Assembly: GCF_039555335.1 (NCBI RefSeq)
Contig: NC_092629.1
Coordinates: forward strand, 31,369,382 to 31,433,381
Direction of reading: 5' to 3'
Source of the DNA: Amphiura filiformis
Lineage: Eukaryota; Echinodermata; Ophiuroidea; Amphilepidida; Amphiuridae
DNA: 64,000 nucleotides
A program made the translations under genes and the position numbers. Below are positions 1 to 64,000 of the stretch, piece after piece; the stretch's first letter is position 1; each line of letters opens with the position of its first letter. A model generated the notes under the pieces. That model was not told where the DNA came from. It saw only the letters and a program-made list of their open reading frames with translations, and ran no database searches.

Positions 1-360
1 CTTTTTGTACCTGTATGAGGACCACATAGTGTATTCAAGACTGTGACTGGTAACATACAATTGTTATTACTAAGTTTAGTTTTTAACACAGAAGATATCT
101 TACACTCTTCCCATAATGCATTTCTTTCATTTCAATTTTCTGTACTGATTTGCTATCCAGTACAACATGGGTCGATATGTAGAAAAGGTACCTCAATGAA
201 CAGAGCACATCCAGAACTTACAAATCACATTTATTCATAACTATCAACCCATGTTTAATTCTCAACATGAAAACAAAGGAAACCTGTACAAGTAATGATG
301 CATTATGTTGCAAAGGATTCTGGGATGGGCAAGATATCTAACTATACCTAAGTATCTCAG
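1..360. other. Probable intron or intergenic start of window
   Basis: No open frame with protein-like composition is seen here. The stretch ends in TATCTCAG at 353-360, which reads as a splice acceptor for the candidate terminal exon that follows, so it may be the last intron of a gene whose other exons lie left of the window. Confidence 0.35.
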
Positions 361-558
361 AATGTGTTCCCAAATTCAGACAACTACATTTCCATGTTTG
401 TCGCCCTCTACAGGCAAGCAGCTCCAGTTGTTACCAAGTCAGCTCGTGACCTATTCCAAAAGGTTTGTGGGGATGCACCAATACTGTGCTGGTTGAATCC
501 ATTCAGAAGAAGAAGATTACGACCACAGATATACTATCCTCAGCAACATCATGTATGA
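361..558 (+). CDS. Candidate 3'-terminal coding exon, unknown protein
   Basis: The frame starting AAT GTG TTC CCA is open for 65 codons to TGA at 556-558. It directly follows an acceptor-like TATCTCAG. Its composition is protein-like: a hydrophobic/aromatic start (DNYISMFVALYRQAA), a cysteine-tryptophan stretch (CGDAPILCWLNPF), then a basic run of four arginines and a tail ending YYPQQHHV. Two AATAAA signals follow (674-679, 815-820), as expected downstream of a last exon. I do not recognise the family. The basic run just after a hydrophobic patch could be a membrane-proximal cytosolic tail, but that is a guess. No ATG opens this frame near its start, which fits an internal or terminal exon rather than an independent small gene. 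It could still be a chance ORF. Confidence 0.4.
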   Translation, partial: NVFPNSDNYISMFVALYRQAAPVVTKSARDLFQKVCGDAPILCWLNPFRRRRLRPQIYYPQQHHV

Positions 559-673
559 ACCAAAGCCTAACAAATTTGTATATTTGTGTAACAGGCTGAA
601 AAAGAGAGTGTAAGGGGATCTTTTGTACACTTTTTAATTTTAAGGTGTATTTTGCATTTTTTAAATGCACCAA

Positions 674-820
674 AATAAAATGTGTAGGTGCTTTTCTCTG
701 GACACTTTTTCTTGGCCAAAACTTTAGTCAAGGCATTTTTATATTTACACAGCACAAGAAATAAGTCCCCCTCTCAACATTTCGTCATAACATTGTAGGG
801 TTTGGTTTTGTACCAATAAA
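674..820 (+). promoter_or_regulatory. Two AATAAA polyadenylation-signal matches
   Basis: AATAAA occurs at 674-679 and 815-820, about 116 and 257 bases after the stop of the candidate terminal exon. The first is the better placed. The second lies inside the left arm of the inverted repeat at 753-1356. In AT-rich DNA such hexamers are common, so this supports the exon only weakly. Confidence 0.3.
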
Positions 821-1356
821 ACTAACTTATAATTATATGACTGTTTACTAAGTGTTATGTGAAAATTAAAAATGTCCATGACTTCAAGGCTGAATGAGCC
901 CAAATTGAAGACAAAAACTGCCCTTTTAAAAAGTCACAAAGTAGGCCTATGCTTGTCACAAAAGTTAATTCATGGCTTGTTACTTATGGAAAACCCATGT
1001 GGCTGAGTGCAGTATAAAATCCTCACCAATTGAACATTTACTCTTAATGTGTATCGATTCTTGATCATTCCACCATGCAAATCCCCTTCTTTGGTGCAGA
1101 GTTCAGCACATTGAGATGGCCAGTCCCATTCCTTGTCCCAATACACCTTGCAGTTAACAAGCATATAGGCCTAGGCCTACTTTGTGACTTTCGGAAAGGG
1201 CAGTTTTGTCTTTAATTTCCATTCAGCCATGAAGTCATGGACATCGTTCATTTTCACACAACACTTGGTAAACAGTCATATAATTATAGCTTTATTGGTA
1301 CAAAGTTTTATTTTAAGATATTATGACAAAATTTGGAGAGGGACTTATTTCTTGTG
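753..1356. repeat. Long inverted repeat, about 200-bp arms and 200-bp spacer
   Basis: The left arm (753-956) and right arm (1157-1356) are reverse complements with scattered mismatches. The arm starts CACAAGAAATAAGTCCCC on the left and ends GGACTTATTTCTTGTG on the right. The inner edges carry AGGCCTA next to CTTTGTGAC. The unique centre (957-1156) has no recognisable coding content. This is most likely a foldback or long-TIR non-autonomous DNA element. The arms differ in AGGCCT number: one copy on the left, two on the right. Confidence 0.75.
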
Positions 1357-2028
1357 GCGTGTTTATATGCATGTCTTTTATATTTTGTATGTTTGGGCTC
1401 CCTTATCAAAAGATCCTGTTTCCTCTGAATGGCGTGGTCTGAGATGACCTGAAATTTTGGAATGGGTGAAATCTTGCCTCTAACAAAGGTTATACGTTTA
1501 AGAGTAATATGCCCAGTAATACGAGACATTTTGTTAACATTTGTTAAATGGGCATTTCAAGATCATTTTTGGCCTGCAACTTTGTGATTTTACGTTCCAG
1601 TTACGGTGACACCTCGTGACGTCACGCTGGACAAATTTCATTCCTTATACCTCCTCGAAAGTGACAGAGGTGTCACCAAAGTTGGAGCAGAATTTGCAGA
1701 AAATTTTTCAGTGTGATATATATAATTTTTTGATTTAAATGTCCAACATTTAAATGGGGTTTTCAAAAAGAACAGGCATTTAGTTTTAAAGAAACAGAAA
1801 ATCAATTTACGTCTCTAATTGATAACTCCTTAACAGTCATGTAATTTTCAACAATTATGTGGATTTGAAATGGTTATAATTCAATTATTTATTGTATAAA
1901 GAGTTTTATACATGTACTATTAAGCTCAAACGGTATGTTTTGTACTTATTAAACTGTTTAGAATGCAGTTATTTATTTTTTAAAAGGAAAGAAGAAAAGA
2001 AAAAAAATGGGTCAACATTTTTGTTTAG
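1357..2028. other. Intergenic, nothing recognised
   Basis: AT-rich sequence without a credible gene. A CRE-like TGACGTCA lies at 1618-1625 within a CpG-containing patch (ACGGTGACACCTCGTGACGT), but no transcription unit can be tied to it. Confidence 0.5.
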
Positions 2029-2076
2029 TACAGGGTGTATCAAAATGATTAGGTACCCATCAGTTTCCAGTGAGTA

Positions 2077-2766
2077 CCCAGCAAACACAAAAACGTTTTT
2101 AAAACGTTTTAAATAAGTTATATTTTGGGTTTTTGTTTAGGTAAAAACGTTTTAATAACATTAAAATGTCGGGTTATATAAAGGTCATGAAATCGTTTTA
2201 AAACGTTTTGTATGAAAACACACTACAACAATATTTTTAAAATGTTTTTGAAATGTCATTGTAAACTATTTTACAAACATTTTGACCAAATATTTTGTCA
2301 ACACTTAAATAACATTATGTTAAAATATTTGCACCAGGCAAACACAGAAATGTTCTTAAAATGTTTTTACAAAACGTTTTAATAACATTTAAATGTCGGA
2401 TTATATAAAGGTCATGAAAACATTTTAAAAACGTTATTGTAAATATTTTGGGCAAACATTTTTTGCAAAATATTTTTTCAACCACAAAATAACATTCTGT
2501 TTAGAATGATTTGTACCAAGTTTTCAAAAATGTTTTTGGAATGTTATTAAAACGTTTTTATACCATTTATATAACCCGACATTTAAATGTTTTCTGTAAA
2601 ACATTTGTGTTTGCTGTGCAGTAAATTACGAACAAATGTGTTTTAATGTTATAAAAACGTTTTATACCATTAATGTACCCTATATATAACCCGACATTTA
2701 AACGTTTTCTGACAACCTTTTATAACCTTTTGCGAATGATGTCGAAAACGTTTTGTGTTTGCTGGG
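2077..2766. mobile_element. AAACGTTT-family MITE nested in outer element
   Basis: The ends are inverted copies: CCCAGCAAACACAAAAACG on the left and CGTTTTGTGTTTGCTGGG on the right. TA is present immediately outside both ends. The interior is full of AAACGTTTT and ATGTCGGGTTATATAAAGG motifs. The same family recurs complete at 30797-31188 and as fragments inside the minisatellite at 23.4-30.8 kb. Confidence 0.75.
2335..2622. mobile_element. Inner copy of the same MITE family
   Basis: A second pair of family ends lies inside the larger copy: CAGGCAAACACAGAAATG near 2335 and CATTTGTGTTTGCTGTG near 2602-2619. This suggests self-insertion of the family, or an internal duplication, giving a third nesting level. 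Confidence 0.5.
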
Positions 2767-2945
2767 TATGGACAGGAATACCACAGCAAAATGCAATATA
2801 GGTTCTACCTTATTTATAGATGAATGTTATGAAAAGTTATAAAATCATGGGCATTTTAAGAGGATCCAATGTTGCATATTGAAGAACAGGCTTGTCAATA
2901 AACACCAGAAACTGATGGGTACTAAACATTTTGATACAGCCTGTA

Positions 2946-4673
2946 TTTGTCTCTTTGCTGATAACATTTTTATCGCAAGTTAAACAAAAATTATGCATAA
3001 TTTATTACATAATTAACAATTCAATTTTATTCATACTGTATCCTCTAATAAATTCCACCAGAGCATGAGATTTTTGAAAAAGGGGCGTTTATTATTTTTT
3101 ACAATGATAATTCCCGCAATGACAAACTATGGACTTAATAGTGGAAATTTAATTCATTTGAATGAACACAGCTACCAACAGTGTGATGATCATCTGCGTA
3201 CACTGTTTGATGAACTTATTGTGTGTGGGTGGGGGGTGTGCGTGATGCAGATGTGAATCCAATGATGTCAACTCACTTGTGATTGGGTTAGTATTTTCAT
3301 TCCAAGGTCATGCATTGGAGTTCTGCTTTTGAAAAATGCACAGATGCAATTGCGGTTGGATCGCGGAGCTGTTGGCAGCTGTGTTCATTCAAACAAAATT
3401 TCTACTATAGGATCAATGACTTCCGGTTCACTTCTAGGTTTAGGATGTAATTTTCCCAAATACCAACACCATTACCGATAGTGTGTAGACAGTGGTAAGC
3501 TTATTTACCCCGGTTACTTACACAAGATAGCAGGGAATTGTTTGTTTTGAGGGGAGATATTTAATTCAATTTTTCAAACAAAAAACTAGAGCTTATACTT
3601 AGGATTGGCATTTATTAGAGAGTATAGAGTATTTATAATTAAAACTTTTATGCACTGAGTTCTTTTAAGCAGAAAGTTTGTGTGATTAATCAAAGTGTTT
3701 CTTTGTCAGATTGCAAGACTATCTATCATAGGTGCTTTAATTGTTGTTTGCACTTAATGATAGTCTGTCATGTGTTTGCAACGATTTTGAAAGAAGTTTT
3801 TTATTACAAGGTGGTTTGAATTTAAAACAGTACTAAAACAAGTCCCATGGATTTGAAGGGGAAACATTGAGTGTCAGAGTTTAGGCATGAGGGTGTGTGT
3901 GGGTGTGGCATTCGTGAGATGAGTATCCATGAATATTTTCATAATCAACCAAACAAAAATGGCACCGTCCTTCTCTGCTTTCCGAGAATCAGAAAAGAAT
4001 AGTTTGCACTATCGGCGAAGTATAATGACCAAGATAGGAGATGATAAAGGTCAATGACCATTTGAATGCATTGATCTATGGGGCTTTCACCCCTTTCATT
4101 ACATAACATACTAACCATACATCACAGCTTGTGCAAACTATTCTTTTTATGAATCTTTGAAGGGGGAACAATTTGATGTAATTTTTATGAAAATCAGCAT
4201 TTTAAAAATGTGATGTGATTTGTGAAAATCCTTTACATGGTTTCATCAGTGGACATGGACATTTGGACTTCATTTCAGAAATGTTTATATTTTGTATGTG
4301 TGACTAAGTTTAAGGATTGAAAAAAAGAAATAATTAGTTTTAGCCTTTATTATCTTTAGAAAACAAAATACGATAATGCGACATGTGAAGGGTTTTCACA
4401 GATCATATCACAAATATTGAAAGTAATTAATTTTAATTAAGTAATTAATTTTAATTAAGTAATTAAAATGTTTAAAAATAGTTTTAAAAGTTACGGGGTG
4501 TCAGGGTAGGTGAAGGGTTGTCAGGATAAGTTAAGGAGTGGTTTTGCCGAGTATCGGCGTAGATTGGGAGTGTTGAAGTGGGATAATGGGTGTCGCCATG
4601 GGTTTTATGGGTATTAAGGTGTGAGATTGGATTGTCACAGGCATAGATATTTGTTATACTGTTGTGCCATCTA
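2946..4673. other. Intergenic with small inverted repeats
   Basis: No gene recognised. An inverted pair of about 45 bp (about 3136-3182 against 3367-3410, sharing TTGAATGAACACAGCT) and a shorter pair sharing AAAAGAATAGTTTGCAC (about 3995 and 4130) look like remnants of MITEs. A 19-20-bp near-repeat of AATTAATTTTAATTAAGT lies at 4424-4465. Confidence 0.45.
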
Positions 4674-5247
4674 CTCCTCATTCCAGTGTTAATTTTTTGG
4701 GATTAAAAAAGTATTACCAAGTTCTGCCAAACGAAACACAGCTAAATCCTAATCATTTATTTAGTACTAAGAAGAGGTAAAAGAAAAAGTTCAGCATTTT
4801 ACTAATTTCTTGAAAATAAAAACCAAAAAACATGCATTTTTGGCACATGAGTTCTGACAATCAACTCACAAAAAAGACTTGGAACAAGTCTAAGTATTCA
4901 AAATCTTGTGTTTATGCCAAAATTTTGCTCTAGTTATCATTTTTGTATTACCTTCAGTGATTGGTTAAAAGAATGAAACATGTCTTTTCCAACAATAATA
5001 TTGCATTAATTGAAATTAGACTTTGTACAGGTCTTTAGACTGGATTGTCACAGCGTATGAAAAACACCCTAAAAATGCATGTTTTTGGCCCTTAATTCAT
5101 AAATTTGGCCGATTAGGGGACTTTAACTGTTATTGCCAGTTATATAGATGTAAATGAATAATCATGATTGAGCTGTGTTTCATTTGGCAGAAGTTGGCAA
5201 TATTTTATAATCTCAAAAATTGTGCTGTATTTTACTGGAATGGGGAG
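4674..5247. repeat. Inverted-repeat element, arms about 175 bp
   Basis: The left arm (4674 to about 4850) and right arm (about 5070-5247) are reverse complements. Shared landmarks are CTCCTCATTCCAG against TGGAATGGGGAG, GTTCTGCCAAACGAAACACA against the matching right-arm block, and an inner ACATGCATTTTTGG. A half copy of the same family lies at 22456-22560. This fits a long-TIR non-autonomous transposon. Confidence 0.7.
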
Positions 5248-6159
5248 TATTCTTATTTTATTTGTTGATATATATAATAATTTGTTTAACAAGTATAAAG
5301 TTACATTTGATGTTTGTTAAATTTTTATCATGGTGGTACTATTTTATAATACAGATATTATTATTATTGTGAATGCTGACGCTATATAATTTTACATGTT
5401 GTTATTATTTAACCATTATTATTATGAATGATGTCTTACTTAAAATTTGATTCAAAGATTATTCAAACATTATAGTCAGAGAAATATACAAAACAGTAAT
5501 GTAATGATTCATTAAAATATTATTGAAATGTATTTTGATACAGTTATTATAATATGTTTGTGTGTATCAGTCATTGCTAGACAGTATCGTGCAGCAAGAT
5601 TTATCAGGGCACCAAAGATATCTGGGGCTGGCAATAATTATGTGCAGTGTACCCCCAGCCAAGTGCAGTGAGCTGGATACTTGAACGTTTTCCTAAAATG
5701 CTTGTACATTAAGGTGTAATATCGAAACAGTGCCCAAACTATCTGTGCCAAAAGTTACTTCCCCCTCCCTTAATTTGACTTGCCAAAAATACCCCCTCCA
5801 TTTGGTGTGACCAAAAATCTTTGCCCTTACCCTATAATTTACCACACATGGGTGCACATAAATTATTGTACCACCCCTAGACATGCTAGAATAGGATAAT
5901 GCAGACACTACCAGGTTTTGTTGACACGCATGGAATGGAGAAATGGATTTTCACTGAGTGTGAACACTGAACACCACACATCACATTTGTGGTAAATTTA
6001 TGCAGACAGTTTTTGAGGACGGATGGATTGGTCCACTACGGGTGAAAAAATGCTGCAATTTAGGTTAAATCATTTTTGCTGGATGTTTACATTATATTAC
6101 CTCGTTATAACCATTCTATGATATAACATATATTGTATATATTATAATTGATTTGAGGT
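5248..6159. other. Intergenic, nothing recognised
   Basis: AT-rich DNA with no protein-like ORF, no RNA gene and no clear repeat pair. Confidence 0.5.
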
Positions 6160-6500
6160 TTACAACTTCAACATATCTAAATTTAATAAAAATTCCCTTT
6201 AAAAGGGAAGGCCAGCCTCAATGCAGAAGAGGTCTTGTAAATAGTTTGGGTCACCGTGAAAGGCATTTTTAGGATCACGCTTACATCCATGTTACATGAC
6301 AGTCCACCAAACCATCAATGGTGAGAACATGCACACTGAAACAGCAAAAACATTAACTCCTATAACTCCTGTCAACTCTTTAATTCATTACTCCAAATTG
6401 TTCTGTATTTTTGTCTTTACTGCTTTTTACCCATGCTTATTATTAAAATCAAGAAATACACTGCAGTTGTTAGTTAATTCGCTATGTAAACTCAACTTAC
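6160..6500. repeat. Dispersed repeat, copy 1 (second copy near 38.6-39.0 kb)
   Basis: Shared blocks with 38600-39030 are AATAAAAATTCC followed by a short TTTAAA-centred hairpin, and further on CTGTCAACTCT, AACTC and the TTTTTGTCTTTACTG-like stretch leading to a CACTACAGTTTG-type end. The copies are diverged but collinear, so this is an old interspersed element of unknown class. Confidence 0.5.
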
Positions 6501-6552
6501 ATGCACATTTTATTTTAAAATGATTTTATATTATTTTGCAATGTATAGTTTA

Positions 6553-6749
6553 TTATTCGCTACTTGCACGGTTCCGCCATTATGCACTATGTAAGGGAGA
6601 GCCTCGAACTGGCAGCATACATGAAAGGAAGAATTATGTAACCTTACACAGAACGTTATGACTAGTTCAATTCCCATTCATGTATGCTGCCAGTTCGAGG
6701 CTCTCCCGCACATAGTGCATAATGGCGGAACCGTGCAAGTAGCGAATAA
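6553..6749. repeat. Near-perfect 73-bp inverted repeat hairpin (MITE-like)
   Basis: The arms 6553-6625 and 6677-6749 are reverse complements with only two mismatches that I can find (GTAAGGG against CCCGCAC). A 51-bp loop separates them. The outermost bases read TTATTCGCTACTTGCACGG. High arm identity means a recent insertion or strong constraint. This is either a young MITE or a hairpin RNA source; nothing distinguishes these here. Confidence 0.85.
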
Positions 6750-7299
6750 AGTAGATAGTGGCAAGCACATGATAAAGGACTGATCATTCACTACAATCTT
6801 CACTTTTAAACTGTATTTCTTGAATGTGTTGATTGTTAGTCCGAAACTCCTGCAAAGCTATGGACATGGCATCTTACCTACTCCATTCTGTAATAGTCTG
6901 CATTGTGTGTTTTCTCAGTCTTCAATCATTTTGTTGAATGTAATTTTATGAATCAAATAAAAAAGATAGAAAGTGGCCTCATTTTACAGTATTTATAATT
7001 TATAAAGTAAGACAATAATTTATTTATTTTCTATAAGTGCATGTCAAAATATGGGATATATTGTTCAATATTATAGCTAGCCCTAAAAACTCTATTTTCC
7101 ATCGGATTTTTCCCGTTGAAAAGACAAAACTGATGTTAAAGATAGCAATAATATCATCAATAACATTTTGAGTCATTTTTATCCATAAAACGATACAGGA
7201 TAGGATAGATAATTACACAAATCCCATCTAAGAATTAGATACCAGCCCTATGGGCTGGCGAAAAGGCAAATACCCACCCGCAATCCACCAGGTTACACC

Positions 7300-8830
7300 C
7301 CTGGTATGGGCTATGGTGCACACTAAAACATTGCTATACGTATTGGGATCTAATTACTAGGATTTGACCAGGGAACAATGTAATGTGCTACTGTATCCAC
7401 TTACGAATGCTAGTACCATCAAACGGGAACTCTTGAATGCAGGGGAAATGCAAAGAATTGTATATCAACCTGAATTGTTGTTGGTCAGGAAGGAAAATAT
7501 ACTTTACGGGAAGTAATTAAACAATTGAAACAATCTATTCTAAAATAAAGTAACATACCTTCCTCATAGTACTGACCACTAAGTGTGCAATGATCAGCGT
7601 TTAATCCAGGAGCTCTCGGCCTAAACAGGGACATAAGGCCATTTCTCGATCTTTTTAATTCTGAGACAATTAGTTATATTCGTCTCAGATTTCTCTTGGG
7701 ATGGTTTTGGGGGAAACATTTTATTGGAAATTTAAGTGGACTTTCAGTGCGAAAGGGACAATGTCTGTCTTGTAACCTCTTTTCCAGCGTATAACCCCAG
7801 TATGGGCCTAAAGAATACCAAAGGGGAATTAAGGGGAATCATATACCAGGATTTGATCAAGGAAATAATGTGCTACTGCGTCCAATACATGGTAGTACCA
7901 TCGAACGGGAACTCGTGATTAATACAGGGGAATATGAAGAATTGTATATCAACCTTAATTGCTGTTGGTCAGGAAGACAGAGATACTCTGGGGAAGTAAT
8001 TAAACAATTGAAACTGTGCATTCTAATATAAAATAACGTTCCTTCCTCATTCTACTGACCACTCACTGTTCAATGATCAGCTTTAACACCAGGGGGACCC
8101 AGGGACCTCTCTTTCTGTCTATAATGGGAGTCCACACTCCATTTCTATAACCTCTTGGGCCTCTTTGGGAGGGCAACACTTTTTTTGGGAAATTTTAGTA
8201 AGTGCACTTGAATACAACCCTAGTATGACCACTCCACTGGTTGCCAGAGTCAAGATTCATCAACTCAAATTTATCGGCCATATACTGCGTCTTGAAGATG
8301 GCGAGCCTGTGAAAGAATATGCGCTTTATATTCCATCACATGGGAAGAGGAAACCTTAACCGGGACGGTCGCGCACACTGTATATGCTCCGCAGCCGACT
8401 GATGATGATGATGATGATGGCCAAAGGAACACCAAAGGGATTATTGTGCCCGGTAATTGTGATCAAATATCAGGATTTGGTGAAGGGAAATATGAAATAC
8501 TGTGCTACTGTGTCTGCCTACATGATCACCACCATCAAATGGGAATTCTTGAATGCAGGAGAAATGTGAAGGATTGTATATCAACCTTAATTGTTGTTGG
8601 TCAGGAAGAAAAAGATACTTAAATTACGGGAAGTAATTAACAATTGAAACAATCCATTTTAAAATAAAGTAACGTACCTTCCTCATACTATTGACCACTC
8701 AATGTGCAATGATCAGCATTTAATCCATGAGCACTCTGGGTACGCGTGTAGGGACATCTCTAGGGAGGGTACTGATTTTTGAAGAAATTTTAAATTTTAG
8801 TAGGCCTACATGCCTTTCGGCGCAAAAGTG
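7300..8830. repeat. Three-copy tandem block, period about 420-490 bp
   Basis: Collinear landmarks recur three times: CCAGTATGGG-like (7310, 7798, 8220), AGGATTTGACCAGGG-like (7362, 7849, 8472), ATTGTATATCAACCT, TTGTTGGTCAGGAAG, AAGTAATTAAACAATTGAAA and ACCTTCCTCAT followed by CTGACCACT. The third copy is lengthened by the LINE tail at 8229-8419. Short open frames here are not conserved between copies, so I treat the block as non-coding. Confidence 0.75.
8229..8419 (+). mobile_element. 5'-truncated LINE 3' end with (TGA)n tail
   Basis: The translation contains RVKIHQLKFIGHILRLEDG, then ALYIPSHGKRKP. This is the C-terminal segment seen in non-LTR retrotransposon ORF2 proteins after the RT domain (LKFLGHI and GKRKPGR-type motifs). 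After a stop and a likely internal deletion, the sequence CSAAD ends in TGA, and that stop codon begins a run of TGA triplets (8399-8419). The insertion splits the third unit of the tandem block between its CCTAGTATGA and CCAAAGGAACACC landmarks, so it is younger than the duplication. It is non-functional. Confidence 0.7.
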
Positions 8831-8832
8831 GA

Positions 8833-9112
8833 TATACAGGGTGTCTGTCAAAAAAAAATAATAATTTGAATGTTGACGAGTGATCACTTGCACATTAGAG
8901 CTGACTTTGAAACTGCACATTAAAAAAAGGTGTGAAACTGAGCGCATTTTTACAGATTTTTTATTTGATTTCAAAAATCATTTTTTGTTACCCAACGACG
9001 TTTATGCCTGTCTGGGACATTTAACATTCTGTGCCATGGGAAATGTGCCTTGTTTCATCATGCTGCATGGGAAACAACACTTCCTATTTTGAGGATATTA
9101 TAGGGTGTCGGA
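8833..9112. repeat. Possible mariner-like end with TACAGGGTGTCTGTCAAAA
   Basis: TACAGGGTGTCTGTCAAAAA at 8833 resembles the outer ends of mariner-like elements such as the one at 2031. A weak partner, TATAGGGTGTCGGATGG, lies at about 9100 but in the same orientation, so no inverted-repeat pair closes the element. Confidence 0.25.
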
Positions 9113-9567
9113 TGGGAGGAGCGATATTTAACTGAACCGCCTACTTCATGACTAATTCATTAAGTTTCAGCTTGTTTTATAACGTGACTTTATTAGTTTG
9201 AGGAAGTTTGAATCGTCGGCTGCAATCATAAACTTGTTACAGACATCAAAAATTGTATTTAAAAAGATTTAGAGAATTATTTTGATGATAAAAGGTATTT
9301 AATCCTCTGTATGTCTTACCCGCGGGTCATCCGTCTTACATCATGTGCACGAAATCTGTTTATTTTCGGCTTCGTGCCTTTTTTGAGAGTACCTGCTACT
9401 GAATTTGAGAATGTAAACACGGTCTATGGTATGCATTTATAGGTTTTACATGAAGATACGTAAGACATGGAAAAACAATAGCATGATCGATGGGAATTAG
9501 ATATTATAAACATAATTTTTCATCAGGTTCGCCGTCGCAAATAATAAAGAAGACAAATGGAAAAAGT

Positions 9568-9641
9568 GATCCCGCATGGGAATCGAATCCAAGACCTCAT
9601 GCTTCCGAGACCTATGCCCGTCACCACTTGACCACGGGAGC
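9568..9641 (-). mobile_element. tRNA-like SINE head, minus strand
   Basis: Read on the minus strand it begins GCTCCCGTGGTCAAGTGG (A-box-like) and contains GGATTCGATTCCC (B-box-like) before CGGGATC. The acceptor ends can pair at six of seven positions, but the T stem is weakened by mismatches. It is therefore a tRNA-derived SINE head rather than a working tRNA gene. Confidence 0.55.
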
Positions 9642-9656
9642 TTCATAATCACGAAA

Positions 9657-9724
9657 TTCCCCGTGGCCAGTTGGTTAAGGCACTCTTAAACCTGTGGTCC
9701 TGAGTTCGATTCCCAGGCGGGATC
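9657..9724 (+). mobile_element. tRNA-like SINE head, plus strand
   Basis: Contains TGGCCAGTTGGTTAAGG (A box) and GAGTTCGATTCCC (B box, about 9702-9714), with a T-arm that pairs at four of five positions. The acceptor pairs at only about four of seven positions, and the anticodon arm is poor. The head resembles a pol III-promoted SINE. Confidence 0.55.
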
Positions 9725-9785
9725 CAATTTTTCCATTTGTCTCCTTAAGGCCTATTATTTGCGACGCGTCGAACCTGGTGAAAAA

Positions 9786-10310
9786 CCTATAGTGACGTCG
9801 AACCTGGTGAAAAGGTTCGTTTATTAGGCCTATAGACCTAAGATACGACGTGATTGCACTCGGCCTGCTCGTCTAAAAACAAAGTATAGGCCTAGGCCTA
9901 AATAAATTATGTGCATTTTATTTCAATTGCAAAAACAAAATGCTTGAAAGCTAATTCAGAGTCAAACTGAAGTTTCCAGTTTAGAATTGGTAGTTACGTC
10001 TTTTTTGCACGCACAATCGATGTTTGTTTGGGTTCTCTAATGCAGCAGGGCTGTTTTGATGTTGTCATGATTCGAGACGGACTCAAGCTTGACATCACGT
10101 TAGCACGCACATGGAAGGCATCAACTGGGAGTTTCAAAGAATTATTATGAAACGTGATCAGCACAAGAGCCCCCTTGTATTCAGTGCCTCACATGACTAG
10201 GCGTGGGCAATATTGAAACTATATCATTTATAACGGAACTGAAAGTATTGGTCAAAAAAATCAACTAATTTGCTTGAATTAATTGTTTCTTTATTGTTTT
10301 TTCTTCATAA
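9786..10310. other. Intergenic, nothing recognised
   Basis: Contains AGGCCTA motifs (about 9821, 9888-9897) but no gene, RNA or repeat pair that I can support. Confidence 0.45.
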
Positions 10311-10703
10311 GGCCGTATAAAATTAATGTTTTGGTTCTCGTCCAGAGGATTTTCATGAATTGATGAGGGAGGAAGTGTTTTTTTTTTTTTTTTTTTTTTT
10401 TTCCAATGTAAAATTAGCATTGTCAGTAGTTTTCGGTCTTCTCCAACAGTGCTCGAGGAAACGATGAGGCCCTTTTTTTTTCTTCCAAATGTGAGATTCT
10501 GAGGGATAAACCCCCTAGAGTACCACAAAAAGACTTGGAAGTGAAGCTTGTTCTCTAATAAACTTATTTATATGTATGAAGATTTCATAAATCATTCCAA
10601 AGTCTAAAAAAATTGAAAAATCTAAAAAATCAAAAAAATCTGACAAATCCCAGAAATTGAGGAGGGAGGGGACGAGAACCAAAATATTAATTTTACACGG
10701 CCT
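10311..10703. repeat. Inverted pair (33 bp) around a dispersed repeat
   Basis: GGCCGTATAAAATTAATG at 10311, continuing to GGTTCTCGTCC, is matched inverted at about 10671-10703 with two mismatches over 33 bp. Within it, 10425-10565 is a diverged copy of 53085-53235, sharing CTCGAGGAAA-like, CTGAGGGATA, CCCTAGAGT and CACAAAAAGACTTG. A pure T run lies at 10378-10402. Confidence 0.5.
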
Positions 10704-11350
10704 AAATTAGCCAAATTTGGGTTTTCTGAGGGGTGGGGAAGCCGAGTGAATTTCAGAGGGAAGGCAGAAAATCCATACGGTATTTTTACTAAAGAGGGGC
10801 AAGTGAGAGGAATGATAGGGACACCCGGCACACCCCGACTCCAAGTTTTGGAGTAGCTGGAGTGATGCGGCGCAAATGTGCATTCCCTTCCTTATTTCAT
10901 TTTCTGGACCCCCCCCCCCCCATGTTTGTACAGCGCATTGAACTCCAATAGAGCAACTGCTGAAGAGCTATTATATAGGCCTAATACTAGTTTTGAAGTT
11001 GTAGGGCTATATGCATATTCATAGCAACCCAACATGACCCAGTAACCCAGTCCTATATATAGGCCTACGTCACATGAATCTACGAAATCATAATTTGGCC
11101 TACACTGATATAGCATTGTTCGGATTGTTCCATGTGGTTAGTATTGAATTCCGAATTCCAAGTAGGCCTAAGTCGTTTAGATTATAAGCATAATTATACC
11201 GAACATGGCGCTAAACATTTCAAATGCTATACTGCATGTGAAAAGCCGCCACAAAAGCGGTGACGTCAGTTGAGATGCTTAGTAGTTTTGCCAAAATAAA
11301 CATGATAAATCTGAGAGTGAAAAGTCGGGCACATATCGTTATTTCGCAGG
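10704..11350. other. Intergenic, C-rich and AGGCCTA motifs
   Basis: Holds a C homopolymer at 10909-10921 and several AGGCCTA motifs (about 10976, 11061, 11163). No gene recognised. Confidence 0.45.
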
Positions 11351-11978
11351 ACGTTCATTCCGGAGGGTCATTATTCCGAAGGTTCATTACTCCGAAGGGT
11401 CATTAGACCTACTCCGAATTTACAACAAGGTTCGTTATTCCGAAGGGTCAATTCGCTGTCGTAGTGCACGTTAGTAATTAACCATGGTTACTGCTCCAAG
11501 CCTGGGCTCATACACCTGTTCCGAATTTTGATATGCCATAGGCTTTGTGTTATGATCATTTCGATCAGTGGTTCGTAGGCCCTAACAAAGAAAGCGTGAT
11601 CCAGTTGACCTAGCAACGATCATATTCTAACTTGCACTACGATAGCGAATACTTCTAAGACCCGTTACTCCGAAAGGTCATTCTCCGAAATAGCAGGGTA
11701 GTCAGCTTGTGGGGCAAGCCACATTTTGTCCCCATTTGTATATTTTTCGTCGGGACCATTTTCAGTCATTTTAATGACGCTTTGTATACGCTTTGTCGTC
11801 CTCATTTTTACCAAAATTTTCCGGGGGAGCTACACCACATAGGCCTAATGCTCTGCAATTCGGAGTAATGACCCTTCGGAGTAACGAACCCTGTTAAGCA
11901 TTTGTGAACGCACCCTGTTATAAATTCGGAGCAATGACCCTTCGGAATAATGAACCTTCGGAATAACGACCCTTCGGA
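11351..11978. repeat. Foldback element with CCGAAGGGTCATT repeat arms
   Basis: The left arm (about 11351-11450) carries repeats of ATTCCGAAGGGTCATTA type. The right arm (about 11868-11978) carries the reverse complement, TAATGACCCTTCGGA. Beyond the repeats, the arms share a TAAATTCGGAG block and GAACCCTGTT/AACAAGGTTC, so they are true inverted copies. A second, inner inverted pair (ATTCGCTGTCGTAGTGCA at about 11450 against TGCACTACGATAGCGAAT at about 11633) sits inside. Forward copies of the motif continue to 12060. Confidence 0.65.
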
Positions 11979-12029
11979 TTACAAACCTTCGTTATTCCGA
12001 AGGGTCAATACTCTCTGGAATACTCCTAA

Positions 12030-13213
12030 GACTCTATTGTTACTCCAAAGGGTCAATGCACTTTGTCGAACGGTGTTCCAGCATTCTGAAGCCCTCGTGG
12101 AAGAAAGCTTCATTGTGGGCCTCCAGGTAGGACTCCACGGCCTCAATGACATGACATCGACATCAATATTTGACTCATAATGGCGTCCACGAATTTCGGA
12201 TATGAGTTTTGAGGACAAACAGGTAGGAGTCAGATGGTGCCAGATCTGGTGAATAAGTTGGGTGGGGCAACAATTCGAAGGAACACTTAGCAGCTTCAGT
12301 CACTGCAACTTCCACTCTATGGACAGGGGCATTGTCCTGCAGCAAGGACCCCAGCCCGCAACTTTCCTATGCATTTTCTTTAATGGCTTCTTTTAGCTGC
12401 TGCAGTTGTGACGCGTAGTACTCTCCGGTGATGGTTTCACCTCTTTGAAGGTAGTCAATCATAATGACACCCTAAAAACAGAGGCCATGACCTCTCCAGC
12501 AGAAGCCACTTGCTTGAACTTCCTTAGAGGTGGGATCCATGATGCTTCCACGTACTACTTGCTTTGATTTTTTGAATCTGGTTCAAAGTAATGAACCCAT
12601 GTTTCATCCTGGGTGACAATTCTGGAGTAAAAATTATCTGGATCAGTTTGAAAACGCGCCAGAAGTTCCTTCGAAACGTCATGCGTGGCAAGTTTCTGAT
12701 CTGGAGTCCGCATTCTCGGCACCCATCTTGCGGATGCCTAAGGTGTCAGTCAAAACACTTTGCACTAAACCATAACTAATACCCATCTTGTCAGCTATTT
12801 GTTAGATAGTCAATTGTCAGCACCATCCGGCGAATAGCGTCCACTTGGTCGGTCTGCTGTTGTTGAAGATCTTGGGCTCCCGGACCTTAGATCATCTTCC
12901 AAACTCTCCCTCCCTCGCTTGAATTCAGTCATTTCCTGGTGGAATGCTGACCATGTCTTCAAGGATGGCCTTGGGTGTCATGCCCAATTTTATGAAGATA
13001 TTTAATCGATGCACAAGCTTCTTGTTTATCCATTTTGGGATCTTTGCTGAATCTGAAGACTTTCAAAGAACCTTATTTGAAAATAATAAATGACAGATAT
13101 ATAAATATCGGTGCATAACCTTATAATGCAACATACTTTTTAATTACAATGTAAATTTGGAGATGCTGCTATGCCTTCTAGGTGAGGCTTAGAACTTTTT
13201 AGATATCCCCTCG
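12030..13213 (-). pseudogene. Degenerate mariner transposase and 5' TIR
   Basis: The minus strand encodes the pieces of a mariner-family DDD transposase, the enzyme that cuts and pastes the element at TA. The start MDKQEACASIKYLHKIG is near 13033. VTQDETWVH follows at 12591-12616, then DNAPVH at about 12318-12338, then YSPDLAPSD at about 12226-12255. There are exactly 34 residues between the second and third aspartates, the mariner D34D spacing. The end of the frame (KCID) is at about 12045. Stops and frameshifts break the frame throughout, so it is dead. The outer end reads AACTTTTTAGATATCCCCTCG at 13193-13213, followed by TA, which matches the ACGAGGGG-type mariner terminus. No matching left terminus was found; the left side merges into the foldback repeat motif. 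Confidence 0.85.
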
Positions 13214-13324
13214 TATGATGAGACTATGAGTTTATAGACTTTAAACAATTAATAATTGGGAGTTATTAATGAATCATATAGGCCTAAGTGAAACCAGAAA
13301 AAAATACAAAATATGCTCGTTCAC

Positions 13325-13456
13325 GCCGCCACTGTGACCCAAGGGCTCGGTCGCGGTCTCGGAACTTAGAGGTCTCGGTCTCGGAAGGGCCGTGTTCTTG
13401 ATCTCGGAATTAGGTTTGGTCTCGATCTCGGATGACCAGGTCTCGGTCTTGGACAT
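13325..13456. repeat. GGTCTCGGTCTCGGA degenerate minisatellite
   Basis: Short GGTCTCGG and GATCTCGGA words recur for about 130 bp with irregular spacing. The ORF over it on the minus strand is a by-product of the repeat. Confidence 0.6.
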
Positions 13457-13548
13457 CTAGAGCAGTGGCTCCGGAACCGGGGGGGCTGGGGCCCGGCCCT
13501 CAATAATTTTGGTGAGGGCCCAAGTACACTGAAGCCCCCCCAATAATC

Positions 13549-13706
13549 TGAGGTAAAATTAATAATATAGGGTAAAATTACTCAATTTTAGGGTAAAATT
13601 CATAATTTGAGGGTAAAATTCATAAATTTGAGGGTAAAATTCATAATTTTAGGGTCAGATTCATAATTTTAAGGTAAAATTCATAATTTTAGGGTATAAT
13701 TCAAAA
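13549..13706. repeat. AGGGTAAAATTCATAATTTT tandem repeat, about 21-22 bp unit
   Basis: Seven to eight units of AGGGTAAAATTCATAATTTT type run head to tail, with single-base changes. It follows a GC-rich patch (GGGGCCCGGCCCTC) that resembles repeats near 16.8-17.0 kb and 41.3 kb. Confidence 0.8.
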
Positions 13707-14503
13707 TGTAAGTTACAATTCATGTAAAAATGTATGCATTTCAAAAGCTTCCGCGCGGTTACCCCATCCCGCACCCACCTGCACCCCTTTCAGCGTTTCG
13801 CGCCTCGGAACAGGCCAGAAATTCTCTCCAGCCCCCAATATTCAAAATCTTCCGGAGCCTCTGTAGAGGTCTTGACTATTAAACAACACTGCTCCTACTC
13901 GCACTGCTCCCATCACTAGATCAAGTTGTTTCAGGCGGAGTCAAGCACATGTTGAAGGGGCAGCGAACTTCCTTGTCAAATCCCCAAATTATGACGTAGA
14001 ATGACGTCATATCGGCAACTGCTGAAATCAAAAGTTCCGCTAGTCTCCAACCAAGTTTATAGCCGCTTCCTTTAACGCTTTAGTTTCCTGTATTAATTTT
14101 CTTTCAGCCAATTGAAAACACCTACGCGTCTACGAGGATTCTAACACTTTGTATTTCCTTTAATCGAAGAATGAGGAGAAAATAGGTCTATTTCTGTTAC
14201 GTTGACTTTACAGTTGTTGGTGTGGTTTGTTTTGCTCTACTTAAAGTCAATTATTAAGGCCTTGGATTATATCAAAGGTGTTAAGAACTTGGCATCAATG
14301 TAAATTGTTGTCATGTGGGAAACCCCTGGCAATGGGCACGGTGAAGGGAACATAATATTATTAAATGACTTGAATTAGAATTTATCATTGGAACAAGAAA
14401 AGCTGAAAGCGCGCCTGAAGCGTTCAAGTTTCAGTCCTATGGAGTAGGCCTATTGTTTTAGGCCGATAGGCCTACTCCGTATGACCCGCCGAAAGGGTGG
14501 ACC
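13707..14503. other. Intergenic, nothing recognised
   Basis: No gene supported. An AGGCCTA-rich palindromic patch lies at 14443-14475. Confidence 0.4.
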
Positions 14504-14626
14504 GTGGATGTAAATATAACCTGGGCTTGTGCTTTAGGGGGCAGGACCCATGCGCATTTCATAAAAAACGTGACCTTAATTTCATCTCTAGACCGAACTC
14601 CGGGCACGGGTGAGCTCACGGCAGCC

Positions 14627-14806
14627 ATGTCCCTTCATGCCCATAGGATCGCTTTTCTACTTTCACTTTGGGCAATAAGCACTTTACACAGCGTCGTTGG
14701 GCAGGAACGACACCAGGCAATTCGTTATAAAAAGAGCGATGTAAATATGATGGTAAAACAATATAATGGCTATAATAGTCATAGATCAAACCGTTTAAGA
14801 AAGTAA
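14627..14806 (+). CDS. Candidate secreted small protein or first exon
   Basis: The ATG at 14627 sits in a good initiation context (GCAGCCATGT). The 59-codon frame begins MSLHAHRIAFLLSLWAIS, a short basic region then a hydrophobic core, followed by TLHSVVG and a Q where signal peptidase could cut. The remainder is basic and polar (QERHQAIRYKKS) and runs to a stop at 14804-14806. Alternatively the coding part could stop at a donor-like ATG/GTAAAA (about 14751), making this a first exon that encodes only a signal peptide and a few residues. The upstream in-frame extension begins with no ATG. No family is recognised, and no downstream exon was found. Confidence 0.3.
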   Translation: MSLHAHRIAFLLSLWAISTLHSVVGQERHQAIRYKKSDVNMMVKQYNGYNSHRSNRLRK

Positions 14807-14906
14807 TCTGCAGAGTATCTTGAACCCAACCACGTCACAAAACATGCAAAATGACAACGAAGACATACGGAAATGCTATAAACTTTCTTTTCCCGAATGT
14901 TCTCTG

Positions 14907-14988
14907 GTGAGTCGTTTATTAATATCACGATATTGGCATCTATATACGTGTATTTGTTATTAATATCACGAAATTGGCACTTATATTT
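14907..14988. repeat. Short tandem duplication, about 41 bp
   Basis: ATTAATATCACGATATTGGCA is followed about 41 bp later by ATTAATATCACGAAATTGGCA, a local duplication with one or two substitutions. Confidence 0.6.
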
Positions 14989-15297
14989 GACTGTTTGTTT
15001 ACTTGTTTGTTTAAATTGTCGTTCCACGCGACACACACGTGGCTCTATAGGACATTGTAGGCAAATTGCCCAAACTCTCAAGTATCAAAAACCTTTCGTG
15101 TTGATATAATTTTTGAACACAATCATAAAATTATTATTGTCTTTCATATGTTTTTGACGTCGTTTCGTGGACGTGACACGTGGGTCCTGACGTGGGTGCA
15201 TTTTTGTGTATATTTTAACGAATCACGGGACAAGCTGTGATTGTGATAATAATTTATGTTCAACTAAAACAAAAGGAATTAATGAATATACGGAAAT

Positions 15298-15437
15298 GTA
15301 CGGAGCCGGCCCCCGAAGTGACATGGAAGAAACTAAATCTCGGGCCCGAGTTACTATAGTCGGGCCCCGAGTTATTATCTCGGAGCCCCGAGATTTTTTC
15401 TTTTCTTCCCGATGATGTCACTTCAGGGGCTCCGTAG
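15298..15437. mobile_element. Compact palindromic MITE, 140 bp
   Basis: The ends are inverted: TACGGAGCCGGCCCCCGAAG (15299) and CTTCAGGGGCTCCGTA (to 15436), each with an adjoining TGTCAC/GTGACA. The middle is itself palindromic around TCTCGGGCCCGAG and CGGAGCCCCGAG. The whole can fold into one GC-rich hairpin. Confidence 0.7.
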
Positions 15438-17025
15438 AAATGTTCTTGCGATATTCGAAATAAAAAAGATATTAGTATAGCATATTCCTTATTGGACTAG
15501 GTGTGTAAAACAAAATAGGATACCAAACACTTAATTTTTTTGAAACAATCCACAACTTTTCGATTTATTTTAAGTCTGGGGAAGGAGAACTTGGAACTTG
15601 TGAACCAAAAAATAAAACAAATTACCAATATGCCGCTTGCGCCCCATTTATCATCCATGTTCATTCGGATGCTATATATTCGCGATGGGACTGAATGTTG
15701 TGAGATACCCGAACCCGCTATATATTATTTGATAACATTTTCAAAATGTATGTCAGTGTAAAACTTATATCAATGTTTATTAAAACGCCCGTTGTACCCC
15801 ATTCATTCGGATGCTTTATGTGCCAAGAACATGTCCATGATTGTTTGATAACGAATCATCTTGATTAATCAGAAATGGCTCCCTGGGATCGGGTTGGCAT
15901 GGAAACGAGTATACAAATGATCCCATTTACGATATCTCGCTCATTTCAGTTATTAGATACTTGAAAGTATCTGTTTCATCTTTTGTTGTGTTGTAATTTC
16001 TAAGTATATGTGTTCTTTGCAAGGTTTTTTTAAAACTCGACTACAGGATAAAGTAATTAATACTGCGCAACAACAGTTAGGATGGTGTCCTGAAAGAGTC
16101 GCTCCTGAAGGGGTTGCGATGGTCAATCATGGTGTAGGCTGTTAAGGGGTCTGCAACTTGTAGAAGTTTAAATGAAGAATCACATCACTGCTTCCCCTTC
16201 GCTGATACCAATGCGAAATGTTCATCTGATTCCATCCGCCTCCTGTCATCTAGGCCCCTATGTACTTACAAGTATATCAACTTTTTACATTATTTTCCAT
16301 ACAAAAAGTTCATATCTCAACACATACAAAGCAAAATATGATTTGATCTTCTGTCTCTTGAAATAGCCATGATGTAATGTTGTCACGTTGAGTCCGTGTA
16401 TGTTGCCTTGGTTATGATGGCTTAAGGGTACACGAGAAACAAGTTATTAGAAAGAGGCACCGATTCATTATGTTTTGGGAATGAGCCAGGTATAACATGC
16501 CTTTAAGTGTATATTATGCTGATTCAATTTAGAAGTTTGTTATATAGCACTTGCTTATAAATTCTAAACAGAAACAAAAGACGTACGTCGCTAAGACCAT
16601 CACAGATGCATTATGTTAGAAGTTGTATATCATGTATATATGGTGCAAAATTAATTTGGATTCGGAAGACGTTTTTTTTTTGTTTTTTTGTTTTATTTCT
16701 TCTTTAACCTGGGACACTCAATCAGTTGAAAACACAATTAATCATCTGTTCTTCCTTGAGGCCCAGGGAAATCAAGGAAGTGTCATGGAACTCATCTGGC
16801 ATCGTGCGGGATCAAATTTACCAGATGGGTACGGGTCCAGGGCCCTCCAAATGTCGACAGCTTCGCTCCCTAGACCCCATAGGGGCCCTTAATTAAGCGG
16901 GTCCCTGGACCCAATGCCAAAAGGCTCGCGTTTGGCACTTCGCATCGCACCCCTACGGGCTTCAACATCACATCACCGGCCAGGTGGCTCCAGGGCCCCG
17001 AAAAACGTTAAATCCGGTCCTCTAA
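15438..17025. other. Intergenic, nothing coding recognised
   Basis: Contains a GC-rich repeat-like patch with GGGCCC words (16840-17000) and a T-run (16671-16700). The short open frames show no domain-like content. Confidence 0.4.
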
Positions 17026-17340
17026 ATGTAAAAGAGTGAAAAACTCACTCCCCAAAAGAGTGATTCACTTATAAAACCACTCAAAAAAGAATGAAAACCA
17101 CTCTAAAAGAGTGAATTTCAACTCGTTCAAGGAGTTAAATGAAGGACAACACATTTTTAGAGTTGTCCTTAATTCATTTAACTCCTTGAAAGAGTTAAAA
17201 TTCACTCTTAAAGAGTGGTTTTCACTCTTTTTTGAGTGGTTTTAAAGTTAAAAAACGCATTTCACTCCTTTTTGAGTGGTCTTATAACATGTATAAGTGA
17301 ATCACTATTTTCGGGAGTGAGATTTTCACTCTTTTACATG
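17026..17340. mobile_element. Palindromic MITE, AGAGTGAAAA family
   Basis: The left end ATGTAAAAGAGTGAAAA, followed by CTCACTCCCC and GTGATTCACTTATA, is mirrored by the right end ending TTTTCACTCTTTTACATG. The arms extend more than 100 bp each and meet near 17150 around AACTCCTTGAA/TTCAAGGAGTT. Many short AGAGTG/CACTCT words make it highly foldable. Confidence 0.8.
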
Positions 17341-17389
17341 GAATGCAATGTTAGAGATGGGGAAAAGCATTTGTCAAGAGTGGGAAGTT

Positions 17390-18115
17390 GGTAACGCTCT
17401 TGCCAGCAGTTAGAACACATTTTGATATACAAAGTGAGAAGACCCTAAACATTTCATTTGGTGTCATGTGTGAGTACATTGTTGGTGTCAACTAGGGATG
17501 GGAAGGAGGCACATACATTTTAAGAGAACAAAGGGGCTATACCGGTTACATATTTCTGAAGAATACAGGTATGCAAAGGAAGGGTCAATGGGGGGGGGTG
17601 CAAGCCTGAATGGGGGAGGGGCACAGACAGTTATCAATTTTCAATGTGATTTTTCAAATTTTCACCTCGAGGGGGGATATACCGTTTTCCCACAAGAGGG
17701 GGCTGGAACTTTACATATAGTGAGTGCCCTATAGTCTTTTAGTGTTTGAGTTTAAACCTCTTCGATTTCAGGATCTGGATGGGCTGAGTAACACATGTGG
17801 TGTCGTGAGTAGTGGTGGTCGTTCTGGAGCATATTTTGTGGTATCAAAGGCGAGAACAGATGTCTGGAATAGACATCTTTTATGTGAGGTTAATGTGAGG
17901 ATTGGGACACATTTGGTAGTAGGAGTACGAACACTTCGAGTGGGAACATGCACAGTTGGTGTCAGGAGTGGCTACATTTGGTGCTTGAAAAGCAGGAAGC
18001 TGGAAGTTGGAACGTCTTTGATATCGCGAGTGATTACTGGGTACACCATGAATAGTATTGGTAGTTTAACTATATATATAACTATATAATATCTTTATTG
18101 GTGTCAAATATGGGA
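17390..18115. repeat. Degenerate repeat carrying GGTGTCAGRAGTGGGA words
   Basis: Words of the form TTGGTGTC and GAGTGGGAAC recur irregularly (17365, 17460, 17484, 17801, 17930-17972, 18096). The best is TTGGTGTCAGGAGTGG at 17957-17972. Apart from the poly-G patch near 17590, the region looks like an old array built on one motif. The same motif appears intact at 58656 and 58953. The open frames across it are not credible proteins. Confidence 0.45.
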
Positions 18116-18270
18116 ACACAATCGAAATCGAGATGACCATGCATACATTTAACATGTTTAATAAACATTACAAAATGTGAGAGGACAGGACAGTATAGGC
18201 CTACCCTCGTCATGCAACCCGCCCAACCAAGAACCCAAGGCCCGGGGTATAGGCCTACTCGTCTTATGCC

Positions 18271-18487
18271 TTAGGGACGCACCATTAGATTCTCAGATTC
18301 AAAAAAAAAACATCACCCGCTACATGAGCAAAAAAAACACTTTCCCCACCAACAGTAAAAAAAAAACCTTCCCCGCCTAACTGTGTATAAATGCATGAAA
18401 TTAAAAAAAAAACCACTTCGCCGCCAAAAATTTCTTTCCCCGACCCCAACTTCCTACCCCCCCGAGTATCAAATGGTGCATCCCTTA
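18271..18487. mobile_element. GACGCACCATTAGAT-family MITE, copy 1
   Basis: The left end TTAGGGACGCACCATTAGAT and the right end (CAAATGGTGCATCCCTTA to 18487) are inverted. The interior contains A-runs alternating with TTCCCC and CGCC words. A second copy with the same ends lies at 56228-56557. Confidence 0.75.
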
Positions 18488-18683
18488 GGCGCCGTTTAGG
18501 TGCTTGGTCAGTGGATGGGCTGGAGAGAGTACTTCTTATTTTATATAGGCCTAAACGGAGTAAAGACGATACTGGTAATAATTATGGTTATTTTGGATGC
18601 TTTTGTTGAAAATTGTATACTGATGGGTAGCAAAAAGAGCAAAAAGTAGATAGGCCTATAGTGAAAGTCAACAGCCTCGTACA

Positions 18684-18712
18684 ATATTTTTCGAAGCCCC
18701 CCCCCCCCCCCT
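18684..18712. repeat. C homopolymer patch
   Basis: A run of 14 C lies at about 18698-18711, part of a C-rich stretch. It is liable to length error in assembly. Confidence 0.6.
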
Positions 18713-18891
18713 TCAGTGGTCATTTGGGATAAAGGGTCACGGAATGAACGTCACTAAATGAAATAGACCTAAGTAAAAATATGATGAAAGAAAGACCGAT
18801 CGATATAAATGACCATGACCTCAGAAGTAGCGTGAGATTCTGATAATATTATCTTGTCATGACCGCTTGTTTGGCAATAGACAACGACCAA

Positions 18892-18922
18892 CAAACAAAC
18901 AAACAAACAAACAAATAAACAA
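18892..18922. repeat. (AAAC)n microsatellite
   Basis: Seven or so AAAC units, ending in AAATAAAC. Confidence 0.85.
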
Positions 18923-20205
18923 AAAGCTTAAACAAATTTATCCACATATTTGTACCAAGAAAATGCATGACGTAACTTATATAACAAGTTTGTGTTAAAA
19001 ATGCGCCTCGTCACCGATCAGGGGAGGTGCCGATGAGAGACCTCATACGGCGTGGGTTGTAGTCTCATTCACTTGTTTTGTAATTGATAATGATAGCGTA
19101 GAATTCGTAACTTCCCCTCTTCTCTTTATTGCTGTTTTGAATTAAATTTCAAATCCTTTAATACCTATAGGCCCTACGTGTCAATTTCAAGTATTTTGTA
19201 TATACAAGTGTCGGATTTTACACAAGTATTGACTAGTCCCAAATGAACTATTGTTTTTAATCACATTTCAAATATTAATACTGATACATTGATAATGTTT
19301 TATATCCACATAGAATTAAACATGTTAAAGGGATTGATAAATTCCCTTTGCGCCTTTACATTTTTGAGATACGGGATGCGGACTATATAGTCAGTATACA
19401 TGGTATAAGAAAGTCCAACCCCAAATAATAAAAAATAATCAAGCCTAATTATATTTTTACTTGTTTTCGTGTGTATCTAATGGGTCTTCGGCACCATTGC
19501 GTATCGCACGTAAACGAAACCGTAAAGGCCTCGGTAGCAGACTATACAACGTTGTGAAACTTTTAACCAATCGTAGCTCACAGAGTGCGTGATTTGGATC
19601 ACGTGGTTCCTCTAGCCTTGAACAAAACTCATTGGAAAATCAATGGAAATGTTGTGCGAAGAAAGAAAGAAAGAAAGAATGAAAGAAATTATGCAAGAAT
19701 TTCACTGTCTTTCTAATTGATTAACATTTTATTATTCTACCCTACTATTTTGAAAATTATATAAACAACTTTCGCATTCGGATTTAATGGAATGGAAGGA
19801 TTATCTTTCAAATGTCCTCGCCTTATGTAAGATTCAAAATTGGCATGGCTCAGTAAAAGGTTCGTCATGATTGTAAATTGCGAAATGTGAATTATTTCTA
19901 ATGTAATTTAATGACCTTGTGAATTAAAAAAAAAATGATTTCAGAATTATGATATCTAATGCAGAGCAAATGTAACTTGCAAATGTTTTCTCTATTAAAT
20001 TTGGGATGACTTTGTATGAAAACATCATTTAGCTTAGGTCTATTCACGGTTGACAAATAGCAAATTAGATTGGCAAAGGAGGCGAAGTTAGGCGGAATTT
20101 GAACTTTATCATTGATCGCGCATATATTTTGCTAATATTAATGCAAATTTAATGAACAGAGATATAGAAACTAATTAAGAAAAAGTACAAAATAACATAT
20201 GTCAG
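18923..20205. other. Intergenic, nothing recognised
   Basis: No gene supported. A GAAA-type microsatellite lies at 19660-19687. Confidence 0.45.
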
Positions 20206-20345
20206 AGTGTATCAAGCAATATGGCCAAGTCAAATCCTTGGTGTTCTTTTGGAGTGTATTAAGCAATATGGCCAAGTCAATTTTAATTCACTTGGCTCTT
20301 CCATGTTCTTTTGGAGTGTATTAAGCAATCACGGTCAAGTCAGTT
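20206..20345. repeat. Three-unit tandem repeat with AGTGTATTAAGCAATA
   Basis: GTGTATCAAGCAATATGGCC (20206), GTGTATTAAGCAATATGGCC (20254) and GTGTATTAAGCAATCACGGT (20315) are successive units. Each is followed by AAGTCA, and the last two are preceded by TTCTTTTGGA. A 171-codon open frame begins here but lacks domain character and runs into GGGGG-rich repeat DNA (20545-20580). Confidence 0.6.
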
Positions 20346-21023
20346 TATTTTTGAGAGCACCGGTCATGTACAGACCGTATCCCAATGATTTCTCTGTATC
20401 CTTTTTTGGTGCTTTTGGAAATATCACCTCTTCCAAACGCACCCATTTAACGATCGACCAGACTTTGATGCTGCAATATCAGTCTGGAGGATCAAATAGG
20501 TGTTTGGAAGAGATAGGCCAGGGGTGTAGCCAGCCTTTTAGTGTGTCTGGGGGCCGGGGGGTAACCGGGGGGGAGGGGCAGTCCCATATATTGACATACG
20601 TCATGTGCCCATTATTTTACTGTTATAGTCAGAACGAGATTACTCCACTCAACATAACAGTTGCAGTTGTTTCATGCCATCACTCTGGACAATACGAACT
20701 GCACAATTTGGAAGACATGTAGACCACTTGTCCTTCCATTCAATGTCACATATGTTCTTAAATAATCAAAAGATAATCAAGATTTGTAATGACAATGTAT
20801 TTCTAGTGCCAAGTAAATTAGAGAAAATAAACGAAATAATTGTCTATTATTAATAATTGCGATTTTGTTTAACATTAATATTCTTGACCTTCAATCTTTC
20901 CAAATCATAAAGCATTTGCTTGAATGTATGTAAAGCTTAGCTAAATTTCTAATAGTCCAGCGAAAAGGAACACGGAGGGGCGGGGGCTCTCAAAAACTGA
21001 TTGCATTAGAATGATTAGCAGCA

Positions 21024-21097
21024 GGGAGCAGCGTGGCACACTGCTTAAGGTATTTGCCTTTCGTGCGAGAGGTCCCGGTTCAATTCCTGGCAGGAGC
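21024..21097 (+). mobile_element. tRNA-derived SINE head with A-tail
   Basis: TGGCACACTGCTTAAGG (A box) and GGTTCAATTCC (B box, 21077-21087), spaced as in a tRNA gene, end in CAGGAGC and are followed by a run of ten A. No convincing anticodon arm forms, so a SINE head is the better call. Confidence 0.55.
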
Positions 21098-21127
21098 AAA
21101 AAAAAAATCTTATCCGCTCTCCGCTCT

Positions 21128-21345
21128 CCCCGTGGCTCATCTGGTAAAGGCGGGGCAGATGACCCATGATGAAAGACCTCGTTACAGTCGGTTCCGAACA
21201 GTGTAATAAGCCCGATTGTTGGCTACACAGCTATCGACGGCGACCTCTTCGTTCACCAGGACACTTGTGCCTGGCCGAAGTTTCGTCAGCGTTTAATATC
21301 TCCTAGATTTCAGCTATTAATGCCTAGATATGCTCGACATAAAAA
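21128..21345 (+). mobile_element. Second SINE-like unit with tail
   Basis: CCCCGTGGCTCATCTGG (A-box-like) is followed at about 60 bp by CGGTTCCGAAC (B-box-like). A non-tRNA body with TTCGTTCACCAGGAC and GCCGAAGTTTCGTCAGC follows, then an A-rich end (AAAAAATAAATAAAAA). This order of head, body and A-rich tail is that of a SINE. It sits directly after another SINE head. Confidence 0.45.
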
Positions 21346-22415
21346 ATAAATAAAAAATAGTGTATGTGCAATCGCAACTTTTCAACATATAGGTCAATCG
21401 TATATGGGGGAAGGTATAATGAGCAATAATATGGGTCTTTCATGAGCAGATGCTATAAAATGGGGGTCTTTGAGAGACATAGTTTTGAAAATATAAGACT
21501 TTGGTAGAAAATCTTAACAATGGGGTCTCTGAGAGGCAGATGGTAAAATCTGGGTAAAACCTTTGCACAAAAAGGCACAAAAAGGCACACAAATACACAT
21601 TATAATATTAATTAAGTGAACCAAAATTTCAAGCCGCAATTGGATGAGGTGGGTTCAGAGAAAGCCGTGAAAGGGTGAATGCCATTAAGTTTCAACTCAT
21701 CTTAAAAGTAACTTCAGGCGACGCGATCTTTTGTTGGTCGAAGCAACCAAAAAAAAATCGATTTTCATTGTCTAAATCAATATATTATTGGAAAATAACA
21801 CTTTCATGTTTTGCACAAGTTTATTCTACAAATCATATACTTTAAAAACCTGCTTGATTTAGTGTTGTTAATGAGTTATGTACGTTTTACAAAAGTGTTT
21901 TTGTTTCAGCCCTCTTTACAACGTAACTCAAGAACCACAGGACCTGCAAAAGTATACCTGTGATATTTGAATTCTTCTACACACTCGCTATAATATGAAA
22001 TGATCACAGCAATTTTGCCAAAATTCACTACCATTCGCAAGATGCAGTGAACTACCAAATCTCAACAGTTTACAATAGTTGCTAACCTAAACTTATGAGC
22101 GCAAGATGACAGGAGTGTCAGGAATGACTAAAAATAAAATCAAAATGCTGGTTGAACACAAACATACATTTTGCTTTCTTATTTTCTGAAATTGCCCAAT
22201 TGATACATCATGTAGAAGTCATATACGAAGGAAGGATCCTTCCAATTACCAATCATAGAGATCTTAATGAATTTATTAGATTTGCCCTACTAATTATTTC
22301 GAAATAGGACGACCTAATAACTAAGACAGGTTTTGACAGCTTCGGTGCCTATCATCAATCAGTCATGGTCAACTTACTTATTATAAACCAAATCATGATT
22401 TTGACAGGTCTTTTT
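21346..22415. other. Intergenic, nothing recognised
   Basis: No gene, RNA or clear repeat pair is seen. Confidence 0.45.
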
Positions 22416-22456
22416 TTTTTTTTTTTGGGGGGGTATATATATATATATATATATAT
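22410..22456. repeat. T-run, G-run and (TA)n microsatellite
   Basis: Sixteen T, then seven G, then about twelve TA units in direct succession. Confidence 0.85.
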
Positions 22457-22560
22457 CATTAAGTTCTGCCAAATGAAACATAGCTCAATCATATTTCACT
22501 GAGCACTAACTGGAGATATTAGGGAAAAGTTCATTATTTTACTAATGTCTTGTTTTCCCA
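22456..22560. repeat. Half copy of the 4674-5247 element
   Basis: GTTCTGCCAAATGAAACATA, AGCTCAATCAT, AAAAGTTCA and TTTTACTAATGTCTTG follow the order of the left arm at 4713-4815. Only one arm is present. Confidence 0.6.
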
Positions 22561-22901
22561 AAAGACCTAATTTTTTTAAATATATATAATATTTGCTTAC
22601 AGCATATATTCAACACTCTATAAAGTGGATACATATCATATAAAGAAATGCATTTGAACTCACAGTATTCCTATAGCACGGTTAGCACCAAAGAATCGGG
22701 TGTGGTTCATAAAAGTTTAAAGACCTTCCGATGAGTAGTGACTTTGCTACAAATTCTAACTTATCATTTCTCAATATTACTTGTCATTTTGCTTTTATTT
22801 GTGTCGCGACATTTACAAGGTGTTGTCTGTCTATACATACTCTTTAAAGTTTTCTTTCATCGACGAATTCCCCAGATCCACCGGCACAGGAAACCGCTAT
22901 C

Positions 22902-23153
22902 ATGGGGAACATTGCCAGATTGAAGCTTCAAAAACCACACGACCACGTGGCAAGCGCAGAGAAGCTCTCATCAAATAAGCGCATCCGTAAAGTAGGTTTC
23001 ATGGTTCCGGTGGATTGCAAACAGTCGATAAAATATTTCACAAGTGCCGTCTCCAGAAACCCTTCCCTAAATCACCAACCTGTTCTGAAGGCTTATAGAA
23101 TAGTACTTGATCATACAAATTTCTTAGGAAAAGCCCGGGAAATTAGATATTAA
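22902..23153 (+). CDS. Unrecognised 83-codon ORF, doubtful
   Basis: Starts ATG GGG AAC and encodes MGNIARLKLQKPHDHVASA, a basic, low-cysteine protein with no family I recognise. The first half (22876-22978) has more CpG than its surroundings, and another frame over it reads a basic stretch KTTRPRGKRREALIK before a stop. The MGN start invites an N-myristoylation idea, but nothing supports it. The ORF might equally be an exon fragment bounded by an acceptor-like TTCCCCAG (22868-22875), or chance. Confidence 0.2.
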   Translation: MGNIARLKLQKPHDHVASAEKLSSNKRIRKVGFMVPVDCKQSIKYFTSAVSRNPSLNHQPVLKAYRIVLDHTNFLGKAREIRY

Positions 23154-23425
23154 ATTAAAGTACATAATTGTCAGTGATTAACGGAACAAGAATTCACCGA
23201 AGCTCGGTCATTAGACTTTTTTTCACACGTAAAGACAAATTTTTTTTTTTTTTTACAATGACAGGTGAATTGTTTTGTCTTAAGAGCTGTCAAAGTTTTT
23301 TTGTTTGTATAAAAACTAATATACTAATTTGTATGTTCCGGTTGAAATATGTGACGGACGGCTGGTTGGCAGAGACTAGTAAGTAGCTTCAGGCTACTGA
23401 AAGTTGACACGCAAGTAATTTTGCG
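23154..23425. other. Left flank of the minisatellite
   Basis: Contains a T-run (23239-23253) and two small palindromes (AGCTTCAGGCTACTGA and CACGCAAGTAATTTTGCGTG) immediately before the array begins at about 23426. No copy of the MITE bounding the right side is present here. Confidence 0.5.
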
Positions 23426-24987
23426 TGCACCCACCCTTTTGGTTCTCTTTTAATGTTCAAGTGCGCCCATCATCCCTCTTTTTTCCCTTTTTGGAATGAC
23501 CGAGTGCACCCACCAATTTTGGTCTGTTTTTGGAATGACCGAGTGCACCCAACCATTTTGGTCTGTTTTTGGAATGACAGAGTGCAGTGCACCCACCCAT
23601 TTGGTTCTCTTTCTGGAATGACTGAGTGCACCCACCCATTTGGTTCTCTTTCTGGAATGACCGAGTGCACCCACCCATTTTGGTCTCTTTTTGGAATGAC
23701 CGAGTGCACCCGCCCATTTTGGTCTCTTTTTGGATGACCGAGTGCACCCACCCATTTTGGTCTCTTTTTGGAATGACCGTGTGCACCTGCCCATTTTGGT
23801 CTCTTTTTGGAATGACCGAGTGCACCCACCCATTTTGGTCTCTTTTTTGAATGACCGAGTGCACCCACCTATTTTGGTCTCTTTTTGGAATGACCGTGTG
23901 CACCCACCTTTTTGGAATGACAGTGCACCCACCCATGTTGGTCTCTTTTTGGAATGACCGAGTGCACCCACCTATTTTGGTCTCTTTTTGGAATGACCGA
24001 GTGCACCCACCCATTTTGGTCTCTTTTTGGAATGACCGAGTGCACCCACCCATTTTGGTCTCTATTTGGAATGACCGAGTCCACCCACCCTTTTGGTTCT
24101 CTTTTTGGAATGACCGAGTGCACCCACCCATTTTGGTCTCTTTTTCGAATGACCGAGTGCACCCAGCCATTTTGTTCTCTTTCTGGAATGACCGAGTGCA
24201 TCCACACATTTTGGACTCTTTTTGGAATGACCGAGTGCACCCACCCAATTTGGTCTCTTTTTGGAATGACCGAGTGCACCTACCCATTTTGGTCTCTTTT
24301 TGGAATGACCGAGTGCACCTACCCATTTTGATTCTCTTTTTGGAATGACCGAGTGCACCCACCCATTTTGGTCTCTTTTTGGAATGACCGAGTGCACCCA
24401 CCCATTTTGGTTTTCTTTTTGGAATGACCGAGTCCACCCACCCTATTGGTTCTCTTTTTGGAATGACCGAGTGCACCCACCCATTTTGGTCTGTTTTAGA
24501 ATGACCGAGTGCACCTACCCATTTTGGTTCTCTTTTTGGAATGACCGAGTGTACCCACCCATTTTGGTCTCTTTTTGGAATGACCGAGTGCACCCACCCA
24601 TTTTGGTCTCTTTTTGGAATGACCGAGTGCACCCACCCAATTTGGTCTCTTTTTGGTATGACCGAGTGCACCCACCCATTTTGATTCTCTTTTTGGAATG
24701 ACCGAGTGCACCCACCCAATTTGGTCTCTTTTTGGAATGACCGAGTGCACCCACCCATTTTGGTCTCTTTTTGGAATGACCGTGTGCACCCACCCATTTT
24801 GGTCTCTGTTTGGAATGAGCGAGTGCACCCAGCCATTTTGGTCTCTTTTTGGAATGACCGAGTGCACCCACCCAATTTGGTATCTTTTTGGAATGACCGA
24901 GTGCACCCACCCATTTTGGTCTCTTTTGGAATGACCGAGTGCACCCACCCATTTTGGTTTTCTTTTTGGAATGACCGAATGCACCCA

Positions 24988-25112
24988 GGTTAGCAAAATT
25001 GACAGAAAACGTTTAAATGTCGGGTTATATAAAGGATATATAAAGGGTATACAACGTTTCCGTAATATAACATTCACAAATATTTTCTGAAAACTTGCTG
25101 TCAAATATTCTA
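24988..25112. mobile_element. MITE fragment 1 inside the minisatellite
   Basis: Begins at GGTTAGCAAAATTGACAG and ends in CAAATATTCTA, then fuses to TGTGCGCCCACCC of the array. It is an internal piece of the CAGCAAACAC-family MITE, missing both ends. Confidence 0.85.
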
Positions 25113-25943
25113 TGTGCGCCCACCCTTTTGGTTCTCTTTCTGGAATGACCGAGTGCGCCCACCCTTTTGGATTTCTCTTTAGAATGACCGAGTGCACCAA
25201 TCATTGGTTTTCTCTTTGGAATGACCGAGTCCACCCACCCTTTTGGTTCTCTTTTTGGAATGACCGAGTCCACCCACCCATTTTGGTCTCTGTTTGGAAT
25301 GAGCGAGTGCACCCAGCCATTTTGGTCTCTTTTTGGAATGACCGAGTGCACCCAGCCATTTTGGTCTCTTTTGGGAATGACCGAGTGCACCTACCCATTT
25401 TGATTCTCTTTTTGGAATGACCGAGTGCACCCACCCATTTTGGTATCTTTTTGGAATGACTGAGTGCACCCACCCAATTTGGTCTCTTTTGGGAATGACC
25501 GAGTGCACCTACCCATTTTGATTCTCTTTTGGAATGACCGAGTCCACCCACCCATTTTGGTCTCTTTTTGGAATGACCGAGTGCACCCAGCCATTTTGGT
25601 CTCTTTTGGGAATGACCGAGTGCACCTACCCATTTTGATTCTCTTTTTGGAATGACCGAGTCCACCCACCCATTTTGGTCTCTTTTTGGAATGACAGAGT
25701 GCACCCACCCATGTTGGTCTCTTTTTGGAATGACCGAGTGCACCCACCCATTTTGGTCTCTTTTTGGAATGATCGTGTGCACCCACCCATTTTGGTCTCT
25801 GTTTGGAATGAGCGAGTGCACCCACCCATTTTGATTCTCTTTTTGGAATGACCGAGTGCACCCACCCATTTTGGTCTGTTTTTGGAATGACCGAGTGCAC
25901 CCACCCATTTTGGTTTTCTTTTTGGAATGACCGAATGCACCCA

Positions 25944-26069
25944 GGTTAGCAAAAATTGACAGAAAACGTTTAAATGTCGGGTTATATAAAGGATATATAA
26001 AGGGTATACAACGTTTCCGTAATATAACATTCACAAATATTTTCTGAAAACTTGCTGTCAAATATTCTA
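25944..26069. mobile_element. MITE fragment 2 inside the minisatellite
   Basis: Same breakpoints and orientation as the first fragment, 956 bp downstream of its start. The following units (TTTTGGTTCTCTTTCTGG, then TTGGATTTCTCTTTAG) are also the same. Confidence 0.85.
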
Positions 26070-26999
26070 TGTGCGCCCACCCTTTTGGTTCTCTTTCTGG
26101 AATGACCAAGTGCGCCCACCCTTTTGGATTTCTCTTTAGAATGACCGAGTGCACCAATCATTGGTTTTCTCTTTGGAATGACCGAGTCCACCCACCCTTT
26201 TGGTTCTCTTTTTGGAATGACCGAGTCCACCCACCCATTTTGGTCTCTGTTTGGAATGAGCGAGTGCACCCACCCATTTTGGTCTCTTTTTGGAATGACC
26301 GAGTGCACCCAGCCATTTTGGTCTCTTTTGGGAATGACCGAGTGCACCTACCCATTTTGATTCTCTTTTGGAATGACCGAGTGCACCCACCCATTTTGGT
26401 ATCTTTTGGAATGACCGAGTGCACCCACCCATTTTGGTCTCTTTTTGGAATGACCGAGTGCACCCACCCATTTTGGTCTCTCTTTGGAATGACCGAGTGC
26501 ACCCAGCCATTTTGGTCTCTTTTGGGAATGACCGAGTGCACCTACCCATTTTGATTCTCTTTTTGGAATGACCGAGTCCACCCACCCATTTTGGTCTCTT
26601 TTTGGAATGACCGAGTGCACCCAGCCATTTTGGTCTCTTTTTGGAATGACCGAGTGCACCCACCCAATTTGGTCTCTTTTTGGAATGACCGAGTGCACCC
26701 ACCCATTTTGATTCTCTTTTTGGAATGACCGAGTGCACCCACCCAATTTGGTCTCTTTTTGGAATGACCGAGTGCACCCACCCATTTGAATGTGTGCACC
26801 CACCCATTTTGGTCTCTGTTTGGAATGAGCGAGTGCACCCAGCCATTTTGGTCTCTTTTTGGAATGACCGAGTGCACCTACCCATTTTGATTCTCTTTTT
26901 GGAATGACCGAGTGCACCCACCCATTTTGGTCTCTTTTTGGAATGACCGAGTGCACCCACCCATTTTGGTTTTCTTTTTGGAATGACCGAATGCACCCA

Positions 27000-27125
27000 G
27001 GTTAGCAAAAATTGACAGAAAACGTTTAAATGTCGGGTTATATAAAGGATATATAAAGGGTATACAACGTTTCCGTAATATAACATTCACAAATATTTTC
27101 TGAAAACTTGCTGTCAAATATTCTA
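27000..27125. mobile_element. MITE fragment 3 inside the minisatellite
   Basis: Same junctions, 1056 bp after fragment 2. About 100 bp more of the 39-bp units separate it from fragment 2 than separate fragments 1 and 2. Confidence 0.85.
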
Positions 27126-27956
27126 TGTGCGCCCACCCTTTTGGTTCTCTTTCTGGAATGACCGAGTGCGCCCACCCTTTTGGATTTCTCTTTAGAATGA
27201 CCGAGTGCACCAATCATTGGTTTTCTCTTTGGAATGACCGAGTCCACCCACCCTTTTGGTTCTCTTTTTGGAATGACCGAGTCCACCCACCCATTTTGGT
27301 CTCTGTTTGGAATGAGCTAGTGCACCCAGCCATTTTGGTCTCTTTTTGGAATGACCGAGTGCACCCAGCCATTTTGGTCTCTTTTTGGAATGACCGAGTG
27401 CACCTACCCATTTTGATTCTCTTTTTGGAATGACCGAGTGCACCCACCCATTTTGGTATCTTTTTGGAATGACTGAGTGCACCCACCCAATTTGGTCTCT
27501 TTTGGGAATGACCGAGTGCACCTACCCATTTTGATTCTCTTTTTGGAATGACCGAGTCCACCCACCCATTTTGGTCTCTTTTTGGAATGACCGAGTGCAC
27601 CCAGCCATTTTGGTCTCTTTTGGGAATGACCGAGTGCACCTACCCATTTTGATTCTCTTTTGGAATGACCGAGTCCACCCACCCATTTTGGTCTCTTTTT
27701 GGAATGACCGAGTGCACCCACCCATGTTGGTCTCTTTTTGGAATGACCGAGTGCACCCACCCATTTTGGTCTCTTTTTGGAATGATCGTGTGCACCCACC
27801 CATTTTGGTCTCTGTTTGGAATGAGCGAGTGCACCCACCCATTTTGATTCTCTTTTTGGAATGACCGAGTGCACCCACCCATTTTGGTCTCTTTTTGGAA
27901 TGACCGAGTGCACCCACCAATTTTGGTTTTCTTTTTGGAATGACCGAATGCACCCA

Positions 27957-28082
27957 GGTTAGCAAAAATTGACAGAAAACGTTTAAATGTCGGGTTATAT
28001 AAAGGATATATAAAGGGTATACAACGTTTCCGTAATATAACATTCACAAATATTTTCTGAAAACTTGCTGTCAAATATTCTA
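27957..28082. mobile_element. MITE fragment 4 inside the minisatellite
   Basis: Same junctions, 957 bp after fragment 3. The preceding segment closely resembles the one before fragment 2, indicating block duplication. Confidence 0.85.
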
Positions 28083-29336
28083 TGTGCGCCCACCCTTTTG
28101 GTTCTCTTTCTGGAATGACCAAGTGCGCCCACCCTTTTGGATTTCTCTTTAGAATGACCGAGTGCACCAATCATTGGTTTTCTCTTTGGAATGACCGAGT
28201 CCACCCACCCTTTTGGTTCTCTTTTTGGAATGACCGAGTCCACCCACCCATTTTGGTCTCTGTTTGGAATGAGCGAGTGCACCCACCCATTTTGGTCTCT
28301 TTTTGGAATGACCGAGTGCACCCAGCCATTTTGGTCTCTTTTGGGAATGACCGAGTGCACCTACCCATTTTGATTCTCTTTTTGGAATGACCGAGTGCAC
28401 CCACCCATTTTGGTATCTTTTTGGAATGACCGAGTGCACCCACCCATTTTGGTCTCTTTTTGGAATGACCGAGTGCACCCACCCATTTTGGTCTCTCTTT
28501 GGAATGACCGAGTGCACCCAGCCATTTTGGTCTCTTTTGGGAATGACCGAGTGCACCTACCCATTTTGATTCTTTTTTTGGAATGACCAGCCCACCCACC
28601 CATTTTGGTCTCTTTTTGGAATGACCGAGTGCACCCAGCCATTTTGGTCTCTTTTGGGAATGACCGAGTGCACCTACCCATTTTGATTCTCTTTTGGAAT
28701 GACCGAGTCCACCCACCCATTTTGGTCTCTTTTTGAAATGACCGAGTGCACCCACCCATTTTGGTCTCTTTTTGGAATGACCGAGTGCACCCACCCATTT
28801 TGGTCTCTTTTTGGAATGACCGAGTGCACCCACCCAATTTGGTCTCTTTTTGGAATGACCGAGTGCACCTACCCCGTCTGATTCTCTTTTTGGAATGACC
28901 GAGTCCACCCACCCATTTTGGTCTCTTTTTGGAATGACCGAGTGCACCCAGCCATTTTGGTCTCTTTTGGGAATGACCGAGTGCACCTACCCATTCTCTT
29001 TTTGGAGTGACCGAGTCCCCCCACCCATTTTGGTCTTTTTTTGGAATGACTGAGTCCACCCCCCCAATTTTGTCTCTTTTTGGAATGACCGAGTGCACCC
29101 ACCCATGTTGGTCTCTTTTTGGAATGACCGAGTGCACCCACCCATTTTGGTCTCTTTTTGGAATGATCGTGTGCACCCACCCATTTTGGTCTCTGTTTGG
29201 AATGAGCGAGTGCACCCACCCATTTTGATTCTCTTTTTGGAATGACCGAGTGCACCCACCCATTTTGGTCTCTTTTTGGAATGACCGAGTGCACCCACCC
29301 ATTTTGGTTTTCTTTTGGAATGACCGAATGCACCCA

Positions 29337-29462
29337 GGTTAGCAAAAATTGACAGAAAACGTTTAAATGTCGGGTTATATAAAGGATATATAAAGGGTAT
29401 ACAACGTTTCCGTAATATAACATTCACAAATATTTTCTGAAAACTTGCTGTCAAATATTCTA
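29337..29462. mobile_element. MITE fragment 5 inside the minisatellite
   Basis: Same junctions, 1380 bp after fragment 4, so this block gained roughly eleven extra 39-bp units. Confidence 0.85.
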
Positions 29463-30796
29463 TGTGCGCCCACCCTTTTGGTTCTCTTTCTGGAATGACC
29501 AAGTGCGCCCACCCTTTTGGATTTCTCTTTAGAATGACCGAGTGCACCAATCATTGGTTTCTCTTTGGAATGACCGAGTCCACCCACCCTTTTGGTTCTC
29601 TTTTGGAATGACCGAGTCCACCCACCCATTTTGGTCTCTGTTTGGAATGAGCGAGTGCACCCACCCATTTTGGTCTCTTTTTGGAATGACCGAGTGCACC
29701 CAGCCATTTTGGTCTCTTTTGGGAATGACCGAGTGCACCTACCCATTTTGATTCTCTTTTTGGAATGACCGAGTGCACCCACCCATTTTGGTCTCTTTTT
29801 GGAATGACCGAGTGCACCCACCCATTTTGGTCTCTTTTTGGAATGACCGAGTGCACCAACCCATTTTGGTCTCTCTTTGGAATGACCGAGTGCACCCAGC
29901 CATTTTGGTCTCTTTTGGGAATGACCGAGTGCACCTACCCATTTTGATTCTCTTTTTGGAATGACCGAGTCCACCCACCCATTTTGGTCTCTTTTTGGAA
30001 TGACCGAGTGCACCCAGCCATTTTGGTCTCTTTTGGGAATGACCGAGTGCACCTACCCATTTTGATTCTCTTTTTGGAATGACCGAGTCCACCCACCCAT
30101 TTTGGTCTCTTTTTGGAATGACCGAGTGCACCCACCCATTTTGGTCTCTTTTTGGAATGACCGAGTGCACCCACCCATTTTGGTCTCTTTTTGGAATGAC
30201 CGAGTGCACCCACCCAATTTGGTCTCTTTTTGGAATGACCGAGTGCACCTGCCCCTTTTGAGTCTCTTTTTGGAATGACCGAGTGCACCCACCCAATTTG
30301 GTCTCTTTTTGGAATGACCGAGTGCACCCACCCATTTTGGTCTCTTTTTGGAATGACCGAGTGCACCCACCCATTTTGGTCTCTTTTTGGAATGACCGTG
30401 TGCACCTACCCTTTTTGGTCTCTTTTTGGAATGACCGAGTGCATCCAACCATTTTGGTCTCTTTTTGGAATGACCGAGTGCACCTACCCATTTTGATTCT
30501 CTTTTTGGAATGACCGAGTGCACCCACCCAATTTGGTCTCTTTTTGGAATGACCGAGTGCACCCACCCATTTTGGTCTCTTTTTGGAATGACCGAGTGCA
30601 CCCACCCATTTTGGTCTCTTTTTGGAATGACCGTGTGCACCTACCCTTTTTGGTCTCTTTTTGGAATGACCGAGTGCATCCAACCATTTTGGTCTCTTTT
30701 TGGAATGACCGAGTGCACCCACCCATTTTGGTCTCTTTTTGGATTGACCGAGTGAACCCACCCAATTGGTTTTCTTTTGGAATGACCGAGTGCACC

Positions 30797-31188
30797 CAGC
30801 AAACACAAAACGTTTTTCACATTATTCACAACAAAAGGTTAGCAGAAATTGACAGAAAACGTTTAAATGTCGGGTTATATAAAGGCTATATAAAGGGTAT
30901 AAAACGTTTCCGTAATATAACATTCATCTGATAACTTGCTGTCAAATATTCTACTATAATGTTATTTAAATATTGACAAGATATTTTGTACAACATTTTG
31001 GAAAAATGTTTGTAAAAATATTGTACAATAACATTTTGACAATATTAAAAAAAATGTTTTTGTAGCATTTTTAATATAAAACGTTTTCATGATCAAACCT
31101 GACATTTTAATGTTGTTAAAATGTTTTCACCAAATCCAAAACCCTAAATATAACCAGTTTAAAACGTTCAACGTTTTTGTGTTTGCTG
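30797..31188. mobile_element. Complete CAGCAAACAC-family MITE bounding the array
   Basis: The left end CAGCAAACACAAAACGTTTT and the right end CGTTTTTGTGTTTGCTG are inverted. The last minisatellite unit (GAGTGCACC) abuts the left end without a gap. The internal GGTTAGCAGAAATTGACAG to CAAATATTCTA segment is the source type of the five fragments. However, those carry extra bases (ACAAATATTTTCTGA region) absent here, so they derive from a sister copy. Confidence 0.85.
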
Positions 31189-31751
31189 TGAAGTTATGAA
31201 AGAAAGGGGGCATTTTACCCAATGAAGGAGGTCGTGAAAGAATAGACGTATCTCTTTAAAGGGGCATTTCGTGATCCACAGCATCACCCCCACTTTTCTC
31301 AAAAAAGTTGAGATCTTTATACCACTGGAAAAGAGAATTTTTATGTGGTGTGTACGTGTGAACAAAAATGATTCTTGTACACAATGCTGATTTATCGACG
31401 AGATTTGTTCAGGGCTACATATTCACGTGATTAGCAAACAATAACATTGGGCAATTCAGTTGGTCAAAAGTTTCCCTAAATCGTAGTCTGTTTCTAAGAC
31501 CTGAAATGAAACAGGGATGAATTAAATATACTATACTAGTAATCATGCATGGAGTATAAAATGCTGACTGAATAACTGTATAATTGTTGCTTGTGGTAAA
31601 CATGACGAAAGGGTATTGCATTATTCAATCTGATTGCAGACATAGGCCTTCGCAGTTGTTGAGTGCAACCTGCTTGTAGTGCAGTGCGATATATTCAAAA
31701 ATTGTTTTAACCTATTGCTATGGTAGTTTAACCTGTAACATCATCACTTCT
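31189..31751. other. Intergenic or upstream region, nothing recognised
   Basis: No gene supported on either strand. Short open frames on the minus strand lack domain character. Confidence 0.4.
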
Positions 31752-31814
31752 ATGGCGAATAAACTCGAGTCAGTAAACCCATTACATTTTCTACAAAAGC
31801 AACATTTTCAACGG
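31752..31814 (+). CDS. Candidate first coding exon with perfect donor
   Basis: ATG at 31752 opens 21 codons (MANKLESVNPLHFLQKQHF and two more) ending exactly at CGG followed by GTAAGTGC, a strong splice donor in phase 0. The upstream sequence CACTTCTATGG gives a G at +4. No matching downstream exon could be identified before the transposon at 32207, and no family is recognised. Short ATG-to-GTAAGT stretches occur by chance, so this is a lead only. Confidence 0.25.
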
Positions 31815-32206
31815 GTAAGTGCATATTTTGAATTTGCATTTTTTTTATCATGAAAAGAGTTATAGTGGCAACTGAGCTACAAGACAAATGAGGCATCAGA
31901 TGTTGCAGAACAAATTAATTGACCGCTTTGTTTACTGAAACATATCTTTTTGTTCTAAACGACCAATTGAATGTCAATGTATAATCTTAAATAGTTTTAC
32001 GAAGAACTAAATTGGGTCCTGCAAAGGACAGAAAAATACTTTTCAAGACATGGAAAAAGGTTTGGTAAATGCCAGAAAGAACCATTTCGGGTTATCGCAA
32101 TTCCTTAAACCCAGTACTTTTGAGCTGTCCTGTATGTAGAATCAAAACCCAAAAATATTGGGTTGTTTTGCTCCATAATCCATATCCATATTATATACTC
32201 ATGATA

Positions 32207-32743
32207 CTGCGCCAAAAAGTATCCGAACATGGAAACAAAATATCCTAATTATAAAACTAAACCATTATTTGTGTATTTGTTTTTAATAGATGCACTATCA
32301 AATCCTGCACAATATGACACCCCATTGAATCCAATGTGACCTTAAGAAGTATTTGATTAGACGAATGTCCCGTTTTTAAAGTGACAAATGTATGGCTAGC
32401 TAATTAATGCACGCCTGAAACAAACAAAAAAACTGGAAAAAATAAAATAAAAGGTGTGAAAAGTACAGAGAAGAAAAAAATGAAATAAAAACTTACTGCT
32501 TTAAATAAAGCTTGACCGAAGAAACTGTGTTTCTCTTTGTTGCGCTGTTCGCTTTGTACATACCAGTTTGTCAATTTTAAAACTGGACCTTCGTCTAATC
32601 AAATGCTTGTATCTTTACTTCTTGAAGTCACATTGGATTCAATGGGGTGTCAAAATGTGCAGAATTAGATAGTGCATCTATTAAATATATAAATTGATCC
32701 ATTATGATTTAGTTTTAAAAGTTCGGATACTTTTTTGGCGCAG
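32207..32743. mobile_element. Tc1/mariner-type MITE with about 185-bp TIRs
   Basis: The left arm (32207 to about 32392) and right arm (about 32567-32743) are reverse complements. Shared words are CTGCGCCAAAAAGTATCCGA, TAGATGCACTATC, ACACCCCATTGAATCCAATG and TTTGATTAGACGAA. TA flanks both ends (32205-32206 and 32744-32745). The 175-bp centre has no transposase, so the element is non-autonomous. Confidence 0.85.
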
Positions 32744-33105
32744 TATATTTAGCAATTTTCAATCAATCAATGCAATGCAACATTGTTACGGACATGAAAA
32801 CTGTCATTGTATTTATTTCTCATGTTTCAGGAAAACGTAACTGCAGCGATATTGATTTTGTCGTTTGCTTATTACTCAAGTGATTTCAAACTAAGTTTCC
32901 AAAATCGTGTATCTATTTCACTGTGTTTTATCAAAGTTAGCAAACTATTTTCTCTATGACAAGTCTTGTTCAAGTGGGCGATGTTCTCATGCCCGAATTC
33001 AAATGTCAGATTTCTGGCGCTGCTTTAAAACTCGCACATCACGTGCGGAGATGAGATAAATGTCGGGCCTTTACTTCATGTATACTTCGGCCATATAAGC
33101 TTATA

Positions 33106-33550
33106 ATGTGATGCGATCAAGCAAAATCAGTCGGAACTCGGTCGATCCTTCATGTAATTATTTCGTGTAATCTAATCCTAACTCTAACCCTAATCCTAAC
33201 CCTAATCATAATCATAACCCTAATCCTAACCCTAACCCTAATCCTAACCCTAATCATAACCCTAACCTTAACCCTAACCCTAATTTCGTGTAAAATTACA
33301 TGAAGGAATTACCCGGAACTCGGAAATATTGATTTTGAGATATAGCCAAACAAAGGCAATATTTTCTTTTGTTTCCTTTTATTTTGGAAACTCTTGAATT
33401 GCTCATAATCATATCTTTGAAAATGGTTCTTCAATTTTAATGGGGTTTTCTACAAAATCCAGCTTTGCAATGCTTTTTACTATCCTATAAGAAACTGAAA
33501 ATTAAATATTTCCGAGTTCCGACTGATTTTGCTTGATCGCATCATCACAT
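33106..33550. mobile_element. MITE with perfect 32-bp TIR and telomere-like interior
   Basis: GATGCGATCAAGCAAAATC at 33110 continuing to CGGAACTCGG (33141) is matched perfectly over 32 bases by 33512-33543 in reverse. The outer TGTGATG also matches after a 3-bp gap. Just inside, TTCATGTAAT and TTTCGTGTAA occur as a second inverted pair around the CCCTAA repeats. Confidence 0.85.
33171..33284. repeat. Interstitial telomere-like (CCTAAC/CCCTAA)n tract
   Basis: About 19 degenerate hexamers, CCCTAA with TCCTAA and TCATAA variants, lie inside the MITE between its inner inverted repeats. They are embedded in ordinary DNA, so this is not a chromosome end. Confidence 0.85.
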
Positions 33551-34800
33551 ATATCTGGCTCCGGAAATTGTGGAGACCTACATGGCCTCTCTATTAAGTT
33601 AATGGCTTAAAATTATTTTGTAAACAAGTGTTGTTTCGGCACACACTATAAGTTTTGGCACATACTAAATATTTTGGCACAAGACCTCATGTCACGCCGT
33701 TATTGAAAATGAAATGTTTTAAATACTACTTTTCACACATACGTCAGCGTGCAATGTCGTAAGACCTATTATACGAATTGTGAAAAACGCCATTTTTTGC
33801 CAGTTTTCACAAATTTTGTTGCTTCTTGGTATTCAAAACGAACGTGTTTTTTTTTTCAATTAAGAAAAGTTGAAAATCTCATTGGAGGTTAAGGGGTGGG
33901 GCAAAATCTTCAAAATCATTGCGCAAGATCACATGATGACGTCATGAAGTATAGACATCCCCTTATATGGCTCGAAGTCGAAAGATTCATTTGAATATTT
34001 CACATTACGAATACTTAAAATATTATTCACCGTCAGTTACATGACAATTTCAAATATAATAGAATTATTATAGGCTACTCTGACAGATATTATTGGTGCA
34101 AAATTCGGCAGATTTATTTTGCAAGTTTGCAATTATTGTGATAGAGTTTTCGAGACAAATTTCAATAAAACACTTTCTTGGTGCTGTTATTGCATAGCGT
34201 TTGTTTTATTGGTATGATCTGAGACGAATATACCTCGTCACAGGTATGATCAAAACAGCTAATGTAGACCATTGTTCATGTTGTTAATTGCAAGATATGA
34301 TTTTCTTCCAGCTTAAATACACACAGCTTAAATTGGACAGATTTCTCAACAAAAAATATTATGCTTTCCAAGCATTTAGAGTATTCTCGTTTGTTTGCGA
34401 ATACCAATGGCCGCCATTTTAAAAATGTTGACTATCATGAATTCCGTTACCATGGTTATAGCTCGTATTGCATATAATTATTATTCATTAAGTTTGTTGC
34501 AAGATATATATATCAAAGTACAATGTGGATTCCAATGTTGTTTGTCCCGGGGTTGCTTGTTTTCAGACATCCAATGAATTCACATTGGCAAATTTTCCAA
34601 TTCTTTTCATATTTCACATTTGAGTTTTCAATAGAGTCCTCCACCATGTCCACAGGATAGTAGGGGCCCTACATGCCGCAGTAGCTGCATTATAATCCTG
34701 ACGATTTCAATCGCAGAATTTGAATCTCGGTATCTGCCATGTTTATTTGAAATAGGCCTATACATTGTAATTGCATTCACCGCACCCATACTAATGACAC
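33551..34800. other. Intergenic, nothing recognised
   Basis: AT-rich, with no protein-like ORF. A small inverted pair (TTTTATTGGTATGATC against GGTATGATCAAAAC) flanks 34205-34256. Confidence 0.4.
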
Positions 34801-34804
34801 TATT

Positions 34805-35085
34805 AGTCCAGCCCGGGGTTCCAGCCTACATTACTTGTAATGTAGTTTTCCAGCCCAGGGTTCCAGTCTCAATTGCGTAATGGGTAGTATTCCAGACCTG
34901 GGTTCCAGGCCTCCACAATTGTAATGTAGAATTCCAGCCCGGGGTTAAAGCGTCCATTAAAATGTACCGGTACCGTAGTAACCGGGGATTCCAGCCTCCA
35001 TGTAGTATTCCAGCCCGGAATTCCAGCCTCCAATGTAGTCCAGCCCGGAATGCCAGCTTCCATTATTGTAATGTAGTATTCCAGG
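34805..35085. repeat. TTCCAGCCCGGGGTTCCAGCC minisatellite, irregular
   Basis: Units built from TTCCAGCC, CGGGGTTCCAGCC and TTGTAATGTAG recur about six times with length 35-65 bp. The open frame on the minus strand (GIPGWNT-type repeats) is a consequence of this. Confidence 0.8.
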
Positions 35086-37072
35086 TTATTATAATTTATA
35101 AATAGTTACGAAAGAGTCCATTTCAGATCCATATGTATTAATCAAAAGACAAAATATCAAATCCCGCCAAAACGTTTTACAGGATTCCGATCATCTTCAA
35201 CTTGATGTATATCTTCAGTTTCCACGAGCGCTCTTTGATCCTCTTCTTTGTCGCTCTACCATAACGAGCCATCATTCCCATGTTGTAATAAATACTAAAG
35301 TGTACTCCTACCTCAGATGAATGCTTTACTTCAACTAAACTAATGTTAACACGATAAAATCACTTCATAAACTAATTTATTTGGCAAAAGAATAACATCT
35401 TTTTGTTGTCATGAAAGGTTTCCAACATTATTTTGGCATCGATGGCCGAATTACTAAGGTAGCTGCGGTATATCTTGGCCCCAACGTGACCACTGTGGAT
35501 GGATAATTTACACTTTCATTAGATGTGCCAAGAAATGGTTAGAAAAACAAAAATTTTACATATTTTTTTCATGACCTTGAAAGTTCACGTGTTAGTAAAT
35601 GATGCCTTCTCAATCTACTTTTAGAGTCGAACAAAAACATATTATTTCCACCGGCTATACAGAAATATTTGAAAGAATATGATTGTTTTATTTTATATGT
35701 TTCAAGAATTTTACTTCTCCAGCGTTTGGTGTAAAATTAAACTTTAAACAATTTTCAATGACTATATTGATGATGAAATTCATTTAATTATTATTTCATA
35801 GAATTTAAGGAAACGGGGTGGGCCACAAGAGGTGTCTTGGCATTAACAAAAGAAAAGCTAGCCAATATGCTTGCATCGGTACTTCCAAGTCATTCACAAG
35901 GCCGATAGAAGGCTCGTCGTGCTGGAGCTGGAATGAGGCTGCGTAATTTTGAAAGGGAACATTCCAGGTAGGCCTAATGTTAAAAATCATTCTTACTAAT
36001 ACATTTTTGTTTGTTTTTTATCAATATTATACGATCGACAATATGGGGTACATGGTGTCTCGGAGATAACTGTAGGCCTATTGTTAGAAAGTCTAGTGTG
36101 TTAGTATTTTTATGCTTGTTAGGCCTGAATAATGTAATGTGTATAGGCCTACAATAGGTCTAATTATTATGATAGTTTTACTTTTTGAATTTGGAAATGA
36201 TTTAAATTATAATCTTATTACCACACTTTGTGTGATTTGATCAGATCGTGTCACTTTGTTCAAAACAAGAGCGGTTATTGCATCGCAAACCGAGCTAAGC
36301 ATATCCCGTTAACCCCATGACCTTTGACATCTATCTGCTGACCTTTGACCTCGGCTGACATTAATTAATTTATTGATTAAATTAATTAAATTATTTATTT
36401 TTTATTTATTTAACTGACTATACTCTCTCTTTTTACCATCATGGGAGGGGGGGAGTAAAATGGACACAACTTTAAAAGTATTAGGAGTAGCACCCCTGAT
36501 GGTTTTTTTTTTTTATTGTATTTCTTCTTTTTTTTTCTCTTTCATTTGACACCACTCGGACGGTTATAGCTTCGTGGCATTTTGAGATCTATAAGATCAA
36601 ATGGTTAGTTAGTAAGCTAGCTATAGTAACATACACTAATATAGGATGTTCCCAATATACGCGGTCCACCAAAAATGTAATGAACATTGACGAAAATTAC
36701 GAAAATTGGCCGGTAGTCCAACCCTTAAAGATCCTCAATAGGCCTATACCCGGACGGGCATTGGCGTCAATCGGGGAAATTGATTTTTCTTTCTTCATTT
36801 CAAATTTTGATGCCTAATTAAAAAAAAATAATTTGTCAACTTCTGTATTTTGACCCAAAACATTTTGCAGTCTGACAGATAGACCCTCTTTTAGTTAAAT
36901 TTTCCCAGCCTCACGGAAAGATCACCACCTTGGCTACATCACTGGGGTCCGCCAATGACCACTTTTTTCGGGTGTCACCAATAACAAGTATACACTCTAA
37001 AACAAATAGTAGCACACCGTACCCTGTTCCAGCAGTGCTATAATTTCCCATATTTAAATTGTACAATGCAAT
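35086..37072. other. Intergenic, nothing coding recognised
   Basis: Low-complexity AATT/ATTT stretch at 36361-36415, T-run at 36503-36513 and AGGCCTA motifs near 35969-36150. No gene supported. Confidence 0.4.
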
Positions 37073-37084
37073 ATGAACTGCATT

Positions 37085-37385
37085 AATTGTGTCTTTTTAA
37101 GAGAACTTTCAATTATAGCAGTAAGTGACAACAGATATGTGACATACTTGACCGATAACAGATTGTTGAGACAGATTGATGTTGTAAACATAGGTATAGG
37201 TGTAAAACCAATACCCAATATTTTGGATTTGCAAAGGCAACTATACTCTGACCTTCACCTCGCATAAAAAACTAAACCAGATCATAATAGACCACCTTTT
37301 AATTATAGTAGTGACAAGAGATATGTACCATATTTGACAGATGTTTGAAACATCTCAATGTGATTGTGAGGGACCTAGTTGGTTT
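37085..37385. repeat. Two diverged direct copies of a roughly 110-bp module
   Basis: TTTCAATTATAGCAGTAAGTG...AGATATGTGACATA (from about 37108) and TTTTAATTATAGTAGTGAC...AGATATGTACCATA (from about 37297) share order of motifs through TTGACAGAT/TTGACCGAT. The 64-codon frame over the first copy (RELSIIAVSDNRYVTYLTDN) looks protein-like and slightly NHL/beta-propeller-like. It is not preserved in the second copy. Confidence 0.4.
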
Positions 37386-37419
37386 AAAGCTAAGATACTC
37401 TTTTAATATAGTTTGGATT

Positions 37420-37740
37420 TTGAAGGAAAAAAGGAAAGAAAGAAGGAAGGAAAGAAAGAAAGAATGTAAAAAAAGAAAGAAAAAGAAAGCAGTAATGAAA
37501 GAATGAAAGAAAGGAAAGAAGGAAAATAAGAATGAAAAATGAAAGAAAAAAAGAAAGAATGAAAGGGAGGAAGGAAGAAGAAAAAGAACGAACGAAGAAA
37601 GAAAACAGAAAGGAAGGATGAAGGAAAGGAAAGAAAGAAATGCATAGGAAGAAGGAAAGAAAGAATGAAAGTAAGAAAAAAATAGGAAAGAAAATAAGGA
37701 AGAAAGTAAGGAAGAAGTAAAGAAAGCAAGGCATAAATGT
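37420..37740. repeat. Purine-rich (GAAA/GGAA)n microsatellite, 320 bp
   Basis: Nearly pure A/G on the + strand with GAAAGAAAGAAGGAAGG-type words. Open frames on the minus strand encode only phenylalanine, leucine and serine runs and are artefacts. Confidence 0.95.
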
Positions 37741-37791
37741 ATAGGAAGAAATTAAGGTTGTCACACAACAACAAACTGTCAAACTATAAAC

Positions 37792-37998
37792 ATGATAAAT
37801 CTGGACACATACAATGACCATCTACTTTGCTCAATGAATTATACCCAGTTACCTGCCATGACCCTACATGTAGATAACCTCTTAGGCAAAGGAATTGTTG
37901 TTGACAGGTTTATAGAGAAACAAGTTGGAGTTGATGACAAGTTTGAGACCAAGACAGATGGCCATAAGAGCATTTTGGTGGGTGCTACTAGTTTGTAA
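37792..37998 (+). CDS. Unrecognised 68-codon ORF, doubtful
   Basis: Encodes MINLDTYNDHLLCSMNYTQL and then a mixed segment with VDRFIEKQVGVDDKFETKTD. Codon use and composition are protein-like, without low complexity. The position right after the purine tract and the lack of splice or promoter signals leave it uncertain. It may be an exon relic or a fragment of a mobile element's protein. Confidence 0.25.
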   Translation: MINLDTYNDHLLCSMNYTQLPAMTLHVDNLLGKGIVVDRFIEKQVGVDDKFETKTDGHKSILVGATSL

Positions 37999-38147
37999 GA
38001 ATATTCGCGGCTCACGCCGCTCATACTCTTACTACTACTAGTTGAACCGTTTGTTGCACTCTCTTGATGCTGCGTACTTTGAATAAACATGTGTACATGC
38101 AGTGCTTATATGATATAATTACCATTAAATGGCCACATGGGTCAAAA

Positions 38148-38347
38148 TTAGTCTTTTGGTAAAGGGCTCGTAATTGTTAGAAGACAATTTATACAAATTA
38201 CACCATGTATTTTTCGGGACAAAGTGCACTAACACATAGTTGTCCCGAAAGTATGTGTTTGTATTTTTGGGACAATTATGTGTTAGTGCAGTATAAATAG
38301 CCAAGAAATTACTTTTACCAATTATGAGTCTTTTTCCAAAAGACAAT
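38148..38347. repeat. Imperfect palindrome, about 200 bp
   Basis: TTAGTCTTTTGG at the left and CCAAAAGACAA at the right are inverted. Inside, GGGACAAAGTGCACTAACAC and GTGTTAGTGCAG with TTGTCCCGAAA form further pairing. Probably a MITE. Confidence 0.55.
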
Positions 38348-38599
38348 TGACACCTATGGCTGCTTATTGGATTTATATTGTAATATAGACACTATATGTA
38401 CACAGGTTTATTCAAAGTACGTAGCATCAAGACAGTGCAACAATCGGTTCAACTATTTGTCACAACTACATTATCCGTTGCAAAGTTTAGAGTGTAGGCA
38501 TAGAAAGATCCCTAGTTTCGAGCTGGTGTCCACACATCCCCGTCACTTCCAAAAACGAGCTCCGGGCCTTTGTAAAATTGATTATAAAGCTACCACCAT

Positions 38600-39030
38600 T
38601 GCGTTTTCTAAAGGTATTTATATAATTTTATATATAAATAAAAATTCCTTTAAAAAAGGAATGTGGCGCCCAATGTGAACTTGGACGTGATATGGTGAAT
38701 TCCATGGTGTGTAGATTTGGTATTATAATGATTTTTCTAGGGAAGAGTAGAAGATGATCAAATGCAAGAGAAATGTGTTTGATTGGGGAAGGTGTTCTGA
38801 CAATCCAAATGTAAACTTAGTCCACCTCAAATGACCTGTAACAATTTGTGATTGACATTACTTAATTCACCTCGGATGACTTTGATCTGACATTCAACAT
38901 TTTCGCGCTTACGCCAATCATATCCATAACAATTTAACTCTTACAACTTCCTGTCAACTCTCTAATTTAAAACTCTAAATTTCTGTCTGTTTGCTTTTTC
39001 TGTCTTGTACCATTTAGTACACTACAGTTT
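38600..39030. repeat. Dispersed repeat, copy 2 (see 6160-6500)
   Basis: Shares AATAAAAATTCC with a TTTAAA hairpin, AACTCTTACAACTTCCTGTC, CAACTCTCTAATT and the end CACTACAGTTTGTT with the copy near 6.2-6.5 kb. Confidence 0.5.
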
Positions 39031-39344
39031 GTTACAATTATTAAGATAAGCAAACATTGCTGGGTAGATAACAGGATTTAGTTATTTACTTAATCCAATC
39101 ATAGAGGTAGTAGCTAGTACTACCTCCATGCTCCAATCATGGCATTAACGTCAATTTTGGTCTTCAGTGTTTTAAAATACAACAATGTAGAACATGTATA
39201 ATTAATATGCCGTGTTGTTTGCATACAGTTTGCCGCCCAATTGTGCCACCATATTGCAACTTTGGCAATAACCGCTATATAGATTCTATGGTAATTAGCA
39301 AACAAAAGCCATCAGTTTAAGAGGCTTCGTTAATTGATCTTATC

Positions 39345-39440
39345 ACTATGGACCACAAGAGTCTCATCCCAATGGCATAGTCCAATAACCTCAATTACAT
39401 AATCATAGTGCAAAATTTGACCTCAAGTTGCAGAGTATGA
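39345..39440. repeat. Dispersed repeat, inverted copy in NFI intron 2
   Basis: CACTATGGACCACAAGAGTC, CCCAATGGCATAGT, TGACCTCAAGTTGCAGA are mirrored at 60455-60545 on the other strand. Confidence 0.65.
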
Positions 39441-39828
39441 GTTTGTGTATCCAAATTTTCAAAGGATGAATGTACAAATGTATTAGGGTTTAAGAAATGT
39501 TCCCATGATAGATGAGCATGTTGTGGATCCTAGTGTATGATCAATTCAAATGTCACCGTCTATCGGGTTCTATAAGCCACACGGTAAACTGGTTGAACGC
39601 ATACAAAGGTCAGGATTTATTTGGTGTTTTTATAAATCCTAATTTTGTATTTTAAACAAAAAATATACGCTCACCATTTTATCCCGTGCATATCAGAAAA
39701 CAATAATAAAATAAAATCAAAGCAAATTGTGGTTTTATTTCTGAGCTGGGCATAATTTTAGCAAAACAATTGCGAAGTCAATCTAGCAAGAGTGAAATTA
39801 GAAGCTTTTCACAAAGTCATGCCTATAT

Positions 39829-39857
39829 TGTGGCGCCTCCGTAGAGGGCGCCACAAA
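39829..39857. repeat. GC-rich short palindrome
   Basis: TTGTGGCGCC, eight to nine bases, then GGCGCCACAA: a tight hairpin or MITE remnant. Confidence 0.7.
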
Positions 39858-40196
39858 AACCATCATAATGATTCAGCTCTTCCCACAAATTGGCTTCCTA
39901 CCCTGGCCCAGCTCGATTCCCTGTTCACTTCAGGTCGATGTCACCCACAAGTTCCAACTTCCAAGAACAAACTGCCATTTTGTTCATCATATTCATGTTG
40001 TTTGAATATCCATTGTTTTGCCTCAAATGACCTCTGTCCCGTGACCTCTATTTCAAAACAACTGAACCAATAATAGGTATGTTTGTACTTATTTGAACCA
40101 AAATTGACAAATATCTATACCTATCTCAAGAGCCACTGAACCCCGGGACTGAACCAAGACTGTACAGTCATAGACTCGTCTTGCCAAACACGCCTT

Positions 40197-40423
40197 CACT
40201 CTCAGAAATAAAGGTTATAATAAGGCCTTAAAAACCCTTTTTTGTCCTCTATGGAATCCTCAAGAGAAATCGGTCTTTAAACTAAAAGACACGCTTTAGG
40301 TTCTTTAACCTTTTGTAGAACCATTTGTAGCCTTTATAGAACCTTTTAAATTGATTATAGAACCGTTAAAGGTTACATAATTATAATAGAGAACCGATTT
40401 TAGAACCCTTTTTACTGAGAGTG
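40197..40423. mobile_element. CACTCTCAG-TIR MITE, 227 bp
   Basis: The left end CACTCTCAGAAATAAAGGTT and the right end ACCCTTTTTACTGAGAGTG are inverted. The interior carries repeated TTTAGAACC and AGAACCTTTT words. CTT lies outside both ends and might be a short target duplication. Confidence 0.75.
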
Positions 40424-43400
40424 CTTGAGTGATGTAACAACTTCACAAACAAAATGATAAAACTCTATATGAAGGCCCTGATTGTCAAAAAAATTTGTTT
40501 ATTTTGTTCTGCTGTGTCTTCCTTCATTTGACATCAGTCTCTACATTTGACTTCCATGAGACTCGAATCTGATTGGTCAATTTTACCATCATCTGTTACT
40601 AAGGGCTCTGTTGGATTCTTTAAGGGTGAAGGGTTCACATTCGTAGGAAATTTGTGGTCATTGTGGTTGGCGAACCAGGGTACTCTGAGAAAAACCTGCT
40701 CAAGATTTAAGCCATGATTTGCCGACATCGACACCTGACAAAATTAGATTTTGAAAACAAGTTTGCATAATTGTATTTTTATAAATTTATTTGTAATTTG
40801 CATAAAAAGGCATGCTTTCGTAAAAGTATCAAAATGTCTAGTATTGATTCAGTAGTTCTGCGAAAGTGCTCTCCATTTTTTTTTAAGAAAAGAAGAAGTT
40901 GTACAACTGTTTAAGTAAGCAGGTCAAGCTTATAGCCATGAGCAGAAAGAGCACAGATCAAGCCATGAAGTTGGCAGAAGTCCCATCTCGGAAAAGCGGG
41001 TGGAGTTGAATTCATGCAGGCATGGAGGACATTGGCACCTGGTCGTTAGGGGTAAAATACTTTCCACAGCTTAAAATGTTAACATTATATGACTAGTTGT
41101 TCCTTATAAAAGCTCTTAAATTTCGTATACGAGTTCTTTGCTTCTCTCTCTGCTGTTTAATGCAGTGCAAAATTCCGTGTAAAATCGTTACCACCGAACA
41201 TGGCGGAGCACATATTGAAAGTAAAGTTACTAAAGGGTCCTGCTGTATGCGTCGAAGTTGAAATTGTTATGTTTAATTATACCCAGGGCCGAATTCACCA
41301 TTGGGCCAAATGGGCCCGGGCCCAGGGCCCAAAAAAATTGGCCCCTCCCCCAAATTCCCCTCTGTACATCGTTCTTTTCAGCCCGAAAACACCATGTGTT
41401 GAGCTAAAGTATGGTAAAATTGCAAAGAAATTTTGCGCGCTTCGCGCACACTTGCCCTTTATAATATAGCAACATTCACCTTCATTTTATTTATAGGTTA
41501 AAATATTCTGAAATTCAAACATTGACACTGTGCACCGCCACCATGGCCACTATCGATACGAAAACGAAACACTATGACCATGACTATACGCCACTGTTCC
41601 ATGGATCTGGAGCAGAATCGAATCGAAACAGATTATTCTGGTAATCTATAGGCCTATACTTCAAACAAATATAATTTTAGGATCAAATTCTTTTACTTTA
41701 TTTTTTTAAATATTTTTGGCACGATGGATGAACATGATGAAGAGAATGAATCTATAGGACTAGCATTTTGTCATCGATGATATGAACATGGCGATAGCAA
41801 GGCCACCTGGTGTATATTGTGGTCAATTGTTCAACCCACCTGCCTAATGTATTTGATCTCTTTAATTTATTTTTTATTCAATTGTTGTTATTATATAATT
41901 GAATTTATTTTGGTTAGATCAAAGTTTCCTTATCTGCGATTCTGCGGCGGATGGGTTCATCTTCTATTCAGTCAAAAGTTGTTTAGATGTATCTGTAACC
42001 ATGGTAACTGCTAAAGGTATCTCCCGGGTGGCTTCTCGATCTTATTCAGCTGTAGTTGGTGGCCCAGCTTGCCAAAAATCCTCCGAAATTAGAAGCATTG
42101 AGGTCTACAGGGTGTCCCTAAAAGAACTGTATCGTCGAAAACTGGGTTTTTTTTTTTTTGGGGGGGGGGGGTAATTTAACACATATATAAAACCAAACAT
42201 AACTAATATCTGCTATCATATAGGGGCATACCTTTTGAATTTTGACAATTGACCGCTCCGTTTTTCAAATAAAAGAATTTTACGAAACTACCAGTCCTCA
42301 TTTTCAATCCGTTCCATATAATCGGAGTCAAATATATGACAGCAGACGCATCATGCGCTGATGATGCGCAATGCACTCTGAATAGAGCATCGATTGATAT
42401 TTGAATCCATGGAAAGGTTTGAAAATGAGTTTAAGTTCTGCAGGGGTCAAAAACTGAAGTGCATCGATTTCAACGAAACTGGCCTGTTTGCCAAAAGATT
42501 CAGAAAAGGAATAGTTTGTACAATGTGTACTCTGTCAAAATTTGACTCCCGTGTTGAGGACTTTCAACAACTTTTATGAAAGTGTAGGCTACACATGATA
42601 TATTCGGAATCAGTTACCCCCCCCATATTGACCAAGAACCATTCACAAACCTTTCCGTGGCATAAGGTTTCGCGCCATCTTTCTTACAAAATTGCGCAAC
42701 TTTGCAGTTCAAATGTCTTCTTTTTGTCGGTGTGTTATCATACGAAATCCACACAATTTATCATAATAATAATCATGATAATTATCTTAATTAATATCGC
42801 TTAATACACTTTACCATGCCAGAGCACATTGTGAGCAACCGTGACCGCTATTAATTTGTATGTTTGTTTGGTAATTATGTCACTAAAGTTCCTTTAAGGG
42901 GATTCTATAACTTTTAAGGGGTGTTATGTACTTTCGAGAAGTGTCAGTTATGAATATGTCCACAGGTCGGTATGTCAAATCTGCTGATCTAACGCAAAAC
43001 AATTATTTAAGTTGTACAATATCTTATCATCAATAATTGTCTTAAATGTATTGAGACTGTGCACCTGTCAGCATTGGACGTGACGTTCATAAGCTGATCT
43101 ATGACTCATAATTACAAAGTTTGTCACTAAACCCACGTGGCTACTTTCTGAAAAGTATACACATTTTGCCCTTAAACTGTTAAAACACACTTTACGTTTG
43201 AGTTGACATATTTGTTATTGGAGTAGAAAAAAACACCAGAATCTCAAAAAATGCAGTTACAACATAGTTCATTTGCGATTGATATATTAAAATTTTGTTT
43301 GTCTTTCCTTGTTTTCAATATTTCAGATTTCAACAATTGATCGTCTGCACAGGATGAGCTTTGCACACAAAATGTGAAATTGTGTTCCAATAATTGATGA

Positions 43401-43580
43401 AATCCGCTGGAAATCTAAACCTCACGCCATTGCGAAATCTTAAGCCTACACAACATGCCTGAGGAATTCTAATCATGACTAGGTAAAAAAGAACAGTCAG
43501 TTGTCACTTTATGTACATTTCACCATTTTAAATACTTCAAGTTCAACTCGTATTTACAGCAAAAGGAATACGTAGGCCTA
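40424..43580. other. Intergenic, nothing coding recognised
   Basis: Contains GGGCCC-rich repeat DNA (41285-41350), a single mariner-like end TACAGGGTGTCCCTAAAAG (42107) without partner, and a T13-G11 run (42147-42171). Short frames are not convincing. Confidence 0.4.
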
Positions 43581-44056
43581 CCAGTTATGTCCACCCCTGT
43601 ATATCATAAACAAAGACAAATATGTCCAACTTACAACCAGCATCCTATCCCTGTACCCTTTAGCTCTGATTGATGACTTAATTTGTTTAAATCGGTTGCT
43701 CATTACAGAAACGGTTCATGGAAAATCCAAGGAAAGAACGAAATCAAAAGTTGCATTAAAAGTTTAAATCAATTGAAAGCACGGCGCAATTATCATGATT
43801 ATGCATAGTAATGTTGCATGTTGTTCGAGAACGCTAGTACATATCACCATAGACAGTAGAGCTACTGTGTATGATATCACTGATGGAGCAATCTGCAACT
43901 TTTGAATTTGCATCTTCCATGGGATTTTGAATTGTCGTGTCTTTATTGCTTGACCAATTTCAATTAAATCCGAGCTAAAAGATGCAGCTATTGGCTGCTT
44001 GTTTTAATTTTGACATATCTCACTGTTTAGGATATACAGGGGTGAACATAACTGGT
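43581..44056. mobile_element. Candidate MITE, roughly 30-bp TIR
   Basis: CCAGTTATGTCCACCCCTGT then ATATCATAAA at the left is mirrored at 44026-44056 (GGATATACAGGGGTGAACAT then AACTGG). The 415-bp centre is anonymous. Confidence 0.6.
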
Positions 44057-46401
44057 GCTGTAAATCGTTTGCTGTCTGTTTATATCTGAATACGGGTATC
44101 TTCATTTATAGTACCTCAGTCTACATCCTTCATTATAGGCTGGTAATAATTTATTTATCAATACTATCACTTATTTTAATGTGAAAAATAAGGCTGAAAT
44201 GTAAAGTGTACATAGGCCTATTTAATGTAGCCAAAAGTTAGACATAGGCGAAATGAAAATGAGCATGAATTTGTCGCATTATTATTGGACTACACAATGA
44301 CTGTATCTCTGTAACATGAAGTATTTGCAACATGAAGCCATTACATTTTGAGTAAACTAAACCGATATTTTGTCCGCACCATATAGTCATGCGGAAGACT
44401 ATTTTCATGCTCATCCACCTGTAAAGAAATGTCATTGAGCACGTGAAATAAGAAAGTAACAAAAAGCAAGCCTCCGAATCTCAGTGTGAAAGCTATGGAA
44501 CGTAAACTGTCTCATTTGCATAACAAGGAACCACTTTAATAAGAGCCAGCGCCCTTTATATCAGTTTAGTTGATAGCTGGTTTGTCATGCAAATTATGTA
44601 AGACTTTCGAATGTTTAAAAAATGGTTCTTCAATATCTTGCTAATTGGAATGCTCTAATCGTTTCATTGGATTGTGTACTTTTCATATTGTCAATTTTAC
44701 TAGGTGCACTTTGGTGATATGAGGTGGAAATGGACGAACGTGTCATCTGGTCGAAGAATCTTAAGTCTTGAGTTCATGATCCTGCGTATAACCACTCACA
44801 ATGGTAAGGAAGAACAGACAACGAAGATAACAGTGTTATCTTATTGAAATTCATCATTATTTTAATAATTTCTTGACTTCATGTAGTGACTTTTGTTTCA
44901 GTGTGCAAAATAAGATTTCCATAAATCGTAATTTCTCCCCTCAACTTATTGCGAAACGCTCTATTGTCAACAAAGACATTGAACATAGTTGAAATAACTG
45001 CTCCTCGCGTAGTTTGCAGTGTGTGTACCAAGACATTTCTTTGGGAGATAATTAAAATAGTAAATCCACTGGTTCAAATAGCTGATTTAGCACCATATTC
45101 CAGAGATTTTGGACATTTTATACAATAACCATGTTAACCATCACAAAACAACGGTAGCCAAGAGATTTTCGCGATTCACCACTCCGGGCCCATCAGTACA
45201 CTTTTGACTAATAATTATTTCAAGACATTGCAGCTCGGGCGTAGACAACCATAGCAAATCTTCTATAAACTTTTAAAAGATTCAGAAATGTGTTGAGTAA
45301 ATGCTCAAATTTATCTGTCACGTTCAACAAAATGTAGAATATCCTTTCAATTAGCAAAGTCAATCTCTGATGAATAGCATGGATGGACCGTGGGCTGAAA
45401 AACAGCCTACATTTGACCACAATGTGCGTCAAAGAGTGAATTTATGTATATAATGTCCCTGGATTGGTGTGTAGATATATATACCACCATATCATGGTTT
45501 ATAGCTCCATGCCTCGATAACAGGCAATTCCGTGGCGAGACGTGTGCTGATTTCAAGTTCAACGTGGTCCACTTAAAATTCATTTATTTCGTCTTTAATC
45601 CACAGTATCTCCAGACATCTGTAAGCAAAAATGGATGATAACTTGAATATCATATCTCGTCAATCTTCAGGACAAGTTTTTGTCATGTTACAACGAATCT
45701 AAGGAACGAATTTCGTTAAATTCCTTAATCTTTAGCCATCTTGCTTAGCTGTATAGCGCACTTGATATGTGAAAGATTGAGCAGTGTGGAACCGTGCTAT
45801 TCCATTTCAAATACTTTAGTGACTCGTTTTCGTTGTAACGATTCTGGGAGAGATATAAACACAGAGCCTGCGCAAGTAGAACATTCTTAAGTCTCAAAAA
45901 CGGTCGTTATTCATGTTCTGAAGACTGTTGTAATGTTGACTTGTAGTATATCTTGCTAGCTGTTCTTAAAACTCCATTTATGTACTTGCCATGATACCAA
46001 TTCAGCGAGAACGAGAATCCAAAGTTAAAACCAGATGATGGAAAAACATCTTTTAACGCCGACAATACCAGTGAAACTGTGAATGTGCTCTCTCTCCGTT
46101 CTTGATAAATATGGGAGAACACGGGACAAAACAGTGTGGCAAAACCCATACACTAACACGTGTCTTAATAAATTAACATATAATTTTCGTGTGATATCCC
46201 GATTAGTGTATGTTTCTGTAAAAGAATAACAGTGCATAGCTTGAATGTATCGCAAAAACTGCTCGAGTACTAAGCAGTTCGTTTATTAAATCATTATCAT
46301 GATTATATACATTTGTAGACACACGTAAAGCAAAATACTAGTAAGTGTATTCATAATAAACAGATAAACTCAATTTGTAATCAGAGATCCTACATTAATG
46401 T
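44057..46401. other. Intergenic, nothing recognised
   Basis: No credible gene or element could be supported. Confidence 0.4.
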
Positions 46402-48450
46402 TTACATTCATTGCACATTTCATGAATTCAATCCATAGACATAGGCAGAGTCATTCCATTCATTGCACATATTTCATGAATTCATTCTATAGACATAGGC
46501 CGAGTCGTTTCATTCATTACACATTTCATGAATTCAACACATAGACATAAGGCAGAGCCAGAGTCGTTTCATTCATTACACATTTCATGAATTCAATCCA
46601 TAGACATAGGCAGAGTCGTTCCATTCATTGCACATTTCATGAATTCATTCCATAGACATAGGCCGAGTCGTTTCATTCATTACACATTTCATGAATTCAA
46701 CACATAGACATAAGGCAGAGTCATTCCATTAATTGCATATTTCATGAATTCATTCCATAGATTTAGGCCTAGTCGTTCCATTCATTACACATTTCATGAA
46801 TTCAACCCATAGACATAAGGCAGAGTCGTTTCATTCATTACACATTTCATGAATTCAATCCATAGACATAGGCAGAGTCATTCCATTCATTACACATTTC
46901 ATGAATTCAACCCATAGACATAGGCCGAGTTGTTTCATTCATTACACATTTCATTAATTCAATCCATAGACATAGGCAGAGTCATTCCATTCATTGCACA
47001 TATTTCATGAATTCATTCCATAGATTTAGGCCTAGTCGTTCCATTCATTACACATTTCATGAATTCAATCCATAGACATAGGCAGAGTCGTTCCATTCAT
47101 TACACATTTCATGAATTCAACCCATAGACATAAGGCAGAGTCGTTCCATTCATTACACATTTCATGAATTCAACCCATAGACATAAGGCAGAGTCGTTCC
47201 ATTCATTACACATTTCATGTATTCAACCCATAGACATAAGGCAGAGTCGTTTCATTCATTACACATTTCATGAATTCAACACATAGACATAAGGCAGAGT
47301 CGTTTCATTCATTACACATTTCATGAATTCAACCCATAGACATAGGCCGAGTTGTTTAATTCATTACACATTTCGTTAATTCAATCCATAGACATAGGCA
47401 GAGTCGTTTCATTCATTACACATTTCATGAATTCAACCCATAGACATAGGGCAGAGTCGTTTCATTCATTACACATTTCATGAATTCAACCCATAGACAT
47501 AAGGCAGAGTCGTTTCATTCATTACACATTTCATGAATTCAACCCATAGACATAAGGCAGAGTCGTTTCATTCATTACACATTTCATGAATTCAACCCAT
47601 AGACATAGGCAGAGTCATTCCATTCATTGCATATTTCATGAATTCATTCCATAGACATAGGCCGAGTCGTTTCATTCATGGCACATTTCATTAATTCAAC
47701 CCATAGACATAGGCAGAGTCGTTCCATTCATTACACATTTCATTAATTCAACCCATAGACATAGGCAGAGTCGTTCCATTCATTACACATTTCATTAATT
47801 CAACCCATAGACATAGGCAGAGTCGTTCCATTCATTACGCATTTCATGAATTCAATCCATAGACATAGGCAGAGTCGTTCCATTTATTACACATTTCATG
47901 AATTCAACCCATAGACATAGACATGTAGTACACTGTAGTAAGTCGAGTCGTTCTATTCATTGTATATTTCATGAATTCAATCTATATACATACTAGTAGT
48001 AGGTCGAGTCGTTCCATTAATGGCATATTTCATGAATTCAATCTATAAACATACTAGTAGTAGCTCGAGTCGTTCAATTTCATTCATGGCATATTTCATG
48101 AATTCAGTCTATATATATACTAGTACTAGTAGGTTGAGTCGTTCCATTCATTGCACATTTCATGAATTTGTTCCATAGGCATGGACCGAGTCGTTCCATT
48201 CATTACACATTTTATGAATTCGTTCTATAGACATGGACGAAGTCGTTCCATTCATTATACATTATCATGGTTTCATTAATTCAATCACCCCAGACAGAGA
48301 GTCGTTCTATTCATTACACCTTTCATGAATTTATTCTATAGGCATAGGTCCTGTCGTTTAATTCATTACACATTCCATGAATTCATTCTATATGCATAGG
48401 TAGAGTCATTCCATTCATTACACATGTCACAAATTCATTCCATAGATATA

Positions 48451-48714
48451 CACCAATCCGAGAAGCGTTTACTGTATTTGGCCCTCTATTGACGGCAACA
48501 CAGATGTACCAGAGCGGGAGATTTAATTCGTAATTCAATACTCATGATTGTGTATTGAATATCACTGTTGTGTACAATTCCCGGGTACAATTCTGTATAG
48601 CACACAATAAATAATGGATGGAACCCCCGACCTCGGGACACCGCAGTTTTACATCGGGGACACCGCAGTAATGGCGAAGTCGGATAGGTGTATAAGCCGA
48701 GAATTGGATTCATT
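48451..48714. other. Insert A in the 53-bp satellite
   Basis: Non-satellite DNA with a direct repeat of GGACACCGCAGT (two copies 22-24 bp apart). On the minus strand there is a GAGGTCGGGGGTTCCATCC stretch that resembles a pol III B box. A SINE relic is possible. Confidence 0.4.
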
Positions 48715-49268
48715 ACAATATTTCATGAATTAATTTCATAGCCATAGGTCGATTCGTTCTATGAGCGCATTCCATAGAAATTAGATTGAGTCGTTCCATT
48801 CATTACACATTTCATGAATTCATTATATAGACATAATGAATCATTGCATATTTCATAAAAGATAGAGGTCCAGTTGTTCCATTCAGGACACATTTTATGA
48901 ATTCAATCAATAGACATACGCTCGTAGGTCTTGTCGTTCCATTCAATACATATTTCAAGTCGTTTCATTAAACACATTTCACGAATTCATTCCATAGACA
49001 TGAATCACATGATAGACATAGGTCCAGTCGTTCCATGAGCAATAATAGGGGAAATGATTCGAGCTTGTTTAAAACGCCAATATTCCTAAACATGATTATG
49101 ATTTAAACTTTTGACCCAAACACAAGGAATTAATTCCTACCTCGGAATTTTCAGATGACATTCCATCTTTCATGAACATTCCCAAAACATATTTTACACG
49201 CATGTTTTTTCCATGTTAAGTTTCAAGTCCATTGTGATTTCCAAGAACAAATGTGTAGCAACTCTCGT

Positions 49269-49625
49269 TCATATAAACAATGAAGGGCAATGGTCCAGGA
49301 ATATACCCTGTGGAACTCCCCGGCACACCTGCTCAGTTTCAGAGTTAACCGAAAGATAGTTGATAGACCATTCATATGACACCCCTCTAAAACGACAGTG
49401 ATAAGACATCCCTCTAAAACCACAGTGATATAATGTATGCAGTAAAATGCCACGATCAATGATCAATCCTATCAAAGGGTTTGATAAATACATGAAAATA
49501 CCAAAGGTATCCATGCCTTTATCAATCTCTTTACCGATATCATTAACAACATCCACCACAGTCATGTAAGTTGAGTGATTTGTTCGGAAACTATTATTGT
49601 TTCTTGGCATTCCATAATCGAGTCG
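49269..49625 (-). pseudogene. RT fragment of a Jockey/CR1-type LINE
   Basis: The minus strand reads FRTNHSTYMTVVDVVNDIGK, DTFGIFMYLSNPLIG, GILLHTLYHCGFRG and CRGVPQGIFL. These correspond to reverse transcriptase motifs around motif A (normally LDLSKAFDTIDH) and motif B (normally GVPQGSILGP). The motif A aspartates are lost, and the segment YHCGFRG is duplicated in tandem, so it is inactive. It lies inside the 53-bp satellite. Its edge sequence (GTTCGGAAACTATTATT) recurs at 49929-49945, showing that the insert was later duplicated with the array. Confidence 0.7.
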
Positions 49626-49920
49626 TTCCATTCATTATACATTTCAGTCATTCCATAGACATAAGTCGAGTCGTTCCATTCATTACATCATGAATTTAAT
49701 CCATAGACATAGGCCGAGTCATCCCATTCATTGCACATTTCATGAATTCATCCATAGACATAGGCCGAGTAGTTCCATTCATTGCACATTTCATGAATTC
49801 ATTCCACAGACATAGGCCGAGTCGTTTCATTCATGGCACATTTCATGAATTCATTCCATAGACATAGGCTGAGTCATTCCATTCATGGCACATTTCATGA
49901 AGCTTCATGAATTCATTGTT

Positions 49921-49966
49921 GAGTGAGTTGTTCGGAAACTATTATTATTTCTTGGCATTCAATAAT
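49921..49966. repeat. Second copy of the LINE-satellite junction
   Basis: TTGTTCGGAAACTATTATTA then TTTCTTGGCATTCAATAATC repeats 49580-49625, the edge of the RT fragment, inside the satellite. Confidence 0.8.
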
Positions 49967-50840
49967 CGAGTCGTTCCATTCATTATACATTTCATGAATT
50001 AATTCCATAGACATAAGCCGAGTCGTTCCATTCATTGCATCATGAATTCAATCCATAGATATAGGCCGATTCGTTCCATTCATTGCACATTTCATGAATT
50101 CAATCCACAGATATAGGCCGATTCGTTCCATTTATTGCACATTTCATGATTCATCCATAGACATAGGCCGAGCCGTTCCATTCATTACACATTTCATGAA
50201 TTCATTCCATAGACATAGGCCGAGTTCTTCCATTCATTGCAAATTTCATGAATTCATTCCATAGACATAGGCCTAGTCGTTTCATTCATGGCAGATTTCA
50301 TGAATTCATTTCATAGACATAGGCCGAGTCGTTCCATTCATTGCATCATGAATTCAATCCATAGACATAGGCCGAGATCTTCCATTCATTGCACATTTCA
50401 TGAATTCATTCCATAGACATAGGCCTAGTCGTTTCATTCATGGTACATTTCATGAATTCATTTCATAGACATAGGCCGAGTCGTTCCATTCATTGCATCA
50501 TGAATTCAATCCAATTCAATAGATTTAGGCCGATTCGTTCTTTTCATTGAACATTTCATGATTCATCCATAGACACAGGCCGAGTCGTTCCATTCATTGC
50601 ACATTTCATGAATTCATTCCACACAGACATATGCCGAGTCGTTCCATTCATTGCACATTTCATGAATACATTTCATAGACATAGGCCGAGTCGTTTCATC
50701 CATGGCATATTTCACGAATTCATTCCATAGACATAGGCCGAGTCGTTACATTCATATGTAACATTTCATGAATTCAATCCATAGACATATGCCGAGTCGT
50801 TCTATTCATTACACATTTCATGAATTCATTCCATAGCACA

Positions 50841-51457
50841 GAATTCTAATATACACAAGAACTGGTCATCTGTATACCGATGCGTGGCCGCATACGTAAC
50901 CGTCCCGGCTGAAAAATGAACCAAAAAAGGTACGGCAAGAATTTTTCGAATCACGTTCGTCAAAGTTCACTTTTCAATGTGCAAACTGTAGTTAGGATAA
51001 TGAAAACGACTGGTAAGCAAATCTACTAAATGACCTCAAAATCTGAAGAAAAAATGGCGAACCGTCGCCGGACCCTTTCCAGAACTAATACAGCATATTT
51101 AGCCATTGTCAACATGGGGTCATCGCCAGGAATATTTTCCTTAAAAAAATAACTAACACCTCCGCTATATGGTATTTTACGATATAACATTAATGGAAAG
51201 AAAGGTGCAAATGTTTTTCGTGTTTCGAATCGGACGAGTGACAAGCTCTATGACGTCATGATGTAAATAACGTAATCGTCATTAATAATTAATTAGGTAA
51301 ACACAATATGGAGGTAGGCCTATCCAAAAGTATGCTAATTAGAAGTTCAACGAATCAGAATACGATCCTGGTATCCAATTCTATGCAAATGAGTTGAAGG
51401 AGCTTACGTGAACATGTACACTAATTCTGATCTAGCTTTACTAAAAGATCTTTGTTG
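50841..51457. other. Insert C in the 53-bp satellite
   Basis: About 615 bp of unique DNA interrupts the array. It contains a CpG-bearing patch (CGAACCGTCGCCGGACCC) and TGACGTCA (51252-51259). No ORF of note and no terminal repeats were found. Confidence 0.5.
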
Positions 51458-52160
51458 CATAGACATAGGCCGAGTAGTTCCATTCATTGCACATTTCATG
51501 AATTCATTCCACAGACATAGGCCGAGTCGTTCCATTCATTGCACATTTCATGTATTCATTCCATAGACAAAGGCCGAGTCGTTTCATTCATGGCACATTT
51601 CATGAATTCATTAACATAGGCCGAGTCGTTCCATTCATTGCATCATGAATTCAATCCACAGATATAGGCCGATTCGTTCCATTCATTGCACATTTCATGA
51701 ATTCATTCCATAGACATAGGCCTAGTCGTTTCATTCATGGCACATTTCATGAATTCATTAACATAGGCCGAGTCGTTCCACTCATTGCACATTTCATGAT
51801 TCATCCATAGACATATGCCGAGTCATTCCATTCATTATACATTTCATGAATTCAATCCATAGACATAGGTCAAGTCCTCCCATTCATTGCACATTTCATG
51901 AATTCATTCCATAGACATAGGCAGAGTCGTTCCATTCATTGCATATTTCATGAATTCATTTCATAGACATTATAGGCCGAGTCGTTTAATTCATGGCACA
52001 TTTCATGAATTCATTCCATAGACATAGGCCGAGTCGTTGCATTCATATACATTTCATGAATTCAATCCATAGACATAGGTCAAGTCGATTCATTCATTGC
52101 ACATTTCATGAATCAAGGTCCATTCGTTCCATTTATCAGTGCATTCAATTCATGGACAAC

Positions 52161-52948
52161 GTTTTAGAACTCATTTTTGAGAGATTTTCGTTTGCTAAGT
52201 TTATAATGAACTTTTTGTTCGCAATTTTTTGTCAAATCGTTTGTTACTCTGGTTGGTGCTCTATTTTGTCATGTTGGTTTGATTTGTGTTATTCATTTTG
52301 TTGTACTTTTATTCGTAATTTTCAATTTCTGTTGTGCAATTGTTATACAGACTTGACATTTAATATGGAATATTTCTTCACGAAGTGCCAAGACTAATCT
52401 AGAAGGGGTCTGCATAAATCACACGGGTTAAATATTGATTGGGGTGTGTATGGTGTCAAATAATTTTTTGACAGAAAATGTGCTTCCGATGAGTTCACAT
52501 TATGGCGCTCAAAATGTAGTGAATTAGCCTAAAATGGTGGATTTGAGTTTTATGGAGGCTAAAATTTCAGAATTTTTTAACATTGTTCTCTTATCATCAA
52601 ATTTATTGAAGTTTGAGGTGTTATGTACCGGGGATATGTACTGAACCTAAACACCAATTAGGTGTTGATCAGAACTACAATGCACATGTAATGTACTAGT
52701 TTTGAATACTGAGGGAGGAGCTTTTGAAAAAATGGCTCTTCAAAGTGGTACGTACTAAGTTTGAATGGCCCCCTTTAATAGTAGAAGACCAGCCTGTAGA
52801 GTTCGTGACTAACTCATAGAACAAAGATTTGAAAGTTATTTTGAAAGGCTAAAAATCTAAAATTTATGAAAACAATATCTAATAAAGTCTTTAGACTGAC
52901 ACCCGTTATAGAACATAAATAGCCTATGCAGTTTTTATCGGTTTTTGA
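52161..52948. other. Intergenic, nothing recognised
   Basis: No gene supported. The frame running out of the satellite to 52397 is low in information. Confidence 0.4.
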
Positions 52949-53035
52949 AATTTAAGGTAATTTAGTGCTTGTTGAATTAGTAATTTAGTGCTTGTTGAAT
53001 TATTCAACAAGCTAGCACTAAAATTATCTTAAATA
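52949..53035. repeat. Hairpin with duplicated arm
   Basis: AATTTAGTGCTTGTTGAATT occurs twice in tandem (52959 and 52983), followed by the reverse complement ATTCAACAAG...CACTAAAATTA. The outer AAATTTAAGG also pairs with CTTAAAT. Confidence 0.7.
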
Positions 53036-53084
53036 TGGGCGCATTTTTGTTTTCAGTAGGCCTCCACACTAGTAATAGTATTTA

Positions 53085-53235
53085 ATAGTTTTGGACTTTT
53101 CCAAAGTGATCGAGGAAAATGACTGTGGAGGCATTTAAAAAAAAAAATTATGAACTTGAATTCTGAGGGATAGGCCGAAATCCCTAGAGTTTCACAAAAG
53201 ACTTGAATAATTATGTTGAAAGCGATCCTTGTTTT
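53085..53235. repeat. Dispersed repeat, second copy of 10425-10565
   Basis: Shares CGAGGAAAATGACTGTGG-like, CTGAGGGATA, CCCTAGAGTTTCACAAA and GACTTG in order. It ends with an AGGCCTA-containing addition where the other copy has none. Confidence 0.6.
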
Positions 53236-53273
53236 CTATAGGCCTAAAGGCCAAATAAAAAATATATCGTTAT

Positions 53274-54695
53274 TCATTCGCGTCCACTAGCCTTGCTTAA
53301 TTCGAGTGGTGTCCTCGAACTCATGGCCTTCCACAACTTCCTGTCCTCCATTGCTGTCTTGAAGTATGCTGCCTCCAGCTCCAGTCCAGTGTCATCTTCC
53401 AGAATGTCAATGTAGGTCAGAGCAGGTCTTCAGGTTTCCGCCTCCCATGCTTGGGTGTCCAATGAACCATTTCTGATTCAGGCTGCTCACTTCTGGAACA
53501 GTGGCCAGCAAACCGGGTTCTTCTTTCCCTGATCTTGTGACTTATTTTGGGAAGATCTCTATATAGGTCTGCATTTGACATTTGTTCCTTCCAATGCACA
53601 TTCAGAACAGTTCTTAGCATGCGGGTGTAACAGCCATCCAGACCCTTTGCATAATAGGGGTGATGGTCCATGCTTCGCATCCATAAAGCAGCACCGACTC
53701 CACTGTTGCAGCAAAGATTCTGAGTTTGAAACTCCTGGTAAGAGTTGACCTCCAGATTTTCTTAAGTTTACTGCACGCCCTCCATGCTGCTGCTTTACGT
53801 AACTTTACATCCCTTTCTGTGCTTTTCATCCAAGCGTCTAAGGTATTTGAAGTCATCTACCTCCTCTAGTACTACACCCGCCTCATTTGTTGTGATGTTT
53901 TCTCTCCTGTTATTATAGGACATATACTTTGTTTTACTTCCATTCATCTTCAGGCCCACTTTAGCAGCTGAAGTCTCCACTCTATGAAGCAGTTCTTGTG
54001 CTTGGTGTATTTCCTCAGACAACAGTGCAATGTCGTCAGCAAAATCAAAGTCTGTCACCACGACTGGGCCAACTCTCCTACTTCGCCTCTTTTCCAGATG
54101 GAATCCTAGCTCTTGAACATCGTTTCCTTCAATAGCTATTCTCAGTGTTAAGTCGAGGACAATCACAAACAGGTATGGGGCGAGGGTATCCCCCTGAAGT
54201 ACTCCTGCTAAGATTTCAAACAATTCTGTCTCGCCATCTGGTGAAGGCTTGGTGATATTATTTTGGCTTTTGTGTTTTGGTACATTTTGCCAATAGCTTC
54301 AACAATGAGTTCCGGAATACCGTATAGGCATGGAGTATCTTCAACATCTTGTCTCTATGGATGGTGTCGAAAGCTTTCTTGAAGTCGATGAATCTTATTA
54401 TCGCTGGCAGGTTATGCGCCGTTACCTCATCAATCAGCCTATATGCAGTGCAAGGATGTGTCCAACAGTCGTTCTACCAACTTTAAATCCATTCTGATTT
54501 GTTCTCAGATGCTGGTCAATTTCAGGTTTGATCCTATTAGGCGAAGTATCATTCTGTTGTAGGTTTTGGCTACGATGGAGGTTAATAGACTGATACCGCG
54601 ATAATTGTTTCCGGAACTAAGATCTCCTGTTTTAGGGATAGGAACAATATTAAGTATGGACCATTGATCCGGTTTCGTCCACTAGCCAGTGGCCA
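53274..54695 (-). pseudogene. 5'-truncated RTE-like LINE reverse transcriptase
   Basis: The minus strand carries an RT domain in order: KTGDLSSGNNYRGISLLTSI (54590-54660), FIDFKKAFDTIH (motif A, 54355-54390), FEILAGVLQGDTLAPYLF (motif B, about 54160-54222), DFDFADDIALL (motif C with its two aspartates, about 54025-54055) and SKTKYMSYNN. It continues into the post-RT segment SVLLYGCEAWTIT, the RMLRTVLNVHWKEQM and DLPKIS...RRTRFAGHC block, GRRKP, and a last frame ending SKASGRE with TGA at 53274-53276. At least four frameshifts break it, so it makes no enzyme. The endonuclease half is missing. The word choice in motif B suggests an RTE-type clade, which I cannot confirm without a tree. Confidence 0.88.
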
Positions 54696-55004
54696 TAATG
54701 CACTTACTTTCTGGGGATCAGTCCATAGGCCTATTAACATGTTAAATTTAAAGTTTAAAAAAAATATAATTTTAGTAAAAAATGTTGATGCTGATAAACA
54801 AGTATGAATCATTTGCAAGTGTTTTTGTAGTAGGCCTACTCTAACCTATTTAGGCCTGAATAAAAAAAAGGGCCTCATCTTTTTCCGATCCTGGCAGGAT
54901 CATCCTCACCCCACACTTCGGGGACCCGATAGACGAATGTTTAATTTTATTTGCCCTTTAAGGGATCTGGAATGAGCGTTTTGAGCGTTTCGACAATATT
55001 TTTT

Positions 55005-56041
55005 GTGGGACATGAGAGCACATCAGACATATCGAATTGCATTCTGAATACGAAGAATGTCTTTCTGATATTAAATAATTTTCATTTTTTGAAATTGTTG
55101 ATAGATTTTCACATCTGATCTTTTCAGTCACCCTACTCCCTCTGTTTGTTAGCTTCCCAAGTGGACTACTGACTTTGGATTGCGGTTTACATGCTTAACA
55201 CGGCTGTCTATGAGCTTCTATGGATGAGATTGTCGGAAATCTGGCCTACTAAAATTGGCCATGATGTAAATGGATCTGGCTTGTGATTGGTCGCCCAGAT
55301 CTCGTTATGGTTTAAATCCTCCGGGTAGGGGCCTACCTGTAATTACCATTAATAACTACATGGTACACAAGTATAGGCCTATGCGGCTTTGTGTTGTGTA
55401 ATTGCATGAACGCGTCAGTAAGTGCATGAGCGCGTCTTGTATTTGCTTGCGATTAAATTTGATTGATAAACAAAACAAGTGTGATTGACAGTGTGAGTGT
55501 TAGGGACTTTGCCCGTTCAAAATCCCGTTTAAAATTGAAAGTCCATAGTCGATTTTTAACCTGGAATTTCGCAATTAATAAACTGGCAGATTCTAAAATC
55601 AGAATTGTTCAGTATTGAAGTGCCAATACAATTATGACATTATGATATGTTGCATTCAATAATAAGCCTACGTAGGCCTACACTTTACTTTTACTGTCAC
55701 TAATAGGCCTATAGGCCTAATTATATAAACTTTTTCGTAACAATTTTATACTAGTTTTTGATGTAATAGGGCCTAAATATCAGTATAATTTTGAGTTCAA
55801 CTGAATGCTTTCATCATGATTAACATTAATAACATGCTAAATCGACTATGGCATAGTCTAAGTAGGCTACTGTTAAATATCAAAAATTGGGCCTATAAAT
55901 TTTTAATCATTTGCCATAAAATGTGTATTAGGCCTACATTGCGAATTTCAAAAAATCAAAATTATTTGATAGGCCTATCAGAAGGACATTCTCCGTATTC
56001 AGAATGCAATTCGATATGTCCGATGTGCTTTAATGTCCCAC
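55005..56041. repeat. Inverted repeat pair, about 95-bp arms
   Basis: The left arm (55005 to about 55099) reads GTGGGACATGAGAGCACATC, AGACATATCGAATTGCATTC, TGAATACGAAGAATGTC. The right arm (about 55940-56041) is its reverse complement. The right arm carries an extra AGGCCTATC where the left arm has none. A third partial copy starts at 56104 (GTGGGGCCCGAGAGCACATC). Confidence 0.8.
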
Positions 56042-56227
56042 AATAAATGCTGTCCAAACGTTCATACCCCAGCCCTCGAATGGCGACATTTTCACGTATT
56101 TTTGTGGGGCCCGAGAGCACATCAGACATATTATAATTATATAGGCCTATGTTGTTGTTTTTTTGCTTTCCTTTTATGCATTTCCTACTTCCATTCTTCT
56201 TCCTTTAAATATTTTGTTACTATAGTA

Positions 56228-56557
56228 TTAGGGGCGCACCATTAGATTTCCAGGGGGGATGCCCGATGGGAGTTTTTTGAAGAAAAAAAACTTCGCCCAC
56301 TAGTGAGACGAAAAACAACAACTTTGCCCACTAGTGAGACGAAAAAAAATTTTTTTTGCCTCACTGATGAGTAAAAAAAAAATTTTTCCCCCACTCAACT
56401 TTGTATAAAGGTAGGGGCCTATTTACAATAAAATTGAAAATAAATACTTCGCCGCCGAAGGCGGCGAAAAAAAAAAATTCTGCATTCGAAAGCGAAAAAA
56501 AAAATCCGCCTGACCCAAACTCCCATGCCCCCTGAGAATCTAATGGTGCGTCCCTTA
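56228..56557. mobile_element. GACGCACCATTAGAT-family MITE, copy 2
   Basis: The left end TTAGGGGCGCACCATTAGAT and the right end (GAGAATCTAATGGTGCG to TCCCTTA at 56557) are inverted. The interior has A-runs, CGCCCACTAGTGAGACG repeats and the palindrome TTCGCCGCCGAAGGCGGCGAA. It belongs to the same family as 18271-18487. Confidence 0.8.
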
Positions 56558-57150
56558 ATCGTTCAAGTTTTTTTCCCCGTTTTTCATATTAAAAAAAATA
56601 CTAATAGAAAAAAACGAGAGAAAAAATAAATAAAATAAAATAAAATGGGGAAAACACTCGATTGTATGTCCGAGCAACTGCAAAGTTGTTTGTTCACTCT
56701 CATAAAATCACTCTCATAAAACCAAAACAATGCTTTTCCATTTCCAACGAAATTCCCTTTAACATGTTTATAAATGCCATTTCTTGGATTTATGCTTTTA
56801 TATTTTACTCTCTACATGCGTAAATGCTAAAGCCTAATCGCAGTTGCAGCTTGCATCTACCGATTACAAAATGTGATGGCGTCACATTTTCCTCGAACCG
56901 AGGTCGTTGCTCTCTCGAATCACTAATAAGAATATTTTCAAGGTCATATTGTGAATGTCTAAAAAAGAACATTTTCAAATTTTACGGCAATATTTTTCTC
57001 ATAAATTATATATTTATCAAGTTGGCAATTTTGAAACTCAGCAAACATTTTCATTTGGGTATTTTAAGTCCCCTAATGCGAATGTAAACATTCTGATCAC
57101 ATGCCAAATTCTCCAAACAAAAGCACCCGCATGACACATCGCAAGTCAAT
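56558..57150. other. Upstream of NFI, nothing recognised
   Basis: AT-rich, with a simple AATAAAATAAAATAAAATG stretch (56625-56646). No element supported. Confidence 0.4.
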
Positions 57151-57182
57151 CAAATGTAATTAGCGGCCGACGCCCCCAAATT

Positions 57183-57430
57183 ATGCAAATTTTACAGTTC
57201 TGTTAGTCTCTTACAGAGCCAGTTAGCATCAGTTCTAACGCTGGACGTTCGTAATTCGTGATAGCCCCATACAGTCTGGCCCGAGACTAAGTTCTGCATA
57301 TAACTGGCCATTTATCTGTCAATCACGTGCCCTTTTAAGCCCCGCCTATGATTGCCATTGGTTTGTCATTACGTATCTGTTTTTATATGCTAATGAGGTT
57401 AGTATCAACAACCTTTTCCTAAAGCAAAAC
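57183..57430 (+). promoter_or_regulatory. Candidate NFI promoter region
   Basis: Within 250 bp there are an octamer ATGCAAAT (57183-57190), CTGTCAATCA (57316-57325; the reverse complement TGATTGACAG is a PBX-MEIS composite site) overlapping the E-box CACGTG (57324-57329), a GC box GCCCCGCC (57339-57346), an inverted CCAAT box CCATTGG (57355-57361) and a TATA-like TTTATATG (57382-57389). The order GC box, CCAAT, TATA is that of a pol II promoter, with a start expected about 30 bp after the TATA match. This would give a 5' leader of about 250 bases. The sites are matches by eye only. Confidence 0.4.
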
Positions 57431-57558
57431 AAAGCCATTGCAACATCCACACACGCAAATTTCTACTACGCCATCATTTATACAGAACCTGTACGATCAC
57501 GACATTGCATAGTTACAATTCAGTTCCAACGTGGATTCAGGCCAAGCTTATTGTGTTC

Positions 57559-57582
57559 ATGGATATTTCTACACGACATTAG
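57559..57582 (+). CDS. Upstream ORF in the NFI 5' leader
   Basis: ATG at 57559 opens a seven-codon frame (MDISTRH) ending in TAG at 57580-57582, 84 bases before the NFI start and in the same frame. The TAG is also the stop that closes the NFI frame upstream, so the main ATG is the first in-frame one after it. A short upstream ORF could lower or time translation of the main frame; this is inference. Confidence 0.35.
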   Translation: MDISTRH

Positions 57583-57666
57583 TCTTGGATATTTAGTGCA
57601 ACTTTTGGGAACGTCGCCAGTGCTTGGAATACTTGTGACCTGAGTAAATTTGGGCAATTTTCAGCG

Positions 57667-57702
57667 ATGAGTTCGTGGCGTTTACGGAGCGACATGTCCG
57701 TG
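57667..57702 (+). CDS. NFI: Probable first coding exon of NFI
   Basis: ATG at 57667 gives twelve codons, MSSWRLRSDMSV, and ends at GTG followed by GTACGT, a usable donor, in phase 0. The downstream DNA-binding exon begins in phase 0 at DEFHPF, so splicing gives ...MSVDEFHPF. Known vertebrate NFI genes likewise have a very short, variable first exon that joins DEFHPF directly, often through alternative first exons. An in-frame TAG at 57580 closes the frame upstream with no other ATG between, supporting this start. The peptide itself is not conserved with any NFI start I know, which is expected for this exon, and another first exon may exist outside the window. Confidence 0.6.
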
Positions 57703-58559
57703 GTACGTTGTAATGTTTACATCTTTTTCACGTGGTCCCTGTTATGTATACTGTTTATTATCTACTCTGCTACTCTATAACCACTCCATATGTTTTACTT
57801 GCACAAACTCACTTTCATATTCGTGATATCTTTCATCATACACTGCATTATATAGTAGGGTTGTCATAGACTAGATGTGACCATAAATGAGCCATTTTAA
57901 GCATGATTTTGCATGGATTTTGTATTAAATGTATATCTCGCATGTCCACCATATTCTCAAGGTCATCCGTGTTTAGGTTGTCCCTTTCGCGCGCTAGTTG
58001 TAATCACCTGTGCATTGGAGCTTCCTACACACGTTTATGGTGTAAAGAATTTGAACAAAACACAAGCAAACTTTGGCACCAATACCGGCTGCCAAGTATC
58101 CCACGTGTAAATGCTGGTGTGTGCCAAGTTATATCAATTGTAATTTTAACTAATTCCAGAATTGCTCCCCTTCCAAATTGGAACACCTTCAATATTATTT
58201 ACCTAGACTTTATTTTTAATTTTACTTATTAAAATGTTATACTGAAGTTAAGTCATGACATTGGGCCAACAGAATTCTGTTATGTTATTTTATTTATTAG
58301 GTCTTCCAGGGAGACCAGTACATTTGTATTGATGGAATTTCCTGAATAAATAACGAATAAATAAATATTTAAATTACACTTTATCACTGGCACAGAATTA
58401 CAAAAAATATTATATTCCATAAGATATTTATAATACATGAGTTTCATAGATCATAGTCTTCAATTTTTAGATCCACGATGCCCTACCTTGTGGGTTATGG
58501 TTGGGCCATTTGTCTTGCAATACCTTGTGATTTTTAAAGGACATTCTTGAGTACCGTAC

Positions 58560-59000
58560 CATGCATATATTTCCTGCCTTGCCCATAATTTAAAGATCAT
58601 GTGCCCTTAAATTTGTGAATTTAAATTAAGAAATAAATCCACATTGATGTTATTTTGGTGTCAGAAGTGGGAGTTTGGACTGGTCATCACTGACATCGGT
58701 CAATCATCAACATTAAAAAGAAATCAAAGAGGCACCAAAGCTTATTGGTGCAAAAAGCCAAAGACCTGCACCTTGCCTGGTCTTGGTGACTTTTGTAACT
58801 CATTTGTTTAAAAACTGCATTCTTGATAAATATGACATGCCAGGATGACATAACTGTAACTTAAAAATCTCCCATGGCACCACTTCAAATAGTTTTTGTC
58901 TAAATGTGGATGCCCTTTCAATTTCAATTTCTGAATTTCAAGATAATTAGTATGGTGTCAGAAGTGGGATTTTGTCATCAACTGGCAGTTCATTGTAGTT
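58560..59000. repeat. Two modules with tRNA-Leu primer-binding-site-like motif
   Basis: TGGTGTCAGAAGTGGGA at 58656-58672 and TGGTGTCAGAAGTGGGAT at 58953-58970 are each preceded by a similar GCCCTT...AATTT...AAG stretch, 297 bp apart. The 18-base word is the reverse complement of the 3' end of tRNA-Leu(CAA) including CCA, as used for priming by LTR retrotransposons. No LTR pair or gag/pol is seen, so these are remnants or a repeat that captured a PBS. Confidence 0.5.
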
Positions 59001-59136
59001 CTGAAGGCTACGGTAACAAACATGTTTTCAAAGAATTTGAGAATGAAAAATGCTTAATATTTGCATTGGCCTGTAGATGACAATTGTGGATTTTGAAAGT
59101 TTCAAGGATCTCAAACTTGTTTTGAGTTTGAACTTT

Positions 59137-59318
59137 GAAGTACCGTACCGATAAACTAAAACTACCGGGTATGAGCTGGGTATCACCGACTATCTGTGTC
59201 CCTTAATTTTACTTGACATTGATTCCTTTGACTGAAGTTGAAGTACTGTACGTACCGATAAACAAAAAATTATCCCTGACTGGCAGTGCCTCTTAATTTT
59301 ACTTGACATTGATTTATA
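59137..59318. repeat. Tandem duplication, about 90-100 bp, in intron 1
   Basis: GAAGTACCGTACCGATAAAC and GAAGTACTGTACGTACCGAT each lead to CTTAATTTTACTTGACATTG. Two diverged direct units. Confidence 0.7.
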
Positions 59319-59808
59319 CTGAGTTACTGGTAATTATAATTTCTTGGAAAGCCTGATAAATCAATGAATTTGTATTTTTATGTGTGTGTGTAATTTCCAA
59401 ACTATAGAATTTAATCAGGCAGCTTCCAGGAATGACTCTACTTAATGTATATTCCAATTCATGTACATGTAATTTGAGTTGGTAACATTTATAATTGTAA
59501 AATAAGAAAGTTCTAAAGAAAAGAAAGACCATAAATTGGAAACATTGAAAATTAACCTGTAAAATTGTAATCCAGAGCTGAGACGTGCAGTCGATCTGTT
59601 TAGATCAATTTAAACCATAGAGATCTTCAAAATTTACAACTTTGGAATATTTTGTGCCAACCCTGGATCAGCACTGTTCACAGTCATTGTACAGCCATTC
59701 TGTGCAAGCTTTTTGAGGACTTTTGAATTGATTTTCAGACTCATGATTATTATTGTTGTCACTACATGTAGTACACTATATTATTGCCATGTCTGTTTTC
59801 TTTCACAG

Positions 59809-60343
59809 GACGAGTTCCACCCGTTCATCGAAGCAGTGCTTCCATACATCAAATCCTTCTCCTACACATGGTTTAACCTACAAGCACGGAAACGCAAATA
59901 CTACAAGAAACACGAGAAAAGAATGAGCCCTTTAGAAGAGCGTCAGACCAAAGAAGAACTGATGAACGACAAACCGGAATTGAAACAGAAATGGGCCTCG
60001 CGGCTCCTAGCCAAACTTCGCAAAGACATCAGACCCGAGTTTCGGGAGGATTTTGTTTTAAGTGTTACGGGCAAGAAGCCCGCTATGTGTGTGTTGAGTA
60101 ACCCGGACCAGAAAGGCAAAATGAGACGCATTGATTGTCTCAGGCAGGCTGATAAAGTCTGGCGGTTGGACCTAGTGATGGTGGTTCTTTTTAAAGCCAT
60201 TCCTTTAGAGAGTACAGACGGCGAGAGACTTTTGAAGTCGCCTCAATGCTCAAATCCGGGACTGTGTGTACAGCCGCACCACATAGGTGTGAGTGTGAGG
60301 GAGTTGGATTTGTTCCTAGCCAACTTTATCATGCAAACTCCAG
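59809..60343 (+). CDS. NFI: Nuclear Factor I DNA-binding exon (exon 2)
   Basis: Encodes 178 residues of the N-terminal DNA-binding and dimerisation domain of NFI (CTF family), a nuclear factor that binds TTGGC(N5)GCCAA as a dimer. The exon begins [20 protein letters not shown], contains [20 protein letters not shown], then [20 protein letters not shown], and [58 protein letters not shown] and [20 protein letters not shown]. The four conserved cysteines (MCVLS, IDCLR, PQCSN, GLCVQ) that matter for binding and redox control are all present. The exon runs from TTTCACAG to CCAG/GTAAGTA, 535 bp in phase 0 to phase 1. This is one codon longer than the 532-bp exon 2 I recall from vertebrate NFI genes and has the same phases. 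No stop or frameshift. The next exon is not in the window. Confidence 0.97.
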
Positions 60344-60449
60344 GTAAGTAAAAGGGCTTCAACATGCTCATCTATCAGGGCTCAGTTCTATAACCCCAAT
60401 ACATTAATTGCACCTTCATTGAATGACCTTTGAAAGTTGTGAGTACAAA

Positions 60450-60545
60450 AAACTCATATTCTGCAACTTGAGGTCAAATTTGGTACCTTGATTATTTAAT
60501 TGGGGTTATTGAACTATGCCATTGGGGTGAGGTCCATAGTAAGGG
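60450..60545. repeat. Dispersed repeat, inverse of 39345-39440
   Basis: CTCATATTCTGCAACTTGAG, TGAACTATGCCATTGGGG and GAGGTCCATAGT mirror the copy at 39.4 kb on the opposite strand. Confidence 0.65.
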
Positions 60546-60907
60546 TTACGGTGTGAATGCAGCATATGGGTTATTCAATTGAAATTCATACCCCTGTGGA
60601 AGGTATGACTTAAAATCTGCCACATATAAGGAGTGTATAAATTTCAAATGGGGTTCACATGAAAAGGTGACTCAATTTAACATTTATGTCCCACCCCTTG
60701 TGTGGGAGATTAAGGTCAATGTCTTATTGTATGGGGTGTATGGATTTCAACTGGAATAGCTCAATTTACAATTCTCAAAATTTTCACAAAAATAAGAAAT
60801 TAAGAGTTATTAAAGGTCAGAGGTCAGGTGCAACATACTTCATGAAATGTTGAGTGGTTCTCACTCATCTTGCAAGATTCAAGAGAATTGAGGAACTCAA
60901 CTGCGTG

Positions 60908-60990
60908 CATTTTTGGTCTGTGCACTAGCGTTCTCACCTTTGCACCTTTTATCCACAAGGTCGTGGGTAGGAGGCCCGGCAGGACCGAAA
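60908..60990 (+). mobile_element. Degenerate tRNA-SINE head
   Basis: GTGCACTAGCGTTCTCACC is followed by ACAAGGTCGTGGGTAGGAGG and CCCGGCAGGAC. This resembles the common tRNA-derived SINE layout with GGTCGTGGGTTCGAGTCCCG as B box, here mutated. Confidence 0.45.
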
Positions 60991-61923
60991 GGGACTCCAA
61001 GATAGCACATACATGTATCTCGATGAGCGGTTTGTGAGAATATTTCGAAAAGCTTCCACAGGGGAAGTGTAGATTGATTCTCATGTTTACACTCTTTATG
61101 AAATTCTACCCTGCCTGGAGATTCTTGTAAAACCATGTTCTAAAATACCGTACTACCATACTTTAAAAAAAAGGACTTTTATCAATTCAATTTCGAGTTG
61201 CCAAATAAGCTTGCAAGAGTTAAATTTGACAAAGGTGATTTGGATTTAATTTTAAAATCTGAAAGAAGGATGTTAGCTGGAATTTCTGAACATTTGAAAT
61301 TTGACTGGGTGTCACCCAAAATTTGAGAGAACAATTTGACTTTGTTATCTAATGGCTATATCCAACAAGAATCAATCTAGATTCTAGATAGTAATTCAAT
61401 TTTGCATTTTAAATACCGGTACCTGCCCACAAAGTTTTTGACTTTCACAATGAGTGAAAACCATACATTGTATGATTCATGCTACATGTAGTTTGTTACA
61501 AAAGTTTTGCCGCCTGCCGGAATTTGCATCAGGTGGCTCGACCTTTTTTTCTTTTCGCAAAGATTGCTACTTTTTTCCGAATCAAGGATGAACTGAGTGC
61601 TCAAGTTAATTGCAAATCATTTTGTTGGGATGATTGTGGGGCTCTAATTAAAGGGCCACTAGATGATCTCTAGCCTCATCCTCCACATACATGTAGGCCT
61701 ACCGTACTAAAAAAATAGAGATTTTGATTCCATTGGAAATAAGCTGGAAGTAGTAAGGGTGTGAGTGAGTCCCAGGAATTCGAGTCCTGCCCGATAATCC
61801 TATTACCCGGGCATGAAATAGTACATGCAGTTATGCAACTCCTTTATTCCTTGTACTTAAATTGCTTTTGTCTTTGCTAGATTGAATTATACTGGTACCC
61901 TAATAACAGGATGCTAGAATCAT

Positions 61924-62343
61924 GTAAAGCGCAGTGAAAGTCGATTCGAGTTTATCGTCCCCGCCCGCGTCACTTTTTGGTAACCAAAAACACCCGCGTC
62001 AAATTTTCAAAAATGCCAAAATAATTCATTATTTTCAAAGTATCAGTGTTTTCACCAGTTTTAGCAATTGGAAACATATATTTTTGTTTGTAAAACACAT
62101 AGATTCATAATTTGGAAGCAAAACGAGGCCCTTTTCTAACTTTTCCAGTCCCTACCCATATAAAAATATGTTTATAAATAACATGCATGAGTGTGGCTTT
62201 AAATCAACACGCATTTTAGGTCAATAATGAAATCTGATGAAATAATGAAAAATGAAAAATGAAAAAGTCACCGCACCAACCCGGGAAAAAAAAGGGACGA
62301 TAAACTCGGAATTAACTTTCAATGGCCTAATGCACCTTTAAGG
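61924..62343. mobile_element. MITE in NFI intron 2
   Basis: The left end TGAAAGTCGATTCGAGTTTA then TCGTCCCC is mirrored at the right by GGGACGATAAACTCGGAATT then AACTTTCA. An outer TAAAG...GCA match extends the TIR to about 45 bp with gaps. The centre has CCGCGTCA and A-rich stretches. Confidence 0.6.
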
Positions 62344-63399
62344 ATAAAATATTCCGAGTGTAATTAGATTATTGCAATTTTCATTGTAATCGTGAATAAC
62401 ATAAATCATGAATGTTCTGTGTTTCTGAAATTGTAGGAGATCCCTGAATGTTCAAGAGAAGTCACGTTTTGCCTAAGAGCGTATGTTCAGACCGTTAAAG
62501 TGCATGTTATTTTTATGTTTTAGTTTGCAGATCATGGGTGAAGGAAGCACTGCATGCACTGCAAGGAAGTTTATTGTGGGAAAAACACTTTGTTCAGAAT
62601 TAAGAAATTTAATGTCATAGCAAAATAAGTTTTTTGATGCTTGGGATAAAACAGACAACACTACTGAAACAAATTGTGACAACTTTAAATGCTAGTGGGC
62701 CAAAGTTGAGTGACCATAAAATGTACACCCTGTATCCTGGAAAATGATTTCTCATTCAGATATTAATTTCATTTCTCTCTAACAATATGTCAAAATGATA
62801 AATAATCCTTCATTGCTGGTTACATGTTTTATTACCCTGGTACCTTCCTTACCTCAAGTTTGTGACAATGTTACAGGTCATTGCACCTTATTCCTAGAAT
62901 ACAGGATGAGGAGAAATTGGATACTTTGGACACAACTTTTTAAGAAGGTGGACAAAATCTTTAGGATCATAGTTACTTTCCCTTCAAAGTTAAGTTGTAA
63001 ACTATGTAGCTCACAATATAAAATTGCTGGGTGGTAAATTTGACAAAAATCTATTCAGCGTCCTTATTAGTGTTTGAAGTGAAAGTTGTACTATTTCTCA
63101 AAATATTACAATCTTTTTTACTGATCTTTTTTTTCGGACCGTACATACCAGCAGGGTGTTAACCCATCTGATACAAAAAAATGTACCTGATATGAGACTA
63201 TAGTGCTAGAAGTAGGTCACATGCAGGGGGGGGGGCACTCAAGTTTTACAGTGTACAGTAATTAAGGGCCAGAGCCAAAAATGGTCATCACTCAACCTAA
63301 AATTTAGAAATTGTTACAGGAGTGAATTTCTCCTCTGGTTTAATAGACCACTTACCAAAGATTATGAATCGGCAAAAAAAAGTAAAATTTGCCCGTCAA

Positions 63400-63900
63400 T
63401 TTTGGAATACAAGCAATAAAATACACACGAAGCGCCCTCTTGGTGTGGCGGGACGGAATTGTTAAATTTGATGTTACTGCATATTTAAAAAGATAGGATT
63501 TTTTTTTTGTTTATGGTATTATAAAGGTCTTCTGTATAGACAATTTCAGCACTAAAAAAAATTTCAGTGGACTTTGCAAAAATAAAGAAATAAATTAAAA
63601 TATGTGTAAAATTCCGTCCCGCCACATTTTGAGGTGATTTTTTTACGTTCCGGAAGGGACGAAAAAAAAATTTTAGTAAAAACTTTCCAAAATATCAACT
63701 ATTATGGTAATAAACATTCCTGGGTACATAAAAATTGAATTCATCAACTTTGCTAGGCTCAAAACCATTTTAACTTCTTCTATTTCAGGCCTTTTGTGGT
63801 AGGATGCCAGCAATAATCCTATTTTCAGGGTCTTTGGTGTAAAACACGGCGCCGCCACATTTTGAGATGATTTTTTTAAGTTCAGGAATCTATGAAAAAT
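63400..63900. repeat. Two direct copies of a CCGCCACATTTTGAG module
   Basis: CCGCCACATTTTGAGGTGAT (63620) and CCGCCACATTTTGAGATGAT (63853) each lead to TTTTTTA and GTTC. A related GTGGCGGGACGGAATT (63447) is inverted to TTCCGTCCCGCCAC (63612-63625), so the unit also holds an inverted pair. Confidence 0.6.
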
Positions 63901-64000
63901 TTCTTTCTCAGTCAATATTTTGCAATAATTTTTCATTGGAAGTGAAAGAAAAAACAATTTTGTCAGTTTTAAAGTGAATCAATTGCTTTTTTTCTTGATT

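Follow-up and report, generated by a model that had tools for sequence, protein, structure and literature searches.

The window, a stretch of 64,000 nucleotides of Amphiura filiformis DNA, carries a 39-bp minisatellite array on the plus strand at 23425..30794 (consensus GTGCACCCACCCATTTTGGTCTCTTTTTGGAATGACCGA). TRF places a 39-bp array at 23487-30798, with 184.7 copies and a score of 7007, and a unit parser gives 172 array units when those of at least 15 nt are counted. Shorter units, which are partial and lie at block ends, were left out of the unit counts, the likeness scores and the neighbour comparison. Five 126-127-bp pieces of one MITE-like element interrupt the array and divide it into six blocks (B0-B5).

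All five fragments are on the plus strand. They lie at 24987-25112, 25943-26069, 26999-27125, 27956-28082 and 29336-29462, and the first of them (126 bp) has one A fewer than the others. This 1-base indel is the only difference among them, with no substitutions in any of the 10 pairs. The original prediction had held that the fragments share identical breakpoints, and they do. Over the whole window, the plus strand has five occurrences each of the left joint (CACCCAGGTTAGC) and the right joint (ATTCTATGTGCGCCCACCC) and the minus strand has none, so both junctions are identical in 5/5 fragments. Start-to-start distances between successive fragments are 956, 1056, 957 and 1380 bp, exactly the predicted values.

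To the right of the array, at 30797-31188 on the plus strand, is the proposed source of the fragments, a near-complete MITE-like element. It is 392 bp long and 74% A+T, with perfect 14-bp TIRs. Three open frames of at least 110 amino acids (start codon not required) reach into its left end, all of them run-on from the array frames. The element is short, AT-rich and bounded by TIRs and, among frames of this length, has no coding capacity of its own, as is usual for a MITE. The array had been predicted to end at the TIR of a complete element. It does end at the left TIR, but "complete" is slightly too strong, because two G's are missing from the right end (GCTG then TGAA, where another copy has GCTGGG then TA). 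That other copy, on the minus strand at ~2070-2775, contains a nested relative. Besides the array fragments, two places in the window have strong matches. At the minus-strand copy, TA borders either end, and TGCA flanks the copy nested in it; no target-site duplication is visible at 30797-31188. A 20-base TIR string has no exact match in viral contigs, and a literature search for the string found no paper.

Could the 39-bp unit itself have come from the MITE? This was rejected, since searching the unit against the window with the array masked returned only matches of 10-23 bases with E values of 1.7 or worse. A 23-base piece of the unit has no exact match in prokaryote genome contigs; like the lack of viral matches to the TIR string, this is expected for animal sequence. 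A coding function was also considered. With a unit length that is a multiple of 3, the array frames appear open, yet 41 of the 172 units depart from 39 bp by a number not divisible by 3, and the frame is not kept along the array. A coding role is therefore unlikely, and nothing suggestive of a cellular function was found in this analysis of the locus.

The blocks are arranged head to tail and are separated by the constant, same-strand junctions described above. Their ends fall into classes. Over the first 12 units, B1 and B3 differ by 2 substitutions (start type alpha), and B2 and B4 by 0, B2 and B5 by 2 and B4 and B5 by 2 (start type beta), whereas the 6 between-class pairs differ by 10-14. 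Over the last 6 units of B0-B4, B0 and B2 differ by 4 substitutions (end type x), and B1 and B3 by 2, B1 and B4 by 1 and B3 and B4 by 1 (end type y), as against 8-12 in the 6 between-class pairs. On the plus strand, B1 (25113..25942) and B3 (27126..27955) thus run from alpha to y, B2 (26070..26998) from beta to x and B4 (28083..29335) from beta to y. B5 (29463..30794) starts with beta, and its right end belongs to neither end class, with 11-14 substitutions over 6 units when compared with any other block end. This end has a local duplication with a 235-bp shift. The five junctions are therefore of two linked types, x-alpha (2) and y-beta (3), a pattern that supports joint inheritance of the sequences on both sides of a fragment. 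It also supports the proposal that one founding event was followed by block duplication that carried the junctions along.

Units in matching positions of different blocks resemble each other more closely than adjacent units do, which is the mark of a higher-order repeat. Over the first 12 units, they differ by a mean of 0-0.17 substitutions for B1/B3, B2/B4, B2/B5 and B4/B5, against 2.8-3.5 for neighbours in the same stretches. In B1/B2, the one between-class pair compared, the mean is 0.83, again against 2.8-3.5. The locus can be read as having three tiers of order within 7.4 kb, namely the 39-bp unit, a block of ~1 kb and a dimer of ~2 kb. A full copy of B0 was not seen in B1-B5.

What if some or all of the blocks are an assembly artefact, a haplotype duplication or misjoined reads? 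Suspicion would fall chiefly on the B1-B2 / B3-B4 dimer, since B1 and B3, fragment included, are 99.3% identical over 957 bp. However, B2 and B4 differ in length by 324 bp (1056 vs 1380), the other 14 of the 15 block pairs are 91.1-97.1% identical in the block alignment and the window contains no N. Such an artefact is very improbable.

An aspect that the original prediction did not mention is that the units beside the fragments resemble the edges of the array. The first six units (23425..23664, plus strand) have the rare variants GTGCGCCC, ATCAT and TTTGGTTCTCTTTCTGG in common with the units that follow the fragments. GTGCGCCCA occurs 11 times on the plus strand of the window and never on the minus strand, once in left-edge unit 2 (23461) and otherwise in the two units that follow every one of the five fragments. 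ATCAT is found six times on the plus strand within the array; one copy is at 23469 and the other five are each in the third unit past a fragment. Likeness was then ranked by a rare-k-mer score, with 20 units (15 post-fragment, 5 pre-fragment) taken out and 152 left. Taken as one run, the first six units come out at rank 1 of 147 in their likeness to the units after the fragments. This holds at k=5, 6, 7 and 8, where the score was matched by 0, 0, 0 and 4 of 5000 shuffles, respectively. When the 122 unit triplets of blocks 1-5 are used as queries, the five post-fragment triplets have the top five left-edge scores at every k. Similarly, with left-edge units 1-2 as the query, the top windows at every k include the first two post-fragment units. 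The picture is less sharp in two comparisons. With the first six units as the query, windows that straddle a fragment outscore the purely post-fragment ones; these begin at 27908 for all k, and for k=6-8 also at 25856 and 27869. In a triplet control that left in some near-identical homologues from other blocks, the left-edge window comes first for just two blocks, B2 and B4, at k=5-7, and for no block at k=8.

The evidence from the right edge is weaker, consisting of one unit variant and the position of the joint. The last unit before the near-complete element (30752..30796, plus strand) has the variant GGTTTTCTTTT, as does the last unit before each fragment. TTGGTTTTCTTTT is found seven times on the plus strand and never on the minus strand, before 5/5 fragments, before the near-complete element and at 24407. 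Furthermore, the joint with the array falls at one and the same position of the unit, CACCCA, in the fragments and in the element. For likeness to the pre-fragment unit, the last unit takes rank 2 of 152 (permutation p 0.013-0.015), although units 23504 and 24392 outrank it at k=7 and 8 when the pre-fragment variants are pooled. Querying with the last two units does not put the pre-fragment units clearly ahead, and at k=5 the scores of the third post-fragment units fall among theirs. The two edges are not cleanly separated either, because each shows some likeness to the opposite fragment side. The last unit somewhat resembles the units after the fragments, with a rank of 4-12 of 152 (p 0.027-0.08). 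The left edge in turn is somewhat like the unit before them at k=5 (p 0.022; at k=6-8 the values are 0.08, 0.08 and 0.37). Degenerate array edges, rich in rare variants, can also favour chance sharing.

The likeness to both edges, together with the shared position of the left joint, makes duplication of the whole array with part of its flanking MITE the simpler event. Each fragment is probably the array's right-flanking MITE, cut after ATTCTA and lacking 38 bp at its start, fused to the left edge of the array by a tandem duplication of the whole array. The joint formed by this proposed edge fusion is ATTCTA/TGTGCGCC. The fragments differ from the adjoining element by 4 substitutions in 118 aligned bases, a 9-bp indel and a 38-bp indel, differences that would also fit a fragment derived from another copy of the family. 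The lack of a full B0 copy in B1-B5 and the divergent right end of B5 likewise weigh against duplication of the whole array.

The original prediction envisaged instead that the minisatellite had captured a MITE fragment. A single founding event is supported, but capture inside the array, for example as filler at a break, with later duplication of the surrounding block, is less well supported. Both fragment breakpoints are internal to the element, and the substitutions and indels just described are consistent with such a capture. Moreover, the array has 24 occurrences of CACCCAG, of which five are fragment joints, so an overlap of two bases (AG) could account for the left joint on its own. The likeness to the edges would then be incidental, and three chance agreements would be needed: variants of the left edge on one side of the fragment, the variant of the right edge on the other, and a joint at the unit position used by the near-complete element. 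Interior capture therefore seems rather unlikely. A different scenario has MITE copies in the same direction once on both sides of the array, with homologous exchange duplicating the array and the left copy being lost later. Ordinary homologous recombination would then account for the exact reuse of the junctions. However, searching the element against the whole window (E up to 1) gives no match in 22400-23425, and the left flank does not match 30790-32200. The chance that two MITEs were involved appears slim.

Duplication of the whole array with its flanking MITE could have proceeded as follows. First, the 39-bp minisatellite would have come to adjoin the MITE-like element on its left, perhaps through CCCA, a string present in both the unit and the element terminus. 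Then a tandem duplication, which the edge likeness supports, would have linked a point inside the element (after ATTCTA, ~base 158) to the array's first base, thereby repeating the whole array together with a 5' piece of the MITE. Since this joint has an overlap of no more than about one base, the first event was probably illegitimate rather than homologous. The duplicated line presumably went on to lose the 38 bp at its array/MITE joint, and the near-complete element 9 bp in its own line; both differences are seen in the alignment. Finally, the blocks, by now homologous, would have grown by unequal exchange to the five fragments, a step that the linked junctions support. Junctions would have been carried as units, giving the two junction types and the two-block dimer, while 39-bp units within blocks were gained, lost and swapped. 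Later gain or loss of units had been predicted from the unequal distances and is supported.

The same reasoning does not extend to the 52-bp arrays at 46-52 kb, where no match links the two spacers to each other or to the outer flanks. Part of the first spacer is degenerate array sequence (67-71% identity).

Tentatively, a minisatellite might gain higher-order structure by edge-to-edge fusion through a transposon that flanks it. If so, the unique MITE piece would act as a register mark, with later unequal exchange taking place in whole blocks and then in two-block dimers. The higher-order structure of satellites is often too homogenized for the first step to be visible. At this locus, a span of 8 kb still shows the founding joint, its likely source element and the two edges of the array, so relatives and alleles can serve to test the order of events. 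Nevertheless, the locus is a tidy example of known processes of repeat evolution and changes no principle.

How does the locus compare with known systems? Higher-order repeats, of alpha satellite and similar sequences, are defined as multimeric blocks of diverged monomers amplified as units (PMC2820488). The present array is built likewise, and monomers in matching places of its blocks resemble one another more than they do their neighbours. However, it is a 39-bp minisatellite of only six blocks rather than a long satellite, and a piece of flanking DNA, itself unrelated, marks every block. Other minisatellites are associated with dispersed repeats or derive from them (Armour et al. 1989, as cited in PMC6947457, where further examples are tabulated). 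Like them, this minisatellite directly adjoins a mobile element, but its unit has no detectable likeness to the element, a piece of which travels in the larger block. Satellites derived from MITEs, tabulated in the same source, include HindIII of oysters, BIV160 of bivalves and D1100 of rye (PMC6947457). These also have MITE sequence in tandem copies, whereas here the MITE is a minor passenger and not the monomer.

The structure described in the original prediction, with five MITE fragments at set spacings, common joints and an array that ends at an element of the same family, is correct. The 39-bp minisatellite occupies 23425-30794 (+); TRF reports a 39-bp unit in about 185 copies at 23487-30798. 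Five 126-127-bp pieces of one MITE-like element start within it at 24987, 25943, 26999, 27956 and 29336 (successive distances of 956, 1056, 957 and 1380 bp) and split it into blocks B0 to B5. Both joints are identical in all five fragments, and each is absent elsewhere in the window on both strands. The array's right end adjoins a near-complete copy of the element, 392 bp long with 14-bp perfect inverted repeats (30797-31188, +). A second family copy lies at about 2070-2775 (-), with a related MITE nested within it. The outer copy has TA on both flanks and the inner one TGCA. The insertion point of the nested MITE is near the element position where the array fragments break off.

Where do the fragments come from? 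A right edge followed by a MITE piece and then by a left edge is the trace expected if the whole array was tandemly duplicated with one breakpoint inside the MITE on its right flank. Such a duplication would also account for the complete element standing at the end of the last block alone. One line of evidence comes from parsing the array into units and seeking the nearest kin of those that flank the fragments. Every fragment is followed by two units with GTGCGCCCA; the only other instance in the window is at 23461, in the array's second unit. Within the array, ATCAT is present in unit three after every fragment and at just one other position, 23469. By rare-k-mer score, the first six array units rank first of 147 windows in likeness to the post-fragment units at all four word lengths, a score reached by 0, 0, 0 and 4 of 5000 shuffles. 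With 122 unit triplets from blocks 1-5 as control queries, the five highest scores against the left edge went to the five post-fragment triplets, whatever the word length. Even so, only two of these five have the left edge as their top-ranking window at k=5-7, and at k=8 none does, because near-identical kin in other blocks stayed in the comparison. Reciprocally, when left-edge units 1-2 are the query, the top windows at every k hold the first two post-fragment units. Units 1-6 place the window from 27908 on top at every k, followed by those from 25856 and 27869 at k=6-8; all three span a fragment, and part of their score comes from pre-fragment units. Cross-likeness of the left edge to the pre-fragment unit gives p 0.022 at k=5 and 0.08-0.37 at k=6-8.

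At the other edge, the array's last unit, next to the complete element, ranks second of 152 in likeness to the pre-fragment unit (p 0.013-0.015). Used as a query at k=6, 7 and 8, it returns as its top six the five pre-fragment units and the unit at 24392. This edge makes a weaker case than the left one. At k=5 the top also includes third post-fragment units, a two-unit right-edge query is not decisive, in a pooled test the last unit comes first at k=5-6 but third at k=7-8, and its cross-likeness to post-fragment units is p 0.027-0.08.

The joints are a further clue. The sequence of the complete element is ...GACCGAGTGCACCCAGCAAACAC...AAAGGTTAGCAG...; at the corresponding place the fragments have ...GACCGAATGCACCCAGGTTAGCAA.... 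Comparison of the two shows that the fragments, on their left, join the array at the unit position where the complete element does, minus 38 bp. The original prediction had a MITE fragment being taken into the interior of the array. This is unlikely, since both the likeness of the edges and the common joint position would then have to be coincidences. Under whole-array duplication, the process probably began by end joining or template switching, as the two sides of the ATTCTA/TGTGCGCC joint overlap by about one base at most. Besides the 38 bp, 4 substitutions and a 9-bp indel separate the complete element from the fragments. The 9 bp were probably deleted in the lineage of the complete element, as judged from a gapped five-row alignment of diverged copies in which the nested copy and the outer copy's left half both have sequence at this position. 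A further difference, TACAAC, occurs in the fragments alone. Changes thus seem to have arisen separately in the two lines, the pattern expected of sisters and not of a parent and its present-day offspring.

The blocks are probably recent, given that no pair of fragments differs by a substitution and that one 1-base indel is the sole difference among the five. By their first 12 units the blocks form two start classes, alpha (B1, B3) and beta (B2, B4, B5), with 0-2 substitutions within a class and 10-14 between. Block ends (6 units) likewise form x (B0, B2) and y (B1, B3, B4), with 1-4 against 8-12. The B5 end, adjoining the complete element, belongs to neither class, at 11-14 substitutions from all other ends. 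In order, the five junctions are x-alpha, y-beta, x-alpha, y-beta and y-beta. This pairing indicates that left and right sides were inherited together, which is evidence that each junction was copied as one unit and that a dimer of two blocks, about 2 kb long, was itself repeated. Later gain and loss of 39-bp units had also been proposed and, with swaps, make up much of the within-block difference in the strings of unit types. In B0, the GGTTTTCTTTT unit at 24392 is followed directly by unit 24432 (stretch 24392-24470), which is one base different from the fourth post-fragment unit. This is no more than a hint of an old junction, from which a fragment and three units may have been deleted between matching GGAATGACCGA ends.

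The 64-kb window (G+C 37.8%, zero N) holds other repeats and open frames. An imperfect inverted repeat to the right of the array (32234-32736; arms of about 155-170 bp, 78% identity) is perhaps another foldback or TIR element. A degenerate interstitial telomere-like (CCCTAA)n tract at 33172-33283 has ATTTCGTGTAA on either side. Minisatellites with a mostly 52-bp unit form further arrays at 46405-48445, 49619-50836 and 51458-52113. The spacers between them do not match each other, and thus the kind of history recorded in the 39-bp array is not seen there. A reverse transcriptase frame at 53795-54298 (-; Pfam RVT_1, E 3.7e-11) is perhaps a LINE remnant; the adjoining frame at 53417-53761 has no match in Pfam. 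About 29 kb from the array end is an NFI-like, exon-like open frame (59614-60351, +; Pfam nuclear factor I pre-N-terminal, E 8.7e-26, and MH1, E 9.3e-12); these domains make an animal the most likely source of the sequence.

A coding role for the 39-bp repeat was rejected, as the frame is lost in 41 of 172 units. Nothing observed gives grounds for assigning the array a function. The mechanism at the array is genomic turnover. Passages of earlier work (PMC6947457, PMC2820488) describe higher-order satellites, minisatellites associated with dispersed repeats and satellites derived from MITEs. The 39-bp locus joins this known set, with a history that is legible.
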